NCBI RefSeq assembly: GCF_001570785.1
Contig: NZ_BCSI01000010.1
Location: forward strand, 1-64,000
Source of the DNA: Dermabacter hominis NBRC 106157
GTDB lineage: Bacteria > Actinomycetota > Actinomycetes > Actinomycetales > Dermabacteraceae
Direction of reading: 5' to 3'
Length of the DNA stretch: 64,000 nucleotides
Shown: positions 1 through 64,000 of the stretch, piece after piece
Layout of the letters: every line of letters starts with the position of its first letter
How positions within the stretch are numbered: the first letter of the stretch is position 1
Translations under genes and position numbers: made by a program
Notes under the pieces: generated by a model
The model's database searches: none
Told to the model about the DNA's origin: nothing
What the model saw: the letters and a program-made list of their open reading frames with translations, nothing else

Positions 1-37
1 GAAAGGGTAAAGCCCGGCTGGCAGGGCACAGGGCAGT

Positions 38-116
38 GCCGGGATGTGAGCAGGAGTAGCGGCAGGGGCGAGCCGGGCCGGGATGTGAGCAGGATCGGCG
101 GCAGGGGGCGAGCCGG
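38..116. repeat. Two-copy tandem repeat of about 39 bp
   Basis: The unit beginning GCCGGGATGTGAGCAGGA at 38 is repeated almost exactly from 77. The copies differ in the middle (agtagcgg versus atcggcgg) and by one G. The array lies just downstream of the stop of the amidase gene on the opposite strand. The flanks at 9-19 and 111-128 (AAAGCCCGGCT and AGCCGGGCCTGGGCTTTT) can pair, so the block may form part of a 3-prime end structure. Function unknown. Confidence 0.6.
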
Positions 117-127
117 GCCTGGGCTTT

Positions 128-1636
128 TCAGGGTGCGACGAGTAGGGGCCAGGGGTCGAGGGCCTCGAGCTGCGCGGCGATACTGAGAAGAGTGGTCTCG
201 GCTCCCGGCCGAGTTCCCCCGAGGTGGACGCCTACGGGCAGTTCGATTCCGTCGACCACTGTGCGATGCAGGGGCACACTCATGGCGGCGAACCCATTCA
301 TATTCCACACACTCGTGAACGGCGTGAAGCGCGATTGAAAATCGAAGTCTTCGCGCGGGTCGCCGGGGATGCGATCCGCGCGAACGGGCGGCTCGGACAG
401 CATCGGCGTGAGGATCGCGTCGAAGCTCTCCCACGCCTCGGCCATGCGACGCGTGAGTTTCTGAATGCACGCGATCGCGGCGGCATACTCCAGCCCGGTG
501 ACCTCGGCGCCGATGCCGCGTAGCCAGCGCGTGAGTGCCCCAACGCCCGCTGCCTCCTCCCCGGCGCGGGCCTCGGCGCTCCCGGCCGGACCGTAGGGCA
601 GCGGAATCGACGCTGCTCCCACGGCCCACACGGGCATAAACGTTTGCCAATCCTCCGGTGTCATCGGTGCGGGGATCTCGATGGTTGTGTGCCCGAGGGC
701 CTCGAGCAGCGAGCGGGCACGCACGACGGCGTCGAGAGAGGAGGCCGCGAGCTCTACCTCGGCGACCATGGGCGAGGTGAGCACACCGATCCTGAGGGGT
801 GAAACCTCTCGCGCATCGAGCGCAGCGAGCGACGCCTCGACTGAAGAGGTTGCGCCGCAGCCCGCGCCCCGTGTGGGCCGCGGGCCCGCGAATGCATCGC
901 CTGGCCGTGCGTGGGCGATGAGATCGACGCCGAGGGCGAGATCCGCGACCGTGCGCGCGAGCATCCCGTGGCGCGCGAGTCCCGGTCCGTCGAGGCCGTG
1001 TGGTCCGGCGCTTACCGTTCCACGCGAGGTCACCATGCCGAGAACGCCATTGCAGGCAGCGGGCACACGCACGCTTCCGCCGGCGTCGTTGCCGTGGGCG
1101 AGTGGCGCGATGCCGCACGCGACGGCTGCACCGGCGCCGCCGCTCGAGCCGCCCGCGGTGCGCCGTACATCCCACGGGGTGCGGGCCGCTCCGAGTGGCG
1201 ATTCGCTAAACACGCTCATCCCGAACTCGCTCGTCGTGGTTTTCCCGAGCGTGAGGGTGCCGGCGGCAATGAGATCCTCGGCGATGCCATCGGTGCGAGT
1301 CGAAATGTTTCCTGCGAGAGCGGGGGAGCCGGCCTCGAATGGCAGCCCCTCGACTTCGACGAGGTCCTTGATCGGCAGGGGAATGCCGGCGAGGAGAGGC
1401 GCTGGCGCCCTGCCCGCAGAGCGTTCTGCACGCAGCATCGCCTCGGCACGCTCGGCTTGCGTGCGGGCACGATCATCGGTAACACACGAAAACGCCCCGA
1501 CCTTCGCGCCGCGTTCATGGGCGCGCTCGAGTGCACGCTCGACGTGGACGCTCGGCGTGAGCTCCCCGTCGCGGTAGGCCCGCGCGAGTCGAACGGCGCT
1601 GAAATCGAGGGGGTCGTCTAGACCGTCCGCAAGCAT
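128..1636 (-). CDS. Amidase signature (AS) family amidase
   Basis: Cytoplasmic Ser-cisSer-Lys amidohydrolase of 502 aa, the usual length for the family. Visible catalytic elements are Lys90 in PLPIKDLVEVEG, the glycine/serine loop TAGGSSGG (161-167) carrying the cis-Ser, and NDAGGSVRVPA (183-193), whose Ser188 is the expected acyl nucleophile. The substrate cannot be read from sequence; the family includes general amidases, indoleacetamide hydrolases and GatA. It is unlikely to be GatA, because no gatC or gatB is adjacent. The ATG follows an AGGAGAGGG ribosome binding site on the minus strand. It lies 9 bp behind the GyrI-like gene at 1646-2221, so the two probably form an operon. Confidence 0.85.
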   Translation of the reverse strand: MLADGLDDPLDFSAVRLARAYRDGELTPSVHVERALERAHERGAKVGAFSCVTDDRARTQAERAEAMLRAERSAGRAPAPLLAGIPLPIKDLVEVEGLPFEAGSPALAGNISTRTDGIAEDLIAAGTLTLGKTTTSEFGMSVFSESPLGAARTPWDVRRTAGGSSGGAGAAVACGIAPLAHGNDAGGSVRVPAACNGVLGMVTSRGTVSAGPHGLDGPGLARHGMLARTVADLALGVDLIAHARPGDAFAGPRPTRGAGCGATSSVEASLAALDAREVSPLRIGVLTSPMVAEVELAASSLDAVVRARSLLEALGHTTIEIPAPMTPEDWQTFMPVWAVGAASIPLPYGPAGSAEARAGEEAAGVGALTRWLRGIGAEVTGLEYAAAIACIQKLTRRMAEAWESFDAILTPMLSEPPVRADRIPGDPREDFDFQSRFTPFTSVWNMNGFAAMSVPLHRTVVDGIELPVGVHLGGTRPGAETTLLSIAAQLEALDPWPLLVAP

Positions 1637-1645
1637 GGCCCTCTC

Positions 1646-2221
1646 CTAGTTCAGCGGGGCAAGCGGTGCGAAAAGATCGGTGCGTGAGGTTGTCACGACC
1701 GTGTCCTGCTCGGCAACGGGAATCGACACTTCCCAAAACGGCGGCGTGGGCTCGAGCCCGCGGTCCGTCAGAGTTGTGAGCAGGGCATTCCACGAGTCGT
1801 CGCGCGTGCTGTAGGGGCCGTTGTGCGAAAGAGCAGCGATGCGCCCCTCGGGGAGGGTGACGGTACTTGCCTGGAGTGCAGTGTCGCCCGGGCAAGCGTC
1901 GGAGCTCACGTCGATATCCCTCGAAAGTGGACGTTCGATCGGGAAACCGATAGCGACATCGCTCTTCGCGTGAGCGCTATCAATGCCGCCAACGCGGTAA
2001 AACACGACAACCAGGTGCCCGGTGATCTCGGCGCCTTCGCGCTCGAGCGCCGCGGGCAGAACATCGGCAACCACGCTCGCATAGTCTCCGAGTGCGTCCA
2101 TCGCAAGGTCGTTGACGCGGACGGCGGCGAGCGGCACGGAGGGCTGATCGAGCACGGTGAGTGTCGTGTAGCCGCGGCCGTTTTCGACATCGCTTCCGCC
2201 GGGAGTCGTGTGGATGGTCAT
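1646..2221 (-). CDS. GyrI-like / AraC effector-binding domain protein
   Basis: A 191-aa soluble protein that looks like a stand-alone GyrI-like small-molecule-binding domain. It has a beta-rich N-terminal half (residues 20-60, with the typical LAAVRV strand), a central VVFYRVGG segment, and a C-terminal half with ALSHNGPYSTRDDSWNALL and PFWEVSIPV, which resemble the GPY...aW.al.....g and wEvYl motifs of the family. No DNA-binding domain is attached, so it may bind or detoxify a ligand rather than regulate. It is first in an apparent operon with the amidase and divergent from recR. The assignment rests on pattern resemblance only. Confidence 0.65.
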   Translation of the reverse strand: MTIHTTPGGSDVENGRGYTTLTVLDQPSVPLAAVRVNDLAMDALGDYASVVADVLPAALEREGAEITGHLVVVFYRVGGIDSAHAKSDVAIGFPIERPLSRDIDVSSDACPGDTALQASTVTLPEGRIAALSHNGPYSTRDDSWNALLTTLTDRGLEPTPPFWEVSIPVAEQDTVVTTSRTDLFAPLAPLN

Positions 2222-2287
2222 GGTGTGCTTTCGCGTTGAGAACGGGCGTGGGGCGAGTTTACGAGTTTATTTGTCTCACCCGTGCCA

Positions 2288-2293
2288 TAGAGT
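2288..2293 (+). promoter_or_regulatory. -10 box for leaderless recR
   Basis: TAGAGT ends 6 nt before the GTG start at 2300, and no Shine-Dalgarno is present, so the transcript probably starts at the GTG itself. No convincing -35 at normal spacing. Confidence 0.5.
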
Positions 2294-2299
2294 TTAGGT

Positions 2300-2893
2300 G
2301 TGTTTCAGGGAATCGTGCAGGATCTGATCGACGAACTCGGGATGCTCCCCGGGGTGGGCCCCAAGTCGGCGCAGCGCATCGCGTTTTACGTGCTCGGTGC
2401 GGAGAGCGCGTCGATCGAGCGGCTAGCCTCGACCCTCACCGAGGTGAAAAAGCGCATCCGCTTTTGCGAGGTGTGCGGCAATATCGCAGAGGAAGAACGG
2501 TGCGCGATATGCCTCGACGAGCGTCGCAACGGTGAGCTTCTGTGCGTTGTGGAGGAGCCCCGCGATGTTTTTGCGATCGAGCGGCTTCGCGAGTATCGGG
2601 GTCGCTACCACGTGCTCGGCGGCGCGATCGACCCAATCGGGGGAGTCGGCCCGGCGGACTTGCGTATTCAGGAACTTCAGGATCGCGTCTCGCAAGGAGA
2701 CATCACCGAAGTGATCCTCGCGTTGGACCCGAACGTTCAGGGCGAAGCTACGAGCAGCTACATCGCGCGCGCGCTTGCGGATTCCGGAGTCGAGGTCACA
2801 CGTCTGGCGTCGGGCCTTCCGGTTGGCGGGGACCTTGATTACGCTGATGAGATGACTCTTGGCCGCGCGTTCGCGGGGCGGCGCACTTTCTAG
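2300..2893 (+). CDS. recR: Recombination mediator RecR
   Basis: RecR works with RecO/RecF to load RecA at gaps. The 197-aa protein has the full family layout. There is a helix-hairpin-helix with [14 protein letters not shown] (16-29), a four-cysteine zinc site (C56, C59, C68, C71), and a Toprim domain starting near [10 protein letters not shown] (80-89) with [12 protein letters not shown] later on. The start is the GTG at 2300, which gives the standard N-terminus ([14 protein letters not shown]) and sits 6 nt after a TAGAGT box. In many actinobacteria recR follows dnaX-ybaB and precedes lysC-asd. Here the downstream part of that order is kept, but dnaX is not upstream; the amidase pair is there instead. 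Confidence 0.97.
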
Positions 2894-2902
2894 GGGGTTT
2901 CG

Positions 2903-4606
2903 ATGGTGCAGGGCGTTCACCCGGGAATGCCGGGCCAGGGCATGGGGATTCCGACGCTTGCCGGGCCTTCGGCGCAGCCACTTCCGCCGCTTGTCGGCTT
3001 GCCTGAGCCGGAAAGGCTGCCCACGGGAGACGACGTCGTCGACCTTCCCGAGGAAGTCTTGTGTGAATCCGCGCGGTCGATACGCGCGGCCGCGGGCCGG
3101 AAGATTTGGGTGTGGATGGCAATCGTGGGGTTTGTCAGTTGGGGGGCGCTCGCGATGGTGTTTCTCGGTTCGCTGACCCCGCTGTTTTCGTTTTTGCCGA
3201 TTCTCGCGCTCGCCGAGCCATCTTTCGTGGCGTCACTCCTCAACGGACTCGGCGCGTCGCCGGGCGTCGTGCTGTTCATCGCTTTTGGGTCGGCGCCCTT
3301 TGGCGCTCTCGCCGGTCTGGGGGCTGCGGCGCTCGGTTTGCGGTCGGTTGCGCGACTACGCCCCCGCGAGTACCTCACGGAGAAGGAGTTTCGAAGGGCG
3401 ATCGGCTGGTCGTTTGCGAAGTGGATCCTGTGGCCCGAGCTCGCAGTGATCGTCCTTTCGATGATCCTTACCGCGCTTCCCGGTAATACCTTCATCCTCG
3501 CCGATTTTTCCTACATCGTCGTGTCGGGGTATCTCCAGATGCTTGTTATTGCGCTGTTGAGTGCGCCTCTTGCGGCTGGACTCGCGCGTGCCTCGAACCC
3601 TCTGAAGCTGCCGGGACTCAGCGAGCTGGAGGTGAGGCGCCAGGCTGCGATCGGCACGGATAGCTACGGTCATTACACGCGCGTTCTGTTTGCGCAGGAT
3701 CGTCGGCATCTGCCGCGCAATAGGTTCACCGCAAACCCGCGCGTCGTGGCGCAGTCGTTTCGCACTATCGCTCGGTACCGCTGGTGGCAGGTCCTGATCG
3801 TTGCTGTGCTGGTAGTGCCGTTTTACTACTTTGCCGATTTCGGGCAGCTTTTTACGCTCGATGGCGGCGTTGGCGACATCTCCGGTGCGACGGATTTTTC
3901 CCTCACGACGCGCATCGCGGCACTCATGCTGCTCATTGCATGGCTGAGCGCCTTCGCGTGGCTGCCACCGCTCGTGCTCTCCCTTTTCCACCTCATCCCG
4001 CCATCAAAGCGGGGGGTTCGGGATCAGCGCACCTATCCCACGATTACTGAGCGCATGGCCGTGAATCGATGGGAACGGGGCGTCGTGTGGGTGACAACCC
4101 TTGGTCTCGCCGCAGTGGAAGCCGTGTGCCTCATCGCGTTGCTCGTCGTGCTCCAGATGACTGGTGACGCAGACCTCGCGGGCCCGGTGCACCTATGGGT
4201 TCTTGGGATCTCGGGATTCGCGGCGAGCGCATTGGGGATGATCGCCACCTACCGCGCGATGGCGATTGACCTGCGCACGATCGTCTACGGCCCAGCGGGC
4301 TGGTACATGCGCAGAGAGGTGCCGTTTTCAGCCATTGCACCTCAGCGCGGCACACGGACGGATCTCGCGGACGATCCGCGCGTGAGGGCGGCTCTGCGCG
4401 AACGCCAGGCGATGAAGCTTGGTCTACCGAAAGACGCGACGCTCGAGCAAATCGCCAAGGCGGCCTCGAGGACCGGTGTGTTGCCCGACTTTGGGCTCGG
4501 CGAAGAACAGGTGACGCCCGCCACGGTTGAGCCTCCCACGATCAAAGGCGAGCACGATATCCCGGAGAGTCTCGAGGAGCTGCACGCGGGACGCCTCACA
4601 GTGTGA
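2903..4606 (+). CDS. Large polytopic membrane protein, function unknown
   Basis: 567 aa, family not recognised. Residues 1-65 form a Pro/Gly-rich cytoplasmic-looking head, followed by a K-I-W-V-W entry into about eight hydrophobic segments near 68-100, 118-147, 173-193, 202-225, 296-312, 336-362, 393-417 and 428-450. A charged tail of about 115 residues contains APQRGTRTDLADDPRVRAAL. A soluble basic stretch (235-290) splits the membrane part into two halves of roughly four helices. I see no transporter, enzyme or transporter-ATPase motif. The ATG is 9 bp after the recR stop, behind AGGGGG, so co-transcription with recR is likely; lysC follows after 110 bp. Confidence 0.75.
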   Translation: MVQGVHPGMPGQGMGIPTLAGPSAQPLPPLVGLPEPERLPTGDDVVDLPEEVLCESARSIRAAAGRKIWVWMAIVGFVSWGALAMVFLGSLTPLFSFLPILALAEPSFVASLLNGLGASPGVVLFIAFGSAPFGALAGLGAAALGLRSVARLRPREYLTEKEFRRAIGWSFAKWILWPELAVIVLSMILTALPGNTFILADFSYIVVSGYLQMLVIALLSAPLAAGLARASNPLKLPGLSELEVRRQAAIGTDSYGHYTRVLFAQDRRHLPRNRFTANPRVVAQSFRTIARYRWWQVLIVAVLVVPFYYFADFGQLFTLDGGVGDISGATDFSLTTRIAALMLLIAWLSAFAWLPPLVLSLFHLIPPSKRGVRDQRTYPTITERMAVNRWERGVVWVTTLGLAAVEAVCLIALLVVLQMTGDADLAGPVHLWVLGISGFAASALGMIATYRAMAIDLRTIVYGPAGWYMRREVPFSAIAPQRGTRTDLADDPRVRAALRERQAMKLGLPKDATLEQIAKAASRTGVLPDFGLGEEQVTPATVEPPTIKGEHDIPESLEELHAGRLTV

Positions 4607-4716
4607 GACGCAACGGGCGCGCTGCACTCATCCCTGCGGCCTCGCCTGTCACAATGGCACCACCCGCATTCATGCCACTACCGCGGTAACCCCGCGCGCG
4701 AAAGGGAAACTCGCCC

Positions 4717-7174
<2,458 letters not shown>

Positions 7175-7360
7175 AGCCTCGAAGCTGTGACATACTGGGA
7201 GTAACTGCTGGAAATATTGGTATTCGCCCGTGAATCCACCCCCATGCTCATCGCGGTAACTTAGCGTACATGCAGGTCGTGGCCCTACAGTGTTGTGCGG
7301 GCGAGCGTGCGTAGCAGCCACAAGGCTCACGCGCCGTCACAGAGCCTAGGAGTGTTGCCC

Positions 7361-8029
7361 ATGACCCCCGATCGCCGAGCAGCCCGTCGCACGGCCGATC
7401 CATCGCCGGATCACGGCGCCAGAGTCAACCTCACGCGGGCACGCGGAGAGCGTACCCGCGAGGTCATCCTCGAGGAAGCGACGCTCCTGTTCTCCACGTA
7501 CGGCTACCGTGGCACGTCGCTTCGCGATATTTCCGAGCGCGTGGGAATCTCCCACCCGGGTATGCTCCATCATTTTTCCCGTAAGGAAACCTTGCTCCAG
7601 GCGGTCCTCGAGCGCGTGGCACACCATTTTGAAGAGCTGATCGATGACTTTGTCGAGACGGCGCAAGAGCCCGCGGCGATTCGTGACTGGGATGCGGTGC
7701 GGCAGTACCAGTCCGTCATGTTCGCCGTCGTGAGGGCCGAGGCTGTCGAAAAAGATCACCCCGGTCACGAAGCGATCGTGGGAATGCAGACGATGGCAGA
7801 AGAGAAGCTCACCGCCCTCTTTGAGATGTACGAAGAAAAGGGCTGGCTCGACGAAGGTGCGAGCCCCGAGTGGATTGCCCGCTCGATCGTCGCGATGTGG
7901 ACGGGGGTCTTCATGCGCGATGCCCTCATGGGCGATGGCCTCTATGACCATGACCTCTCGATTTTCTTGCGCATGTTTGTGATCCCGCTGCGCGAGGCTG
8001 ATCCGTTTACCCCGACGAGTGGAAAGTAG
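7361..8029 (+). CDS. TetR/AcrR family transcriptional regulator
   Basis: 222 aa with an N-terminal TetR helix-turn-helix (about residues 25-72): RTREVILEEATLLFSTYGYRG, then TSLRDISERVGISHPGMLHHFSRKETLL. A variable ligand-binding half follows with a typical TetR C-terminal arrangement. The ATG at 7361 has TAGGAG at good spacing; a longer in-frame start at 7295 lacks support. The gene is followed after 5 bp by a PRC-barrel gene, probably its operon partner. The regulated target is not evident. It is in the same direction as asd, but 186 bp of non-coding sequence separates them, so it probably has its own promoter. Confidence 0.9.
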   Translation: MTPDRRAARRTADPSPDHGARVNLTRARGERTREVILEEATLLFSTYGYRGTSLRDISERVGISHPGMLHHFSRKETLLQAVLERVAHHFEELIDDFVETAQEPAAIRDWDAVRQYQSVMFAVVRAEAVEKDHPGHEAIVGMQTMAEEKLTALFEMYEEKGWLDEGASPEWIARSIVAMWTGVFMRDALMGDGLYDHDLSIFLRMFVIPLREADPFTPTSGK

Positions 8030-8034
8030 CGTGT

Positions 8035-8379
8035 ATGGCGACCGAGGTTGAGCTTGATCGACTCCGCAACGCTCTCGTGCGCGATGCCTCCGGCGGGCGC
8101 CTCGGCAAAGTGTGCGAAATTTTCCTCAATGATCGCACTCAAAAAATCTCTTTTGTGACAATTGCACTCGGGCCTTTTGGCACGCGTGAAATCTATATTC
8201 CCTACGAATATATTGACCTTGATGAAAGCGGCCCCAGAACCGCGGTTCGGCGCGAAATTCTCGAGGAGGCCCCGCGCGCGAACGGGCTCGGCCATTTGAC
8301 GTTCACGCAAGAAGAGCAGTTGCGCGAATACTACGAGTCGGCCGTGATCGCCGACCCGCATTCGTCGCCGCACGATTGA
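8035..8379 (+). CDS. PRC-barrel domain protein
   Basis: A 114-aa soluble protein. Residues 5-70 (ALVRDASGGRLGKVCEIFLN, then ISFVTIALGPFGTREIYIPY) match the pattern of a PRC-barrel: a conserved G-x-x-G-K/R-V start, alternating beta strands and a final IPYEYIDL strand. The acidic tail is not conserved. In actinobacteria such small PRC-barrel proteins are common and mostly uncharacterised. It lies 5 bp after the TetR gene with a GGAAAG site upstream, so it is probably co-expressed with that regulator. Confidence 0.7.
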   Translation: MATEVELDRLRNALVRDASGGRLGKVCEIFLNDRTQKISFVTIALGPFGTREIYIPYEYIDLDESGPRTAVRREILEEAPRANGLGHLTFTQEEQLREYYESAVIADPHSSPHD

Positions 8380-8402
8380 TTGGTGTGGGCTCGAGTGGTC
8401 GC

Positions 8403-8419
8403 GGCGACCGTCGGAAACC
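8403..8419 (+). repeat. Copy of the dispersed CCGTCGGA motif
   Basis: GGCGACCGTCGGAAACC, one of the near-consensus copies of GGCAACCGTCGGAACC scattered through the window. It lies in the 191-bp gap between the PRC-barrel gene and ugd, about 150 bp upstream of the ugd start. Confidence 0.5.
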
Positions 8420-8570
8420 AGACGTTGTTAACGGGCGCGTGAACGGCTGAAAGTACGCGGTGAATTCTCGGTAACCCGGGCCAGGGTGTGAGTGTGCGGT
8501 CGGTAGGGTCGAATCAATGACGGTTTTTCGTCGTCAAAGATTCGCTTACTGATTCGTCGCAAGGATACAT

Positions 8571-9905
8571 ATGAAAATCTCGGTTATTGGGCTCGGATAT
8601 CTTGGCGCAGTTCACGCGGTATGCATGGCGGAACTGGGGCACGATGTCGTGGGGATCGATGTGGATACCGAGAGGATTGCCAAGCTTGAGCGCGGTGAAG
8701 CGCCATTTTTCGAGCCCAGTTTCCCCGAAAAACTCTCCGCAGCTCTCGAGCGCGGAAATCTCCATTTCTCGACGGATCTTGCGGATGTGCGCGAGTGCGA
8801 CGTGCACTTTGTGTGCGTGGGCACGCCGCAGGGGTCCGACGGCTCCGCGGATCTCACCGCCCTCCATGCTGTACGCAGAGGCCTTGGGGAAGTTCTTGCA
8901 GGATCAACGCGCGACAGGATCCTTGTGGTGGGCAAGTCGACCGTGCCCGTCGGAACAGCGCGCGGCCTCAGCGAGGCTTTTGCGGATCTTCCGAACGTCG
9001 AACTCGCGTGGAATCCGGAGTTTTTGCGCGAGGGGTACGCGGTGAAAGATACTCTCGGTCCGGATCGCCTCGTGTACGGCGTGCATGAGGAGCAGAAGTT
9101 TTCCATCACGCATCTCGACGAGGTGTACGCCTCGATCCTCGAGGCCGGCACGCCTCGCCTTGTGTACGGGTACGAGAGTGCCGAGCTCGTGAAGGTGAGC
9201 GCGAATGCGTTCCTCGCAACGAAGATCAGTTTCGTCAACGCGGTCGCGGAGATGTGTGAGGCGACGGGCGCCGACGTTGTCGAGGTTGCCGAAGCGATCG
9301 GTCTCGATGAGCGCATTGGCCGACGCTTCCTCAAAGCCGGCATCGGCTTCGGCGGCGGGTGTCTCCCTAAAGACGTGCGGGCCTTCATTGCGAGCGCGGA
9401 GGAGCATGGGGTGGGGGAGTCCTTCGAGTTTCTCCGCAACGTTGATCGCATCAATCAGAAGCGTCGCGCGCGCCCCGTGGAGCTCGCCCTCGAGTATTTC
9501 AACGGGGATCTGACGGGTGTGCCCATTACTGTTCTCGGCGCCGCGTTCAAGCCCTATAGCGATGACGTGCGTGATTCGCCCGCGATCGACATCGCTCTTT
9601 CCCTCGCACGTCACGGTGCGGATGTGCGCATCACGGATCCGCAGGCTCTCGCGGTCGTGCGAGGCCGCTACGAGGAGTTGAGCCTCGTGGACGATCTCGA
9701 GGAAGCCATGAGCGGCGCGCGCTTGCTCATCCTCGCGACGGAGTGGCAGGTGTACCGCGACCTTGATCCTGCTCGTGTCGCGGAGCTCGTGGCCGAGCGT
9801 GCGGTGATCGACGGACGCGGGGTCTTCGATCTGGCCCGCTGGCGCGAGGCCGGCTTTACGATCATGGCGCTTGGGCGTGGGGAGAGGGCCGGGAGGCTCG
9901 CCTAA
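8571..9905 (+). CDS. ugd: UDP-glucose / GDP-mannose 6-dehydrogenase family protein
   Basis: Oxidises a nucleotide sugar (most likely UDP-glucose to UDP-glucuronate) with two NAD+. The protein is 444 aa with three domains in the usual order. The N-terminal Rossmann domain has ISVIGLGYLGAVHAVCMAELGH (3-24, interrupted here for brevity) and VCVGTP. The central helical domain contains GKSTVPVGT and EFLREG. The catalytic Cys264 sits in GFGGGCLPKD. The C-terminal UDP-binding domain has LGAAFKPYSDDVRDSP. AAGGAT precedes the ATG by 6 nt. Its neighbours rfbB and rfbD suggest a role in envelope polysaccharide. UDP-glucose is favoured over GDP-mannose only by general family resemblance. Confidence 0.9.
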   Translation: MKISVIGLGYLGAVHAVCMAELGHDVVGIDVDTERIAKLERGEAPFFEPSFPEKLSAALERGNLHFSTDLADVRECDVHFVCVGTPQGSDGSADLTALHAVRRGLGEVLAGSTRDRILVVGKSTVPVGTARGLSEAFADLPNVELAWNPEFLREGYAVKDTLGPDRLVYGVHEEQKFSITHLDEVYASILEAGTPRLVYGYESAELVKVSANAFLATKISFVNAVAEMCEATGADVVEVAEAIGLDERIGRRFLKAGIGFGGGCLPKDVRAFIASAEEHGVGESFEFLRNVDRINQKRRARPVELALEYFNGDLTGVPITVLGAAFKPYSDDVRDSPAIDIALSLARHGADVRITDPQALAVVRGRYEELSLVDDLEEAMSGARLLILATEWQVYRDLDPARVAELVAERAVIDGRGVFDLARWREAGFTIMALGRGERAGRLA

Positions 9906-10958
<1,053 letters not shown>

Positions 10959-10967
10959 GGAATGCCC

Positions 10968-11873
10968 GTGTCCCACGACTTTGCATCCCCGCCTGCCGAA
11001 CGCGAATGGCAAGAAGCGGCCTCCTCGCCCGAGCGGACCCTCGTAGTGGGTGCCGCGGGACAACTGGGGCGAGCTCTCCAGGGTTTGTGGCTCGGTCGCG
11101 ACGACGTTGATTTCGTGGACCGCGAGGTCCTCGATGTCGGCGCCCATGACTCCATCGCCGCCTTTGATTTCTCGCCCTACAGGGTGATCGTGAACGCCGC
11201 GGGCTACACCGATAAAGACGGCGCGGAAAGTGCCGAAGGGCGCCGCGAAGCCTGGGCGGTGAACGCCAAGGGCGTTGCACTTCTGGTCTCGGCCGCGCGT
11301 GAGGCGGGCGCCGTGCTTGTGCACATCTCGAGTGACTACGTGTTCGACGGTTCGGTCGCGTTCCACACGGAGGAGGAAGGCTTCGCCCCACTCGGTGTCT
11401 ACGGACAGACGAAAGCGGCCGGTGATGCCGCGGTCTCGACTCTCGATACGCACTACATTCTCCGCACGAGCTGGGTTGTCGGCGAGGGTAAGAACTTTGT
11501 CGCGACGATGCGCGAACACGCCACCAACGGCGACTCGCCCTCGGTCGTGAACGACCAGTTTGGACGATTGACCTTTACGGATGAAATCGCGCGTGCGATC
11601 GATTTTGTGCTGCGCACCCGGGTGCCGTTCGGCACCTATAACGTGACGAACTCGGGCGATATCACCTCGTGGTTCGAGATTGCGCAGAGAGTGTACGAGC
11701 TCACGGGGCACGACCCGGAGAACGTTCAAAGCGTCTCAAGTGCCGAATACCTCGATACACACAAGGGCATCGCGCTTCGCCCCATTAATTCCGCGCTCGA
11801 CCTGAGCAAAATTACCGAGGCGGGCTTTCACCCGCGCGATCAGTTCGAGGCGCTCGCCGCGTACCTGGCCTAG
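10968..11873 (+). CDS. rfbD: dTDP-4-dehydrorhamnose reductase
   Basis: Last step of dTDP-L-rhamnose synthesis. The reductase domain starts near residue 24 with TLVVGAAGQLGRAL and continues with NAAGYTDKDGAES, ISSDYVFDG and GVYGQTKAAGD (YxxxK). There is a leading stretch of about 22 residues rich in Ser/Pro/Glu. Many actinobacteria fuse the RfbC epimerase in front of RfbD; here only this short leader is present. I prefer GTG 10968, because AAGGA ends 6 nt upstream; an ATG at 10962 abuts the Shine-Dalgarno. The stop overlaps the stop of the convergent surface-protein gene by 4 bp. Confidence 0.9.
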   Translation: MSHDFASPPAEREWQEAASSPERTLVVGAAGQLGRALQGLWLGRDDVDFVDREVLDVGAHDSIAAFDFSPYRVIVNAAGYTDKDGAESAEGRREAWAVNAKGVALLVSAAREAGAVLVHISSDYVFDGSVAFHTEEEGFAPLGVYGQTKAAGDAAVSTLDTHYILRTSWVVGEGKNFVATMREHATNGDSPSVVNDQFGRLTFTDEIARAIDFVLRTRVPFGTYNVTNSGDITSWFEIAQRVYELTGHDPENVQSVSSAEYLDTHKGIALRPINSALDLSKITEAGFHPRDQFEALAAYLA

Positions 11874-13060
11874 CTATTGCGGCGCATTAGCACGATCGCG
11901 CCCGTAGCCGCGAGGCCGAGGCCCGCAATCACACCGCCGATGAGCCATGCGACCGATAGGCCGAGCGGTTGCCGTGAAGGATCGGTGATGAGCTGGGTGG
12001 AGCCCTTCTCCGGCTCCTCTTGAGGTTGACCGGGCGTCGGGCTCGGGGTTGGGCCTGGTCTGACGATGCCGCCAGCATCGCCGTTGCCACTCGTGCCGTG
12101 GTGGCTGAGTTTCGAATAGTCGCTTCCCACGGCGCCGAAGTCGGCTGAGCGTCCGTAGCCGCTTCGCTGGGGAATGCGGGACATGGCGGAGGGGCGAGAG
12201 CGCACGAACCTCGATCCGCCAGCTTCGGTTGACGATCCTTCGGGCTCACCCGTTTGTTCGCGAGAGGGCGTCGTCGAGGGTTCGGTGCTGCCGGGGCTGT
12301 CGCTCGGATCGGCGGGGAGCGGCGCTTCCGTTTCAGGGCGAGGGGAAGGGCGCGCTGGCGAGGATGGGGACGCCGGTTCCGTTGGTGAAGGCGCAGGTTC
12401 CTTCGTGGGATCCGGCTTCGGGGTGGCGGTAGGCTCCGCAGTTGGTTTGGGATCCGGCGTCGGCGTGGGGGTTGGATCGGGTTGATCCGTGGGGCTTGGC
12501 TTGGGCTGTTCCGTTGGGCTTGGCGAGGGCTGCTTGGTGGGATCGGGCGTTGGCGTCGGTTCAGGAGTCGGGGTTGGCGTCGGCTCAGCCGGCTCGGTGA
12601 TGGTGACCTGCGCGCTAGACTTTGTGCCGCCCTCGAGTGGCGCGACAGTGACCGTGTAATTTCCGGGCTCTGCGATGACGAAGGTTACGCTTGCACGCCC
12701 GCTGGCGTCCACAATCGCGGTGTCGCGCGAATAACCGAGCGGCGGGAGCTCGACGGGCTTGCCTTCGGCGGGGGTTGCGGTCGCTTCGACTTCGACGGCT
12801 GGATCGGCGCGGCGGTATTCGCCTTGCACCTGCGTGCCTTCCTTGAGGCCGCATACGAGTGCCGTAAACGCCTTTCCCTTTTCGACCTTCGCTTCGGAAA
12901 GGGTGACGGTTCCCGGTGTGCAGGTGGTGTCGACAGCAAAAGCGCTTACCGTCTCAAACGGCGCCGTACCCGAGATCGCGATTGCCGAGGCGAGCACACT
13001 CGCTCCTACGACGACACCGCCCAGGCGGCGGCGAAGCGCAGTCGTGCGGGGCTGGGCCAT
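11870..13060 (-). CDS. Secreted, membrane-anchored Pro/Thr-rich surface protein
   Basis: 396 aa. A basic N-terminus (MAQPRTTALRRRLGG) and hydrophobic stretch form a signal peptide ending near AFA-VD at about residue 42. A small domain with two cysteines (CTPGTVTLSEAKVEKG to ALVCG) and beta-rich sequence up to about residue 160 resembles an Ig-like or adhesin module. A long Pro/Thr/Glu stalk with PTPTPEPTPTPDPT and SPTEQPKPSP repeats follows, then a Ser/Gly-rich part. A C-terminal membrane helix (SVAWLIGGVIAGLGLAATGA) ends in LMRRNS. No LPXTG is seen, so it is probably held by the helix. GAGGA precedes the ATG at 13060. Function unknown. Confidence 0.8.
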   Translation of the reverse strand: MAQPRTTALRRRLGGVVVGASVLASAIAISGTAPFETVSAFAVDTTCTPGTVTLSEAKVEKGKAFTALVCGLKEGTQVQGEYRRADPAVEVEATATPAEGKPVELPPLGYSRDTAIVDASGRASVTFVIAEPGNYTVTVAPLEGGTKSSAQVTITEPAEPTPTPTPEPTPTPDPTKQPSPSPTEQPKPSPTDQPDPTPTPTPDPKPTAEPTATPKPDPTKEPAPSPTEPASPSSPARPSPRPETEAPLPADPSDSPGSTEPSTTPSREQTGEPEGSSTEAGGSRFVRSRPSAMSRIPQRSGYGRSADFGAVGSDYSKLSHHGTSGNGDAGGIVRPGPTPSPTPGQPQEEPEKGSTQLITDPSRQPLGLSVAWLIGGVIAGLGLAATGAIVLMRRNS

Positions 13061-13197
13061 GGAGTGCGTCCTCGTGGTCAGGCGAGCGATAGAGATTCCA
13101 CGCGGAAGATTCACCGCGCTCCACCTCACGATAGGCCACGAAACAACCGTTAAGCGTGTAGCGCGCTTAAAACCCGTGTAAAACCCGGGGCATCACC

Positions 13198-14607
13198 CTA
13201 GCGGCGCATGCGCGGCCTGCCCGGATCCTTGAACCGTTTGCCGGCCCGGTAGCCGAACCGGCGAATCGGCGCATTTTCCCGAAAGGCCCTGCGAGCTCCG
13301 AGCGAATCCACGTCACCCACGACGGGGTTCGGCACACGGGAAATGCCCGTGCCGTTGTAGAGATACAGGAGGTTCGCGGCAACCGAACGGCGATTGCGTG
13401 TACCGAGCAACTTCGAGACGTGCACGCCCAGCCATGCGAGCCACCCGATCGAGCCCTGAAGATTCACGCCTCCGGGCAGTTCCGCGATAGCGGCACGCCG
13501 ACCGATCGTCGCCATCGCCCCCAGGTCGTTGTAGTGGAACGGCTTTTGTGCAGCGGCCTCATCGCCCTCGACGAGCGCCTTGATCGCACGCGCCACATGC
13601 TGGCCCATTTGCACGGCGGGTTGGGCGAGTTGCGGCTGTGGATCATCGCCACCGGCGATATCACCCGCGGCCCACACGTTGTCATAGCCCTTGACGCGAA
13701 GGGTGGGATCGACATCGATTCGGCCCCCGCGCCCCTGCGGGAAACCCCACGTGTTTACGGATGTCGACACGCTTACCCCGGCGGCCCAGATCGTGATGTC
13801 TGATTCGACGTAACTGCCGTCGGCGAGGCGCACGAAGTCGTAGCCGACCTCCTCGACACCCTGGCCAAGGCGCAGCGTCACGCCGCGCTTTTCAAGCTCG
13901 CGCGCCGCATACTCGCGATGCTGAGGCTCGAAGGCCTTGAGGAGTTCGTCGCCGCGTTGAATAAGGGAAATCTCGAGCGTTCCCGGGTCCACCTCGGGGT
14001 AGAGCACATCGAGCTCGCTAATGCGGAAATCAGCGAGTGCCCCCGCGATTTCCACGCCCGTGGGGCCACCGCCCACAATCGAAATGGCGAGGCGGTCGGT
14101 GAAGCTCATCTCCGTGAGCTGCGTGGCGCGCTCGAGCTCTGCGAAGATCCTCTCGCGGATCTCGAGAGCCTGCGAGCGGGTGTACATCGGCATCGCGAAC
14201 TCTTCCGCACCCGGGGTGCCGAAATAGTTCGTGGTGGCGCCATTTGCCAAGACGAGGTGGTCGTAGCGCACCGAGCCTCCGTCGGAAAGCTTCACGACCT
14301 GATCGTCGGTGTCAATCCCCGTGACCTCGCCCTGGCGAAAGCGCATGTTGGGGGCGTGGAGGGAGAGCCCGCGCAGGAACATCGTGACGTCGCCAGAGTT
14401 GAGGCCCGCGGTCGCAACCTGATAGAGGAGCGGCTGGAAAGTCTTGTACACGTTCCGATCGATGAGCGTCACCCGCACGCGTGCATCGCGCAGGGCAAGC
14501 ACGAGGTGGGCGCCGGCGAAGCCGCCGCCAACGATCACGACATGGGGCCAACTTGCGCCATCTTTGGCGGGCACGGTTTTGCGATAGAACGCGGGGAGCA
14601 GGGGCAT
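13198..14607 (-). CDS. ndh: Type II NADH dehydrogenase
   Basis: Non-proton-pumping NADH:quinone oxidoreductase at the inner face of the membrane. The 469-aa protein has the FAD motif VVIVGGGFAGAHLVLAL at 23-39, the DRNVYKTFQPLLYQVATAGL segment typical of NDH-2, a second Rossmann motif SIVGGGPTGVEIAGAL for NADH, and the late VWAAGDIAGGD FAD-contact motif. The C-terminal part with FHYNDLGAMATIGR and AWLGVHVSKLLG contains the membrane-associating region. It is transcribed alone on the minus strand, with a weak AAGGA 12 nt before the ATG. Confidence 0.93.
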   Translation of the reverse strand: MPLLPAFYRKTVPAKDGASWPHVVIVGGGFAGAHLVLALRDARVRVTLIDRNVYKTFQPLLYQVATAGLNSGDVTMFLRGLSLHAPNMRFRQGEVTGIDTDDQVVKLSDGGSVRYDHLVLANGATTNYFGTPGAEEFAMPMYTRSQALEIRERIFAELERATQLTEMSFTDRLAISIVGGGPTGVEIAGALADFRISELDVLYPEVDPGTLEISLIQRGDELLKAFEPQHREYAARELEKRGVTLRLGQGVEEVGYDFVRLADGSYVESDITIWAAGVSVSTSVNTWGFPQGRGGRIDVDPTLRVKGYDNVWAAGDIAGGDDPQPQLAQPAVQMGQHVARAIKALVEGDEAAAQKPFHYNDLGAMATIGRRAAIAELPGGVNLQGSIGWLAWLGVHVSKLLGTRNRRSVAANLLYLYNGTGISRVPNPVVGDVDSLGARRAFRENAPIRRFGYRAGKRFKDPGRPRMRR

Positions 14608-14737
14608 GAACGATCTGGTCCTTCAGTGATGCGACTCGGCTATGGCCGCCCATAACGGTAAATCGGTGACGTGAAAGAAAGCTCCACATCCTGTGAGCCG
14701 CGCGACTGTCGTGAGGCTCGCGATCATGTCGCAGTCG

Positions 14738-15208
14738 TTATCCTGCGGTGCGGCGTGCGCGGGAACGCTGGGCGAGCGCGAGTTCGATCCACAGCGCTCC
14801 GACGCCGAGGGCGATTCCGCATGCGTCGGCAATCGCGTCGGTGACATCTGCTGAGCGCGCGGGCATGAACGATTGCAGGACTTCGATCGCGGCGCCCCAC
14901 AGGAAGAGGACGGCAATGAGAATGAGCAGGTGTCGGACCTTCACGACCCCGAAAACTGTCCCAAGCCTCGTGTTCCCACGCTGGTGCGCGCCATTCTCAG
15001 CACGAGGGGACCACGAGAGAGCCCGCGAGTCTTCGAGACATAGAAGTCGTGAAAACGCCCAGGTCGTGAAAGTAAACACGAGGATGTGCCCCAATTTATC
15101 CGCGCCGGGGAGGGAGGCAACCGGCTCGGCGGCTTCGGGAACTTTGGGCAGAAAGAACACGGCATTTGCGAGAGCGGCTACGAAGGCGAAGAAAGGCGCG
15201 GACGTCAT
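14738..15208 (-). CDS. VanZ-like membrane protein
   Basis: 156 aa. Hydrophobic segments lie near 5-20, 38-55, 90-107 and 125-145, and the family pattern is visible: DKLGHILVFTFTTWAF in the first half and GAAIEVLQSFMPARSADVTDAIADACG in the second, matching the conserved E-x-x-Q...R-x-x-D-x-x-D of VanZ-like proteins. Some family members affect teicoplanin resistance; most in actinobacteria are uncharacterised. The ATG lies 6 nt from a TAAACT box, so the gene is probably leaderless. It is divergent from sbcD with only 42 bp between the starts. Confidence 0.8.
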   Translation of the reverse strand: MTSAPFFAFVAALANAVFFLPKVPEAAEPVASLPGADKLGHILVFTFTTWAFSRLLCLEDSRALSWSPRAENGAHQRGNTRLGTVFGVVKVRHLLILIAVLFLWGAAIEVLQSFMPARSADVTDAIADACGIALGVGALWIELALAQRSRARRTAG

Positions 15209-15214
15209 GAGGTG

Positions 15215-15220
15215 AGTTTA
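15215..15220 (-). promoter_or_regulatory. -10 box for leaderless VanZ-like gene
   Basis: On the minus strand TAAACT ends 6 nt before the ATG at 15208; no Shine-Dalgarno is present. Confidence 0.5.
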
Positions 15221-15238
15221 AATGTCCCACCCTCCTCT

Positions 15239-15244
15239 TAGAGT
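15239..15244 (+). promoter_or_regulatory. -10 box for leaderless sbcD
   Basis: TAGAGT ends 6 nt before the sbcD ATG at 15251, with no convincing Shine-Dalgarno. It lies back to back with the -10 of the VanZ-like gene 18 bp away, so polymerases at the two promoters should compete. Confidence 0.5.
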
Positions 15245-15250
15245 GAAAGC

Positions 15251-16444
15251 ATGAAAATTCTTCACACGTCGGATTGGCACCTCGGGCGCACCTTGCACGG
15301 TGAGAACCTGCACGAATACCAGCGGGAGTTCCAGGATTTCCTTCTGGCGAAGGTCCGTGAAACCGGAGCGCACGCTCTCGTGATCGCCGGCGATATCTAC
15401 GATCGTTCGGTCCCGCCCGTCGAGGCGGTTGAGCTTCTGCACGAGTCACTCGCAGCGCTCGCGGAAGAAACCACGGTGATCCTCACGCCAGGCAACCACG
15501 ATTCGGCGGTGCGGCTCGGCTTTGGCGCAAAACTCATGCGGCCAGGCATTCACATTCTCGCGGATGTCGAAGGGATCGAGCACCCGGTTTCGGTAGCCGA
15601 TGAGCACGGTGAGGTGCTCTTTTTCGGGCTGCCCTTCCTTGATCCGGATCTTGCGCGCTACAGCCTCGCTCCCAAGGGTGGGGACCCGCTTCCTCGCACG
15701 CACGAAGACGTTACGGTGCAGGCGATGGATCGAGTCCGCGCAAAACTCGAGACTCTCGGGCATCCGCGAAGCGTCGTGCTTGCCCACACCTTCGTTGCGG
15801 GCGGGGACGGCTCGGATTCCGAACGCGACCTGAGCGTGGGCGGTGTGGCGTCTGTTCCCGGTGGCGTGTTTGCGGGGGTCGACTACGTCGCGCTCGGCCA
15901 CCTCCACGGCTGCCAAAACATGAGTGCGCTTGTCCCTGGCGAGCGGCCCGCCGCGTGGTACTCGGGAAGCCCACTGGCCTTCTCGTTCTCGGAGCGCCAC
16001 CACACCAAAGCCGTTCTTCTTGTCGAGATGGACTCCTCGGGGTTGGTCGAGGTGGAACGTATTCCCACCCCCGTGCGCCGCCGGCTCATCGAACTGGACG
16101 GCTCTCTCAAAGAGATTCTCGATAGTGCCCCGAACTATTCGGAGGATTGGGTCCACGCGATCGTGCGGGAGGAAATTCGCCCCGCGCACCTTCAGCAGAT
16201 CCTGAGCGCGGAACTTCCACATCTCCTCTTTACGGAGTTCCGGTCCACGCGCGAAACGGAATCTAGTGCCGCGCCGGTTGTGACGCGCGAGGCTTCACCG
16301 GCGGAGGTCATCTCGGAATTCTTCGACTACGTCACGGGTGCCGAACCGAACGCCGTGCAACGAGACATCATTGAGCAGGTGCTCGCCGATGCGCGCGCAC
16401 GTGCCGATCTCACCGAGTCGCACGCACAGCGAAAGGCCTCCTGA
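15251..16444 (+). CDS. sbcD: Exonuclease SbcCD subunit D
   Basis: Mre11-type Mn-dependent nuclease that, with SbcC, cleaves hairpins and processes DNA ends. The 397-aa protein has all metallophosphoesterase motifs: TSDWHLGRTLHG (6-17), VIAGDIYDRS, LTPGNHDSAV, a later HTFVAGG and ALGHLHGCQ. The capping domain and C-terminal SbcC-binding region follow. The stop is 4 bp before the sbcC start, so they form one operon. The start is supported by the conserved MKILHTSDWHLG N-terminus and by a TAGAGT box 6 nt upstream. Confidence 0.96.
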   Translation: MKILHTSDWHLGRTLHGENLHEYQREFQDFLLAKVRETGAHALVIAGDIYDRSVPPVEAVELLHESLAALAEETTVILTPGNHDSAVRLGFGAKLMRPGIHILADVEGIEHPVSVADEHGEVLFFGLPFLDPDLARYSLAPKGGDPLPRTHEDVTVQAMDRVRAKLETLGHPRSVVLAHTFVAGGDGSDSERDLSVGGVASVPGGVFAGVDYVALGHLHGCQNMSALVPGERPAAWYSGSPLAFSFSERHHTKAVLLVEMDSSGLVEVERIPTPVRRRLIELDGSLKEILDSAPNYSEDWVHAIVREEIRPAHLQQILSAELPHLLFTEFRSTRETESSAAPVVTREASPAEVISEFFDYVTGAEPNAVQRDIIEQVLADARARADLTESHAQRKAS

Positions 16445-16448
16445 ACCC

Positions 16449-19400
16449 ATGAAACTTCACCATTTGAGTTTCGAGGGCATCGGGCCGTTCAGGGAGAAAG
16501 TCGAACTCGATTTCGATGCGCTCGGCGCGAGCGGCCTCTTTCTCCTCGAAGGTGCCACGGGTTCGGGAAAGTCCACCGTCATCGATGCGACCGTCTTTGC
16601 CCTCTACGGCAATGTCGCGGGCGGCGGATCGAGCGATGCGCGGGTGCGAAGCGACTTCATGCCCAATACGCGGCCGAGCGTCGTGGACCTCTTTTTCGAG
16701 GTCCCACGAGGGATCTACCGGGTTCGGCGTACCCCCGCCTACGAGCGCGCTCGCCTGCGCGGAAAAGGCGCTCCCGTGCATGAGAACCAGAGCGCGAAGC
16801 TCTGGCGGCTTGCCTCGCCCGAAGCGCTGGGTGAGGCGATCGTCGGCACCGAACGCGCGGAAGAGATCGAGCCGATCGCCAACCGACCGGCCGACGTTGG
16901 CCGGGAGATTCAGGACTTGCTCGGCCTCACGCATGCGCAGTTCACCCAAACGGTCGTGCTCCCTCAGGGGGAGTTCGCCCGGTTCCTCAAAGCTGACACG
17001 AGCGAACGCAAGACTGTGCTCGAACGGATCTTCCAGACTCAGCTGTACGAGCAGATCGAGCAATCATTCGGCGAACTCAGACGCGAGGCTCAGCGCGACG
17101 TCGAAGCCTCAAAAGCGGAACTCGGCGCGGCCCTCCAGCGGGTCCTCGAGGCGGCATCGGTCAGCGATGAGCAACGCATGCAGGCGCTCACCGATACCCG
17201 GGATTTCACCCCGGCGGGTCTCGAGCGTGCGAGGGCCATTGGCGAGGAGCTCGAGAATTCCTCTGAAGCCGCCTGTCGCGAAGCCATGCGCATCCTGGAC
17301 ATGGCGCAGGCGGCCTCGAACGAGGCGGAGGAAGCCGCGAAAAAAGCCACCGAACGCCACGATTTGCTCGCTCGCAAAGCCCAGCTCGACGCCCACGAGA
17401 GGAAACGAACTTCGATTGAAGGGGCGGCGCGCAAAGCCCGCGAAAGCCTTGCCTCTCACGAACGCGCCGAAAAACCGTTCTACGCCCACGCGCATGAAAA
17501 GAGTGCGGCGGCAGCGCTGGACGCCGCCGCGACGGCGCTTCCCGAAGCCGAACGCGGGCAGGTCTCCCAGTGGGGAGCGCTAAGCGACAACAACCATCAG
17601 CGAAGCGAAAGTGCACTGGGCGCGGCTGCTGCGCTCGCGAGCCTCGAAAAGGAGGAAGTAGCGCTACCTCGACGTGCGACCGAGGCGAAAGAGGCTGCTC
17701 GCGAGGCTGAACGAGCGGCGGAAGCGTCGAAAGAGAAGGCGACGCTGCTGAACGAGCGGCCGTCGGAACGCGAAGCGCTCACCGAGAAGCTTCGCGAGGC
17801 GACCGAGAGGGCCTCGAGCCTCGGAGCCCTCAAAGAAAAGCGTGAGTCCCATGCCGCGCGCGAGCGTACCGCGAAGGAGGCGAGCGCGACCCTCGAAACG
17901 TACTCGTCGCGCGCGCAGCATGAACGCGACATGCTCGCGGCCCTCAAGCGCGCGAGTGAGGAGGAGGCACGCCTTCGGCGCAAACGCCTCGACGCGATCG
18001 CCTTCGAGCTCGCGGCGGATCTCGAGGACGGCCAGGCATGCCCCGTGTGCGGGGCGTGTGAGCACCCGGCCCCCGCGCACACCGACGATGAGCTCGTGAG
18101 CCAAGAGCGCATTGCGGCGGCCGAACGCACGCGAGTGGAGGCCGAACAGGGCCTGAGCGAGGCGCGGGCATCGGCAGCTGCCACCAAGGCACTCCATATT
18201 GATGCCCTCGAGCGGGCGTGGGGGGAGAGCGTCGAGGAGGATCTCGCGAAGTTCCAGGAGCAGCTCCCTGAACTCATCGAACGCTTGAAGAGCGAGGGCG
18301 TTGCGCTTGCCCGCGAGGAGGAGCGTGCGCGCGAAGCCGAGGGCGAGCGTGAGCGAGTGAAAACCGAGATTTCGCGGTTCGACGAGCGAACGGCCTCACT
18401 CGAACGCGAAGCACACAAGGAGGCGCTCGCCGCCGAGCGTGCCGCCCTCGAAGCTCAGCACCTCGAGAAAGCTCTCACCGAGACCCGCGCGGCCATTGCT
18501 CAGGAGCTCACGGACCACGAAGGCTCGCACGAGAGCATCGCGGCGCTCCGCCTCTCGCTCCTGACGGAGGGGGAGGCTGCACGTGCACACGCAAAACTGC
18601 TCGACAAAGCCCTGGAGGCTCGCTCCGTGCATGAGCGGGCTCAAACGCACCTCAACGAAGCACTCGAGGGCAGCGGCTTTGACGCTATAGAAAATGTGGT
18701 TCAGGCGCGTCTTGCCCCCGACCGTAGACAATCGCTCGAGGACACAGTGAAGGAGCATTCTTCGCTCACCGCGCTCATCGAGGATGCCCGCGCGGACGGC
18801 CGCCTCGAGGGCATTGATGCGAGCGAAGAAGCTCAGCGAGATGCAGCCGATGCTCTCGAGACCGCGGCAGCGCGCGTGCGCGAGACCCGCGATGCGCACA
18901 CGGAAGCCGCGGGAACCCACGCGACTCGCGCGAAAGAGCTCGAGCGTGTGAAACGCGCACGCACAGATTTCACGGCGCTTGCCGCCGCGCACGAGAAACG
19001 CTCGGCGCGTCAAAGCGAAATACTTCGCCTCGCGAATATCGCGACGGGAAACTCGAGCGATGCGAAAGCACGTCTGACCCTGTCGACGTTCGCGGTCATG
19101 CGCCGCTTCGAGAAGGTCATCGAGGCCGCGAATGCGCGGCTATCGGCTCTCTCGGGTGGGATCTACGAGATCCGCCTTGCGCCACCCGAGAAAACAGGCC
19201 GCAAGCACGTTGGGCTCGACCTCGACATGCTCGACTTGCGCAATGATTCCTCTCGCTCGCCCTCGACCCTCTCGGGCGGTGAAACCTTCTATGTGTCACT
19301 CGCACTCGCGCTCGGCCTCGCCGACGTCGTGAGCGGAGAAAACGGCGGGGTGCAGATGAACACCCTCTTTATCGACGAAGGCTTCGGCACGCTCGACCCG

Positions 19401-19562
19401 GAAAAACTCGAGGGTGTGATCGCCGAGATCCGCCAACTTGCCGCCCACGGTCGCACGGTGGGAATCATCTCCCACGTCGCCGAACTCAAAACACAGATCG
19501 CGGAGAAGGTGCACGTGGAAAGAAAGTCCGACGGCACCTCGCGCATCAGCGTGAGTGTGTAG
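16449..19562 (+). CDS. sbcC: Exonuclease SbcCD subunit C
   Basis: Rad50-type ATPase partner of SbcD, 1037 aa. The N-terminal ATPase half has LEGATGSGKSTVIDA (Walker A, about 35-49) and a Q-loop region FTQTVVLPQGEFARFL. Long Ala/Glu/Arg coiled coils flank a zinc hook CPVC (C531, C534), normal for dimerisation. The C-terminal half has STLSGGETFYVSLALALGL (signature) and NTLFIDEGFGTLD (Walker B and catalytic Glu). I chose the ATG at 16449 because it gives the conserved MKLHHLSFEGIGPF start and follows the sbcD stop by 4 bp. The coiled coils are encoded by strongly biased GC-rich codons, which produces many spurious antisense frames. Confidence 0.96.
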   Translation: MKLHHLSFEGIGPFREKVELDFDALGASGLFLLEGATGSGKSTVIDATVFALYGNVAGGGSSDARVRSDFMPNTRPSVVDLFFEVPRGIYRVRRTPAYERARLRGKGAPVHENQSAKLWRLASPEALGEAIVGTERAEEIEPIANRPADVGREIQDLLGLTHAQFTQTVVLPQGEFARFLKADTSERKTVLERIFQTQLYEQIEQSFGELRREAQRDVEASKAELGAALQRVLEAASVSDEQRMQALTDTRDFTPAGLERARAIGEELENSSEAACREAMRILDMAQAASNEAEEAAKKATERHDLLARKAQLDAHERKRTSIEGAARKARESLASHERAEKPFYAHAHEKSAAAALDAAATALPEAERGQVSQWGALSDNNHQRSESALGAAAALASLEKEEVALPRRATEAKEAAREAERAAEASKEKATLLNERPSEREALTEKLREATERASSLGALKEKRESHAARERTAKEASATLETYSSRAQHERDMLAALKRASEEEARLRRKRLDAIAFELAADLEDGQACPVCGACEHPAPAHTDDELVSQERIAAAERTRVEAEQGLSEARASAAATKALHIDALERAWGESVEEDLAKFQEQLPELIERLKSEGVALAREEERAREAEGERERVKTEISRFDERTASLEREAHKEALAAERAALEAQHLEKALTETRAAIAQELTDHEGSHESIAALRLSLLTEGEAARAHAKLLDKALEARSVHERAQTHLNEALEGSGFDAIENVVQARLAPDRRQSLEDTVKEHSSLTALIEDARADGRLEGIDASEEAQRDAADALETAAARVRETRDAHTEAAGTHATRAKELERVKRARTDFTALAAAHEKRSARQSEILRLANIATGNSSDAKARLTLSTFAVMRRFEKVIEAANARLSALSGGIYEIRLAPPEKTGRKHVGLDLDMLDLRNDSSRSPSTLSGGETFYVSLALALGLADVVSGENGGVQMNTLFIDEGFGTLDPEKLEGVIAEIRQLAAHGRTVGIISHVAELKTQIAEKVHVERKSDGTSRISVSV

Positions 19563-19653
19563 CGGGCGGTGCCTGCGCGATTCTCTATAGACTGTTGCCT
19601 CCGCCAGCGGCGTCCCAACTGCCCCTTGCCCGCCACGCACTAAGGAGAACACC

Positions 19654-20160
19654 GTGCCTGTGGACATCATCGTGACCATCATCGCCGCGCTCGCCTTCGC
19701 GGTAGGTATCACGGGCATCGTGCTGCCCGTGCTTCCCGGGTCATTCCTCATCCTTATCGGAATGCTCGTATGGGCCATAGGGATCGGTGGCTGGACGGGC
19801 TGGGTTGCGTTCGCGCTGGTCGCGATGTTTTCGATCGCGGGTATGGCGAGCAGCTACGTGCTCACAGGGCGGAAGCTCAAACAGAGCGAAGTGCCCACGT
19901 GGGCGATCTTCGTCGCGATCGGCTGCGCGATCCTCGGCCTGTTTCTCATCCCCGGCCCGGGCCTCCTCATCGGGTTCATTCTCGGCTTCTTCCTCGTAGA
20001 GCTGAGCCGCAAGCGCGAGTTCCACGACGCTCTCAATTCGACGCTCTCCACCTTGAAAACCCTCGGGATTGGCATTCTCGTAGAACTCCTGCTCGCGATG
20101 GCGAGCGGAACAGTGTTCATCGTCGCGCTTGGCATCCACCTCTTCTCGAGGGCTGGTTAG
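19654..20160 (+). CDS. DUF456 family membrane protein
   Basis: 168 aa, nearly all membrane. Hydrophobic segments lie at about 5-25, 29-45, 49-70, 82-120 (helical pair) and 135-160. The two glycine/proline-rich stretches (VGITGIVLPVLPGSFLILIG and LGLFLIPGPGLLIGFILGF) are typical of DUF456, a small integral membrane family of unknown function. It starts at GTG with AAGGAG 7 nt upstream. It follows sbcC by 91 bp and overlaps the convergent WYL regulator by 4 bp at the stops. Confidence 0.8.
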   Translation: MPVDIIVTIIAALAFAVGITGIVLPVLPGSFLILIGMLVWAIGIGGWTGWVAFALVAMFSIAGMASSYVLTGRKLKQSEVPTWAIFVAIGCAILGLFLIPGPGLLIGFILGFFLVELSRKREFHDALNSTLSTLKTLGIGILVELLLAMASGTVFIVALGIHLFSRAG

Positions 20161-21140
20161 CGATCGCGGCGGCGATGATCGGCAGTGCTTTGTGCTGAGT
20201 GAAACTGCACGATCTGGGCCGCGATCTCGCGGAATCGAACCACCGCTGCGGCTGGTCTTAAGATCCGAATGTGGTCTCCGAATTGGAGGAGCTGCCGAAC
20301 CGATTCAACGTCTGGATAGTGGACGACGATATGAGTCCACTCGTCCTCGGAGCCGTCGATACGGATCATTCGCCCTCTAAGGATTCGTCGGGCCAGATCT
20401 AGGCGGGTCGAGCGCAGCTGTGCGTGCACCTCGATACCAGGCGCCGACTGAAAACTGGTCAGCAATTCTTGCCACACTGAGCGCAGATCGCAGTCCGGTC
20501 GTAGCACTGCGGAATCCGTAAGTAGCTCGCGGGTCTCAATGCGGCTGGTGTTAAACATGCGGGGTTGTGAGGCGACGTCAGCCACTAGATACCAGGATCC
20601 GGCTTTGTTCACGAGACCGTAAGGGTCCGCGACAACCCACTGCCCGCTGCTCTCGCCGCTGCGTCGATATCGGAGGCGGATGCGTTGTCTATTTCGAGCA
20701 GCGGTGAGAAGGTCGGCCACGTCGAGTTCCTGCTCGGCCGTGAGCCATCCAGAGGGGTCGACGTGGAGGACCTCGGGCAAGGGCAGAGCGGCGGAGGTTT
20801 GCTTACGCGCCGCAACAGCGGTCAGCTTCTGCTGGGTTCTGACATGTACAGCATGGAGCCCGATCTGCTCAAGAAGACCCTCATCTAGTCCTGCGACGGA
20901 AAGCAGCTGCAGTTCATGTGGATCGAGGCGTGAGATGTCGAGCCGGGCCCGGTGATCCAGCACGATGGCTCCGCCCCGGCCCCGCTCGGTGTAGATCGGC
21001 ACCCCAGCAGCCGACAACGCCGTGATGTCACGCAGGATCGTGCGTGAAGATACCTCGAGACGGCGAGCCAGTTCTTGACTGGTCATTCGTTCGTGGGTTT
21101 GCAGTAGCAGCAGGATGGACAACAAGCGGGACGACTTCAT
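20157..21140 (-). CDS. WYL-domain (YafY/DeoR-like) transcriptional regulator
   Basis: 327 aa. The N-terminal winged helix (HTH_11 type) covers residues 1-55: SSRLLSILLLLQTHERMTSQ and ELARRLEVSSRTILRDITAL. A central region follows, then a WYL domain around 155-235 containing IRLRYRRSGES and VVADPYGLVNKAGSWYLVA, where the W-Y-L signature is visible. The C-terminal part resembles the WCX extension. The ATG at 21140 has AAGGAT at 5 nt. It is divergent from the VOC gene at 21229 and likely regulates it. Its codons look less G+C-rich at third positions than the neighbours, which suggests acquisition. Confidence 0.9.
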   Translation of the reverse strand: MKSSRLLSILLLLQTHERMTSQELARRLEVSSRTILRDITALSAAGVPIYTERGRGGAIVLDHRARLDISRLDPHELQLLSVAGLDEGLLEQIGLHAVHVRTQQKLTAVAARKQTSAALPLPEVLHVDPSGWLTAEQELDVADLLTAARNRQRIRLRYRRSGESSGQWVVADPYGLVNKAGSWYLVADVASQPRMFNTSRIETRELLTDSAVLRPDCDLRSVWQELLTSFQSAPGIEVHAQLRSTRLDLARRILRGRMIRIDGSEDEWTHIVVHYPDVESVRQLLQFGDHIRILRPAAAVVRFREIAAQIVQFHSAQSTADHRRRDR

Positions 21141-21228
21141 TCCCAATCCTTAAAGAAAACATGACAGCAGGTGTCGTCTATGCCTGATTATATGGGGCTC
21201 CCTGATCCACTGACATAAGGAGAGACCC

Positions 21229-21594
21229 ATGCCGGCCCCGAATCTGTTTCTGACCTACGTCAGCGACGTCGAGCGATCCACCGATTTCTATAGTCGCCTG
21301 TTCGAAATCGAACCCACCTTCACCAGCCCGCGGTACGTCGCTTTTGAGGTCGCGCCCGGCGTGCTTTTCGCAATCTGGACCGGTCACGACGAAAATCTCG
21401 CATCAGCAACACCGCGCACGAACGAAATCGGGCTCATGATTCCCGGTCCTGCCTCTGCCATCGACGACGTCTACGAGGAATGGGTCACGAAAGGGGTGCA
21501 CGTGATCGAGGAACCGCACGACGACGTCTTTGGTCGCACTTTCGTTATAGCCGACCCCGACCACAACCTCGTGCGGGTCAGCCCCGTCGACTAG
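21229..21594 (+). CDS. VOC (glyoxalase/bleomycin resistance) family protein
   Basis: A 121-aa single-domain pair of beta-alpha-beta-beta-beta units. The start is NLFLTYVSDVERSTDFYSRLF and the end is DVFGRTFVIADPDHNLVRVSPVD, the classical VOC beginning and the D-P-D-x-N closing. The family covers glyoxalases, dioxygenases and antibiotic-binding proteins; substrate and metal ligands cannot be assigned from one copy. The gene has AAGGAGAG before its ATG. It is divergent from the WYL regulator with 88 bp between the starts, which contain a short GACA-N5-TGTC inverted repeat at 21163-21175 that could be the operator. Confidence 0.85.
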   Translation: MPAPNLFLTYVSDVERSTDFYSRLFEIEPTFTSPRYVAFEVAPGVLFAIWTGHDENLASATPRTNEIGLMIPGPASAIDDVYEEWVTKGVHVIEEPHDDVFGRTFVIADPDHNLVRVSPVD

Positions 21595-21725
21595 CCCGAA
21601 TGGAGGCGCCATCGGCGGCGGGCACGAGCTCGCCGCCGTGTGGCGGTTGTGCCGTTAACCTTGCTAAATCTGCAGACCATCACGCGGAGCATCAAGAGCC
21701 GCGGCTAGGGTGGTCTTTCGTGACC

Positions 21726-22559
21726 ATGAACGACAGGCGAAGCACTCCCGGCCCGATCCCCAACATTTCGGGCCGGGATGAACCGCGCTATGGATCGCGG
21801 GAGCGCAAAGTGGAACTCGCGAAGGGGTTTTTAGGCGAGGGCGACGGCTACGACGAGTTGAGGCCCGGGTACCCGGCTGAAGCTCTCGACCTGATCGTGG
21901 CAGCCGTCGGAACCGCTGCACGCCCCCGCGTGGTTGACCTAGGGGCCGGAACGGGAAAGCTTTCGCTCGCTCTCGCTGAGCGAGGCTGTCGCGTCACTGC
22001 GCTCGATACGAGCGAGACGATGCTCGAGGTCGCGCGCGCGAAGGCGCTCGCGGGCCAGGTGGCGCAGCGGTTCGAGGCGTGCGTGGCGCCGGCAGAGGCT
22101 ACCACTCTTGAGGCGGGAAGCGCGGATCTCGTGACTGCCGCGCAAGCGTGGCACTGGTTCGAGCGGGATGCGGTCAGCGCCGAAGTTCGCAGGATTCTCG
22201 CGCCAGGCGGTGTGCTCGCTCTCGTGTGGAACACGCTCGATGTGAGCGTGCCGTGGGTGCATCGATATTCGCGGATTGCCCACGCGGGCGACGTCCAGCG
22301 CGAGGGTTTTCGCCCCGACGTGGGCGAAGGGTTCACGCTCGTCAAGCGTCACGTTGAACACTGGGTAGATGAGCGCCCCACGTGGGACTTCGTACGGCTT
22401 GCGACGACCCGCAGCTACTACCTCACCGCTTCGGAAAAGACCCGAGCGAAGGTCCTCGACAATCTCGACTGGTACCTCCACGAGCACCTCGGCCACAACC
22501 CCGGTAGCCGGGTCGCGATGCCGTACCGCACGGACCTCTTTCTGTACAGGCCCGTCTGA
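21726..22559 (+). CDS. Class I SAM-dependent methyltransferase
   Basis: 277 aa with a Rossmann methyltransferase core: RVVDLGAGTGKLSLALAERG (motif I) at about 66-85, TALDTSETMLEVARA (motif II), APAEATTLEAGSADLVTAAQAWHW (motif III/IV) and ILAPGGVLALVWN (motif VI). The pattern is of the methyltransf_11 type, and the QAWHWF segment is common in actinobacterial paralogs of unknown substrate. The start is not certain. ATG 21726 follows by two codons an in-frame GTG at 21720 that lies 8 nt after a TAGGGT box (21706-21711), so a leaderless GTG start is an option. Not evidently in an operon. Confidence 0.85.
   Translation: MNDRRSTPGPIPNISGRDEPRYGSRERKVELAKGFLGEGDGYDELRPGYPAEALDLIVAAVGTAARPRVVDLGAGTGKLSLALAERGCRVTALDTSETMLEVARAKALAGQVAQRFEACVAPAEATTLEAGSADLVTAAQAWHWFERDAVSAEVRRILAPGGVLALVWNTLDVSVPWVHRYSRIAHAGDVQREGFRPDVGEGFTLVKRHVEHWVDERPTWDFVRLATTRSYYLTASEKTRAKVLDNLDWYLHEHLGHNPGSRVAMPYRTDLFLYRPV
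21899..21914 (+). repeat. Copy of the dispersed CCGTCGGA motif
   Basis: GGCAGCCGTCGGAACC inside the methyltransferase coding sequence, one mismatch from the consensus GGCAACCGTCGGAACC. Confidence 0.5.
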
Positions 22560-22568
22560 CCGGCTGTC

Positions 22569-23198
22569 TTAACCAACCGCCATCGACGTCACGCGCCAGT
22601 GGCCGTCAACGAAACGAAGACCTACGGAAAACTTCCCCTGCGACGCCCCGCGCGTTGCGGGCTCGCGCGTCGGGTCATCGATGAGCTTTGCGGCGGCCTC
22701 GTGGAACGTCGCGTCGACCTTCGCAGTCGTCGAGGCTCCATCACTCGCACCGTTGCCCTTCGTGAGCGTCACCTTCTCGTCGCTGAGGGTGATCTCGCCG
22801 CCTACGATCCAGCCTCCGGCGGCATGAAGCTGCTCCGCATTGTCAGCAAAGCGCGTACACTCCTCGCACGACGGGTCCATGAGTTCGCGCCACGCGCTCG
22901 TGTCACCGGTGCCGATCATGTAGGCGTACACGGCAAAGAGATATGTGGTGGCTGCTTTTGCTCCCGCCTCGGTTTCGTCGTCGATACCCGGGAAGTCCGC
23001 GCGCGATGGTTCCGTGGTGTTCGTCGGCTTTGGCTGGGTCGCGGGATCGACCTTTGCGCGCGTGTCTTGCGCGGAGTCGGCCACCTGCCGACCGTCCTGA
23101 TCGTTTTGCGTGAACTGCCCGATCCCCACGAGCCCCGCGGGGATAATGAGGGCAAGAGCGAAGATCAGGACGACGATGCGCTGGGTCGTTTTACTCAC
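22569..23198 (-). CDS. DUF6318 family secreted or membrane-tethered protein
   Basis: 209 aa. Residues 8-28 are a hydrophobic helix (VVLIFALALIIPAGLVGIG), either an uncleaved anchor or a signal peptide. A Thr/Pro/Asp linker follows. The extracellular domain begins with GAKAATTYLFAVYAYMIGTGD and DPSCEECTRFADNAEQLHAAGG (two or three cysteines) and ends in FVDGHWRVTSMAV. This is the layout of DUF6318 proteins, which are actinobacterial and of unknown function. The GTG start lies 6 nt after a TAGCCT box with no Shine-Dalgarno, so it is probably leaderless. It converges on the methyltransferase with 9 bp between the stops. Confidence 0.75.
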   Translation of the reverse strand: MSKTTQRIVVLIFALALIIPAGLVGIGQFTQNDQDGRQVADSAQDTRAKVDPATQPKPTNTTEPSRADFPGIDDETEAGAKAATTYLFAVYAYMIGTGDTSAWRELMDPSCEECTRFADNAEQLHAAGGWIVGGEITLSDEKVTLTKGNGASDGASTTAKVDATFHEAAAKLIDDPTREPATRGASQGKFSVGLRFVDGHWRVTSMAVG

Positions 23199-23204
23199 CG
23201 CTCA

Positions 23205-23210
23205 AGGCTA
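23205..23210 (-). promoter_or_regulatory. -10 box for leaderless DUF6318 gene
   Basis: On the minus strand TAGCCT ends 6 nt before the GTG at 23198. Confidence 0.45.
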
Positions 23211-23361
23211 ATACAGCCCCTCGGCGGACGGCAGAATCGGCCGTGAGCGATCACCTTAGTCGCGAAGCAGCATTGGTTATATCCTTTTGGCATTGTCACT
23301 GCGGGCGTGGCAGGCGTCGGCCTCTCCTTACCCGCACGAGCACGAAAGGTTCTTCTCTCTC

Positions 23362-25131
23362 GTGACCCTCTTGAGACTCCTCTGGCGCTACGCGAAAATG
23401 TCGTGGCTTTCTCTCGTGCTCGTCGTGGTGTTCGAAGCTGCGGCGCAGCTTGCCGCCCTCTACCTGCCCACGCTCAACGCTGACATCATCGATCTCGGCA
23501 TCGCCAAGGGCGATATCGACGCGATTTGGCGCCTTGCCGGCTGGATGCTTCTCGTCAGCCTTGCCAATATTCTCGCCCTCTGCGCCGCGAACTACTTCGC
23601 GGGTCGGGTGGCGATGAGGCTTGCGCGGGACGTGCGCACCGATGTGTTCAATCGCGTGCAGTCCTTCAGCGCGAAAGAAATCAGCCACTTCACTCCCGCT
23701 TCGCTCATTACGCGCAACACGAACGATGTGCAACAGCTTCAAAACCTGTCGTTCTTCGGCCTCATGTTCCTCGTGTCCGCGCCGATCACCGGCATCGGCG
23801 GTGTCGTTCTCGCGCTCCAGCAAGAGGCGCAACTTGCGTGGCTGATCGCGGTCATGGTGCCGCTCATGCTCATCGCGATCGGCGTCATCGTGCTGCGTGC
23901 GGCGCCCCTGTTTCGCGAGATGCAGGAGAGGATTGACGAGCTCAATCTCATTCTTCGCGAGCAGATCACGGGCATTCGCGTGGTGCGTGCATTCGTCCGC
24001 GAGCCCTACGAGCGGGATCGTTTTGAGGTGTCGAACGAGCGCTTCACGCAGATCAATCGACGGGTGGGGCACCTGATCGCGTTTATCAACCCGATCATCA
24101 TGTTTCTGCTGTCGTTTAGCTCGGTGCTCGTGCTGCTCGCGGCGGCGGGCCCAATCGACCGCGGCGAGATGCAGGTCGGTTCGATCGTCGCGTTTATTTC
24201 CTACCTCATCCAGATCCTCATTGCGGTCATGATGGCGACGTTCATGACGATGATGATTCCGCGTGCGATGGTCTCCGCAGAGCGCATCACGGAGGTGCTC
24301 GATACGCACAGTTCGGTGGTGCTTCCTGCTCCTGAGGTCGCCGTTCAACCGGGGGACCCGCGTGTAAGTGAGCGCGCCGAGCTCGAATTCGACGACGTTA
24401 CGTTCGCGTATCCGGGCGCGGAGCGGCCCGTGCTCGAGGGCATTTCGTTCAAGGCCCACGCGGGGCAAACGGTGGCGATCATCGGCGGAACAGGCTCGGG
24501 CAAAACCACGCTACTCGGCCTCATCTCGCGGCTCTTCGACGTGACGGACGGCGCCGTCAAGGTCAACGGTGTGGATGTGCGTGAGGCGGCGCCTGAGTTG
24601 CTTCACGGTCGCCTCGGTTACGTGCCGCAACGCCCGTATCTTTTTAGCGGAACGGTCGCCTCAAATGTGAGGTTTGGTCGACCGGAGGCGAGCGACGAAG
24701 AGGTGTGGCATGCCCTCACGATTGCGCAGGCCCGCGACTTCGTTGCCGAGATGCCCGAGGGGCTCGATTCCCCGATCGCCCAGGGCGGCTCAAACGTGTC
24801 GGGCGGTCAGCGCCAGCGCCTCTCGATCGCGCGGGCGCTCCTGTCGAAGCCCGACATTTACCTTTTCGACGACTCCTTCAGCGCGCTCGACCTGCAGACC
24901 GATGCCCGGCTGCGCTCGGCCCTGAAGCCCGAAACACGCGAGGCTCTCATGGTGATCGTCGCCCAGCGCGTCTCGACCATCACGAGCGCCGATCTGATCC
25001 TCGTGCTCGATCACGGCCGGATAGCCGGGCGCGGTACGCACGAGGAGCTCCTCGCGACGAACGAGACCTACCAGGAGATCGTCGCCTCGCAAGGTGCGGC
25101 TTCAGAGTTTGAGGAAGAGGCGAAGCAATGA
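23362..25131 (+). CDS. ABC exporter half-transporter, subunit A (degenerate catalytic Glu)
   Basis: 589 aa from GTG 23362 (MTLLRLLWRYAKMSW). A six-helix type IV exporter membrane domain occupies about 1-310. The nucleotide-binding domain has GGTGSGKTTLLGLISR (Walker A), VPQRPYLFSGTV (Q-loop), NVSGGQRQRLSIARALL (canonical signature) and YLFDDSFSALDL, in which Asp replaces the usual catalytic Glu after Walker B. This substitution plus the altered signature in subunit B is the hallmark of heterodimeric exporters of the BmrCD/TM287-288 type. The substrate (drug, lipid or peptide) is unknown. A longer in-frame TTG start at 23287 is less likely. The stop overlaps the next start by 4 bp. Confidence 0.9.
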   Translation: MTLLRLLWRYAKMSWLSLVLVVVFEAAAQLAALYLPTLNADIIDLGIAKGDIDAIWRLAGWMLLVSLANILALCAANYFAGRVAMRLARDVRTDVFNRVQSFSAKEISHFTPASLITRNTNDVQQLQNLSFFGLMFLVSAPITGIGGVVLALQQEAQLAWLIAVMVPLMLIAIGVIVLRAAPLFREMQERIDELNLILREQITGIRVVRAFVREPYERDRFEVSNERFTQINRRVGHLIAFINPIIMFLLSFSSVLVLLAAAGPIDRGEMQVGSIVAFISYLIQILIAVMMATFMTMMIPRAMVSAERITEVLDTHSSVVLPAPEVAVQPGDPRVSERAELEFDDVTFAYPGAERPVLEGISFKAHAGQTVAIIGGTGSGKTTLLGLISRLFDVTDGAVKVNGVDVREAAPELLHGRLGYVPQRPYLFSGTVASNVRFGRPEASDEEVWHALTIAQARDFVAEMPEGLDSPIAQGGSNVSGGQRQRLSIARALLSKPDIYLFDDSFSALDLQTDARLRSALKPETREALMVIVAQRVSTITSADLILVLDHGRIAGRGTHEELLATNETYQEIVASQGAASEFEEEAKQ

Positions 25132-27122
25132 GCGAGGACAAGAAGCAGAGCGAGCGGGGCCTGCGGCCCGGTCAAAAATCGCGGAACTTCGGGCCGTCGC
25201 TGAAGCGGCTTCTTCGCGAACTCATGGTCGAAAAGACGATGTTGCTCGGCGCGATGGCGATCGGCGTCCTCTCGGTGATCCTGAGCGTGATCGGCCCGAA
25301 GATTCTCGGCCGCGCAACCGACATCATCTTCAACGGCGTCGTCTCGAAGCGGTTGCCGGCTGGCGTCACGAAGGAACAGGTCGTCGCCGGATTGCGCGCA
25401 AGTGGCCAAGAGCAGCTTGCGGACATGGTCTCGGGCATGGATTTGAATCCCGGTCACGGGATCGACTTTGGCGCGCTCAACACGGTTCTGCTCACCGTCA
25501 CGATCCTGTACGTGCTCGCGGCATTCTTCACGTGGCTCGAAACGCGCATGCTTATTCGCGTGGTGTACCGCAGCATCTACCGGCTCCGCCGCGACGTCGA
25601 AGAGAAGCTGCACCGCGTGCCTCTCAGCTACTTCGATTCGCGTCGGCGCGGGGACCTCTTGTCGCGCGTGACAAACGACGTGGATAACCTGCAAAACACA
25701 CTCAACAACACTCTCGGCGGCATCATTACCTCGGGCCTCACGGTGCTCGGCACGATCATCATGATGTTCGTGATCTCGCCGATTCTCACGCTCGTGGCGC
25801 TCATCGTGATCCCGCTCGCGCTTGTCATTACCGCGGTGATCGGCAAGCGCGCCCAGAAACTCTTTGGGGAGCAGTGGGATGCGACGGGTGAGGTGAACTC
25901 GGAGGTTGAGGAAGCGTTCTCCGGCCACGAGATCGTGTCGGTTTTTGGTCGCCAGGGCGATCTGCGCGCGAGCTTCGAGAAGAAGAACGCCGAGATGTAT
26001 CGCGCGAGTTTTGGTGCGCAGGTAGTCAGTTCGCTCATCATGCCGTTCATGATGTTTGCGGGGAACCTGTCCTACGCGGCAGTGGCGCTCGTGGGTGGCC
26101 TCAAGGTCGTCTCGGGGCAGCTCACGCTCGGTGATGTGCAGGCCTTCATCCAGTATTCGCGCCAGTTCACGCAGCCCGTGTCGCAGCTCGCGTCGATGGC
26201 CACGCAGCTTCAGTCGGGCGTTGCGTCGGCCGAGCGCATTTTCGAGTTTTTGGATGCCGAGGAGCAGGTCCCGGAAAGCCCGGGGGAGGGGTCCGACGCT
26301 CGCCGGCCCAAAGCCGAGGCCGTATCGCCCGGTCGTGGCGAGGTGCGGTTCGAGCACGTGCGCTTTTCCTACTCGCCCGAGAAGCCTCTCATTTCTGATT
26401 TGTCACTCGTGGCGAGCCCCGGGATGACTGTTGCGATCGTGGGCCCCACGGGGGCGGGCAAAACGACTCTCGTCAACCTCATCATGCGCTTTTACGAGAT
26501 CGACGGTGGCACGATCACGATTGACGGCGTGGATACGCGCGAGATGACGCGCGATGAACTCCGTAGCCGCACCGGGATGGTGCTGCAGGATACGTGGCTG
26601 TTCAAAGGCACGATCCGCGAGAACATCCGCTACGGCCGCCTCGATGCGAGCGACGAGGAGGTGCTTGAAGCCGCCAAAGCCACTCACGTGCATGACTTCG
26701 TGCAGCACCTTCCCGAGGGGTACGACACGATCATCGACGACGAAGGTTCGAGCGTGTCTGCCGGTGAAAAGCAGCTTCTCACGATCGCGCGTGCCTTCCT
26801 CGCGCGGCCCGAGCTGCTCATTCTCGATGAGGCGACCTCAAGTGTCGATACTCGCACCGAGGTCCTCGTGCAGAACGCGATGAACACCCTGCGCGAGGGG
26901 CGCACCTCATTCGTGATCGCCCACCGACTTTCGACGATTCGCGACGCCGACGTGATTCTCGTGATGGAACACGGCGACATCGTCGAGCAAGGTACCCACG
27001 ACGAGCTTCTCGCGGCGGGCGGCGCCTACGCGCGGCTGTATCGCTCGCAGTTCGAGGGTGCGATCAGCGAGAGTGAGAGCAGTCCTGGGCAGGAGCTGCA
27101 GGCTTCTGCCCAGGACGGCTAG
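25128..27122 (+). CDS. ABC exporter half-transporter, subunit B
   Basis: 664 aa, partner of the preceding gene (ATGA overlap, so translationally coupled). A charged head (MSEDKKQSERGLRPGQKS) precedes six membrane helices. An insert near residues 65-105 (KRLPAGVTKEQVVAG to PGHGIDFG) probably lies outside the membrane between helices 1 and 2. The nucleotide-binding domain has GPTGAGKTTLVNLIMR (Walker A), VLQDTWLFKGTI, LLILDEATSSVD with an intact catalytic Glu, but a degenerate signature, SVSAGEKQLLTIARAF. Together A and B should form one competent and one degenerate ATP site. The natural substrate cannot be inferred. Confidence 0.92.
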   Translation: MSEDKKQSERGLRPGQKSRNFGPSLKRLLRELMVEKTMLLGAMAIGVLSVILSVIGPKILGRATDIIFNGVVSKRLPAGVTKEQVVAGLRASGQEQLADMVSGMDLNPGHGIDFGALNTVLLTVTILYVLAAFFTWLETRMLIRVVYRSIYRLRRDVEEKLHRVPLSYFDSRRRGDLLSRVTNDVDNLQNTLNNTLGGIITSGLTVLGTIIMMFVISPILTLVALIVIPLALVITAVIGKRAQKLFGEQWDATGEVNSEVEEAFSGHEIVSVFGRQGDLRASFEKKNAEMYRASFGAQVVSSLIMPFMMFAGNLSYAAVALVGGLKVVSGQLTLGDVQAFIQYSRQFTQPVSQLASMATQLQSGVASAERIFEFLDAEEQVPESPGEGSDARRPKAEAVSPGRGEVRFEHVRFSYSPEKPLISDLSLVASPGMTVAIVGPTGAGKTTLVNLIMRFYEIDGGTITIDGVDTREMTRDELRSRTGMVLQDTWLFKGTIRENIRYGRLDASDEEVLEAAKATHVHDFVQHLPEGYDTIIDDEGSSVSAGEKQLLTIARAFLARPELLILDEATSSVDTRTEVLVQNAMNTLREGRTSFVIAHRLSTIRDADVILVMEHGDIVEQGTHDELLAAGGAYARLYRSQFEGAISESESSPGQELQASAQDG

Positions 27123-27126
27123 ATGC

Positions 27127-28248
<1,122 letters not shown>

Positions 28249-28339
28249 GGTGGCCTCCTTGCCGAGAGATGCTTGTGATCCCAGTGTAATGCCCGTCACC
28301 GAGGCTTTCGACCCCGCTGTATGTCACACTGTGGACGCC

Positions 28340-28369
28340 TTGCATCGAACGCATAGCCATGCATACTAT
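28340..28369 (+). promoter_or_regulatory. Promoter of amino-acid importer operon (leaderless)
   Basis: TTGCAT (28340-28345) and TACTAT (28364-28369) are separated by 18 bp. The -10 ends 6 nt before the ATG at 28376, so transcription should start at the ATG. No Shine-Dalgarno is seen. Confidence 0.6.
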
Positions 28370-28375
28370 TGCAAA

Positions 28376-29338
28376 ATGATTCAAACCGGTGAATGTGGAT
28401 CCGACGCCAGTGCGGCAACCGTCGGAACCTCCAGGCGCACATTCCTGCGAGCCCTCCCCGCCGCTCTCGTGGCAAGCGCCCTAGCCCCAAGCCTCGGCGC
28501 GTGCACGCGTGCTTCCGAAGAGCTGGCGGCTGAAGCGAGCCTCATCCCCGAAGTGGACTTCAGCGGGATCGAGTACCAGGAGGACATCGCCGCGCTCCTT
28601 CCCGAAGAGATCCGCGCGCGAGGCGAACTCGTCAACGGTGCCGAACTGAGCTATGCGCCCGGCGAATTCCTTAGCAACGGCAAGGCAGTCGGCTACGACA
28701 TCGACCTGCTCACTGCACTCGGCATCGTGTTCGGGCTCAAAACCCGCACCGAATCGGCGGTGTTCTCCCAGATCATTCCCGCGGTGGGAAGCAAGTACGA
28801 CGTGGGAATCTCCGGATTCACGGTCAACGAGGAACGGCTCCAAACCGTGACGATGGTGAGCTACTTCGAAGCCGGCATCTCCTACGCGGTCAAGAAAGGC
28901 AACCCCTACTCCATCGACCCGCACAAACTGTGCGGCAAACGCTCCGCGGTGCAGGTTGGCTCCTACCAGGAGGAAATCGCTCTCGCCGCCGATGAGCAGT
29001 GCCGCGCCGAAGGTCAACGCCCCGTCGACGTCCTCGCCTACGCCAATAACTCCGACGCCGTCACGAACGTCGCGGGCGGTAAGGCCGATGTGCTCATTGC
29101 CGACTCACCCGTCACGAGCTACGCGATCGCTCGTTCGCGCGGGAGCCTCGAACAGGTAGGCGACGTCGAGGAATCGGCACTCAATGGGATCGTCGTCAAA
29201 AAGGGCGAGGATCAACTCGCGGAAGCGCTGCGCGCTGCCGTGCAACACCTCATCGACACGGGAGCCCTGCGCACCATCATGAGCGCGTGGGGCAACGACG
29301 CGGGGCTTATCGAGAAAGCAGAGGTCAAAAAGGCATGA
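28376..29338 (+). CDS. Polar amino-acid ABC transporter, substrate-binding lipoprotein
   Basis: 320 aa. The N-terminus carries a Tat-like signal (TSRRTFLRALPAALVASAL) followed by a lipobox LGAC at about residues 42-45, so the protein is probably a Tat-exported lipoprotein. The mature part is a type II periplasmic-binding fold (SBP_bac_3): GYDIDLLTALGIVFGLK, DVGISGFTVNEERLQTVTMV, GKRSAVQVGSYQEE and ADVLIADSPVT. It probably binds glutamate, glutamine or a similar polar amino acid. The ATG at 28376 sits 6 nt after a TACTAT box. It is the first gene of a three-gene operon with permease and ATPase, overlapping the permease by 4 bp. Confidence 0.9.
   Translation: MIQTGECGSDASAATVGTSRRTFLRALPAALVASALAPSLGACTRASEELAAEASLIPEVDFSGIEYQEDIAALLPEEIRARGELVNGAELSYAPGEFLSNGKAVGYDIDLLTALGIVFGLKTRTESAVFSQIIPAVGSKYDVGISGFTVNEERLQTVTMVSYFEAGISYAVKKGNPYSIDPHKLCGKRSAVQVGSYQEEIALAADEQCRAEGQRPVDVLAYANNSDAVTNVAGGKADVLIADSPVTSYAIARSRGSLEQVGDVEESALNGIVVKKGEDQLAEALRAAVQHLIDTGALRTIMSAWGNDAGLIEKAEVKKA
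28414..28429 (+). repeat. Perfect copy of the dispersed CCGTCGGA motif
   Basis: GGCAACCGTCGGAACC, the longest match to the consensus, lies in codons 13-18 of the substrate-binding protein just before the twin arginines. Confidence 0.6.
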
Positions 29339-30288
29339 ACACGAGTATCGATACCCCGATCCCGAACCGGATCCGCGCGAAGCGGGCCCCGAGGCCAGGA
29401 ACATGGATCGCCGCGGTCATCACCGCGCTCCTCAGCGCGTGGCTCATTGTCTTCGCCGCAGGCAATGAGGTCTTTGAATGGGACGTCGTTGGGACCTACC
29501 TCTTCGACGTGAAGGTCGTTCGCGGCGTTGGTTGGACCCTGCTGCTCACGCTCGTGTCGATGATCATTGGCACCATCATCGCCCTCACCGCCGCGATCAT
29601 GCGCTTGAGCTCCAACCCCGTTCTGCGCGGCGTCTCGTGGGCGTACATCTTCGTGTTCCGCGGCGTGCCCGTCTACACGCAGCTCGTGTTCTGGGGTCTC
29701 ATCACGGTGATCATTCCGAAGGTCGTGATCGGTGTGCCGTTCGGGCCCGAACTCTTCAGCTTCTCGACGCGAGATTTCTTTACCGCGTTCTGGGCAGCCA
29801 CGGTCGCACTCGGCCTCAACGAAGGCGCCTACCTCGCGGAAATCATGCGCGCGGGCCTCACGAGCGTCGAGCGTGGCCAAAGCGAGGCCGCGAAATCCCT
29901 CGGCATGAAGAACTCGCTCATCCTGCGCAGGATCGTGCTTCCGCAGGCCATGCGCGTAATTATCCCGCCGCTTGGCAACGAAACGATCGGAATGCTCAAG
30001 ACGACCTCGCTCGTCCTCGCGGTGCCGTTCACGCTCGATCTCACCTACGCATCGAACTCGATCGCGAACCTTCTGTTCAAGCCCGTGCCGATGCTCATCG
30101 TCGCAGCGCTGTGGTACCTCGCCGTGACGAGTGTGCTCATGGTGGGCCAGTACTACATCGAGCGCTACTTCGGCCGCGGCTTCGACGATCGCGCCGCGGT
30201 GCGCCCCGGCAAACGAGCCTCGCGCCAGACATCCGTGAACGCGGCCGGCACAACCCCGAAGGACCCGCTGCCGGAGGTTGAGCTGTGA
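29335..30288 (+). CDS. Polar amino-acid ABC transporter permease
   Basis: 317 aa. After a charged head ([20 protein letters not shown]) come a first helix ([17 protein letters not shown]) and the HisM/GlnP-type membrane domain: [37 protein letters not shown] and the EAA loop [20 protein letters not shown], with [17 protein letters not shown] just before it. The tail after the last helix ([14 protein letters not shown]...) is long and Pro/Arg-rich. The ATG overlaps the upstream stop (ATGA), and the stop overlaps the GTG of the ATPase. As one permease gene is present, it should form a homodimer. Confidence 0.93.
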
Positions 30289-31121
30289 GCGCAGGGGCAC
30301 ATGTGGCAAGAACAGAAAACAGTGGCGAGGAAGGTGACATGAGCAAGGCCGCAGAGCCGAAGGTTCGGCTCGAGAACATTCACAAGGCATTCGGGGACCT
30401 GCACGTCCTACGGGGCGTTGACCTCGAGGTGGGCGACGGGGACGTGTGCGTGCTCATCGGACCCTCGGGCTCGGGTAAATCCACGCTCCTACGCTGCATC
30501 AACCAACTCGAGGAACCCACGGGTGGGAAAGTCCTGATCGACGGAGAACTGCAGGGGTACGCCCCGGAACCGCTTGCCGACGGTCGCTGGCAAAAACTCT
30601 CCGAAAAGGACATCGCCGCGCAGCGCTCCCGCATCTCGATGGTGTTCCAGCGCTTCAACCTGTTCCCTCACATGACGGCCCTCGAGAACGTGAGCGAAGC
30701 GCCAATCCACGTGCGGGGCATGTCGAAAGGTGAGGCGCGTGCGCGATCGCTTGAGCTTCTCGAACGTGTCGGCCTCGGCGACCGCGCCGACCACTACCCG
30801 AGCGAGCTCTCAGGCGGGCAGCAGCAGCGCGTCGCAATCGCGCGGGCCCTCGCGATGGAGCCCGAGATCATGCTGTTCGACGAGCCGACATCGGCACTTG
30901 ACCCCGAACTCGTTGCCGAAGTGCTCCAGGTCCTCAAGGATCTTGCGGCCGAGGGCCAGACCATGGTCGTCGTGACGCACGAGATCGCCTTCGCGCGCGA
31001 GGTTGCCGACCACGTCGTGTTCATGGATGGCGGTAAGGCGGTCGAGGCTGGGCCGCCGAGCGAGATCCTCGATAACCCGCGCTCGGAGCGGCTCAAGGCA
31101 TTCCTCGCGAGCGTGCTGTAG
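30285..31121 (+). CDS. Polar amino-acid ABC transporter ATP-binding protein
   Basis: 278 aa. Walker [20 protein letters not shown]-loop [18 protein letters not shown], signature [18 protein letters not shown] and Walker [21 protein letters not shown] are all intact and of the GlnQ/HisP type. Two starts are possible. GTG 30285 overlaps the permease stop and has GGAGG 7 nt upstream; ATG 30339 has GAGGAAGG about 5 nt upstream and gives the more usual length (260 aa). I list the longer. It is the last gene of the importer operon. The gene name glnQ would be plausible but the substrate is not proven. Confidence 0.92.
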
Positions 31122-31155
31122 GGGCGGCGCGACACCCCTGTGACTACGCGAGAGG

Positions 31156-31190
31156 GAGCCTCGGCACTTGTGCGCTAGCGCGCGAGGCTC
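31156..31190. terminator. Bidirectional hairpin between importer operon and convergent gene
   Basis: GAGCCTCG (31156-31163) pairs with CGAGGCTC (31183-31190). The 19-nt loop can fold again (GCACTTGTGC). There is no T-tract. The hairpin overlaps the stop of the convergent gene at 31175. Confidence 0.45.
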
Positions 31191-31774
31191 GAGGCACGCG
31201 CGATGATGTCTGCCGCGGTCACTCCAAGCTTGTCGCCGCTGTAGCGCAAGTGGCGGTGAGGCAAGTGAACGATCAAATCGCTCCTGCCAATCCCGCGGAA
31301 CTTGGCCTCGTCGAGACGCACATCGCTCCACGGGTAGGTCTCGTACTGTCCCGGGTCTGCGACGAGGCCGAGATATTCGGGGTCAATCCACAGTCCAACA
31401 CCGTCGATCGCACGACCCCACTCGTAGGCCTCCGCGCCCGTTGGCGCCAGGGGCGGACCTGGCGGGTTCTCGCGACGCGAAAGAAACACTCGATCGTAGA
31501 GGTTGCGACCGTCTCGATAGAACACATACCCGAGGAGGGCAAAAACCGTTCCCGAAGTGACGAGCGAAATGAAAAAGATGTGGATACCGAACGCCTTCTT
31601 CAAGGCGATGTCCGCGAGAACTCCCGCGATGAGGAGCGCGACGAGCGCGGTCACGTGCCGCCCACAAAACGCGAGGAGGGCCTGCCAGTAGCGGCGGGCG
31701 CGCGCCTCGCGCGGACTCGCGGCGTCGGCGAGACCGCCATCGTCGTAGCGGACGGTAAAGGTCCTCTCGCCCAT
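31175..31774 (-). CDS. Two-helix membrane protein, function unknown
   Basis: 199 aa, not recognised. A basic head precedes two hydrophobic helices at about 38-56 (HVTALVALLIAGVLADIAL) and 61-82 (GIHIFFISLVTSGTVFALLG). A soluble C-terminal domain of about 110 residues follows, with GLWIDPEYLGLVADPGQYET and a final HLRYSGDKLGVTAADIIARA. The arrangement resembles YcxB-like or PH-like membrane-anchored domains, but I cannot confirm this. The ATG has GAGAGGGG upstream. It starts 25 bp after the App1 phosphatase gene stop, so the two may be one operon. Confidence 0.7.
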   Translation of the reverse strand: MGERTFTVRYDDGGLADAASPREARARRYWQALLAFCGRHVTALVALLIAGVLADIALKKAFGIHIFFISLVTSGTVFALLGYVFYRDGRNLYDRVFLSRRENPPGPPLAPTGAEAYEWGRAIDGVGLWIDPEYLGLVADPGQYETYPWSDVRLDEAKFRGIGRSDLIVHLPHRHLRYSGDKLGVTAADIIARASSLAR

Positions 31775-31799
31775 GCCTGCCCCTCTCTCCACCCTGATT

Positions 31800-33044
31800 T
31801 TAGTGGTGGCCGAGGATCCCGATTGCGCGCGCCGCCCGGATAAGGCCAAAACCATCGGGTGCGCTGACCCACGGCACCCCCTGGCGCTCGTGCACGCTCT
31901 CGAGAGCAGTCCCGGGCGCGTGCGTGGAGCTGGCGCTGGCCTCAACGTTTGAGGAAGGCCCGACGGTTGCCGGGCGATCGTCGGAACCGTTTCGACCAAT
32001 CGTGCTGCGCCACACCTTCGGTACGGCATCCACGAGGGCGCGCGCGAGGGCGCCAATCGATGCGAGGGGGCGTTCGGCACCGTGAGCGAGGTCCTGCTCG
32101 TCGTCGGTGAGTTCGCGGATCGCTACCGCGGCGACCGACTCCGGATGCTCATCGACCACGCTTCCGTAGATCGAGGGGTCGTGCTGACCGTCGTCGCCCA
32201 CGAGGAGCCAGCGCGTATTCGGGAACATCTCGCGCAGGGCGGCGAGAGTCGTGAGCTTGTGGCGTGTGCCCGAGCGGAAGAAGCCCGTATTGGTGGGGCC
32301 CCAGTCGGTGAGGAGAAGCGGGCCGGCAGGGTACCCGTTCTTGAAAAGGAAGCGTTCGAGCACGGGCGCGACGTTCCACGCTCCCGTCGAGAGGTATATG
32401 AACGGGGTGTTCTCACCGTAGTGGCGGCGAAGCTGCTGGTAGAAAACGGCCATCCCGGGAACGATGCGGCGGGAGGCCTGGGAGATCACGAAGGCGTTCC
32501 ACCCGGCGATGAGGGGGCGGGGCAGGAGCGTGATGAGGACCGTGTCGTCGATGTCGCTGACGACCGCGATTTCTTGCGCCTCATCATCGAAAACGTGGAC
32601 GTTCGCCGTGACGGTGTTTGTGCCATCGGTGCTGAGGGAGAGCTCGTGGATGCCGGGGGCGAGCTCTACGGCAATGATCTCGTCGATAATGCCGGAGCGG
32701 TCAGCGTACGTCTCAAAGACCTGTGGGCCCTTGGCGGTGCTCACGGTGACCGTAACTCGAACGTGCGGGTCGATCTGCGACGTGAAATTCCGAAAGCCGC
32801 GCCGCGCAAGCGAGCGCATGTCGTAGACCGGAGGATCGAAATGATCCGGGCGCGTACCGGCGCCCGCGAAGAGAACGCGCCCGAGCACGCGTACTTTTGT
32901 GGGGGAGCCATACGCGGTATACGGCTGGACGCGCGCCTCGTAGCCGAGGGTGCGCAACACGCGTGCGACTGCGGTGTTCTTTTTGTCTTCGAGGCGCGCC
33001 GACCAATGGGGACGATCCAGTCGCGAGAACGCGTGTGAACCCAA
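31800..33044 (-). CDS. App1-type (DUF2183) phosphatidate phosphatase-like protein
   Basis: 414 aa. The HAD-like phosphatase domain contains EIAVVSDIDDTVLIT (D-x-D-x-T nucleophile motif) near residues 162-176, FIYLSTGAWNVAPVLERFL, LLTDWGPTNTGFFRSGTRHK and LLVGDDGQHDPSIYG, all characteristic of DUF2183/App1, the actin-patch phosphatidate phosphatase family. The N-terminal about 150 residues form a beta-rich domain. The Ser/Thr-rich C-terminus is disordered. It begins at TTG with GGAGG 6 nt upstream; no better start exists in frame. It probably hydrolyses phosphate from a lipid, but activity is not shown. Confidence 0.8.
   Translation of the reverse strand: MGSHAFSRLDRPHWSARLEDKKNTAVARVLRTLGYEARVQPYTAYGSPTKVRVLGRVLFAGAGTRPDHFDPPVYDMRSLARRGFRNFTSQIDPHVRVTVTVSTAKGPQVFETYADRSGIIDEIIAVELAPGIHELSLSTDGTNTVTANVHVFDDEAQEIAVVSDIDDTVLITLLPRPLIAGWNAFVISQASRRIVPGMAVFYQQLRRHYGENTPFIYLSTGAWNVAPVLERFLFKNGYPAGPLLLTDWGPTNTGFFRSGTRHKLTTLAALREMFPNTRWLLVGDDGQHDPSIYGSVVDEHPESVAAVAIRELTDDEQDLAHGAERPLASIGALARALVDAVPKVWRSTIGRNGSDDRPATVGPSSNVEASASSTHAPGTALESVHERQGVPWVSAPDGFGLIRAARAIGILGHH
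31957..31988. repeat. Head-to-head pair of the dispersed CCGTCGG motif
   Basis: CCCGACGGTTGCC (minus-strand copy, ending 31971) is followed directly by GCGATCGTCGGAACC (plus-strand copy, ending 31988). The composite lies in the C-terminal coding part of the App1-like gene. A similar composite is at 40568-40598. Confidence 0.55.
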
Positions 33045-33163
33045 CGCGCACCTCCATGCACTTCAGATCGCGGCAAAGACCCCCGGCGGGAGCCACCCCA
33101 TACTAGTTGACGCGCCGGGTACGACCCTTAACGCTCGCGCCGAAAATGCGGCAAGATAGGGGC

Positions 33164-33691
33164 GTGAGCAAGTACCGAGTGTTGACAGTGTGCACGGCGA
33201 ACATCTGCCGTTCGCCCGCGGCCGCCGTCATGCTCAAGACCGGCCTCGAGCAGGCCGGTCTCGCGGGTCTCGTCGAGGTTGAAAGCGCGGGAACCACGTA
33301 CGAATCCGAAGGGTTCCCCATGGACGATCGCATCGTCCTTGCCCTCGAGCGCGCTGGCTATAGCCCGGATGCGCATGCAGCCCGCACCGTTCTCGTCCAC
33401 CAGCTCGGCGAATGGGACCTCGTGCTCACGATGAGCACGAAACACCTCGCGGAAATGACGCGCAAACTCGAGGCGATTCCCGAAGGCGTCGAGCCGCCCA
33501 CGCTTCACATGTGGGGTGAATTCGATCCGGCGAAGCCGGCAGTTGCTGAGCCCGAGGATCTCGAGGTTCCCGATCCGTTCTACGAGAGTCAGAAGTTTTT
33601 CGACCGCACCGTGCTCAAGATGGAGCGCGCGGTCCCGTCGATTCTGCTATTCATCAAGTCGCGCCTTCGTGAGCGCGGCGAGATCGCCTAG
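33164..33691 (+). CDS. Low-molecular-weight protein-tyrosine phosphatase
   Basis: 175 aa. The P-loop CTANICRS (C10 to S17; C-x5-R-S) is the catalytic signature, and DPFYES (D137) is the family general acid. MDDRIVLALERAGYS and DLVLTMSTKHLAEM fit the rest of the fold. Related enzymes include arsenate reductases and capsule-linked phosphatases. The GTG at 33164 is supported by the MSKYRVLTVC start with AGGGG just before it; a CAAGAT box (33152-33157) 6 nt upstream could make it leaderless. It is divergent from the App1-like gene, which suggests no functional link beyond phosphatase chemistry. Confidence 0.9.
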   Translation: MSKYRVLTVCTANICRSPAAAVMLKTGLEQAGLAGLVEVESAGTTYESEGFPMDDRIVLALERAGYSPDAHAARTVLVHQLGEWDLVLTMSTKHLAEMTRKLEAIPEGVEPPTLHMWGEFDPAKPAVAEPEDLEVPDPFYESQKFFDRTVLKMERAVPSILLFIKSRLRERGEIA

Positions 33692-33737
33692 GTCGGATCG
33701 CCCTGCCTTTGCCTGAACAAGGCTGACTCGCGGGCCT

Positions 33738-35105
33738 CTACGGTCGCTTTGCTCGCGCCCTGAGCGTGAGGGCACCAAGACTGCCGGCAACACCAACGCC
33801 TACCGCGACCGTACTCGCGAGGATGGTTTTGAGCGTGCCGAGGGCGCTGCCATCGGGGTTGGTCCACACGGAAAGAATCGTGTCGACCTTCTCTTCGTCC
33901 GTACCGAGAACGTCATCTGCTGGCGGAGTTGAACCGTCGGTGGGGGCCTGCGTGGGGTTGAGGCGAACGCCAGGTGGGGCGGTTTGCGATTCCTCGGTCG
34001 TGGGAACGGTGAGGGCGGGGATCTCAGTTTGTTGGCTCGTCGGAGCCGGCGCGAGAGCGAGTCCCGAATTCTCCTGTTCGGGCACGAGCAGCGGCGCGGG
34101 GGAGTCGAGTGGGGGTTCGGCCGCCGGTGCGGACCCGGCATTGACTTCGGATTCAGTGGTGTGCTCGGGCGCGAGATCCGGTGCAAGAGACTCGGGGCGC
34201 TCGTGCGGTGAGGAGGCGACGGCCGGGGCGTCCGTAGGAAGTTGCTCGGGCTCGGGCTCGGGCTTGGGTTCAGGCTCGGGCTTGGGTTCAGGCTCAGGCT
34301 TAGGGCTCGGCTGCGGGGCGGGCTCCGATGCAGGCGCGGGTGACGGCGCTTCCGACGGTGCAGGAGCGGGCTCCAGGTTCGGCTGTGGGGCGGGCTCCGC
34401 CGACGGCTCCGGCGATGCTTCCGGTTCGGGCTCGGGCGATGGTGCGTCCGTGGGGTCCGTGGTGGGTGCTGGCTCCGGGGCAGGTTGCTCCGTGGGCTCC
34501 GGCGATGCTTCCGGTTCGGGCTCGGGCGATGGTGCGTCCGTGGGATCCATGGTGGGTGTCGGCTCCGGGGCGGGTTGTTCCGTAGGAGCCGGCGATGGTT
34601 CTGGTTCGGGCGATGGTGCGTCCGTGGGATCCACGGTGGGTTCAGGTTCCGGGATGGGTTCCGGCTCCGGGGCTGGCTGCTCCGTGGGTTCCGTGGTGGG
34701 TTCCGGCTCCGGGGCGGGCTGTTCCGTGGGATCCGGTGACGGTTCTGGTTCGGGCTCGGGCGCGGGGGCCCAGATAAAGCACGGATCCTCACCCGGGTGC
34801 TCGATCCACCACTTCACCCAGCGGAAGCCCGCGAAAAAGAAGTATTCCTCGCCCGGCACAACGCACTTGGGGGCATCGGGCTGAGCCGGCTCAGCGCCGC
34901 TCGTGGGGCTGTCAGAGGCAGAAGGTGCCGACGGTTGCGTAGAATCGCCCGCCGCGAAGGCTAAAGGCGCTGCCGGGATTCCCGACAGTGAAAGTGCCAA
35001 CGCGATCGCGCCCGCGCGCGCGGCGAGACGGCGATGCCGCGATGGGAGACTGCGTGCCGGCGCGTGGTGCGCTGTGCGGCGCGCGCCGGTTCGTGAAATG
35101 GACAT
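33738..35105 (-). CDS. Pro/Glu-repeat surface protein with C-terminal membrane anchor
   Basis: 455 aa. The ATG at 35105 has GGGAG 6 nt upstream. A Tat-like or long Sec signal (basic [20 protein letters not shown], then [21 protein letters not shown]) is followed by a short domain with two cysteines ([19 protein letters not shown] and EDPCFIW). Then comes a stalk of Pro/Glu/Thr repeats, including 30-aa units TEQPAPEP...[15 protein letters not shown]. The C-terminus has [20 protein letters not shown], a membrane helix, and RARAKRP. There is no LPXTG. It is similar in plan to the protein at 11870-13060. Its function may be wall attachment or spacing. Confidence 0.8.
34411..34680 (-). repeat. Three-copy 90-bp tandem repeat in the surface-protein gene
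   Basis: The element starting GGCGATGCTTCCGG recurs at 34411 and 34501, and as a shorter variant at 34591, a 90-bp spacing that encodes 30-residue Pro/Glu units. The G-rich plus strand can be mistaken for a Gly-Ser-rich gene. Confidence 0.7.
34924..34938 (-). repeat. Copy of the dispersed CCGTCGG motif
   Basis: Minus strand GCAACCGTCGGCACC, within the surface-protein gene and read there as Q-P-S-A-P. The copy at 53643 in the kinase gene is read in the same way. Confidence 0.5.
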
Positions 35106-35267
35106 GCAGTCTCCCGGGGAAAGAGCGGTGTAGAGCGCGAAAATGGCGGTGCGAGAATCGCGCAACGGTGTCTAGAGTACGCGCCAGTAAGTGTCGGTGT
35201 CACCCCTGTTATCGTTTTGTAAGAAAAACTAGACCGATCGGTGCATGAATCGTCACCGCTTCGTCAC

Positions 35268-35307
35268 AAAATTGGGAGTGCCCGTTCACCCGGACACTCC
35301 CAATTTT
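35268..35307. terminator. Rho-independent terminator of pgm
   Basis: AAATTGGGAGTG pairs with CACTCCCAATTT around a 14-nt loop; T runs on both strands make it usable both ways. It lies 27 bp past the pgm stop on the minus strand. Confidence 0.8.
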
Positions 35308-35333
35308 CTGCAAAAACAGTCTCTGAAAAGGGA

Positions 35334-36974
35334 CTATTCGCTCAAAGCGGCATCGACAACGTCCTTGGCAGCGGCCTGGACGCTCTTGAGGTGATCTTCG
35401 CCCTTGAAAGATTCGGCGTAGATCTTGTAGATGTCCTCGGTGCCCGACGGGCGCGCCGCGAACCATGCGTTCTCAGTCGTGACCTTGAGACCACCGATGG
35501 GGTCACCCGAAGGGGCACTCGTCATGATCGCCGTGATCTCTTCGCCTGCGACGCTCGTGGCACTGACCGCCTCGGGAGAGAGGTTCTTGAGTTTCGCCTT
35601 CGCCTCCCGATCGGCGGGCGCGGAGATTCGCGCGTAGGCGCTCGCGCCGAATTCGTCAACGAGATCGCAAAGGTGCTCGTGCGGGTTTTTGCCCGTGACG
35701 GCCGTGATTTCTGAGGCGAGCAGGGCGAGGATGATGCCGTCCTTGTCGGTCGTCCACACATCGCCGTTCATGCGCAGGAACGACGCCCCCGCGCTTTCCT
35801 CGCCGCCGAAGCCCACTGACGAGTCGAGCAGCCCGGGCACGAACCACTTGAAGCCCACGGGAACCTCGAGCACCTCGCGGCCGATCTTTGCGCCGACGCG
35901 GTCAATGAGGGAACTCGAGACGAGGGTCTTGCCGATCTTGGCGTTGCTCGGCCATTCGGGGCGGTTATTGAACAGGTATGTGATGGCAACCGCGAGGTAG
36001 TGGTTGGGGTTCATGAGACCGCCCTGTGGCGTGACGATGCCGTGGCGATCAGAATCCGTATCGTTACCCGTTGCGATATCAAACTTTTCGCGCTGCTCGA
36101 GAACCGAGGCCATTGCCCACGGGCTCGAACAGTCCATGCGGATGATGCCGTCGGCATCAAGTGTCATGAACGAGAACGTCGGATCGACCTTGGGGTTGAC
36201 AACCGTGAGGTCGAGCCCGTGACGCTCGGCGATGCGGGCCCAGTATTCAACGGCCGCGCCACCGAGAGGATCGGCGCCGATTCGCACCCCTGCTTTCGCG
36301 ATAGCCTCGAGGTTCACAACGGAAGGAAGATCCTCGACGTAAGTCGTCGTGAAGTCGTAGCGCCCGGCGCCCTCAACCGCCTTCGCCGCACTGACGCGGC
36401 GTACCTCGCGAAGCCCGCCCGTGAGGATCTCGTTCGCACGATTAGCGATCCAGGACGTCGCGTCGGTGCCCGCGGGCCCACCGTGCGGCGGGTTGTACTT
36501 GAAGCCGCCATCGCGTGGGGGGTTGTGGCTCGGCGTTACGACGATGCCATCGGCGCGCGACTCATCGCTCGTGCTCTTGCCTCGATTGTGCACGAGAATC
36601 GCGTGTGAAACGGCCGGCGTAGGCGTGTACCCATCGCCCGAGTCAATGAGTACGGTGACGCCGTTGCCCACGAGCACCTCGAGGGCGGTGTCGAACGCGG
36701 GCTTGCTCAGCACGTGGGTGTCGCGGCCCATGAAGAGTGGGCCGCGGATCCCTTGCCCCGCGCGGTACTCGATGATCGCCTGCGTGGTCGCCGCGATGTG
36801 GCCCTCATTGAACGCCGTATCGAGAGAGCTGCCGCGGTGCCCGGAGGTTCCGAAGCTCACCGCTTGATCGGGGTTCGCTGGATCCGGCTGTCGCGAATAG
36901 TAGGCATTGACAACCGCGGCCGGGTCGATCAGATCGGAAGGGAGCGGGAGCTTCCCCGCCCGTTCGTGAACCAT
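35334..36974 (-). CDS. pgm: Phosphoglucomutase (alpha-D-glucose-phosphate specific)
   Basis: Interconverts glucose 1- and 6-phosphate. The 546-aa protein is of the Pgm type (about 545 aa in Escherichia coli). It shows FGTSGHRGSSLDTAFNEGH (41-59), the phosphoserine loop TPSHNPPRDGGFKYN with Ser149, the metal loop TLDADGIIRMD, the sugar-binding GGEESAGASF region and the phosphate-binding RPSGTEDIYKIYAESF. GAGGAG precedes the ATG by 7 nt. It stands alone on the minus strand with a good terminator. It supplies glucose 1-phosphate for nucleotide-sugar synthesis, upstream of ugd and the rfb genes. Confidence 0.96.
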   Translation of the reverse strand: MVHERAGKLPLPSDLIDPAAVVNAYYSRQPDPANPDQAVSFGTSGHRGSSLDTAFNEGHIAATTQAIIEYRAGQGIRGPLFMGRDTHVLSKPAFDTALEVLVGNGVTVLIDSGDGYTPTPAVSHAILVHNRGKSTSDESRADGIVVTPSHNPPRDGGFKYNPPHGGPAGTDATSWIANRANEILTGGLREVRRVSAAKAVEGAGRYDFTTTYVEDLPSVVNLEAIAKAGVRIGADPLGGAAVEYWARIAERHGLDLTVVNPKVDPTFSFMTLDADGIIRMDCSSPWAMASVLEQREKFDIATGNDTDSDRHGIVTPQGGLMNPNHYLAVAITYLFNNRPEWPSNAKIGKTLVSSSLIDRVGAKIGREVLEVPVGFKWFVPGLLDSSVGFGGEESAGASFLRMNGDVWTTDKDGIILALLASEITAVTGKNPHEHLCDLVDEFGASAYARISAPADREAKAKLKNLSPEAVSATSVAGEEITAIMTSAPSGDPIGGLKVTTENAWFAARPSGTEDIYKIYAESFKGEDHLKSVQAAAKDVVDAALSE

Positions 36975-37013
36975 GGAAAACTCCTCGCTTCCTTTGTGCC
37001 CGCGTGGGCTCTC

Positions 37014-37859
37014 TTAATTCCTGCTGCGGCCGATCGCGCGGACGATCATGACGATGATGCCCACGAAGAAGAGCAGGCCGCCGATGAGGCCGCACACGAG
37101 GGAGCCGAGGCCCCAGCCGATCCCAGCGCCGACCATGTTGAGCGGGTTGATCGGGCCGATGACGGACACGGGTGCACTCACGCCTTCACACGTGAGCGTG
37201 CCTTTGCCCTCGACGTTGTTCGCTATGAACGAGTCTTTATAGGTGACGTACTCCTGCCCGTCAATGGTGAGGGACTCGGAGTCCGACGAATCCGCTTCGG
37301 CTTGAAGCTCGGTTCCGTCCTCGAGCACGGCCTTGCACGTGGCATTCTCAGCGTCGACTTTCGGAATGTAGACGACCATTACTTCAAGGCCGTCGACCTC
37401 GAAGTCGTAGGTGGCCTTGCCATCGGCGAACTCGCTGTTGGCCTTGTCGAGCTTCGAAAGATCGCCCATCTCGCTCACAAAACCCGAACCGGTGCGCCAC
37501 ACCGCAACGCCGAAGAGAACCGCGGAAACGATCAGGAGAAAGACGCCGATGAGCGTCAGGATGATGCCGATGGGCTTTTGCTTCGGCTTCACGGCCGCGC
37601 CACCGTAGCCATAGGGAGTGCCGTAGCCCCCGAAGGCGCCCTGTTGAGCCTGCGGTGCGTACTGGGGCTGCGAGTACTGATTCTGCGGCTGGAACTGCTG
37701 GCCGCTTTGCGAGTACTCGGGTGCGCTCTGGTACGGGTTCGAGCCCTGCGGCCCGGAAGCGCTCGGCTGACCATACGAGTTGTACTGGTTGGGTGCCTCG
37801 TTGGCGCTTTGCCCGTAGGTGGGACGCGGGCGATTGTTGCCGTTGAAGGAATCGGACAC
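37014..37859 (-). CDS. Membrane protein with low-complexity Gln/Tyr/Pro-rich head
   Basis: 281 aa, not recognised. Residues 1-95 are rich in Q, S, Y, N, P and G (for example QNQYSQPQYAPQAQQG), a type of disordered cytoplasmic head common in actinobacterial membrane proteins. A first helix (IGIILTLIGVFLLIVSAVLFGVAV) lies at about 97-120. An outside domain of about 110 residues has two cysteines (ATCKAV and TLTCEG). The final helix pair is NMVGAGIGWGLGSLVCGLIG and LFFVGIIVMIVRAI. The GTG start has GGAGG 6 nt upstream. It lies 39 bp downstream of pgm in transcription order (pgm stands on its 3-prime side), so it may be read together with pgm. Confidence 0.7.
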   Translation of the reverse strand: MSDSFNGNNRPRPTYGQSANEAPNQYNSYGQPSASGPQGSNPYQSAPEYSQSGQQFQPQNQYSQPQYAPQAQQGAFGGYGTPYGYGGAAVKPKQKPIGIILTLIGVFLLIVSAVLFGVAVWRTGSGFVSEMGDLSKLDKANSEFADGKATYDFEVDGLEVMVVYIPKVDAENATCKAVLEDGTELQAEADSSDSESLTIDGQEYVTYKDSFIANNVEGKGTLTCEGVSAPVSVIGPINPLNMVGAGIGWGLGSLVCGLIGGLLFFVGIIVMIVRAIGRSRN

Positions 37860-37967
37860 GTGTGCCTCCAGGAAAGTCTAAGTAGGGACCGCGATCACGA
37901 AGGTGATGCGCTGCACGTTCAAGCCTACAAGGTTGCCTTTACGCCTAGTTGGAAAAGCGTGCGATGC

Positions 37968-39035
37968 TCACGCGAGCGCGACAAAGGCTGAACCCCACCC
38001 GAGCGCCGCGCACGCGAGCGGTGTGAGTGCCCACCACAGCGCGATCCGTCCGAGCACATGCCAGGAAACCGACCTTTTCGAGGCGGCTAGCGACGACCCC
38101 ACGATGGAGCCGACGAGCGTAAACGACGAGGACAGGGGGAATCTAAGCCACACGCTCGCACCGTAGAGCAGGAGGGCGGTTGAGGTCTCTGCCGCGAGGC
38201 CCTGGCTCACTGTGAGGTCCGTCAGGCGCCGGCCTAGTGTTCGCACGATTTCGCGCCCGCCCACGAAAGTGCCAAGGGCCATCGCTCCCGAAAGAAGCAC
38301 CGCGATCCACAGCGGAAGGGCGGCCAATCCCGCGTGGGAAGAAAGGAGGTGGCCGAGGGAACCGTCGGACTCCGGGCCGTGCGTGTGGGAGCCGATCGCA
38401 CCGGATTGCCCGAGCCCCGCGAGCGCCACGACGACGATCGCGAGTGGCAGGCGGATATTGCTCAGCCCGTGCCCGAAGGCGACGAGCCCCGCGGTGACTG
38501 TTTGCGTCCAGCGAACGGTTTGCGTCGTCAGGTGTCGCTTGGACTGCAACCCGCTTACGGCTCGCGTCAGGGCGAAACTCAAGGCAAAACCGACGAGGGG
38601 GCCGATCAGCACCGGGATAAACACGACAGCGATCGGGCTGAGCTGGCGCACGTCGCCGAGGGCACCCGCGAATGCGCCGGCAAGCGCGGCGAGAGTCGTG
38701 ACCCACCCCGAGAGAGGAATGCCGCGCCACCACCCCACGATCAGGCACGCGATCGCGGTGATGATTCCGCAGGCGAGTGCGGTCCCGAGGGCGTCGGGTT
38801 GATCGAGAAGGGCTCCCGGGACGCCCACGATCTCCACGAGTGAGGACTGTAAAAACATCATGCTCACGAGGCCAAACATCGCCCCCGCGCCGTTCATGAT
38901 TGCCGCGTAGGTAAGGGCGACGCGCTCGGGAAGTACTCGCGTGACGATCGTGGTCGTCACCGCGTTTGAGGCATCTTGGGCGCCGTTCGTGAACGCCCAC
39001 ACGATCGAAAGGGCAACGATGCTCCAGGTGAGCAT
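37968..39035 (-). CDS. pit: Inorganic phosphate transporter, PiT family
   Basis: 355 aa from ATG 39035. The PiT signature appears twice, as expected. GAQDASNAVTTTIVTR lies near the N-terminus (18-33), and the related GHGLSNIRLPLAIV begins the second half. About ten hydrophobic segments are visible. It couples phosphate uptake to H+ or cations. The ATG shares one base with the stop of the upstream DUF47 gene (TGATG), so the two are translationally coupled, the common DUF47-Pit arrangement. Confidence 0.9.
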   Translation of the reverse strand: MLTWSIVALSIVWAFTNGAQDASNAVTTTIVTRVLPERVALTYAAIMNGAGAMFGLVSMMFLQSSLVEIVGVPGALLDQPDALGTALACGIITAIACLIVGWWRGIPLSGWVTTLAALAGAFAGALGDVRQLSPIAVVFIPVLIGPLVGFALSFALTRAVSGLQSKRHLTTQTVRWTQTVTAGLVAFGHGLSNIRLPLAIVVVALAGLGQSGAIGSHTHGPESDGSLGHLLSSHAGLAALPLWIAVLLSGAMALGTFVGGREIVRTLGRRLTDLTVSQGLAAETSTALLLYGASVWLRFPLSSSFTLVGSIVGSSLAASKRSVSWHVLGRIALWWALTPLACAALGWGSAFVALA

Positions 39036-39664
39036 CAGACGTCCTTGACTCGCAACAAATCGACGCAGTGCGAAAGATTCTGGAAAGCGAGCAGCACGCG
39101 CTCGAGTGCGGCGATCACTTCGCGCGTGCGCGCGGTTGCGGCGAAGTCCGAAGGGTTCGCGCAACCGTCCCACAGCTCGGCGATGGCCGTGCGGGAATGC
39201 TCAGAGGCATGGGTCGTGAGGCGCCGCATATCTTCGTCGAATCCTGAAAGCTGCTGCGGTTTGTCCAGTTGCCACGCGCACTGCACGACGAGTTCCGATG
39301 CGCGCTCGATGATCGAGAGGATCTCGAGAAGTCGATTCGGGAGCCTACCCACGTTGAGTCGTTGCGTGAGATCAGCCGTGCGCTCCATCTCGCTCACGCA
39401 CAGTTTCATGGCGGCGGCGACGCCGTGAAGGGCATCGGCCTGGAACGGCGTGACGAGGCTTGTGGCGAGCCTGTTCGCGATCCTGTGGTTGAGTTCGGCC
39501 GCATCGATCATGTGCGTTTGGAGGCGGTCGAATGCCGAGGACCGGCCCTCTCCTTCGAGGGCGAGACTCTCCGCCAGGGTCTCTGCGCTGACCTGCACGC
39601 ATTGCGCGAGGTCCGTGAAGATGTGATACACGGATTTTTCGCGAGGAGGGGAAAACAGCGGCAT
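39035..39664 (-). CDS. DUF47 (PhoU-like) phosphate transport regulator
   Basis: 209 aa, all helical. MPLFSPPREKSVYHIFTDLA is the conserved start; PFQADALHGVAAAMKLCVSEMERTADL and DAAELNHRIANRLATSLVTPF fit the PhoU-like helical-bundle family DUF47, with the conserved D/E-x-x-D-H replaced here by ELNHRI. It is encoded directly before pit and probably tunes that transporter. The ATG at 39664 lies 6 nt after a TACCCT box, so it is probably leaderless; a long in-frame extension upstream has no family support. Confidence 0.85.
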   Translation of the reverse strand: MPLFSPPREKSVYHIFTDLAQCVQVSAETLAESLALEGEGRSSAFDRLQTHMIDAAELNHRIANRLATSLVTPFQADALHGVAAAMKLCVSEMERTADLTQRLNVGRLPNRLLEILSIIERASELVVQCAWQLDKPQQLSGFDEDMRRLTTHASEHSRTAIAELWDGCANPSDFAATARTREVIAALERVLLAFQNLSHCVDLLRVKDV

Positions 39665-39670
39665 AGCCTC

Positions 39671-39676
39671 AGGGTA
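39671..39676 (-). promoter_or_regulatory. -10 box for leaderless DUF47-pit operon
   Basis: On the minus strand TACCCT ends 6 nt before the ATG at 39664. Confidence 0.45.
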
Positions 39677-39873
39677 CCGCTCGAACGTAACGAAATCGGG
39701 CGTGGAGAGGGTCGAACACCTCACGAAGAGGTGTGAAGCGCCGGACCGGGGGCGCCTGTCGGCGCGAAGGCCGCTCGTAGCGGCAAATGTTGGAGCCCGG
39801 GGCCACCGCGGCCCGGCGCGCACACAAGCCTAACAGTGAAGGGGGCGTGTGCTTCAACCCCGCGAATTGAGTG

Positions 39874-40521
39874 CTACGCGAGCGTGCCGGCCGCTGCTGA
39901 TCGGGCTGCCTCGTTGAGTGCCTCGCCGGTTTTGAGGAGGCGATCGGCGCGCTTGGTGAGCTCCTCGGGTGTCGCGGGGGTCCCGAATGAACGTGCGAGT
40001 TCGGTGCGAGAGGCGGGGGAGTCGGCGGCGTGGGCCGATCCGTAAGCGGCGAGCATCGCGACGGCCGCCGCGCGCGAGAGCGCCACCGAAAGATCGCCCG
40101 TGAATGCGCCCGAGAGAATCGCATCGAGCGTCACGCGCATCGAATCGATCGTGGGCGGATCGCTAAACCCTACGAGGTAGGTGAGGCCCGGCGCCGTGGA
40201 TTGACCAAGCTCGAACAGGCGCCGGACCTCGTCGGTATCGCGCTGAACCCACGTGTGCAGGACGTACAGTCGCCACAGGGCGCCCGGAAGCGAGGCCGGC
40301 TCCGCCCCGGACCACAGCGCAGCGAGATCTTCGAGGCCCTCCCGCTCAACGAGTCTCAGCACGCGCTCGACAACCTCGGGGCGGGCATTCTCGCGCGTCT
40401 CCCGCAGGAGCGCCGCAGCGCTCTCGTGCGCCGCCTGATTCTTGAGGGCAGGATCGACACCTCCCTCGATCGCCTCTTGACGCTGGGGGGACAGAGATGC
40501 TGGACGCCTAAACTGTGCCAT
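39874..40521 (-). CDS. Conserved actinobacterial hypothetical protein
   Basis: 215 aa, mostly helical and soluble. A segment EPASLPGALWRLYVLHTWVQRD (about 74-95, quoted in part) followed by PGLTYLVGFSDPPTIDSMRV and GAFTGDLSVALSRAAAVAMLAAYGSAHA is a pattern I associate with an actinobacterial family of unknown role, sometimes misnamed as an RNA polymerase subunit. No catalytic motif is seen. The ATG lies 6 nt after TAGTGT on the minus strand (leaderless). It is divergent from the DUF4126 gene with 109 bp between the starts, and this gap holds the head-to-head motif pair. Confidence 0.6.
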   Translation of the reverse strand: MAQFRRPASLSPQRQEAIEGGVDPALKNQAAHESAAALLRETRENARPEVVERVLRLVEREGLEDLAALWSGAEPASLPGALWRLYVLHTWVQRDTDEVRRLFELGQSTAPGLTYLVGFSDPPTIDSMRVTLDAILSGAFTGDLSVALSRAAAVAMLAAYGSAHAADSPASRTELARSFGTPATPEELTKRADRLLKTGEALNEAARSAAAGTLA

Positions 40522-40527
40522 GCGTCA

Positions 40528-40533
40528 ACACTA
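40528..40533 (-). promoter_or_regulatory. -10 box for leaderless hypothetical gene
   Basis: On the minus strand TAGTGT ends 6 nt before the ATG at 40521. Confidence 0.5.
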
Positions 40534-40567
40534 CCCGCGACGGCTCGCACCGCCTTTGGGTACGGTA

Positions 40568-40598
40568 GTTCCGACGGTTGCCGGCAGCCGTCGGACCC
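40568..40598. repeat. Head-to-head pair of the dispersed CCGTCGG motif (palindrome)
   Basis: GTTCCGACGGTTGCC (minus-strand copy, 40568-40582) abuts GGCAGCCGTCGGACCCC (plus copy from 40583), forming an imperfect inverted repeat with TCCGACGG and CCGTCGGA arms. It lies between two divergent starts and could be a protein-binding site. Confidence 0.65.
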
Positions 40599-40630
40599 CA
40601 TCCCCTTGGCCCCACCCGAAGGAGAACGCC

Positions 40631-41239
40631 GTGGAAGCCTTCATGATGACCCTTAGCTCCGGCGTGGTGAGCGGAGTGCGCCCGTACCTCATGCTGCTCG
40701 TGCTCGGTCTTGCGGGGCGCTTTCTCGAGGTGCAGGAGATTCCCCAGGTGATGCAGCGCACCGACGTTCTGGTGATTGCCGCGATTCTTGTGATCGTGGA
40801 TTTCCTCGCGGATAAGGTGCAGTTTCTCGATTCGGTGTGGGATGGCATCAACAGCTTTGTGCGGCCCGTGGCCGGCGGCGCGATCGGCTTCCTGCTTGGC
40901 GGGGAGACGGACACGACGACCGCGGTGGTCTACGCGGCTGTGGGCACGTTCGCGGCACTTGGCACGCACGGCGCGAAAGCTGCGACGCGCGCGGCGGTCA
41001 ATGTTTCGCCCGAGCCGGTCTCGAACGTGGTCGTAAGCGTGATCGAGGATATTGCTGCCGTGATCCTCTCGATTCTCGCGGTGCTGCTGCCGATCCTTGC
41101 GGGCATCGCCGCGGTTTTCATCCTGATCGCGGCGGTGGTTGCGATCGTCGTGCTCGTGCGGTTCGTGCGTCGATGGCGTGGACGCCGTGCCGCAACGAAA
41201 AGGGCGGCACCCGAAGGCGCCGCCCCTGATGTGAACTAG
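40631..41239 (+). CDS. DUF4126 family membrane protein
   Basis: 202 aa with hydrophobic segments near 10-30, 46-62, 78-95, 103-120 and a long pair at 140-180. The family pattern ALSSG-like SSGVVSGVRPYLMLLVLGLA, DKVQFLDSVWDGINSFVRPVAG and THGAKAATRAAVNVSPEPVSN are visible; DUF4126 is an uncharacterised integral membrane family. I use the GTG at 40631, preceded by AAGGAG; an upstream in-frame extension overlaps the divergent gene. The stop is 3 bp from the convergent M3 peptidase stop. Confidence 0.8.
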   Translation: MEAFMMTLSSGVVSGVRPYLMLLVLGLAGRFLEVQEIPQVMQRTDVLVIAAILVIVDFLADKVQFLDSVWDGINSFVRPVAGGAIGFLLGGETDTTTAVVYAAVGTFAALGTHGAKAATRAAVNVSPEPVSNVVVSVIEDIAAVILSILAVLLPILAGIAAVFILIAAVVAIVVLVRFVRRWRGRRAATKRAAPEGAAPDVN

Positions 41240-41242
41240 CGA

Positions 41243-43288
41243 CTAGATCAGACCGCGCCGCTTGAGCAGCGGCTCATACTGGGCCTCGCGACCCGTCATA
41301 TCCTTGAAGGCTTCGGGGATCGGGCGCGTTGCGCCGATCGAGAGCACGTGGGCGCGGAACTTGTCGCCGTTCTCGCGCGTGAGCCCGCCGTTCTCTTCGT
41401 ACCAGGCGACCGTGTCCGCGTCGAACACCTCAGCCCACAGATATGAGTAGTAGCCGGCCGCGTAGCCGCCCGAGAACGTGTGGTTGAGATAGCTCGTGCG
41501 GTAGCGCGACTCGACGAGTGGATGCATGAGGCCCGCGTCCTCGAGCGAGGCCTGCTCGAACACGACCGGATCCTCGATCGGCTCGGCCTCGAGGGAGGCG
41601 GGGAGGCGGTGCCACGCCCAGTCGAGTGCGGCGGCGCGCAGATACTCGACCGTGCCGAAGCCCTCGCCCCACTGCTGCGAGGCTGTCACGGCATCGATGA
41701 GCTCCTGCGGCACAACCTCTCCGGTTTCGACGTGCTTGGCGTAGTTCGGCAGGATCTCCGGGTGGAACATCCACATCTCGTTGACCTGGCTCGGGTACTC
41801 GACGATGTCGCGCTCGACGCTGAGGCCCGAGAGGGTCTCGTACGCGACGTTCGAGAAGAGGCCGTGGAGAGCGTGGCCGAACTCGTGGAAGAGCGTGCTC
41901 ACTTCGTCGAGGGACACGAGCGCCACATCGCCATCGGCGGGTGCGCTGATGTTGAGGTTGTTGACGACGACGGGCTTCGTGCCCTCCGCGAGCGACTGAT
42001 CGACAATGTTGTTCATCCAGGCGCCACCGCGCTTCGTCTCGCGCGTGAAGTAGTCGCCGAGGAACAGGCCGAGCCCCTCGCCGCTCGCGTCGAAGACCTC
42101 CCAGACCTTGACCTCGGGGTGATAACCCACGAGGTCTTCGCGGCGCTTAAAGGTGATGCCATAGAGCTTTTCGGCGGCGTAGAACACGCCGTCCTCAACA
42201 ACGCGATCAAGCGCGAAGTACGGGCGAAGTGCCGCGGTATCCACGCTGAACTCTTCGGCCTTGACCTTGTCGCTGTAGAAGGCCCAGTCCCACGGCTCGA
42301 GAGTGTCGATGCCATCCTGCTTTGCGCGGGCCGCGATCTTTTCGGCCTCGCGGTTGGCGTTCGCCATCGCGGGTGCGCTCGTCTTCGCGAACAGTTCATC
42401 GACGGCCGCTGCGGTCCGGGCCGTGCGATCGGCAACGGCGAGCGAGGCGAAGTCCTCGAAGCCGAGCATCGCCGCCTTGCGGGCGCGCAGCGCCGCGATC
42501 TCTGCGGCCATCTGCCACGTGCGGTCGCCGCGCTCGACGCTTGCTTCGTAGAGGCGCTTGCGCACGTCGCGGTTCGTGAGGGAACTGAGCGCCGGCTGGT
42601 TCGTCGGGAGAATGAAGGTGAGCAGCCAGCCTTCGCGGCCGGCTTCCTTCGCGGCGCGGGCGGCGGCGGCCTTTGAATCTTCGCTCAGCCCCGCCAGTTC
42701 CTCCTCGCTCGTGAGGTGAAGAGCCGCGGCATTCATGTCCCGCGTGATCTGTTGGCTGAACTCCGTTTGCGCCTTCGAAATTTCGAGGTTGAGCTTCGCG
42801 AGCTCTTCGCGCTGCTCCTCGCTCAGGGCCGCGCCCGCGAGTGTGAAACGCTGATGGAACTTCTCTGTGAGCCGCACCTGCTCGGCGTCGAGCCCCGCCT
42901 CCTCGCGGGTCTCGTACACGGCGTTGAGGCGTTCGAAGATCTGCGGGTTGAGGTGCAGCTCGTTATCGAGCTCCGTGAGGAGTTCGGACACCTTCGACTC
43001 GATCTCAAGGAGCGGTTCGGTGCCGTCGGCGCTCGCGATGTTGTAGAACACGGTCGCGGCGCGGTTCAGGGTGCGGCTCGGTTGATCGAGCACCGCGACG
43101 ACGTTCTCGAAGGTGGGCTCCGAGGTGTCGTTCGCGATCGAAGCGTAGGCCTCGCGCGCTTCGCGAATGCCCTGCTCGATCGCAGGCAGGTAGTGTTCGT
43201 CGCGAATCGCGGCGAAGTCGGGAAGGTTGTAGGGGAGGCTTGAGGCCTCGAGGAGCGGATTGGACGTCGCTGTTGCTTCTTCACTCAT
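41243..43288 (-). CDS. M3 family zinc metallopeptidase (oligopeptidase A/Dcp-like)
   Basis: 681 aa cytoplasmic peptidase that degrades short peptides. The active site STLFHEFGHALHGLFSNV carries HExxH in the M3 form, followed by the third ligand Glu in the PSQVNEMWMFHPEILP region. The start AIRDEHYLPAIEQGIREA and end SYLNHTFSGGYAAGYYSYLW fit the OpdA/Dcp group. The ATG lies 6 nt after TACGGT on the minus strand and has no clear Shine-Dalgarno, so it is probably leaderless. Confidence 0.93.
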   Translation of the reverse strand: MSEEATATSNPLLEASSLPYNLPDFAAIRDEHYLPAIEQGIREAREAYASIANDTSEPTFENVVAVLDQPSRTLNRAATVFYNIASADGTEPLLEIESKVSELLTELDNELHLNPQIFERLNAVYETREEAGLDAEQVRLTEKFHQRFTLAGAALSEEQREELAKLNLEISKAQTEFSQQITRDMNAAALHLTSEEELAGLSEDSKAAAARAAKEAGREGWLLTFILPTNQPALSSLTNRDVRKRLYEASVERGDRTWQMAAEIAALRARKAAMLGFEDFASLAVADRTARTAAAVDELFAKTSAPAMANANREAEKIAARAKQDGIDTLEPWDWAFYSDKVKAEEFSVDTAALRPYFALDRVVEDGVFYAAEKLYGITFKRREDLVGYHPEVKVWEVFDASGEGLGLFLGDYFTRETKRGGAWMNNIVDQSLAEGTKPVVVNNLNISAPADGDVALVSLDEVSTLFHEFGHALHGLFSNVAYETLSGLSVERDIVEYPSQVNEMWMFHPEILPNYAKHVETGEVVPQELIDAVTASQQWGEGFGTVEYLRAAALDWAWHRLPASLEAEPIEDPVVFEQASLEDAGLMHPLVESRYRTSYLNHTFSGGYAAGYYSYLWAEVFDADTVAWYEENGGLTRENGDKFRAHVLSIGATRPIPEAFKDMTGREAQYEPLLKRRGLI

Positions 43289-43294
43289 GCGGTA

Positions 43295-43300
43295 ACCGTA
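43295..43300 (-). promoter_or_regulatory. -10 box for leaderless M3 peptidase gene
   Basis: On the minus strand TACGGT ends 6 nt before the ATG at 43288. Confidence 0.45.
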
Positions 43301-43349
43301 CCGAACGCCTACCCGCCGCGCACCGGTGTACCACAGTCCAAAACGCCTC

Positions 43350-43386
43350 CGTCCGCCCCGCCGGATACAGCCAGGTGGGGCGGACG
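43350..43386 (-). terminator. Hairpin downstream of alpha-galactosidase
   Basis: CGTCCGCCCC pairs with GGGGCGGACG (10-bp stem, 17-nt loop). It is located past the galactosidase stop and before the M3 peptidase promoter on the minus strand. No T-tract. Confidence 0.5.
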
Positions 43387-43418
43387 CGTGAAGGGGAAGA
43401 CATGGAGTGTGGCGGCCG

Positions 43419-45737
43419 TCAGCTCACGCGCGTGAGGCGCAGCAGCACCGTGTTTTCAGGGTTCAGGATCGGGGTGGTGATTCCGACGCTCGCCCACGCC
43501 CTACCGCTCAGCACCTGATCCGTGACGCCCCGGGCCCTGAATTCGGCGTTGAGACGCTCGTACTCGCGCGCATTGCCCGGTGTGGGCGCGAGGAAGCCCG
43601 AAGCGCTGCTCATGACGGGCGAGGGGACGTAACCCGAGGGCTTCGCTCCCGGCACGAGGACCTCGAGCCTGTAGCGCGCATCGTCGTCGAGACCCGGGAA
43701 GTAGAGGCGACCCGTCTGGTTAGCGTCGCTTCGTGAGAGAGCCGTGAAGGCAAAGAGTGCTCGGGAGGCATCGCGCGCGACGACACCGTGGAGCGCGACC
43801 GAGTCGTCCCCAAGATCCACGCGTACCCGATCGCCCGTGAAAAGAAGATCGCGCACGTCCTTATACAGCTGCACCCACTCGCGAAGCTCCGCCATCTCCT
43901 CGTCGGTGGCAAGCCGCAGATCCCATTCGATGCCGAAATGCCCGAAAAGCGCGGTCGCGGCGCGGTAGCCAATCGAGTGGAGGCGGCCAGTCGTGTGGGA
44001 GGCGCCCGAGGCGACGTGCGAGCCCATGAGCTCCAGAGGGATCAGCTGGTTCGTCCAGCGGTTCATCATTTGGCGCTCAAGCGGATCAATGCAGTCCGAT
44101 ACCCACACGCGGTCCGTGCGCTCAAGAACGCCGAGGTCCACGCGCGCACCACCCGATGAGCACGATTCGATCTCGAGGCCCGGGAAGCGTTCCTTCAGCT
44201 CATCGAGGAGGCGATAGGTGGCGAGGGTCTGCGCGTGAGTCGCGGGCTGGCCGGTTTCGCGAAAGCCCGCTTCGATGAGGTCGCGATTGTGATCCCACTT
44301 GATGTAGTCGATGTCGTTGGCCTCGAGGACCTGGACCATCTGATCGCGCACATGCGCGTAGGCCTCGGGAATCGCGAGGTTGAGGACCTGCTGGTGACGC
44401 GACTGCTCGGGCAGCCGCTGCATCGTCGTGCCCATGATCCACTCGGGATGCTCGCGCGCCACGGCCGAGTCCTCGTTGACCATCTCCGGCTCGAACCACA
44501 GGCCAAACTGCATGCCGTGGCCCTTGACGTGCTCGATGAGCGGCGTGAGCCCGTTCGGCCACACGTCCGTGCTGACAACCCAGTCGCCGAGGCCCGCGTA
44601 GTCGTCACGGCGATCGCCAAACCAGCCATCGTCGAGCACGTAGCGCTCAACACCGAGCTCCGCGGCGCGATCCGCGAGATCCTTGAGACGGTCGAGGTCA
44701 TGATCGAAGTAGACGGCCTCCCACACGTTCAAGGTGACGGGGCGGTGCGTGTCCACGTGGTTCTCGCGCGAGCGCAGCCACGCGTGGAAGCGCTGCGCGA
44801 CCTCGTCGAGACCCACGCCGTGGCTCGCGTAGACGTCAGGCGACTCGTAGCTCTCGCCGTGCGCGAGCACGACCTCGCCGGCGAACAGCCCTTCGCCGCC
44901 CGCAAGGATTGTCTCTCCCGCACTCGTACGCTCCACGACATGACGGTGCTGGCCCGAAAAGCCCGTGTGCAGCGCCCATACCTCGCCGGACGAGTAGGTG
45001 AAGCCCCGCTCGCCCACATGCATGAGGAACGCCGAATCGGCCCCGGTGCGCCCGCGGCGATTCTCGCGCAGGTGTTGGCCCACGCGCACGGGCAAGCGCT
45101 GAGGTTCGCGCTCGCGGGTCCAGCGGCCAGCAAAATCAAGGATTTCGTTCGCTTCCGACGGCACCGGGAGCGCCATCGTGAACGACTGCAGCAGGTAGTT
45201 TCCCTCTCCGTGATTGGTGAGCGTGCCGCGCATGCGCACGAGTCCAGAGTTCAGTAGTTCGAGGGTGAGCACGACTTCGAGACCGAGGGCGGCATCCTCG
45301 AGCGTGAGGGAGAGGACGTCTTTTTCTCCGGAACCGTCGGGCACGTTCTGCCGTAGCGTGTGCGCCACAAGGCCGAGTCGCGGGGCGAAGCCGGAGCCGT
45401 TGTCGCGCCCGCCAAGGAGGCCGGGCTCGCCGAGCCAACCGTCGGCATCCTGGGGGAGGAGGCCCGTGCGTGGGGGAATGTCGAGGGCGTTCTGGTTCGG
45501 GGCGACCGTTGCAGCGTCGAGGATGAGGTCGAGCTCGTCGCGGGTGAGGTCGCCGAGGTCGGAGCCCCAATAGGCGACTGCGGGCATCCGCCCCTCGGTC
45601 AGGTCGAGGACAATGCTCACGCCCGCGCGGCTCAGGTAGAGCGCGCGTTCGGTTTCGAGCGCGCGAGTGGCACAGGAGCGCAGCGCGCGGAAAGAACGCG
45701 AAGCAGCGGTGGCGTGGGCGGTGCGGGCGAGTGGCAT
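43419..45737 (-). CDS. Alpha-galactosidase, glycoside hydrolase family 36
   Basis: 772 aa, the length expected for GH36. The N-terminal beta-sandwich is followed by a (beta/alpha)8 barrel with VERYVLDDGWFGDRRDDYAG, GLWFEPEMVNEDS, the nucleophile Asp in DYIKWDHNRD, ESCSSGGARVDLG and the general acid Asp in WVSDCIDPLERQ. It releases alpha-1,6-galactose from melibiose or raffinose-type sugars. There is no signal peptide, so it is cytoplasmic and needs an importer, which is not adjacent. The ATG at 45737 has AAAGGA upstream. The AT-rich palindrome at 45777 may control it. Confidence 0.92.
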   Translation of the reverse strand: MPLARTAHATAASRSFRALRSCATRALETERALYLSRAGVSIVLDLTEGRMPAVAYWGSDLGDLTRDELDLILDAATVAPNQNALDIPPRTGLLPQDADGWLGEPGLLGGRDNGSGFAPRLGLVAHTLRQNVPDGSGEKDVLSLTLEDAALGLEVVLTLELLNSGLVRMRGTLTNHGEGNYLLQSFTMALPVPSEANEILDFAGRWTREREPQRLPVRVGQHLRENRRGRTGADSAFLMHVGERGFTYSSGEVWALHTGFSGQHRHVVERTSAGETILAGGEGLFAGEVVLAHGESYESPDVYASHGVGLDEVAQRFHAWLRSRENHVDTHRPVTLNVWEAVYFDHDLDRLKDLADRAAELGVERYVLDDGWFGDRRDDYAGLGDWVVSTDVWPNGLTPLIEHVKGHGMQFGLWFEPEMVNEDSAVAREHPEWIMGTTMQRLPEQSRHQQVLNLAIPEAYAHVRDQMVQVLEANDIDYIKWDHNRDLIEAGFRETGQPATHAQTLATYRLLDELKERFPGLEIESCSSGGARVDLGVLERTDRVWVSDCIDPLERQMMNRWTNQLIPLELMGSHVASGASHTTGRLHSIGYRAATALFGHFGIEWDLRLATDEEMAELREWVQLYKDVRDLLFTGDRVRVDLGDDSVALHGVVARDASRALFAFTALSRSDANQTGRLYFPGLDDDARYRLEVLVPGAKPSGYVPSPVMSSASGFLAPTPGNAREYERLNAEFRARGVTDQVLSGRAWASVGITTPILNPENTVLLRLTRVS

Positions 45738-45776
45738 GAAGGAGGTCCTTTGTGCTCGGGGGCGTCCGTGACCCAC

Positions 45777-45796
45777 TTATTTTCGCACCAAAATAA
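45777..45796. promoter_or_regulatory. AT-rich palindrome, candidate sugar operator/promoter
   Basis: TTATTTT and AAAATAA form perfect 7-bp arms around CGCACC in otherwise GC-rich DNA, 40 bp upstream of the alpha-galactosidase start and 139 bp upstream of the aminotransferase start. Either arm could also act as a -10 (TATTTT). Confidence 0.5.
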
Positions 45797-45922
45797 ATTC
45801 GCGTCCACCTCCGCTGTCAGGGCGGAGAAGATGACGGGCAGGGGCAGCCTCGGGGATCCTGGTCCGGTGTCGACGTCGAGGAAGCGCAGAGCGTGTGGAG
45901 ATTGACCGCGGAGGCCAGGGAG

Positions 45923-45928
45923 TACACT
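45923..45928 (+). promoter_or_regulatory. -10 box for leaderless aminotransferase gene
   Basis: TACACT ends 6 nt before the ATG at 45935. TTGACC at 45902-45907 is a candidate -35 but at a short 15-bp spacing. Confidence 0.5.
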
Positions 45929-45934
45929 CAGCCC

Positions 45935-47146
45935 ATGGAATTCACGCAGGCGGCGAAGCTACAGAACGTCCTCTACGACATCCGCGGGCCGGTCCTCGAC
46001 GAGGCCGCGCGCATGGAGAACGAGGGTCACCGCATTCTCAAGCTCAACATCGGCAACCCCGCGCCGTTCGGCTTCGAAACGCCCGACGAGATCCTCGTCG
46101 ACTTCATTCGCCAGGCCCACGTCTCCCAGGGCTACACCGACTCCAAAGGCATCGTCGCGGCCCGTCGTGCCGTCGCCCAGCACTACCAGACCCGCGGCCT
46201 GCCAGGGCTCCACCTCGACGACATCTACCTCGGCAACGGAGTGAGCGAGCTGATCCAGCTCACCGCCCAAGCACTCGTCAACGACGGCGACGAGGTGCTC
46301 ATCCCCATGCCCGACTACCCGCTGTGGACCGCGTGCGTCACCCTCGCGGGCGGCACTCCCGTGCACTACCGCCTCGACGAAGACAACGACTGGTTGCCCG
46401 ACCTCACCGACATCGCCGACAAGGTCACGCCCCGCACCAAAGCCATCGTCGTCATCAACCCCAATAACCCCACCGGTGCGGTGTACACGAAAGAGAACCT
46501 CACGGGCATCGTCGACATCGCCCGCAAACACGGGCTCATGATCCTCGCCGACGAGATCTACGACAAGATCCTCTACGATGACGCGACCCACACCTCGATC
46601 GCCTCGCTCGCCCCCGACCTCTTCACGATCACCTACAACGGCCTGTCCAAGGCCTACCGGGTTGCGGGTTTCCGTGCCGGCTGGATGGTGCTGTACGGGC
46701 CGAAAGACCATGCCAAAGGCTTCATCGAAGGCCTCGACATGCTCTCGAACATGCGGCTATGCGCCAACGCCCCCGCGCAGCACGTGATCCCCACGGCGCT
46801 CGGCGGCTATCAAACGATCAATGACCTCGTGGCCCCGGGTGGTCGGCTGCGTGAGCAGCGCGATGTCGCCTATGAGGCCCTCGCACGGATCCCCGGCGTA
46901 AGCGTCAACAAGGCGAGGGGGGCGCTCTACATGTTCCCGAAGGTCGACCTCGACATGTACAAGATCGAGGACGACGAGGAATTCGCGCTCGGCCTGCTTC
47001 GCCAGAAGAAAATCCTCATCACAAAAGGCACGGGATTCAACATCCCCACACACGACCACTTCCGCGTCGTGACCCTGCCCGACGTGGACGTGCTCGAGAA
47101 CGCGATCGACCGAATCGCCGACTACCTCGCGAGCATCCGCCGCTAG
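45935..47146 (+). CDS. Pyridoxal-phosphate aminotransferase, AlaA-like
   Basis: 403 aa fold-type I class I/II aminotransferase. The start KLQNVLYDIRGPVLDEAARM is typical of glutamate-pyruvate aminotransferase AlaA. PNNPTGAVYTKENL, the ILADEIYDKILYDD PLP-ring Asp/Tyr motif, the Schiff-base Lys in YNGLSKAYRVAGFRAGWMV and the late KARGALYMFPKVDLDM are all present. It probably transfers amino groups between alanine and 2-oxoglutarate. The start ATG 45935 gives the canonical N-terminus and lies 6 nt after a TACACT box. It converges on the FprA-like gene with 18 bp between the stops. Confidence 0.9.
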   Translation: MEFTQAAKLQNVLYDIRGPVLDEAARMENEGHRILKLNIGNPAPFGFETPDEILVDFIRQAHVSQGYTDSKGIVAARRAVAQHYQTRGLPGLHLDDIYLGNGVSELIQLTAQALVNDGDEVLIPMPDYPLWTACVTLAGGTPVHYRLDEDNDWLPDLTDIADKVTPRTKAIVVINPNNPTGAVYTKENLTGIVDIARKHGLMILADEIYDKILYDDATHTSIASLAPDLFTITYNGLSKAYRVAGFRAGWMVLYGPKDHAKGFIEGLDMLSNMRLCANAPAQHVIPTALGGYQTINDLVAPGGRLREQRDVAYEALARIPGVSVNKARGALYMFPKVDLDMYKIEDDEEFALGLLRQKKILITKGTGFNIPTHDHFRVVTLPDVDVLENAIDRIADYLASIRR

Positions 47147-47164
47147 CGGCGTGTGGCGCGCCGC

Positions 47165-48616
47165 TTATTCGCCGCGCGCGATCCGGATCATCTGCTCGCG
47201 GTCGATCTCCTTGAGCGATGGGCGTGCGTTACCGTCGGAATCCTTCCGCTTCGCACCCGCCTGGATCTCGTGGTCGTGAAGGCGCAGCCACCCGTCCCAA
47301 TCGACGTAGCGGATGCCGCGCTCATCGAGCAGGCGAACAATCGAGTCGGGGTCGCGATCCGGGCACGGCTCGAGCACGCCTTCCTCGATGTCTTCGATCA
47401 TGTGGGTGACGGTCTCGATTGCGTCCGATTTCGTTGCACCGATCAGCCCAACGGGCCCACGCTTGATCCAGCCGTTCGCATAGCACGCGGGCACAACAGC
47501 GCCCTCGGCGGTCGTGACACGGCCCTCGTCGTTGTGGATAACGCCGCGCACCGGGTCATAGGGAACCCCGGGCAACTCCGAGCCGAAATAGCCGACGGCG
47601 CGGTAGACCTGCTGGACGTCATACTCGACCACCTCGCCTGTGCCCTCGAGTGTGCCGTCGTCGGCGAGCCGGGTGCGCTCGAATCGCATGCCCGTCACGC
47701 GGCCGTCCTCGCCGAGCACCTCGGTGGGCCGGTGCCAGAAATGGAGGTGGAGCCGACGCTTGACCTCGCCGCCATCGCGGTCCGTGGGCTCAGCGCCGCT
47801 CGCCTCGAGCTCCTTCTGAGCTTCGAGCCAGCCCTCGAACGTGCTCACGACCTGATCGATGCGCTTATCGGCGCGGATGCGCTCCCATTCCTCGTCGCTG
47901 ATCTGCGCGAAATCGCGCTCGTCGAGGATCACCTGCACGCCTTTCGGGTGGGCGAGCTCGCGCGTTTCGAGCGGGGAGAACTTCGCCTGGGCGGGGCCGC
48001 GGCGGCCAAAGACATGTACGTCGGTGATCCGTGAGGCTTTGAGGCCTTCGTAGACGTTGTCGGCGATCTCGGTCGCAAGGAGCTCGTCGGCGCTTTTGGC
48101 GAGCATTCGCGAGACATCGAGCGCGACGTTGCCGTTACCGATCACGGCAACGGATTCGGCATCGAGTCGCCATTCGCGCGGATAGTCGGGGTTCGAGTCG
48201 TACCACGCGACGAAGTCGGCAGCGCCGAAGCTGCCCTCGAGGTCGATCCCGGGGATGTCGAGTTGGGCGTCCTTGAGTGCTCCCGTGGCGAAAATGATCG
48301 CGTCGTAGCGTTCGCGCAGGTCCTCGAGGGTCAGATCCGTGCCGAACGCGACGTTGCCGAAGAAGCGCATGTCGCGACGGTCGAGGATGCGGTGAAGTGC
48401 TGTCGTGATGCCCTTGATGCGCGGATGGTCGGGGGCGACTCCGTAGCGAATGAGGCCGAACGGCGTGGGTAGCGCATCGAAAATATCGACCTCGATTGCG
48501 AGCCGGCCCTTCTTGACGTGCGGCGTCTTGTTGAACGTCTCCGCCGCATACACGCCGGCCGGGCCGGAGCCAATCACGGCGATGCGGAACGGGATGTCGG
48601 TGAAGGTGCTGGTCAC
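47165..48616 (-). CDS. FprA-like ferredoxin/adrenodoxin-type NADP+ reductase
   Basis: 483 aa FAD enzyme. RIAVIGSGPAGVYAAETF (near residues 11-28) binds FAD; RYGVAPDHPRIKGITTALH is typical of the adrenodoxin-reductase group; ESVAVIGNGNVALDVSRML binds NADP; YANGWIKRGPVGLIGATKSD closes the FAD site. It transfers electrons from NADPH to ferredoxin. The start is taken as GTG 48616 with AAGGA upstream (an upstream ATG in frame gives a 14-residue extension without support). Confidence 0.9.
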   Translation of the reverse strand: MTSTFTDIPFRIAVIGSGPAGVYAAETFNKTPHVKKGRLAIEVDIFDALPTPFGLIRYGVAPDHPRIKGITTALHRILDRRDMRFFGNVAFGTDLTLEDLRERYDAIIFATGALKDAQLDIPGIDLEGSFGAADFVAWYDSNPDYPREWRLDAESVAVIGNGNVALDVSRMLAKSADELLATEIADNVYEGLKASRITDVHVFGRRGPAQAKFSPLETRELAHPKGVQVILDERDFAQISDEEWERIRADKRIDQVVSTFEGWLEAQKELEASGAEPTDRDGGEVKRRLHLHFWHRPTEVLGEDGRVTGMRFERTRLADDGTLEGTGEVVEYDVQQVYRAVGYFGSELPGVPYDPVRGVIHNDEGRVTTAEGAVVPACYANGWIKRGPVGLIGATKSDAIETVTHMIEDIEEGVLEPCPDRDPDSIVRLLDERGIRYVDWDGWLRLHDHEIQAGAKRKDSDGNARPSLKEIDREQMIRIARGE

Positions 48617-48745
48617 GGAGGTCCTTGAGCTTGGCGGGTACGCCCGGTGCGTGTTCATGCTTCGGGCTTTTCGATACTCGAGCCTAGCGTTAAAGCTCGC
48701 CCTGGGCGAGAAAGTGTGAGCAGCGTGCGGCCCGACGAACGCTCA

Positions 48746-48760
48746 GGTGCCGTCGGAACC
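48746..48760 (+). repeat. Copy of the dispersed CCGTCGGA motif
   Basis: GGTGCCGTCGGAACC in the gap between the FprA-like and AIM24 genes, 17 bp from the strong hairpin at 48777. Confidence 0.45.
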
Positions 48761-48776
48761 TCCACGAAGGAAAACC

Positions 48777-48842
48777 GAGGGTGTAGAAAGGCGGCTCGGC
48801 ACGCCCCGCTGCGGGGGCACCGAGCCGCCTTTCTACACCCTC
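48777..48842 (-). terminator. Long perfect hairpin after the AIM24 gene
   Basis: A 23-bp stem without mismatch: left arm 48777-48799 starts GAGGGTGTAGAAAGG, right arm 48820-48842 ends TCTACACCCTC. The 20-nt loop has GCCCC opposite GGGGC and can extend the stem. It lies 18 bp past the AIM24 stop. On the minus strand the next bases are GGTTTTCC, so it is an I-shaped or weakly U-tailed terminator. Confidence 0.7.
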
Positions 48843-48859
48843 AAGAGTGGATGGTGTTT

Positions 48860-49525
48860 TTAGTATTCGGCCGGCTGCACAATCACAAAGCCGGGACCGT
48901 GGAACGCGAGCTGGAAGGCTTCGCCCGAGCCGCGGCCAATGAGTGCACCGGCGTTAAAATCGTTCTTGATCTGCGGCTGGAGGTTTGCCGACCAGCACAC
49001 GACAGCCTGCGGATCCACGTACGTGGGCTGCTGCGAGCAGTCGAGCAGGAGCGGCTCACCGTGCGAGGCGATCGCGACCATGCCGTGCCCCTGGAGGAAC
49101 AGGTTCGTGAAGCCGCCCGCGACGAGGCCCGCGCCGAGGCCGCCGCCGATCATCTTGATGTCCCACTCGATGCTCGAGTCGAAAGCGAGCATCTTCGAGG
49201 TGTTGAGGGAGAGGGCTTCTCCCTCGAGCTGGATGAGGAAGATCTGCGAGCCATTCTTGGCGAAGAAGATTTCGCCGTTGCCGGTGGTGCGCATCATGTT
49301 GGCGCCCTCGCCGGTGGCCAGCTTCTTGACGAGCTTCATGCCGCCGCCCGAGCCCTGGTACTTGAACTTCATCTCGCCCTGGTAGGCGACCATGGCGCCG
49401 GCGGAGGAGACGATTTCGGGTGCGCCGGGATCGAGGCGGCAGCGCAGCATTCGCTTGGACTGAAGGGCCCAGCGGTCGTTGGTCTGGACTTCCTGGTGTT
49501 CGGGTGAAAAGAGTTCAGATCTCAT
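48860..49525 (-). CDS. AIM24 family protein
   Basis: 221 aa beta-rich AIM24 domain protein. The segment EIVSSAGAMVAYQGEMKFKY and GGFTNLFLQGHGMVAIASHG and the late GPGFVIVQPAEY are the typical AIM24 repeats. The yeast homolog is a mitochondrial inner-membrane protein; the role of the bacterial ones is unknown. The ATG at 49525 lies 6 nt after TAGGGT, embedded in a 14-bp palindrome. Transcription is from its own promoter and is closed by the hairpin at 48777. Confidence 0.85.
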   Translation of the reverse strand: MRSELFSPEHQEVQTNDRWALQSKRMLRCRLDPGAPEIVSSAGAMVAYQGEMKFKYQGSGGGMKLVKKLATGEGANMMRTTGNGEIFFAKNGSQIFLIQLEGEALSLNTSKMLAFDSSIEWDIKMIGGGLGAGLVAGGFTNLFLQGHGMVAIASHGEPLLLDCSQQPTYVDPQAVVCWSANLQPQIKNDFNAGALIGRGSGEAFQLAFHGPGFVIVQPAEY

Positions 49526-49529
49526 GGCT

Positions 49530-49543
49530 TCACCCTAGGGTGA
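49530..49543 (-). promoter_or_regulatory. Palindrome covering the -10 box of the AIM24 gene
   Basis: TCACCCTAGGGTGA is a perfect 14-bp palindrome. It includes TAGGGT (49532-49537 on the minus strand), the -10 box that ends 6 nt before the ATG at 49525, so a repressor bound here would block the promoter. Confidence 0.5.
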
Positions 49544-49586
49544 GCTGGCTCCTATTTTCCTGGAGATCATGAGAACAGAACAATTG

Positions 49587-51908
49587 TTATTGGAACCGCT
49601 TGAGCTGCAGCGAATTGCTCACCACGAAAACGCTTGAAAACGCCATCGCCGCGGCCGCGATCACGGGGCCGAGGAGGCCGACCATCGCGAGCGGGATCGC
49701 GATGACGTTGTAGATGAACGCCCAGAACAAGTTCCAGCGAATCGTGCGCACGCTCGCGCGCGAAAGCCGAATCGCGGTGGGAATCTGCGCGATATCGCCG
49801 CCCGTGAGCACGATGTCGCCCGAGTTCATCGCGGCATCGGTGCCCGTACCCATGGCGAAGCCGAGGTCCGCCTCGGCGAGCGCTGCGGTGTCGTTGATGC
49901 CGTCGCCCACCATCGCGACGCTTGCCCCTTCGCCGCGAAGAGACTTCACGAGGTCGAGTTTTGCCGCGGGGGTAAGCGAGGCGTGAACCTTCTCGATGCC
50001 GACTTCGCGCGCAATGTGCTCGGCCGCGGCAGGGTTGTCGCCGGTCGCCATGACGGGCTCGATGCCGAGCGCGCGAATCTCCTCAACGACCTTCGTCGCT
50101 TCGGGCTTCACGGTGTCGCTCACGCGCACGAGCCCCGCAACCTCGCCGTTGACGCGCACGAGGGAGGTCGTGTGACCCGCCTGCTCGGCTTCGCGGAGGG
50201 AAGCGGCGAGAGGGGCGGGCAGGCTTTCCGGGGCGGGCTTTTCACCTCCGACGGTGGCCTGGCGAGCGTCGGACACCGCAGTAATCTCGACCTCCCACGG
50301 CCCCTTGTTCTCATCGAGCGTCCCGCTCACGCGCGCCGTGAGCCCCCGACCGACGTGCGCCTGGGCGTCCTCGAGCGTGAGGGCATCGCTGCTGCTGCCA
50401 GCCGCTTCCACGATTGCCCGCGCGATCGGATGCTCCGAACCGGATTCGGCGGCCCCCGCAAGCGCGCGGACGTTTGCTTCGCTCCAGCCTTCGGCGGGTG
50501 TCACGGAATGCACGCGCATCGCGCCGCTCGTGAGCGTGCCGGTCTTGTCGAGAACGATCGACGCGATGTCGCGCGAAGCCTCGAGTGTGCTTGCGGAGCG
50601 AATGAGGATGCCGAGTTCGGCTCCGCGGCCCGTGCCCACCATGATGGCCGTGGGGGTCGCGAGGCCGAGCGCACACGGGCATGCGATGATGAGGACGGCG
50701 ACGGCCGCGGTGAAGGCCTGTTCCGTGGTGCCCCCGAGTGCGAGCCACGCGACGAGCGTGAGGATCGCGAGCACGATGACGATGGGAACGAAGATGCTCG
50801 CGACCTTGTCGACGAGCTGCTGCACGGGAGCTTTGGAAGCTTGCGCGTCCTCGACCATTTTCGCGATGTGGGCAAGCTCGGTGTCGGCGCCCACGCGCGT
50901 GGCGCGCACAAGGAGCCGGCCTGTAGTGTTGACGGTGGCGCCCGTGACCTCGGTTCCGGGGGCGACGTCCTCGGGGATGCTTTCGCCCGTGAGCATCGAG
51001 CGGTCGATGGCGGAGGAGCCCTCGAGGATCACGCCGTCTGTCGCGACCTTCTCCCCGGGCCTCACGACGAAAACATCGCCGACCCGCACCGCGCCGATGG
51101 GAACCTCGACTTCGGCGGTGCTGCCGTCGGACTGAAGTTCGACGATGGTGGCATTCTTCGCGCCGAGGTCAAGCAGCGAACGGATAGCTGCGCTCGACAG
51201 GTGGATGGCGCGGGCCTGCGCATAGCGCCCCACGAGCACGAGGGTCGTGATGACCGCCGCCGACTCGAAGTAGATTTCGTGAGCGCCGTGGTGATTGCGG
51301 CTGAAGGCGGCGCCGAGACTCATGTCCATGCGCATCCCGATCTCGCCGGCGCCGCCGAAGACGAGCGCCCAGAGTGACCACAGGTACGCGGCAAACGTTC
51401 CCATCGTGACGAGCGTGTCCATCGTGAAGCCGCCGTGCTTGATGTTCACCCAGGTAGCGCGGTGGAATGGCGCGCCGCAGTAGAACACGACCGGCGTCGC
51501 GAGAATGAGCATCGCCCACTGCCAGCCGGGGAACTGCAACGCCGGGATCATTGAGATGAGGAAAATTGGCGCCGAGAGGATGGCTGCGAGGACCATGCGG
51601 ATTAGCGTGTCGCGCTTGTCGCGCGCGGCGCGTTCTTCGGCGCCCGTGTCAACGCTGGCCGCTTCGGTGGCCCCGGGTGCCGCCTCTCGTACGTGCGCCC
51701 CATAGCCGCCCTTTTCGACGGCTTCGACGAGCTGGGCGTCGGTGATCGACGGGTCGCTCACCTGCACGCTCGCACGCTCGAGCGCGAGATTGACGACTGC
51801 GTCGACATTGCCCACCCGCCGCAACTTCTTTTCGACTCGCGCGACGCAGCTCGCGCACGTCATACCTGTCACGTCGAGGGTCACGGTGCGGGGGTTGGGG
51901 CTCGTCAT
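49587..51908 (-). CDS. copA: Copper-exporting P1B-type ATPase
   Basis: 773 aa. An N-terminal metal-binding domain has GMTCASC (C18, C21). Eight membrane helices follow; the CPC metal site is in IIACPCALGLATPTA; TGES, DKTGTLTSG and GDGINDTAALAEAD are the P-type ATPase A-, P- and hinge motifs. The final membrane segment has YNVIAIPLAM and MAFSSVFVVSNSLQLKR, as in Cu+-ATPases. It pumps Cu+ (or Ag+) out of the cell. The ATG at 51908 has AAGGA at 4 nt. It follows copZ by 52 bp in one operon controlled by the CsoR-type site at 52240. Confidence 0.95.
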   Translation of the reverse strand: MTSPNPRTVTLDVTGMTCASCVARVEKKLRRVGNVDAVVNLALERASVQVSDPSITDAQLVEAVEKGGYGAHVREAAPGATEAASVDTGAEERAARDKRDTLIRMVLAAILSAPIFLISMIPALQFPGWQWAMLILATPVVFYCGAPFHRATWVNIKHGGFTMDTLVTMGTFAAYLWSLWALVFGGAGEIGMRMDMSLGAAFSRNHHGAHEIYFESAAVITTLVLVGRYAQARAIHLSSAAIRSLLDLGAKNATIVELQSDGSTAEVEVPIGAVRVGDVFVVRPGEKVATDGVILEGSSAIDRSMLTGESIPEDVAPGTEVTGATVNTTGRLLVRATRVGADTELAHIAKMVEDAQASKAPVQQLVDKVASIFVPIVIVLAILTLVAWLALGGTTEQAFTAAVAVLIIACPCALGLATPTAIMVGTGRGAELGILIRSASTLEASRDIASIVLDKTGTLTSGAMRVHSVTPAEGWSEANVRALAGAAESGSEHPIARAIVEAAGSSSDALTLEDAQAHVGRGLTARVSGTLDENKGPWEVEITAVSDARQATVGGEKPAPESLPAPLAASLREAEQAGHTTSLVRVNGEVAGLVRVSDTVKPEATKVVEEIRALGIEPVMATGDNPAAAEHIAREVGIEKVHASLTPAAKLDLVKSLRGEGASVAMVGDGINDTAALAEADLGFAMGTGTDAAMNSGDIVLTGGDIAQIPTAIRLSRASVRTIRWNLFWAFIYNVIAIPLAMVGLLGPVIAAAAMAFSSVFVVSNSLQLKRFQ

Positions 51909-51960
51909 GAGGTCCTTCCGGGCTAGTGGGCGTGCGGTTGTGGGGTGAGTGCGGGGTGGG

Positions 51961-52182
51961 TTAGTCGACGATGGCGTAGCTCTCGCTAGCTTCCTCGATC
52001 TCCGAGGCGATATCGATCTTCGTGAGGGGGCGGTCAGCCTCGATCGTGAGGGTCGATTTGCCACCCTTCACGAGTTCGACCTCGATGTTCGTGACGCCGG
52101 CGATTTCGCCGACTTCTTCCTTGATGGCATTGACGCAGTGGTCGCACGTGAGGCCCGTGATGAAGAAGGTGGAGGTAGTCAT
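51961..52182 (-). CDS. copZ: Copper chaperone, heavy-metal-associated domain
   Basis: 73 aa, a single HMA domain with GLTCDHC (C13, C16) in the metal loop. It binds Cu+ and delivers it to CopA. The sequence after the loop fits the beta-alpha-beta-beta-alpha-beta fold. AAGGAG precedes the ATG. It is first in the copZ-copA operon, below a promoter whose spacer is the CsoR-like palindrome. No csoR gene is seen in the window. Confidence 0.93.
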   Translation of the reverse strand: MTTSTFFITGLTCDHCVNAIKEEVGEIAGVTNIEVELVKGGKSTLTIEADRPLTKIDIASEIEEASESYAIVD

Positions 52183-52235
52183 TGGTGCTCCTTAATTTGT
52201 GGGTATTCGTGAGCGCAGGGTGCGCCCCACACACC

Positions 52236-52264
52236 AACATACCCCCCTGGGGTATATCTTTCAA
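52236..52264 (-). promoter_or_regulatory. copZ-copA promoter with CsoR-type operator in the spacer
   Basis: On the minus strand TTGAAA (52259-52264) and TATGTT (52236-52241) are 17 bp apart. The spacer contains the perfect palindrome TACCCC-CCT-GGGGTA (52240-52254), the form recognised by copper-sensing CsoR repressors. Copper would relieve repression. Confidence 0.8.
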
Positions 52265-52305
52265 GGGGTGAGAGGTCGCTTCAGGGCTGCGCCTTCAGGG
52301 ATCGG

Positions 52306-52311
52306 TAGCAT
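52306..52311 (+). promoter_or_regulatory. -10 box for leaderless Ser/Thr kinase gene
   Basis: TAGCAT ends 7 nt before the ATG at 52319, which supports this start over one 9 bp upstream at 52310. Confidence 0.45.
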
Positions 52312-52318
52312 GGGGCGC

Positions 52319-54379
52319 ATGAGTACCCCCACGAATTCAGGTGGCAACTTCGGCGCGCGCACACCCCAGCGCCGCCCCAGTTTCTACGAATCGCACCTTC
52401 GTGAAATGCTCGTCGACTCCGGATACGCCATTCACGAGCGCATCGGTAGCGGCGGCATGGGGATCGTCTACCGCGCAACCGACGCGGCCGGACTCGACGT
52501 TGCCCTCAAGGTGCTTCGGCCTGAAATCGCCGGCGACGAGCGTGCCCGCGCCCGACTGAGCCGAGAGATGCGCGCGCTTCAGCGCGTCAATCACCCGAAC
52601 GTCTCTCGCGTGCTCGATGCCGAATTCGACCTCGATGTCGCCTTCCTCGTCACCGAGTACATCTCGGGCCCCACGTTCCAGAAAGTCATTGACGACTGGG
52701 GGCACCTCCCGCTGCGATGCGTACGCGAAATCGGCTTGCCGCTCGGCAAGGCCCTTCTTGACGTTCACGAGAAGGGGATCGTGCACCGCGACCTCAAACC
52801 AAGCAACATCATGCTTCGCACCGGGAACGGCTCGCACTTCGACTTCGACATCGATCCAGTCGATCCGGTCATTATCGACTTCGGCATCGCCCAAGCCGCC
52901 GAAGAGTCCCGCATGACCTCGACGGGGCTCATGATGGGCACGATCTCCTACCTTGCCCCCGAGGTGATCAGCAACAACATCGTCGACGCCGCTGCCGACT
53001 GGTGGGCCTGGGCCGCAATGCTCGCCCACGCCGCGACCGGCTTCCCGCCCTTCGGCAAAGGGCGACTCGGCACGGTCTACAACCTCGCCACGATGGCTGG
53101 CCCCGACCTCGAGGGGCTGCCGGAGCCGTGCATTGAATGGTTCAAGGGCGCGTTTGCCCCTGAGCCTGGCGATCGCACGCCGCCGGAGAAGCTCATCGAG
53201 GCACTCGAGCACGATGTGGATGCATGGGTGTATGGGAACTACGACCCAACCTCCTCGTCCCCGTCTTCCCCTTCCACCCCCGCCGAGCTCCCGACTTCTC
53301 GGATTGAGACAGGTGAAAGCAGCACACTCGATGGCCCAATCGGCGCCGGAGCGGCAGGCTCGAGCGCCGCGGCACCATCGGCTGCAGCAGCTCGCGCAGC
53401 TGAGGCAACGGCGCCCCTACCTCCGTACAGCCCCCCGAGGCCAGGAGGGGGAGAGGAGGAGAGCACCGGCGTAATTCACGACGCCACCGATGAATGGGAC
53501 GACACGGATGAATGGGATGTCTCCAACGAGGAACCCACTCAAGTCATGCCTGTTCTCGACGAAACTCCCACGGCCCGATTCGCCCCCATCTCGACCCCTG
53601 CCGCACCGCCCGTCGCGCCACACGCGGGTGCGGCGCCGACGTGGCAACCGTCGGCACCGGCGCCGCAGGCGCCCATGGCAGCCCCCGGCCCGCAGGGCCC
53701 CTACGCCGAGGCGCCGTACCCTCCGGCCTACGGCGCGCAGCCGTACGCGATGCCGTTGCAGCCCCTGCCCTACCACTTGCGCGAGCCCAAGCGCCGCACA
53801 GCGCTCGTGCTGCTCGGTATGGCGCTCTTCACCGCCTTCGGCGCACTCGTGCCGCTCGCTGCGCTCATCCTGCTCGTGCTGATGACAGCCCTTGCAAGAA
53901 CGTGGCAGCGTTCATGGATCGCGCAGGAAAAAGGCCAGGACAGAGGGAAAGGCTCGGGTGGGATCACCGCTTCGATAGCGCTCTTGGCAGTACCGCGATT
54001 CTTCGGTGCCCTTCTCGAGGCGCTCCTTCAAGCGCTCATCCCCGTAATCGTCACGGCCGGCGTTCTGCTCGCGACCGATGCCCTACTCGTGTGGCTCGCG
54101 CGCTTCGAGGTGCACTACGCCGTGTACGCGGGAGTGCTCGTGGGCGTTACGACCCTGTCGCTGTGGTGGGGTATCGGCTCACGCACAACGCGCTACGGCA
54201 GCCACCGCCTTTTGCACGCAGCCACACCGAGCGGGCTGTGGACCGCGATCTTCGCCGCCCTTCTCCTCGTGCTCATCGCAGCCGTGTGCTTCACGATTGC
54301 CTCGCGCGGCGGACACATCGACTACTTCCCCTACGTGGGTGAATTCCGCCTCGAAGACATCTCGCCCTGGAGGAAATGA
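52319..54379 (+). CDS. Membrane Ser/Thr protein kinase (Pkn2/Hanks type)
   Basis: 686 aa. The kinase domain (about 34-295) has a glycine loop IGSGGMGIVYRAT, Lys64 in VALKVL, catalytic HRDLKPSN (Asp158), DFGIAQ (Asp187) and GTISYLAPEV, and looks active. A low-complexity Pro/Ala/Ser linker of more than 150 residues follows, then about four to five hydrophobic segments at the C-terminus (for example TALVLLGMALFTAFGALVPLA and LVLLIAAV-like ends). There is no PASTA or sensor domain, unlike PknB. The start is chosen by a -10-like TAGCAT 7 nt upstream. Targets are unknown. Confidence 0.88.
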   Translation: MSTPTNSGGNFGARTPQRRPSFYESHLREMLVDSGYAIHERIGSGGMGIVYRATDAAGLDVALKVLRPEIAGDERARARLSREMRALQRVNHPNVSRVLDAEFDLDVAFLVTEYISGPTFQKVIDDWGHLPLRCVREIGLPLGKALLDVHEKGIVHRDLKPSNIMLRTGNGSHFDFDIDPVDPVIIDFGIAQAAEESRMTSTGLMMGTISYLAPEVISNNIVDAAADWWAWAAMLAHAATGFPPFGKGRLGTVYNLATMAGPDLEGLPEPCIEWFKGAFAPEPGDRTPPEKLIEALEHDVDAWVYGNYDPTSSSPSSPSTPAELPTSRIETGESSTLDGPIGAGAAGSSAAAPSAAAARAAEATAPLPPYSPPRPGGGEEESTGVIHDATDEWDDTDEWDVSNEEPTQVMPVLDETPTARFAPISTPAAPPVAPHAGAAPTWQPSAPAPQAPMAAPGPQGPYAEAPYPPAYGAQPYAMPLQPLPYHLREPKRRTALVLLGMALFTAFGALVPLAALILLVLMTALARTWQRSWIAQEKGQDRGKGSGGITASIALLAVPRFFGALLEALLQALIPVIVTAGVLLATDALLVWLARFEVHYAVYAGVLVGVTTLSLWWGIGSRTTRYGSHRLLHAATPSGLWTAIFAALLLVLIAAVCFTIASRGGHIDYFPYVGEFRLEDISPWRK
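53643..53658 (+). repeat. Copy of the dispersed CCGTCGG motif
   Basis: GGCAACCGTCGGCACC within the linker of the kinase gene (read as W-Q-P-S-A-P). Confidence 0.5.
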
Positions 54380-54455
54380 GGCATCCACGCGCGTATCCTC
54401 TAAGCTGGCACGCGGCGATTCGCCGCTTACCGCATTCGACACCTCCGGAGGATTC

Positions 54456-55268
54456 ATGGCCGAGAAGCCGTCAGCGCAGGACGTGCGCGAAGCGCAGCGT
54501 ATCGAGCTTCGCAAGCAGCGCGAAAAAGAGCTGAGGCGCCACAAGCGCGCCCGCATGGCGATCATCGCTGCCATCGTCGTCGTGGCACTCGCACTCGTCG
54601 CCGGCATCGGCCTCCTGATCTACAAGGCGAACGCGCCTGAGCCTGAACTGCCGCTCAAGCAGCCCTCCTCTATCAGCAAAGAGGAGCCCGTGCTGTCCTT
54701 CAAAGCAGACGACACGAAACCCGTCGTCGACGTCGTGTTCGACTACATGTGCCCGTTCTGTGGCAACTTCGAACAGATCAACAGCGCCGACCTCCACGAG
54801 ATGATCGAGAGCGGCGATGCGACCGTGAACTTCCACGTGCGCACTTTCCTCTCCAAGAAGATGTCCACAACGGAGTACTCCGCACGCGCCGGCGGAGCCG
54901 CAGTGTGCACCTTTGAAGATTCCCCCGAGGTGTTCCTGAAGTTCCACGAACTCCTCTTCGCCAACCAACCGGCCGAGGGCGGCCCCGGCCTGAGCGACAG
55001 AGAGCTCGTCACGTACGCCAAACAGGCCGGAGCGAAGGACAGCACCCTGTCGTGCATCAAGGACCAGAAATTCCGCCGCTACGCGACAGACGTGCTCGAA
55101 CCCGCCGGCGCGAAACTCTCGCCGGCAACCCCGGCCGTGCTCATCAACGGCAAGGAATGGGGATCCGACGGCGCCTGGCAGACCCCCGGTGCGCTTAAGA
55201 AAGCCGTGGCCGCTTCGGGCACGCCCGGTGCGAGCGATGCCGGTGGCGCAAGCGATTCGGGTAACTAA
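54456..55268 (+). CDS. DsbA-like thioredoxin-fold membrane-anchored protein
   Basis: 270 aa. A charged head (AEKPSAQDVREAQRIELRK) precedes one anchor helix (ARMAIIAAIVVVALALVAGIG, about 32-52). The thioredoxin-fold domain outside the membrane has C99-P-F-C102 in FDYMCPFCGNF, and a cis-Pro in SPATPAVLING. It is close to the actinobacterial DsbA/MSMEG disulfide-forming proteins, acting in oxidative folding at the cell surface. ATG 54456 has GGAGG 5 nt upstream. It is followed by a tRNA gene. Confidence 0.9.
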   Translation: MAEKPSAQDVREAQRIELRKQREKELRRHKRARMAIIAAIVVVALALVAGIGLLIYKANAPEPELPLKQPSSISKEEPVLSFKADDTKPVVDVVFDYMCPFCGNFEQINSADLHEMIESGDATVNFHVRTFLSKKMSTTEYSARAGGAAVCTFEDSPEVFLKFHELLFANQPAEGGPGLSDRELVTYAKQAGAKDSTLSCIKDQKFRRYATDVLEPAGAKLSPATPAVLINGKEWGSDGAWQTPGALKKAVAASGTPGASDAGGASDSGN

Positions 55269-55306
55269 ACTCGCGGCGCACGTTACACTAGTGCGAGCGC
55301 CGCAAT

Positions 55307-55382
55307 GCTGAAGTAGCTCAGTTGGTAGAGCAGCTGTCTTGTAAACAGCAGGTCGTGGGTTCGAGCCCCATCTTCAGCTCCA
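55307..55382 (+). tRNA. tRNA-Thr (anticodon TGT)
   Basis: A 76-nt cloverleaf with acceptor stem GCTGAAG/CTTCAGC, D-stem and loop around TAGCTCAGTTGG, anticodon loop CTTGTAA (anticodon TGT at 55340-55342), T arm GGTTCGAGCCC and an encoded CCA at 55380-55382. It decodes ACA and related threonine codons. Confidence 0.97.
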
Positions 55383-55384
55383 AG

Positions 55385-55432
55385 AAAATCCCAGGTCGGG
55401 GCGACTTCGAGTCGTCAGGCCTGGGATTTTTT
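55385..55432 (+). terminator. Rho-independent terminator of tRNA-Thr
   Basis: AAAATCCCAGG pairs with CCTGGGATTTT, followed by a T run; the loop folds again (GGCGACTTCGAGTCGTC). It starts 3 bp after the tRNA. Confidence 0.85.
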
Positions 55433-55506
55433 CGTGTGCTCTGGCCATAACGACTGTGAGCGGGGCCAGGACATACTCGAGAGCGCGCGAAGCCTCCGAA
55501 GGTCCC

Positions 55507-55528
55507 CGCCCCTAAAAATGTAGGGGCG
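55507..55528. promoter_or_regulatory. Inverted repeat upstream of old-yellow-enzyme gene
   Basis: CGCCCCTA and TAGGGGCG are exact 8-bp arms around AAAATG, 53 bp before the start codon of the frameshifted flavin oxidoreductase gene. A candidate operator, possibly for the TetR at 57845. Confidence 0.5.
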
Positions 55529-55580
55529 TAGTGTGGGTCACAAGTAAGTAGTGGTTCTCAACACACAGCGAAGGAATCCC

Positions 55581-57546
55581 ATGACCGCCGCACCGCAGAC
55601 CGCGCGCACACTCGCCACCCCCTTCACGATCAACACCGTCGAGATCCCCAACCGCCTTGTCATGACCCCCATGGGCAGCGACCTCGCAAATCCCGACGGC
55701 ACGGTTGGCCCGCGCCTTCTCAAGTACTGGCTCGAACGCGCCGAAGGAGGCTGCGGCCTCCTCATCAGCGAGGTCACGCGCATCAACGACGAGCACGGCC
55801 CCGGAACTCCCAACCAGCTGTCCGTCACGCGCGACGAACTGGTCCCGCAGCTCGCGGAAGCCATCGAGGCGGTCCATGCGCGCGGCACAAAGATCTTCCT
55901 GCAGCTCCAGCATCCCGGCAACCAAGGGCATTCCGCAGCTCAATAAAGGGCAGGTGACCGTCGGACCTTCCGCCGTTCAATCTCAGCTCACCAAGGCCCC
56001 CGTGCGCGCCCTCGAGAATGACGAGGTCAAGAGCCTCGTGCAGGACTTCATCAACGGCGCGCGCCGCGCTAAAGAGGCCGGAGCGGACGGCGTGGAGATC
56101 CACGGCGCCCACGGCTACCTCATTGACGAATTCCTTTCTCCGCACACCAACAAGCGTGAGGATGAATATGGCGGCTCATTCGAGAACCGCTGCCGCTTCC
56201 TCGTCGAGATCCTCGACGGCGTGCGCGAAGTCGTGGGCCCCGATTTCCCGATCTCGGTGCGCCTTTCGGTATCGCAGTGCTACGACCTTATCGGCCTGCC
56301 CGGCGAAGGCAACGAAGTCGCCGACGGTGTGCGCATCGCGAAGGTCGGCGAGGAGCACGGCGCCGACCTGATCTCGGTGTCCACCGGCACCTATGAAACG
56401 GGCATCACCGTCATCGAGCCCGTCAACACCCCGCGCAACTGGCGCGACCCGATCATTCGCGCCGTTCGCGACACCGTGAGCATCCCTGTCATGGGCGTAT
56501 CGATCATCCGCGAACCCGAGCAGGCCGAAAAAATGCTCAACGACGGCCTCGTGGACCTCATCGCGATGGGCCGCTCGTGGCTCGCCGACCCGCAGTGGGG
56601 AATCAAGGCCATCGAGGGCCGCGACGCTGACATCACGCGCTGCATTGGCTGCATGTACTGCTTCGAGGCGCTCTTCTCTGGCGGCCACATCGAATGCGCC
56701 GTCAACCCGCGCTGTGGGTTCGAATCGGAGTTCCCGCTCGAGCCCGAGCGCAACGCCGAAGGTCGCACGGCTCTCGTGATCGGTGGTGGCCCCGCGGGCT
56801 GCGAAGCTGCCGAAACACTCGCGAAGCGCGGCGCGAAAGTCACCCTCGTCGAGGCGATGGATACCCTCGGCGGCCAGGTCGTGCCCGGCACCAACCCGCC
56901 CGGCAAGGGCCCGATGGGCTGGCTCGTCGAGAACTACACCCACCGTCTTGAGAAGGCCGGCGTTGACGTGCGGCTGTCGACTCGTTTCGGGGTTGAGGAC
57001 GTGCGCGCGTTCGGTGCTGACGCCGTGATCGTCGCGACCGGCGCAGCCCCGGTTGTGCCGAACATTCCGGGCATCGATGGCGACAATGTGGTGGATGCGA
57101 TCGATGTTCTGGGTGGTACTCGCGAGGTCGCGGGCCGCGCGATTGTAGTGGGGTCCGGCATGACCGGCCTCGAAACCGCTGAGCTGATTGCGGCAAACGG
57201 TGGCGAGGTCGCCGTGTACGAGATGGCGCCGGAGCTCGGAGCTGGCGCGTTCCACATGAACCTCATCTCGGTCACCTCGAAGCTCAAGAAGGCCGGCGTC
57301 CCCATGAACACGGGGCACCGTCTCGTGGAGGTGACCGGCTCGGGCGCGGTGTTCGAGGCCGACGGTTCCCAGCTCACCGTCGATGCCGACACGGTCGTGC
57401 TCGCGATCGGCATGCGCAGCGAGAATAGACTCGCCTCCGAGCTTGAGGCTGCGGGAATCGAGTTCCGTACCGCGGGTGACGTGTCGAAGGTGGCGAAGGT
57501 TGCTCAGGCGGTGGCTACGGGGTACCGCGTGGGCCTCGAGGCCTGA
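55581..57546 (+). pseudogene. Frameshifted old-yellow-enzyme / 2,4-dienoyl-CoA-reductase-like flavin oxidoreductase
   Basis: Two frames together make one protein of about 654 aa. The first frame (ATG 55581, AAGGAA upstream) encodes TPFTINTVEIPNRLVMTPMG through LQLQHPGNQGHSAAQ and stops at 55946. The second continues QLNKGQVTVGPSAVQ through the barrel, the iron-sulfur cysteines RCIGCMYCFEALFSGGHIEC and a Rossmann FAD/NAD domain (VIGGGPAGCEAAETL, VVGSGMTGLETAEL) to 57546. One extra base near CATTCCGC (about 55930-55935) explains the break; removing it joins H-S to Q-L-N-K-G. It could be a sequencing error, a real pseudogene or, less likely, a programmed shift. Similar enzymes reduce enoyl compounds and carry FMN, FAD and a 4Fe-4S cluster. 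Confidence 0.85.
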
Positions 57547-57557
57547 TTCGCTGCTGC

Positions 57558-57584
57558 CCCGGGACCTATTTCATGGGGCCCGGG
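57558..57584. terminator. Hairpin after the old-yellow-enzyme gene
   Basis: CCCGGG at 57558-57563 can pair with CCCGGG at 57579-57584, with partial extension (ACC and GGG). It is 12 bp past the stop. The following 260 bp up to 57844 are non-coding as far as I can see. Confidence 0.4.
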
Positions 57585-57844
57585 CGATTCGCTCAACGAT
57601 GGGGGCGCTGCTGAGGCGGCGCCCCTTGTTGGCTGCACCTAGTAGGGCCTGCGGATCCCCCCGTTTTCGCCCACACCTCCCACACTTTTGCTCCCGCACC
57701 TCCCGGTCGAAAGTGGTGATTAACAGCGTTAGGGGGCGTGGACAACCATGCGTGAGGGCTGTTTTTCATCACTTCCGGGGTGCCCCGCGGTAGGGGGTGG
57801 GGATAGGGGGCGCTAAGCCGGGAAGTAGGGCAGGGGGACTGGGC

Positions 57845-58573
57845 TCAGTCGCGGCTTGCCTTGAGCGCTGCCTTCACCGTCGCGCGTACGAAGTCGTTGA
57901 AGCCTGCCGCATCGATGAAGCCCTGGATCTCGAGGTGAGTCCACCCGTGGGCGCTCGCCCACACGGCGCGCAGGAGCGTTGTGGCGTCGGAGGGGGAGGT
58001 GTCGACGGTGGCGCCGTACTTTGTGCGGCCTTCCGACATCGCCTGTGCGAGGTGCTTCGCGATGCTTTCGAATTCGTCGATATCGGTGCCGAGTGCGCGG
58101 AACGCCGTAAGCAAGTGGTTGTCTCGACGCGAGAGGCCAAAACCGATGGGCTCTGAGGTGGCGTCGGAATCCTTGGCGACTACTGCGCTCGCCGCTCCCG
58201 GTGCCCCATTGGCCTGCGCTGCCCGATCAGGAACCTGGTCGGCCTGGTTGAAGATCACGTCAAACAGTTCGGGGTTGCTGACTGCCCAGTCGTGGAGGGC
58301 GGTTGCGAGCCCAACCAGGTAGTCTTCCGGATCCTGGTCGCGCTTTACCTCGCTGAGGTGCTTCGCGAGATCGCTGGCGGAGCTGACAACGACAGAGTTG
58401 AGGAGCTGCTTTTTCCCGCCGAAGAGTGAGTAAATGGCGGTAGTTGAGGTGTTGCAGGCCGCGGAGATGTCGCGGAGGGAGACCGCTGCGGGGCCGCCTT
58501 TAGCCAGCGCCTTTGACGCTTCTGCGATGAGCTCGAGACGGAGCTCTTCGTCGTGGTGGCGGGGGATGTTCAT
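57845..58573 (-). CDS. TetR family transcriptional regulator with TetR_C-like extension
   Basis: 242 aa. The helix-turn-helix is near residues 10-58: ELRLELIAEASKALAKGGPA, VSLRDISAACNTSTTAIYSLF and GGKKQLLNSVV. The C-terminal half has ALHDWAVSNPELFDVIFNQ and ASAHGWTHLEIQGFIDAAGF, similar to the TetR_C_WHG family. A long internal insertion (AQANGAPGAASAVVAKDSDA) is probably disordered. ATG 58573 is the sensible start; an upstream TTG extends by 5 residues. It converges on the old-yellow-enzyme gene and is probably its local regulator, with sites at 55507 or 58632. Confidence 0.88.
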   Translation of the reverse strand: MNIPRHHDEELRLELIAEASKALAKGGPAAVSLRDISAACNTSTTAIYSLFGGKKQLLNSVVVSSASDLAKHLSEVKRDQDPEDYLVGLATALHDWAVSNPELFDVIFNQADQVPDRAAQANGAPGAASAVVAKDSDATSEPIGFGLSRRDNHLLTAFRALGTDIDEFESIAKHLAQAMSEGRTKYGATVDTSPSDATTLLRAVWASAHGWTHLEIQGFIDAAGFNDFVRATVKAALKASRD

Positions 58574-58631
58574 TCCCGTGGACTCCAATCAGGTGTGCCT
58601 TGTGGCAGGTCCGGTATGTAACGACTTCGTA

Positions 58632-58710
58632 ACTATAGGCCTTGAATCTACGAATGCAAGTGGGACGTTTTGGGTCTTTACGCGCATCTAGGTCAGCCAC
58701 TATAGGCCTT
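58632..58710. repeat. Two 12-bp direct repeats upstream of the TetR gene
   Basis: ACTATAGGCCTT occurs at 58632-58643 and 58699-58710, 67 bp apart, in the 250-bp gap before the TetR gene. They may be binding sites of the regulator itself. Confidence 0.55.
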
Positions 58711-58823
58711 AGACCTGGGATTTTGCCAAAACTTTAATGGTTGGTGCAGTTTCAGTGGTTTTTATGTTGCTGCCCGGGTGGGGGAGATCACGTGCTTTCG
58801 GTGGCGGCGCAAAAGCGAGTAGT

Positions 58824-59516
58824 TCAGGGCGTGCTCCAGTCAACGGCCTGCACGCCGCTTTCGGCGAGGAGTGCGTTCACGCGCGAGAACGGTTTCGACC
58901 CAAAAAAACCTCGGCGCGCCGACAGTGGCGACGGGTGCGCCGACTCGATTGTGCTGACGCCGCCCTCGGTGAGCATCGGGGCGAGCGAGCGCGCATCTCG
59001 CCCCCAAAGGACCGCGACGAGCGGTCCACCGCGCTCGACGAGCGCCTCGATAGCGCGCATCGTGATCTGTTCCCATCCCTTCCCTCGATGCGACGCGGGT
59101 GCCCCGGGGGCTACCGTGAGTGCCCTGTTGAGGAGCATGACGCCCTGGTTTTGCCACGCTGAGAGGTCGCCGTGCGGACTCGGTGGGATTCCAAGATCGC
59201 TCTCGCGTTCGAGGTAAATGTTGTGGAGCGAGCGGGGCAGCGGGCGCACGTCGCGCTCGACGGCGAAGCTCAAGCCGATCGGATGACCCGGTGTGGGGTA
59301 GGGGTCCTGGCCGACGATGAGCACCCGCACGTCGGCAAGCGGAGTTTCGAACGCGCGAAAAATGCGCTCGCCCGACGGGAGGTAGCGTCGGCCAGCGGCG
59401 AGCTCAGCGCGCAGGAAGGCCCCCATCTGGCGGATGTTCGGTTCGACGCTCGCGAGGGCTTCGGCCCAGTCGGCGGCCATAATGTCGGTCAGGGGAGGCG
59501 GCGCGGTCTCGTTCAT
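58824..59516 (-). CDS. ung: Uracil-DNA glycosylase, family 1
   Basis: Removes uracil from DNA. The 230-aa protein has [20 protein letters not shown] (about 66-85) with the catalytic Asp71, LLNRALTV (uracil binding), VAVLWGRDA and [20 protein letters not shown] with the essential His. The ATG at 59516 lies 6 nt after TACCCT, and its first residues match ordinary Ung; a longer in-frame start would overlap the divergent gene. Divergent from the DUF3263 gene with 36 bp between the starts. Confidence 0.96.
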
Positions 59517-59522
59517 GCCCCC

Positions 59523-59528
59523 AGGGTA
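59523..59528 (-). promoter_or_regulatory. -10 box for leaderless ung
   Basis: On the minus strand TACCCT ends 6 nt before the ATG at 59516. Confidence 0.5.
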
Positions 59529-59539
59529 CGGGGCGTGCC

Positions 59540-59545
59540 TAGACT
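59540..59545 (+). promoter_or_regulatory. -10 box for leaderless DUF3263 gene
   Basis: TAGACT ends 7 nt before the ATG at 59553; it is 11 bp from the opposing ung -10. Confidence 0.5.
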
Positions 59546-59552
59546 TGAATTC

Positions 59553-59789
59553 ATGACCGATGAGCCACTGGCCGATGAACCGCAGCTGAGCGAAACAGAT
59601 CGCGCGATCCTCGATCTCGAGGCGCGCGTGTACCGCAGCGCCGGTGCGAAGGAACGCGACATCTTGCGGCTTACGGGTCTGACGCCGGCGGGGTATCACG
59701 CGCGGCTCGTGCGGCTCATGCGGGAGCCCGCGGCGGTGCGGTATGCGCCAAGTGTGGTCCGACGGTTGCGTGAGCGCACGCGTTCCTAG
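59553..59789 (+). CDS. DUF3263 family protein
   Basis: A 78-aa helical protein with the family pattern [21 protein letters not shown] and [18 protein letters not shown] (quoted in parts), which resembles a helix-turn-helix. DUF3263 proteins are conserved in actinobacteria near ung and a LytR_C gene, in the same order as here, and are of unknown function. The start ATG is supported by the -10 box 7 nt upstream. Confidence 0.85.
59756..59769 (-). repeat. Copy of the dispersed CCGTCGGA motif
   Basis: Minus strand GCAACCGTCGGACC at the 3-prime end of the DUF3263 gene. Confidence 0.5.
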
Positions 59790-59895
59790 ACGTGCGCGTC
59801 GCGCCGTCGTTGTCGTCGTGGGGAGGGCGGCGCTATGGGGTTTGTTGCCTCGGCGCGCCGCGTGCCCAATCGCCGTTTAGGCCCGTGTTAACCGA

Positions 59896-59901
59896 TAGCA
59901 T
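59896..59901 (+). promoter_or_regulatory. -10 box for leaderless LytR_C gene
   Basis: TAGCAT ends 6 nt before the GTG at 59908. Confidence 0.45.
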
Positions 59902-59907
59902 GACCTC

Positions 59908-60543
59908 GTGGCAGATCAGAGCACGTACCCGTACGAACCGGACCAGTTTGACCGCGAGGCCGATCAGGTGGGCGCCCACGGCGCGCACCGTGCTGAGGAG
60001 CCGTTTTTCAAGCGGAATCTTTCGACGATCATCGTGATCGTCGCGGCGCTGCTTGCGCTCGCACTCGTTCTGTGGGCCGTGTCGGGTCTGGGTAAGGGCA
60101 GCGAGGATGCTCCCGCTCCAGCAGAGTCCTCGACGTCGGCCCCGGCGGATTCCGGTGATGGAAAGCCTGCCGCGAGCGACAACGGTGGCGAGGCCGCTAC
60201 CGAAGAGCCTTCCGAGGAAGCAGCTCCTGAAGTCAATCGCGAAGCTCCGGTTCTCGTGCTCAATGGCAAGCGGAAGCAGGGCATGGCTGGCCGTTGGCAG
60301 AAGGCTCTCGAAGAGCAGGGCTGGACCAAGGTCGATACCGATACGGGCAAACGCACCAAGAACGCCGGCGTCTACTACAAGAACGACGAGGACAAGGCGA
60401 CCGCCGAGGCCCTCGCGAAGTACGTCGGTGTCGAGGCTGAAAAGTCCGATAAATACAGGGCGAACATTACGGTCGTCATCGTTGAAGAGCCGGGTGATCT
60501 CGCCGAAATCGACGGTGCAGAGCAGGGCGGCGACGGCGAGTAA
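59908..60543 (+). CDS. LytR C-terminal domain protein, single-pass membrane
   Basis: 211 aa. A soluble head with acidic and Tyr/Pro residues, one membrane helix (LSTIIVIVAALLALALVLWA, about 38-57), a Ser/Pro/Glu-rich linker, and a LytR_C domain beginning VLVLNGKRKQGMAGRWQKAL and ending ANITVVIVEEPGDLAEI. LytR_C domains are found after LCP-type wall-polymer ligases or alone, as here, and their role is unclear. The GTG start lies 6 nt after TAGCAT (leaderless). It is located between DUF3263 and groEL, the usual actinobacterial order. Confidence 0.85.
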   Translation: MADQSTYPYEPDQFDREADQVGAHGAHRAEEPFFKRNLSTIIVIVAALLALALVLWAVSGLGKGSEDAPAPAESSTSAPADSGDGKPAASDNGGEAATEEPSEEAAPEVNREAPVLVLNGKRKQGMAGRWQKALEEQGWTKVDTDTGKRTKNAGVYYKNDEDKATAEALAKYVGVEAEKSDKYRANITVVIVEEPGDLAEIDGAEQGGDGE

Positions 60544-60639
60544 AGACTGCCGCAGGGCGTCAATAGCATCCGCCATGCGCGCCGCGAGAGGTGCGGCGGG
60601 GGTGTGCCGTCACGCTCCCAGAGAAATTCCCAGCGAGCG

Positions 60640-60666
60640 TTAGCACTCTTCGCCCCAGAGTGCTTA
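60640..60666 (+). promoter_or_regulatory. CIRCE operator 1 of groEL
   Basis: TTAGCACTC-N9-GAGTGCTTA, one mismatch from perfect CIRCE. HrcA binds this element and represses heat-shock genes. No hrcA gene is in the window. Confidence 0.9.
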
Positions 60667-60670
60667 TGAT
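60665..60670 (+). promoter_or_regulatory. groEL -10 box between the CIRCE elements
   Basis: TATGAT overlaps the end of CIRCE 1. TTAGCA in CIRCE 1 could serve as -35 at 19 bp. Transcription would start inside CIRCE 2. The 312-bp gap from the LytR_C gene (60544-60855) holds this promoter, both operators and the motif copy at 60709. Confidence 0.55.
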
Positions 60671-60673
60671 GGG

Positions 60674-60700
60674 TTAGCACTCGCTTGGCGTGAGTGACAA
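60674..60700 (+). promoter_or_regulatory. CIRCE operator 2 of groEL (degenerate right arm)
   Basis: TTAGCACTC-N9-GAGTGACAA. The left arm is perfect; the right arm differs at two to three bases. It begins 8 bp after CIRCE 1. Confidence 0.8.
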
Positions 60701-60708
60701 CGGACCCC

Positions 60709-60724
60709 GGCAACCGTCGGACCC
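60709..60724 (+). repeat. Copy of the dispersed CCGTCGGA motif near groEL
   Basis: GGCAACCGTCGGACCC, in the 5-prime untranslated region of groEL, 9 bp after CIRCE 2 and 131 bp before the start codon. Confidence 0.6.
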
Positions 60725-60783
60725 ACCACCCGCGCCGCCGCGAGCTTTCCAGTGAGGTGAGAGCCCCACCGACCCAGACGTGA

Positions 60784-62490
<1,707 letters not shown>

Positions 62491-62507
62491 TCGCCCGCTA
62501 ACGATAG

Positions 62508-62544
62508 GGAACCCTCGCACTTTCGAGTGCGAGGGTTCCTTTAT
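62508..62544 (+). terminator. Rho-independent terminator of groEL
   Basis: GGAACCCTCGCAC pairs with GTGCGAGGGTTCC (13-bp stem, TTTCGA loop) followed by TTTAT, 18 bp after the stop. Confidence 0.85.
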
Positions 62545-62559
62545 ACCTTGGTGGAGACG

Positions 62560-62925
62560 TCAGCCTTCCTGCTCTTCTTCTTCACCTTCGCCGGGGACGC
62601 GAACGAAGAAGTGCGAGGAGACGGCGAGCAGTTCGCGCATGAGCTCATACTGGCCGCCGTGCATGTCCCAGATTTCGTCTTCGCCGGCAGCTTCGGGGCG
62701 CTCATCAATTGATTCGGTTGTGGTGACATCGGCGAGCCAGCCGTTGTCGTAATACGCCATGAGGGGCTTCATAGCTTCGTTGTAAGCCTTGATGGCTTCG
62801 AGCCCTTCGACGGCCTTTTCGTATGCTTCGCGGGACTTCACGAGGTTTTCTTGGGCCACCGTCAGGCGTTCGAGGGCTGCTTTTTGGTCGGCGGTGTGCT
62901 CTTCGGGAGCGGCGTTATTGTTCAT
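62560..62925 (-). CDS. DUF4298 family protein
   Basis: 121 aa, helical and acidic. The middle segment EAYEKAVEGLEAIKAYNEAMKP and YYDNGWLADVTTTE is the DUF4298 pattern (a coiled helix pair ending in a Y/W motif). Function unknown. The stop is shortly after the groEL terminator on the other strand. It begins 4 bp after the stop of the GNAT gene, so it is probably translated with it; there is no clear Shine-Dalgarno. Confidence 0.75.
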   Translation of the reverse strand: MNNNAAPEEHTADQKAALERLTVAQENLVKSREAYEKAVEGLEAIKAYNEAMKPLMAYYDNGWLADVTTTESIDERPEAAGEDEIWDMHGGQYELMRELLAVSSHFFVRVPGEGEEEEQEG

Positions 62926-62929
62926 GGTC

Positions 62930-63418
62930 TTAGTGTGGCACGAGCTCCTTGACGTAGCACTGGGAGACACCGTCGTCTTCGTAGGGGGCGAAGAGCTGGG
63001 GGAGGCGTCGCCATCCCGTTTTCGTGTAGAGGCTGATCGCGGCCTCCTGGAGGCTGCCGGTGTGGAGGTAGAGCGCGGTTGCGCCGCGGGTCGAGGCTTC
63101 CTCTTCGATGTGCTCCATGAGCTGTGTGGCGATGCCTTGGCCTCGGTACTTCTTTCCGACGATGAGTCGTTTAACTTCGAGGCGTTCGGCGAGAGCGCGA
63201 AGCATAACCGTGCCAACGGCACTGTCGCCTTTGAGTGCGAGGAGGGTGGTGAGAATGGTGGCTGGGTCGAGGGTTTCGTCGCTGCGGCCCTGATATTCGG
63301 GGTGGGCGGTGTAGTGGGCGCGGTAGCGAGGCTCGAGTTCGGCGTCTTTTTCGGCGTGCAGGGCACTGACCCGGGGGTCGCTGTGACTCGCGCGAATGAT
63401 GCGCACTTGTTCGCTCAT
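62930..63418 (-). CDS. GNAT family N-acetyltransferase
   Basis: 162 aa. The acetyl-CoA-binding motif VGKKYRGQGIATQLMEHIEE (R/Q-x-x-G-x-G/A) is near residues 85-104, preceded by SAVGTVMLRAL and followed by ATALYLHTGSLQEAAISLYT and KTGWRRLP. Substrate unknown. The ATG at 63418 lies 6 nt after TAACAT and is leaderless. It heads a two-gene unit with DUF4298. Confidence 0.88.
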   Translation of the reverse strand: MSEQVRIIRASHSDPRVSALHAEKDAELEPRYRAHYTAHPEYQGRSDETLDPATILTTLLALKGDSAVGTVMLRALAERLEVKRLIVGKKYRGQGIATQLMEHIEEEASTRGATALYLHTGSLQEAAISLYTKTGWRRLPQLFAPYEDDGVSQCYVKELVPH

Positions 63419-63424
63419 GTCTCG

Positions 63425-63430
63425 ATGTTA
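63425..63430 (-). promoter_or_regulatory. -10 box for leaderless GNAT gene
   Basis: On the minus strand TAACAT ends 6 nt before the ATG at 63418. Confidence 0.5.
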
Positions 63431-63434
63431 ACGG

Positions 63435-63472
63435 GGTGTGGCCCCCACTCCCGAAGAAGTGGGGGCCACACC
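63435..63472 (-). terminator. Hairpin after the LPXTG protein gene
   Basis: GGTGTGGCCCCCACT pairs perfectly with AGTGGGGGCCACACC (15 bp, 8-nt loop). It lies 38 bp past the stop of the surface-protein gene. There is no T-tract. Confidence 0.65.
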
Positions 63473-63509
63473 GTGTGTTCAACTATTGAACGATGTGTGA
63501 GGCGTTAGC

Positions 63510-64000
<491 letters not shown>

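Follow-up and report, generated by a model that had tools for sequence, protein, structure and literature searches.

A one-base frameshift splits a flavoenzyme gene of patchy distribution in a draft genome of Dermabacter hominis

Introduction

An old-yellow-enzyme-type gene in the skin-associated bacterium Dermabacter hominis NBRC 106157 is read in two frames, which raises the question of whether the bacterium has lost the enzyme, whether the break is an error of the draft sequence, or whether both frames are still translated, either as one fused protein or as two polypeptides. The window, by which is meant the whole 64,000-base stretch of DNA that was analysed, comprises bases 1–64000 of one contig (C10) of a draft genome of 2,155,270 bases in 28 contigs. 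No paper in the library searched names both 'Dermabacter' and 'old yellow enzyme'. The reading favoured here, to which a probability of roughly two in three is given, is a recent null mutation in an apparently dispensable flavoenzyme gene that is patchily distributed in its family and has been damaged independently in other lineages.

The gene and its break

The whole split gene occupies 55581–57546 on the plus strand. It was compared with the copies in two genomes of the same genus (G001, a single contig, and G003) and in one from another genus of the same family (G010), each species being represented by one genome.

55581–55946, plus strand: first of the two open frames of the flavoenzyme gene, from ATG at 55581 to TAA at 55944–55946; 121 residues by translation
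55924–55925, plus strand: frameshift site, a pair of A against one A in G001, G003 and G010 in pairwise and multiple alignments
55924–57546, plus strand: remainder of the flavoenzyme gene, read in the +1 frame and translating to 540 residues with no internal stop

The first piece, whose start aligns with the starts in G001 and G003, holds the N-terminal third of the Oxidored_FMN barrel (Pfam, 1.1e-18; profile positions 2–107 of 342). The second piece, which ends in TGA at 57544–57546, holds the rest of the FMN barrel (profile positions 118–340, 4.3e-51), the cysteine cluster and the FAD/NAD(P)H domain, and matches Pyr_redox_2 (8.9e-32; 111.1 bits against a cut-off of 26.1). Both pieces belong to PF00724 by score (68.1 and 174.6 bits, cut-off 27), and the intact G001 copy reaches 251.5 bits. 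Given the way in which the profile is divided between the pieces, the break falls inside the FMN barrel. A preliminary description, made from the letters of the window, had the frame stopping at 55946 in the middle of the TIM barrel, about 540 residues continuing in the next frame and the remainder of the gene undamaged, and each of these points holds up: the second piece and the G001 protein share 92% identity across all 540 residues, so that no further damage is seen.

The surplus base itself can be placed by alignment. G001 (86% DNA identity, 1749/2031) and G003 (85%, 1726/2033) each have one base fewer at the site, and G010 also lacks the extra base in the multiple alignment. The extra base is private to the D. 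hominis genome and the frame is open here in both congeners, as would be expected of a recent pseudogene. A comparison with sister strains had been recommended at the outset; at the level of the genus, both congeners are unbroken through the site. The preliminary description was right that there is one base too many, but its placement near CATTCCGC (55929–55936) has to be moved, since the A pair lies four to five bases 5' of that sequence. Its mended peptide, GHSQLNKGQ, is also replaced: the relatives' peptide at the site reads GNQGIPQLNKGQ or GNQGLPQLNKGQ, with isoleucine or leucine at the variable position. In its single-base indel, its premature stop, the integrity of the rest of the gene and the intact frame in relatives, the locus has the features of a frameshift pseudogene.

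Likely function of the intact gene

By score the intact gene encodes a two-part flavoenzyme, with an FMN barrel followed by an FAD/NAD(P)H domain, of the broad 2,4-dienoyl-CoA-reductase-like group; its protein resembles 2,4-dienoyl-CoA reductase, BaiCD and 2-naphthoyl-CoA reductase. The best NCBIfam match of the G001 protein is BaiCD, the bile acid Fe-S flavoenzyme (NF041087), which is matched over nearly the full length and in the same domain order. The score of 473.9 bits is far under the curated cut-off of 825, however, and no BaiCD assignment is therefore made. The long form of bilirubin reductase (423.3 bits, NCBIfam cut-off 750) and mycofactocin OYE 2 (425 bits, NCBIfam cut-off 793.15) fall short in the same way. 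Among solved structures, the nearest by sequence are 2-naphthoyl-CoA reductase NCR (PDB 6qkg) and the 2,4-dienoyl-CoA reductase of E. coli (PDB 1ps9), both of which share the FMN barrel and FAD/NAD(P)H domain at low identity to the Dermabacter flavoenzyme, and in both of which the first cysteines are spaced C-x2-C-x3-C, whereas the G001 protein (L003:1159-3120) has C-x2-C-x2-C. Outside the family, the best among the matches listed are about 40% identical and come from Clostridium oryzae, Anaerococcus and an Enterococcus plasmid, a distribution that would fit horizontal acquisition.

Neighbourhood and the dispersed motif

The gene is flanked by the following features.

55307–55382, plus strand: tRNA-Thr (TGT), the upstream neighbour, called by ARAGORN
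57845–58588, minus strand: TetR-type regulator, the convergent neighbour (Pfam TetR_N, 4.1e-9; TetR_C_33, 1.3e-10)

Between 57546 and 57849 of the window, a 298-codon gene that is present in G001 and G003 is absent, and short weak matches are all that is found there. The G001 protein encoded by that neighbour matches DUF559 (26.3 bits, cut-off 20.6) and has an endonuclease-like C-terminus.

The preliminary description had also drawn attention to a copy of a dispersed motif at 55953, just after the break. It did not spell the motif out, and GGTGACC is taken here as its presumed identity. If that identity is correct, the motif occurs at chance level and can be set aside as a cause of the frameshift: 11 copies lie in the window, whereas shuffling gives a mean of 8.75 (sd 3.39), with 11 or more copies in 32 of 100 shuffles.

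Distribution and damage of the other copies

Among the 47 genomes of the family, an orthologue at E<=1e-100 is found in four (D. hominis, G001, G003 and G010). Three of the four genomes of the genus have the gene, and the fourth, G002, gives no DNA-level match to it. The protein search yielded four matches to the gene in the D. hominis genome and, among the matches listed, the gene itself is the only one from that genome; weaker paralogues are present there.

Damage is seen in three of the four orthologues and takes a different form in each, namely the frameshift of D. hominis, a loss of two bases near the 3' end in G003 and transposon insertions in G010, which leaves G001 as the sole undamaged copy. 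The two bases missing from the G003 copy (L032:4517-4790) replace the last 12–13 residues and add 54 codons of low-complexity tail. Shifts of this type, in the last 100 bases, are flagged in 3 of 130 long genes of D. hominis, so that the damage in G003 is hardly exceptional, and the protein may remain active.

An element carrying a DDE_Tnp_1 transposase (L079:7330-9130, open reading frame 7410-8972) breaks up the G010 copy; the element has 72-bp direct repeats on both sides and 16-base inverted ends. A passage in PMC2266710 gives comparably long repeats, 8–514 bp, for IS1549/IS1634. Judged from its long direct repeats, the G010 element is probably of the IS1549/IS1634 kind. The same copy is truncated at its 5' end, where an rve/HTH_21 transposase lies (10390-11367, plus strand; L079:10052-12622). 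An IS110-type transposase (11396-12622, minus strand) follows the rve/HTH_21 transposase in L079.

Selection and the age of the break

Both halves of the gene have evolved under purifying selection, with dN/dS of 0.04–0.08 in every comparison. Over the 113 codons of the upstream piece the values are 0.076 (D. hominis and G001), 0.078 (D. hominis and G003) and 0.053 (G001 and G003); over the first 525 codons of the downstream piece they are 0.063, 0.062 and 0.041 in the same order. These downstream values were obtained after the G003 copy had been cut before its own damage. With the frame-shifted end of that copy included, D. hominis gives 0.063 against G001 and 0.077 against G003, so that trimming lowers the G003 values and leaves the odds placed on the readings unchanged.

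Since dN/dS is this low throughout, any loss must be recent. Raw counts of lineage-specific changes in the second piece (replacement/silent) are 24/90 in D. hominis, 6/54 in G001 and 11/67 in G003, and the slightly higher replacement count in D. hominis would be compatible with constraint having been lost earlier. Overall, the substitution pattern points to strong constraint on the gene until recently.

Recent loss or sequencing error

The consequences of the surplus base are readily predicted. A one-base insertion in codon 115 would shift the frame, the ribosome would meet TAA eight codons past the first altered reading, and the product would be a fragment of 121 residues lacking most of the barrel. 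We infer that the surplus base is present in the cell's own DNA and that the product is inactive; the enzyme would then most likely have been lost in D. hominis.

The principal competing account, which we consider possible but clearly less probable, is that the cell's gene is intact and that sequencing or assembly introduced the extra A. This account needs just a single-base change, and a draft in 28 contigs may harbour one such base in one gene; the gene is otherwise undamaged and under purifying selection, as expected of an intact gene. Both damaged congeners, D. hominis and G003, are moreover drafts, and the intact G001 is a single contig. The site, on the other hand, is an AA pair and not a long homopolymer, and the gene is missing or damaged in other relatives too. 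That pattern of damage and absence favours a real loss over an error, although it does not prove one.

A further argument comes from the frequency of frame breaks elsewhere. When the genes of G001 were compared with about 430 kb of the D. hominis genome, 262 were kept. Of these, 225 were full and 5 frame-split; 16 ran off the edge of a stretch and another 16 were partial. Two of the five frame-split cases are in long genes (the flavoenzyme gene and a gene at L098:5469-7880), and three are in short open reading frames. A DNA-level scan tested 234 genes, 130 of them with at least 300 codons, and flagged 23, most of which lie at the 5' edge of longest-ORF calls or are short open reading frames. 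The flags were classified for the 13 long genes among them, the other ten being open reading frames of fewer than 300 codons. Seven of the 13 are flagged within the first 120 bases of the longest-ORF call, which is probably over-long in these cases, three within the last 100 bases and one in an unmatched N-terminal stretch; the other two are the L098 gene and the flavoenzyme gene. The L098 gene has an uninterrupted 803-codon frame in D. hominis, and this frame is interrupted in G001 around codon 405, which puts that break on the G001 side. The flavoenzyme break is the sole one clearly internal to a gene on the D. hominis side among the 130 conserved genes sampled that have 300 codons or more.

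The corresponding scan of G003 tested 75 genes and flagged 8, including the flavoenzyme gene for its 3' end. Of 74 genes of G001 that are conserved in G003, 47 are intact in the window, 22 are absent from it, 4 give partial matches and 1 is split mid-gene. Clear internal breaks are thus rare in the sampled long genes of D. hominis, which speaks against a generally error-rich assembly, riddled with indels; a single base is not cleared by this. The preliminary description had called the event either recent or an assembly error, and that pairing is a sound one, as the relatives are unbroken at the site, both halves are under purifying selection and such a break is unusual in this genome.

Two polypeptides or one

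A different possibility is that both pieces are translated separately, the second from a start directly behind the premature stop.

55945–55956, plus strand: AAAGGG followed by GTG (55954–55956) in the second frame, a candidate re-initiation site, from the sequence and the alignment

The GTG at 55954 stands 8 bases past the premature TAA, with AAAGGG 4–9 bases ahead of it, and it is private to the D. hominis genome, the relatives having GTC. The insertion would on this account have created a translationally coupled two-cistron pair, encoding either a flavin barrel in two parts or a C-terminal NAD(P)H/FAD reductase that stands on its own. We regard both gene fission and a coupled pair of this kind as very improbable. 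The GTG is one substitution among many at 14–15% divergence, its occurrence by chance would be unremarkable, and no homologue is split at this point. We know of no barrel split after its first third that reassembles.

Programmed frameshifting, which would fuse both frames into one protein and for which the openness of the +1 frame from 55705 (hence an overlap of about 240 bases between the two frames) can be cited, is weaker still and is rejected here. Homologues with the same frameshift and a slippery site, named beforehand as the mark of a programmed event, were not found: the shift is shared by none of the three aligned relatives (G001, G003, G010), and inspection by eye around the site shows neither a canonical slippery heptamer nor a site like that of prfB. 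The RNA of 55880–56000 offers no stimulatory structure, as its fold is less stable than expected from shuffled sequences (z +1.59), 194 of 200 of which equal or exceed it in stability.

Implications

With copies in relatives that are intact or differently broken, the locus is better explained by an ordinary recent loss or a sequencing slip than by a new mechanism. General understanding is unchanged by it, and the case is an ordinary one of low significance. If the preferred reading of a recent null mutation is correct and the break is real, annotators should mark the gene as disrupted, and D. hominis would provide a further case of the recurrent erosion of a patchy flavoenzyme gene within this family of actinobacteria from skin and the environment.
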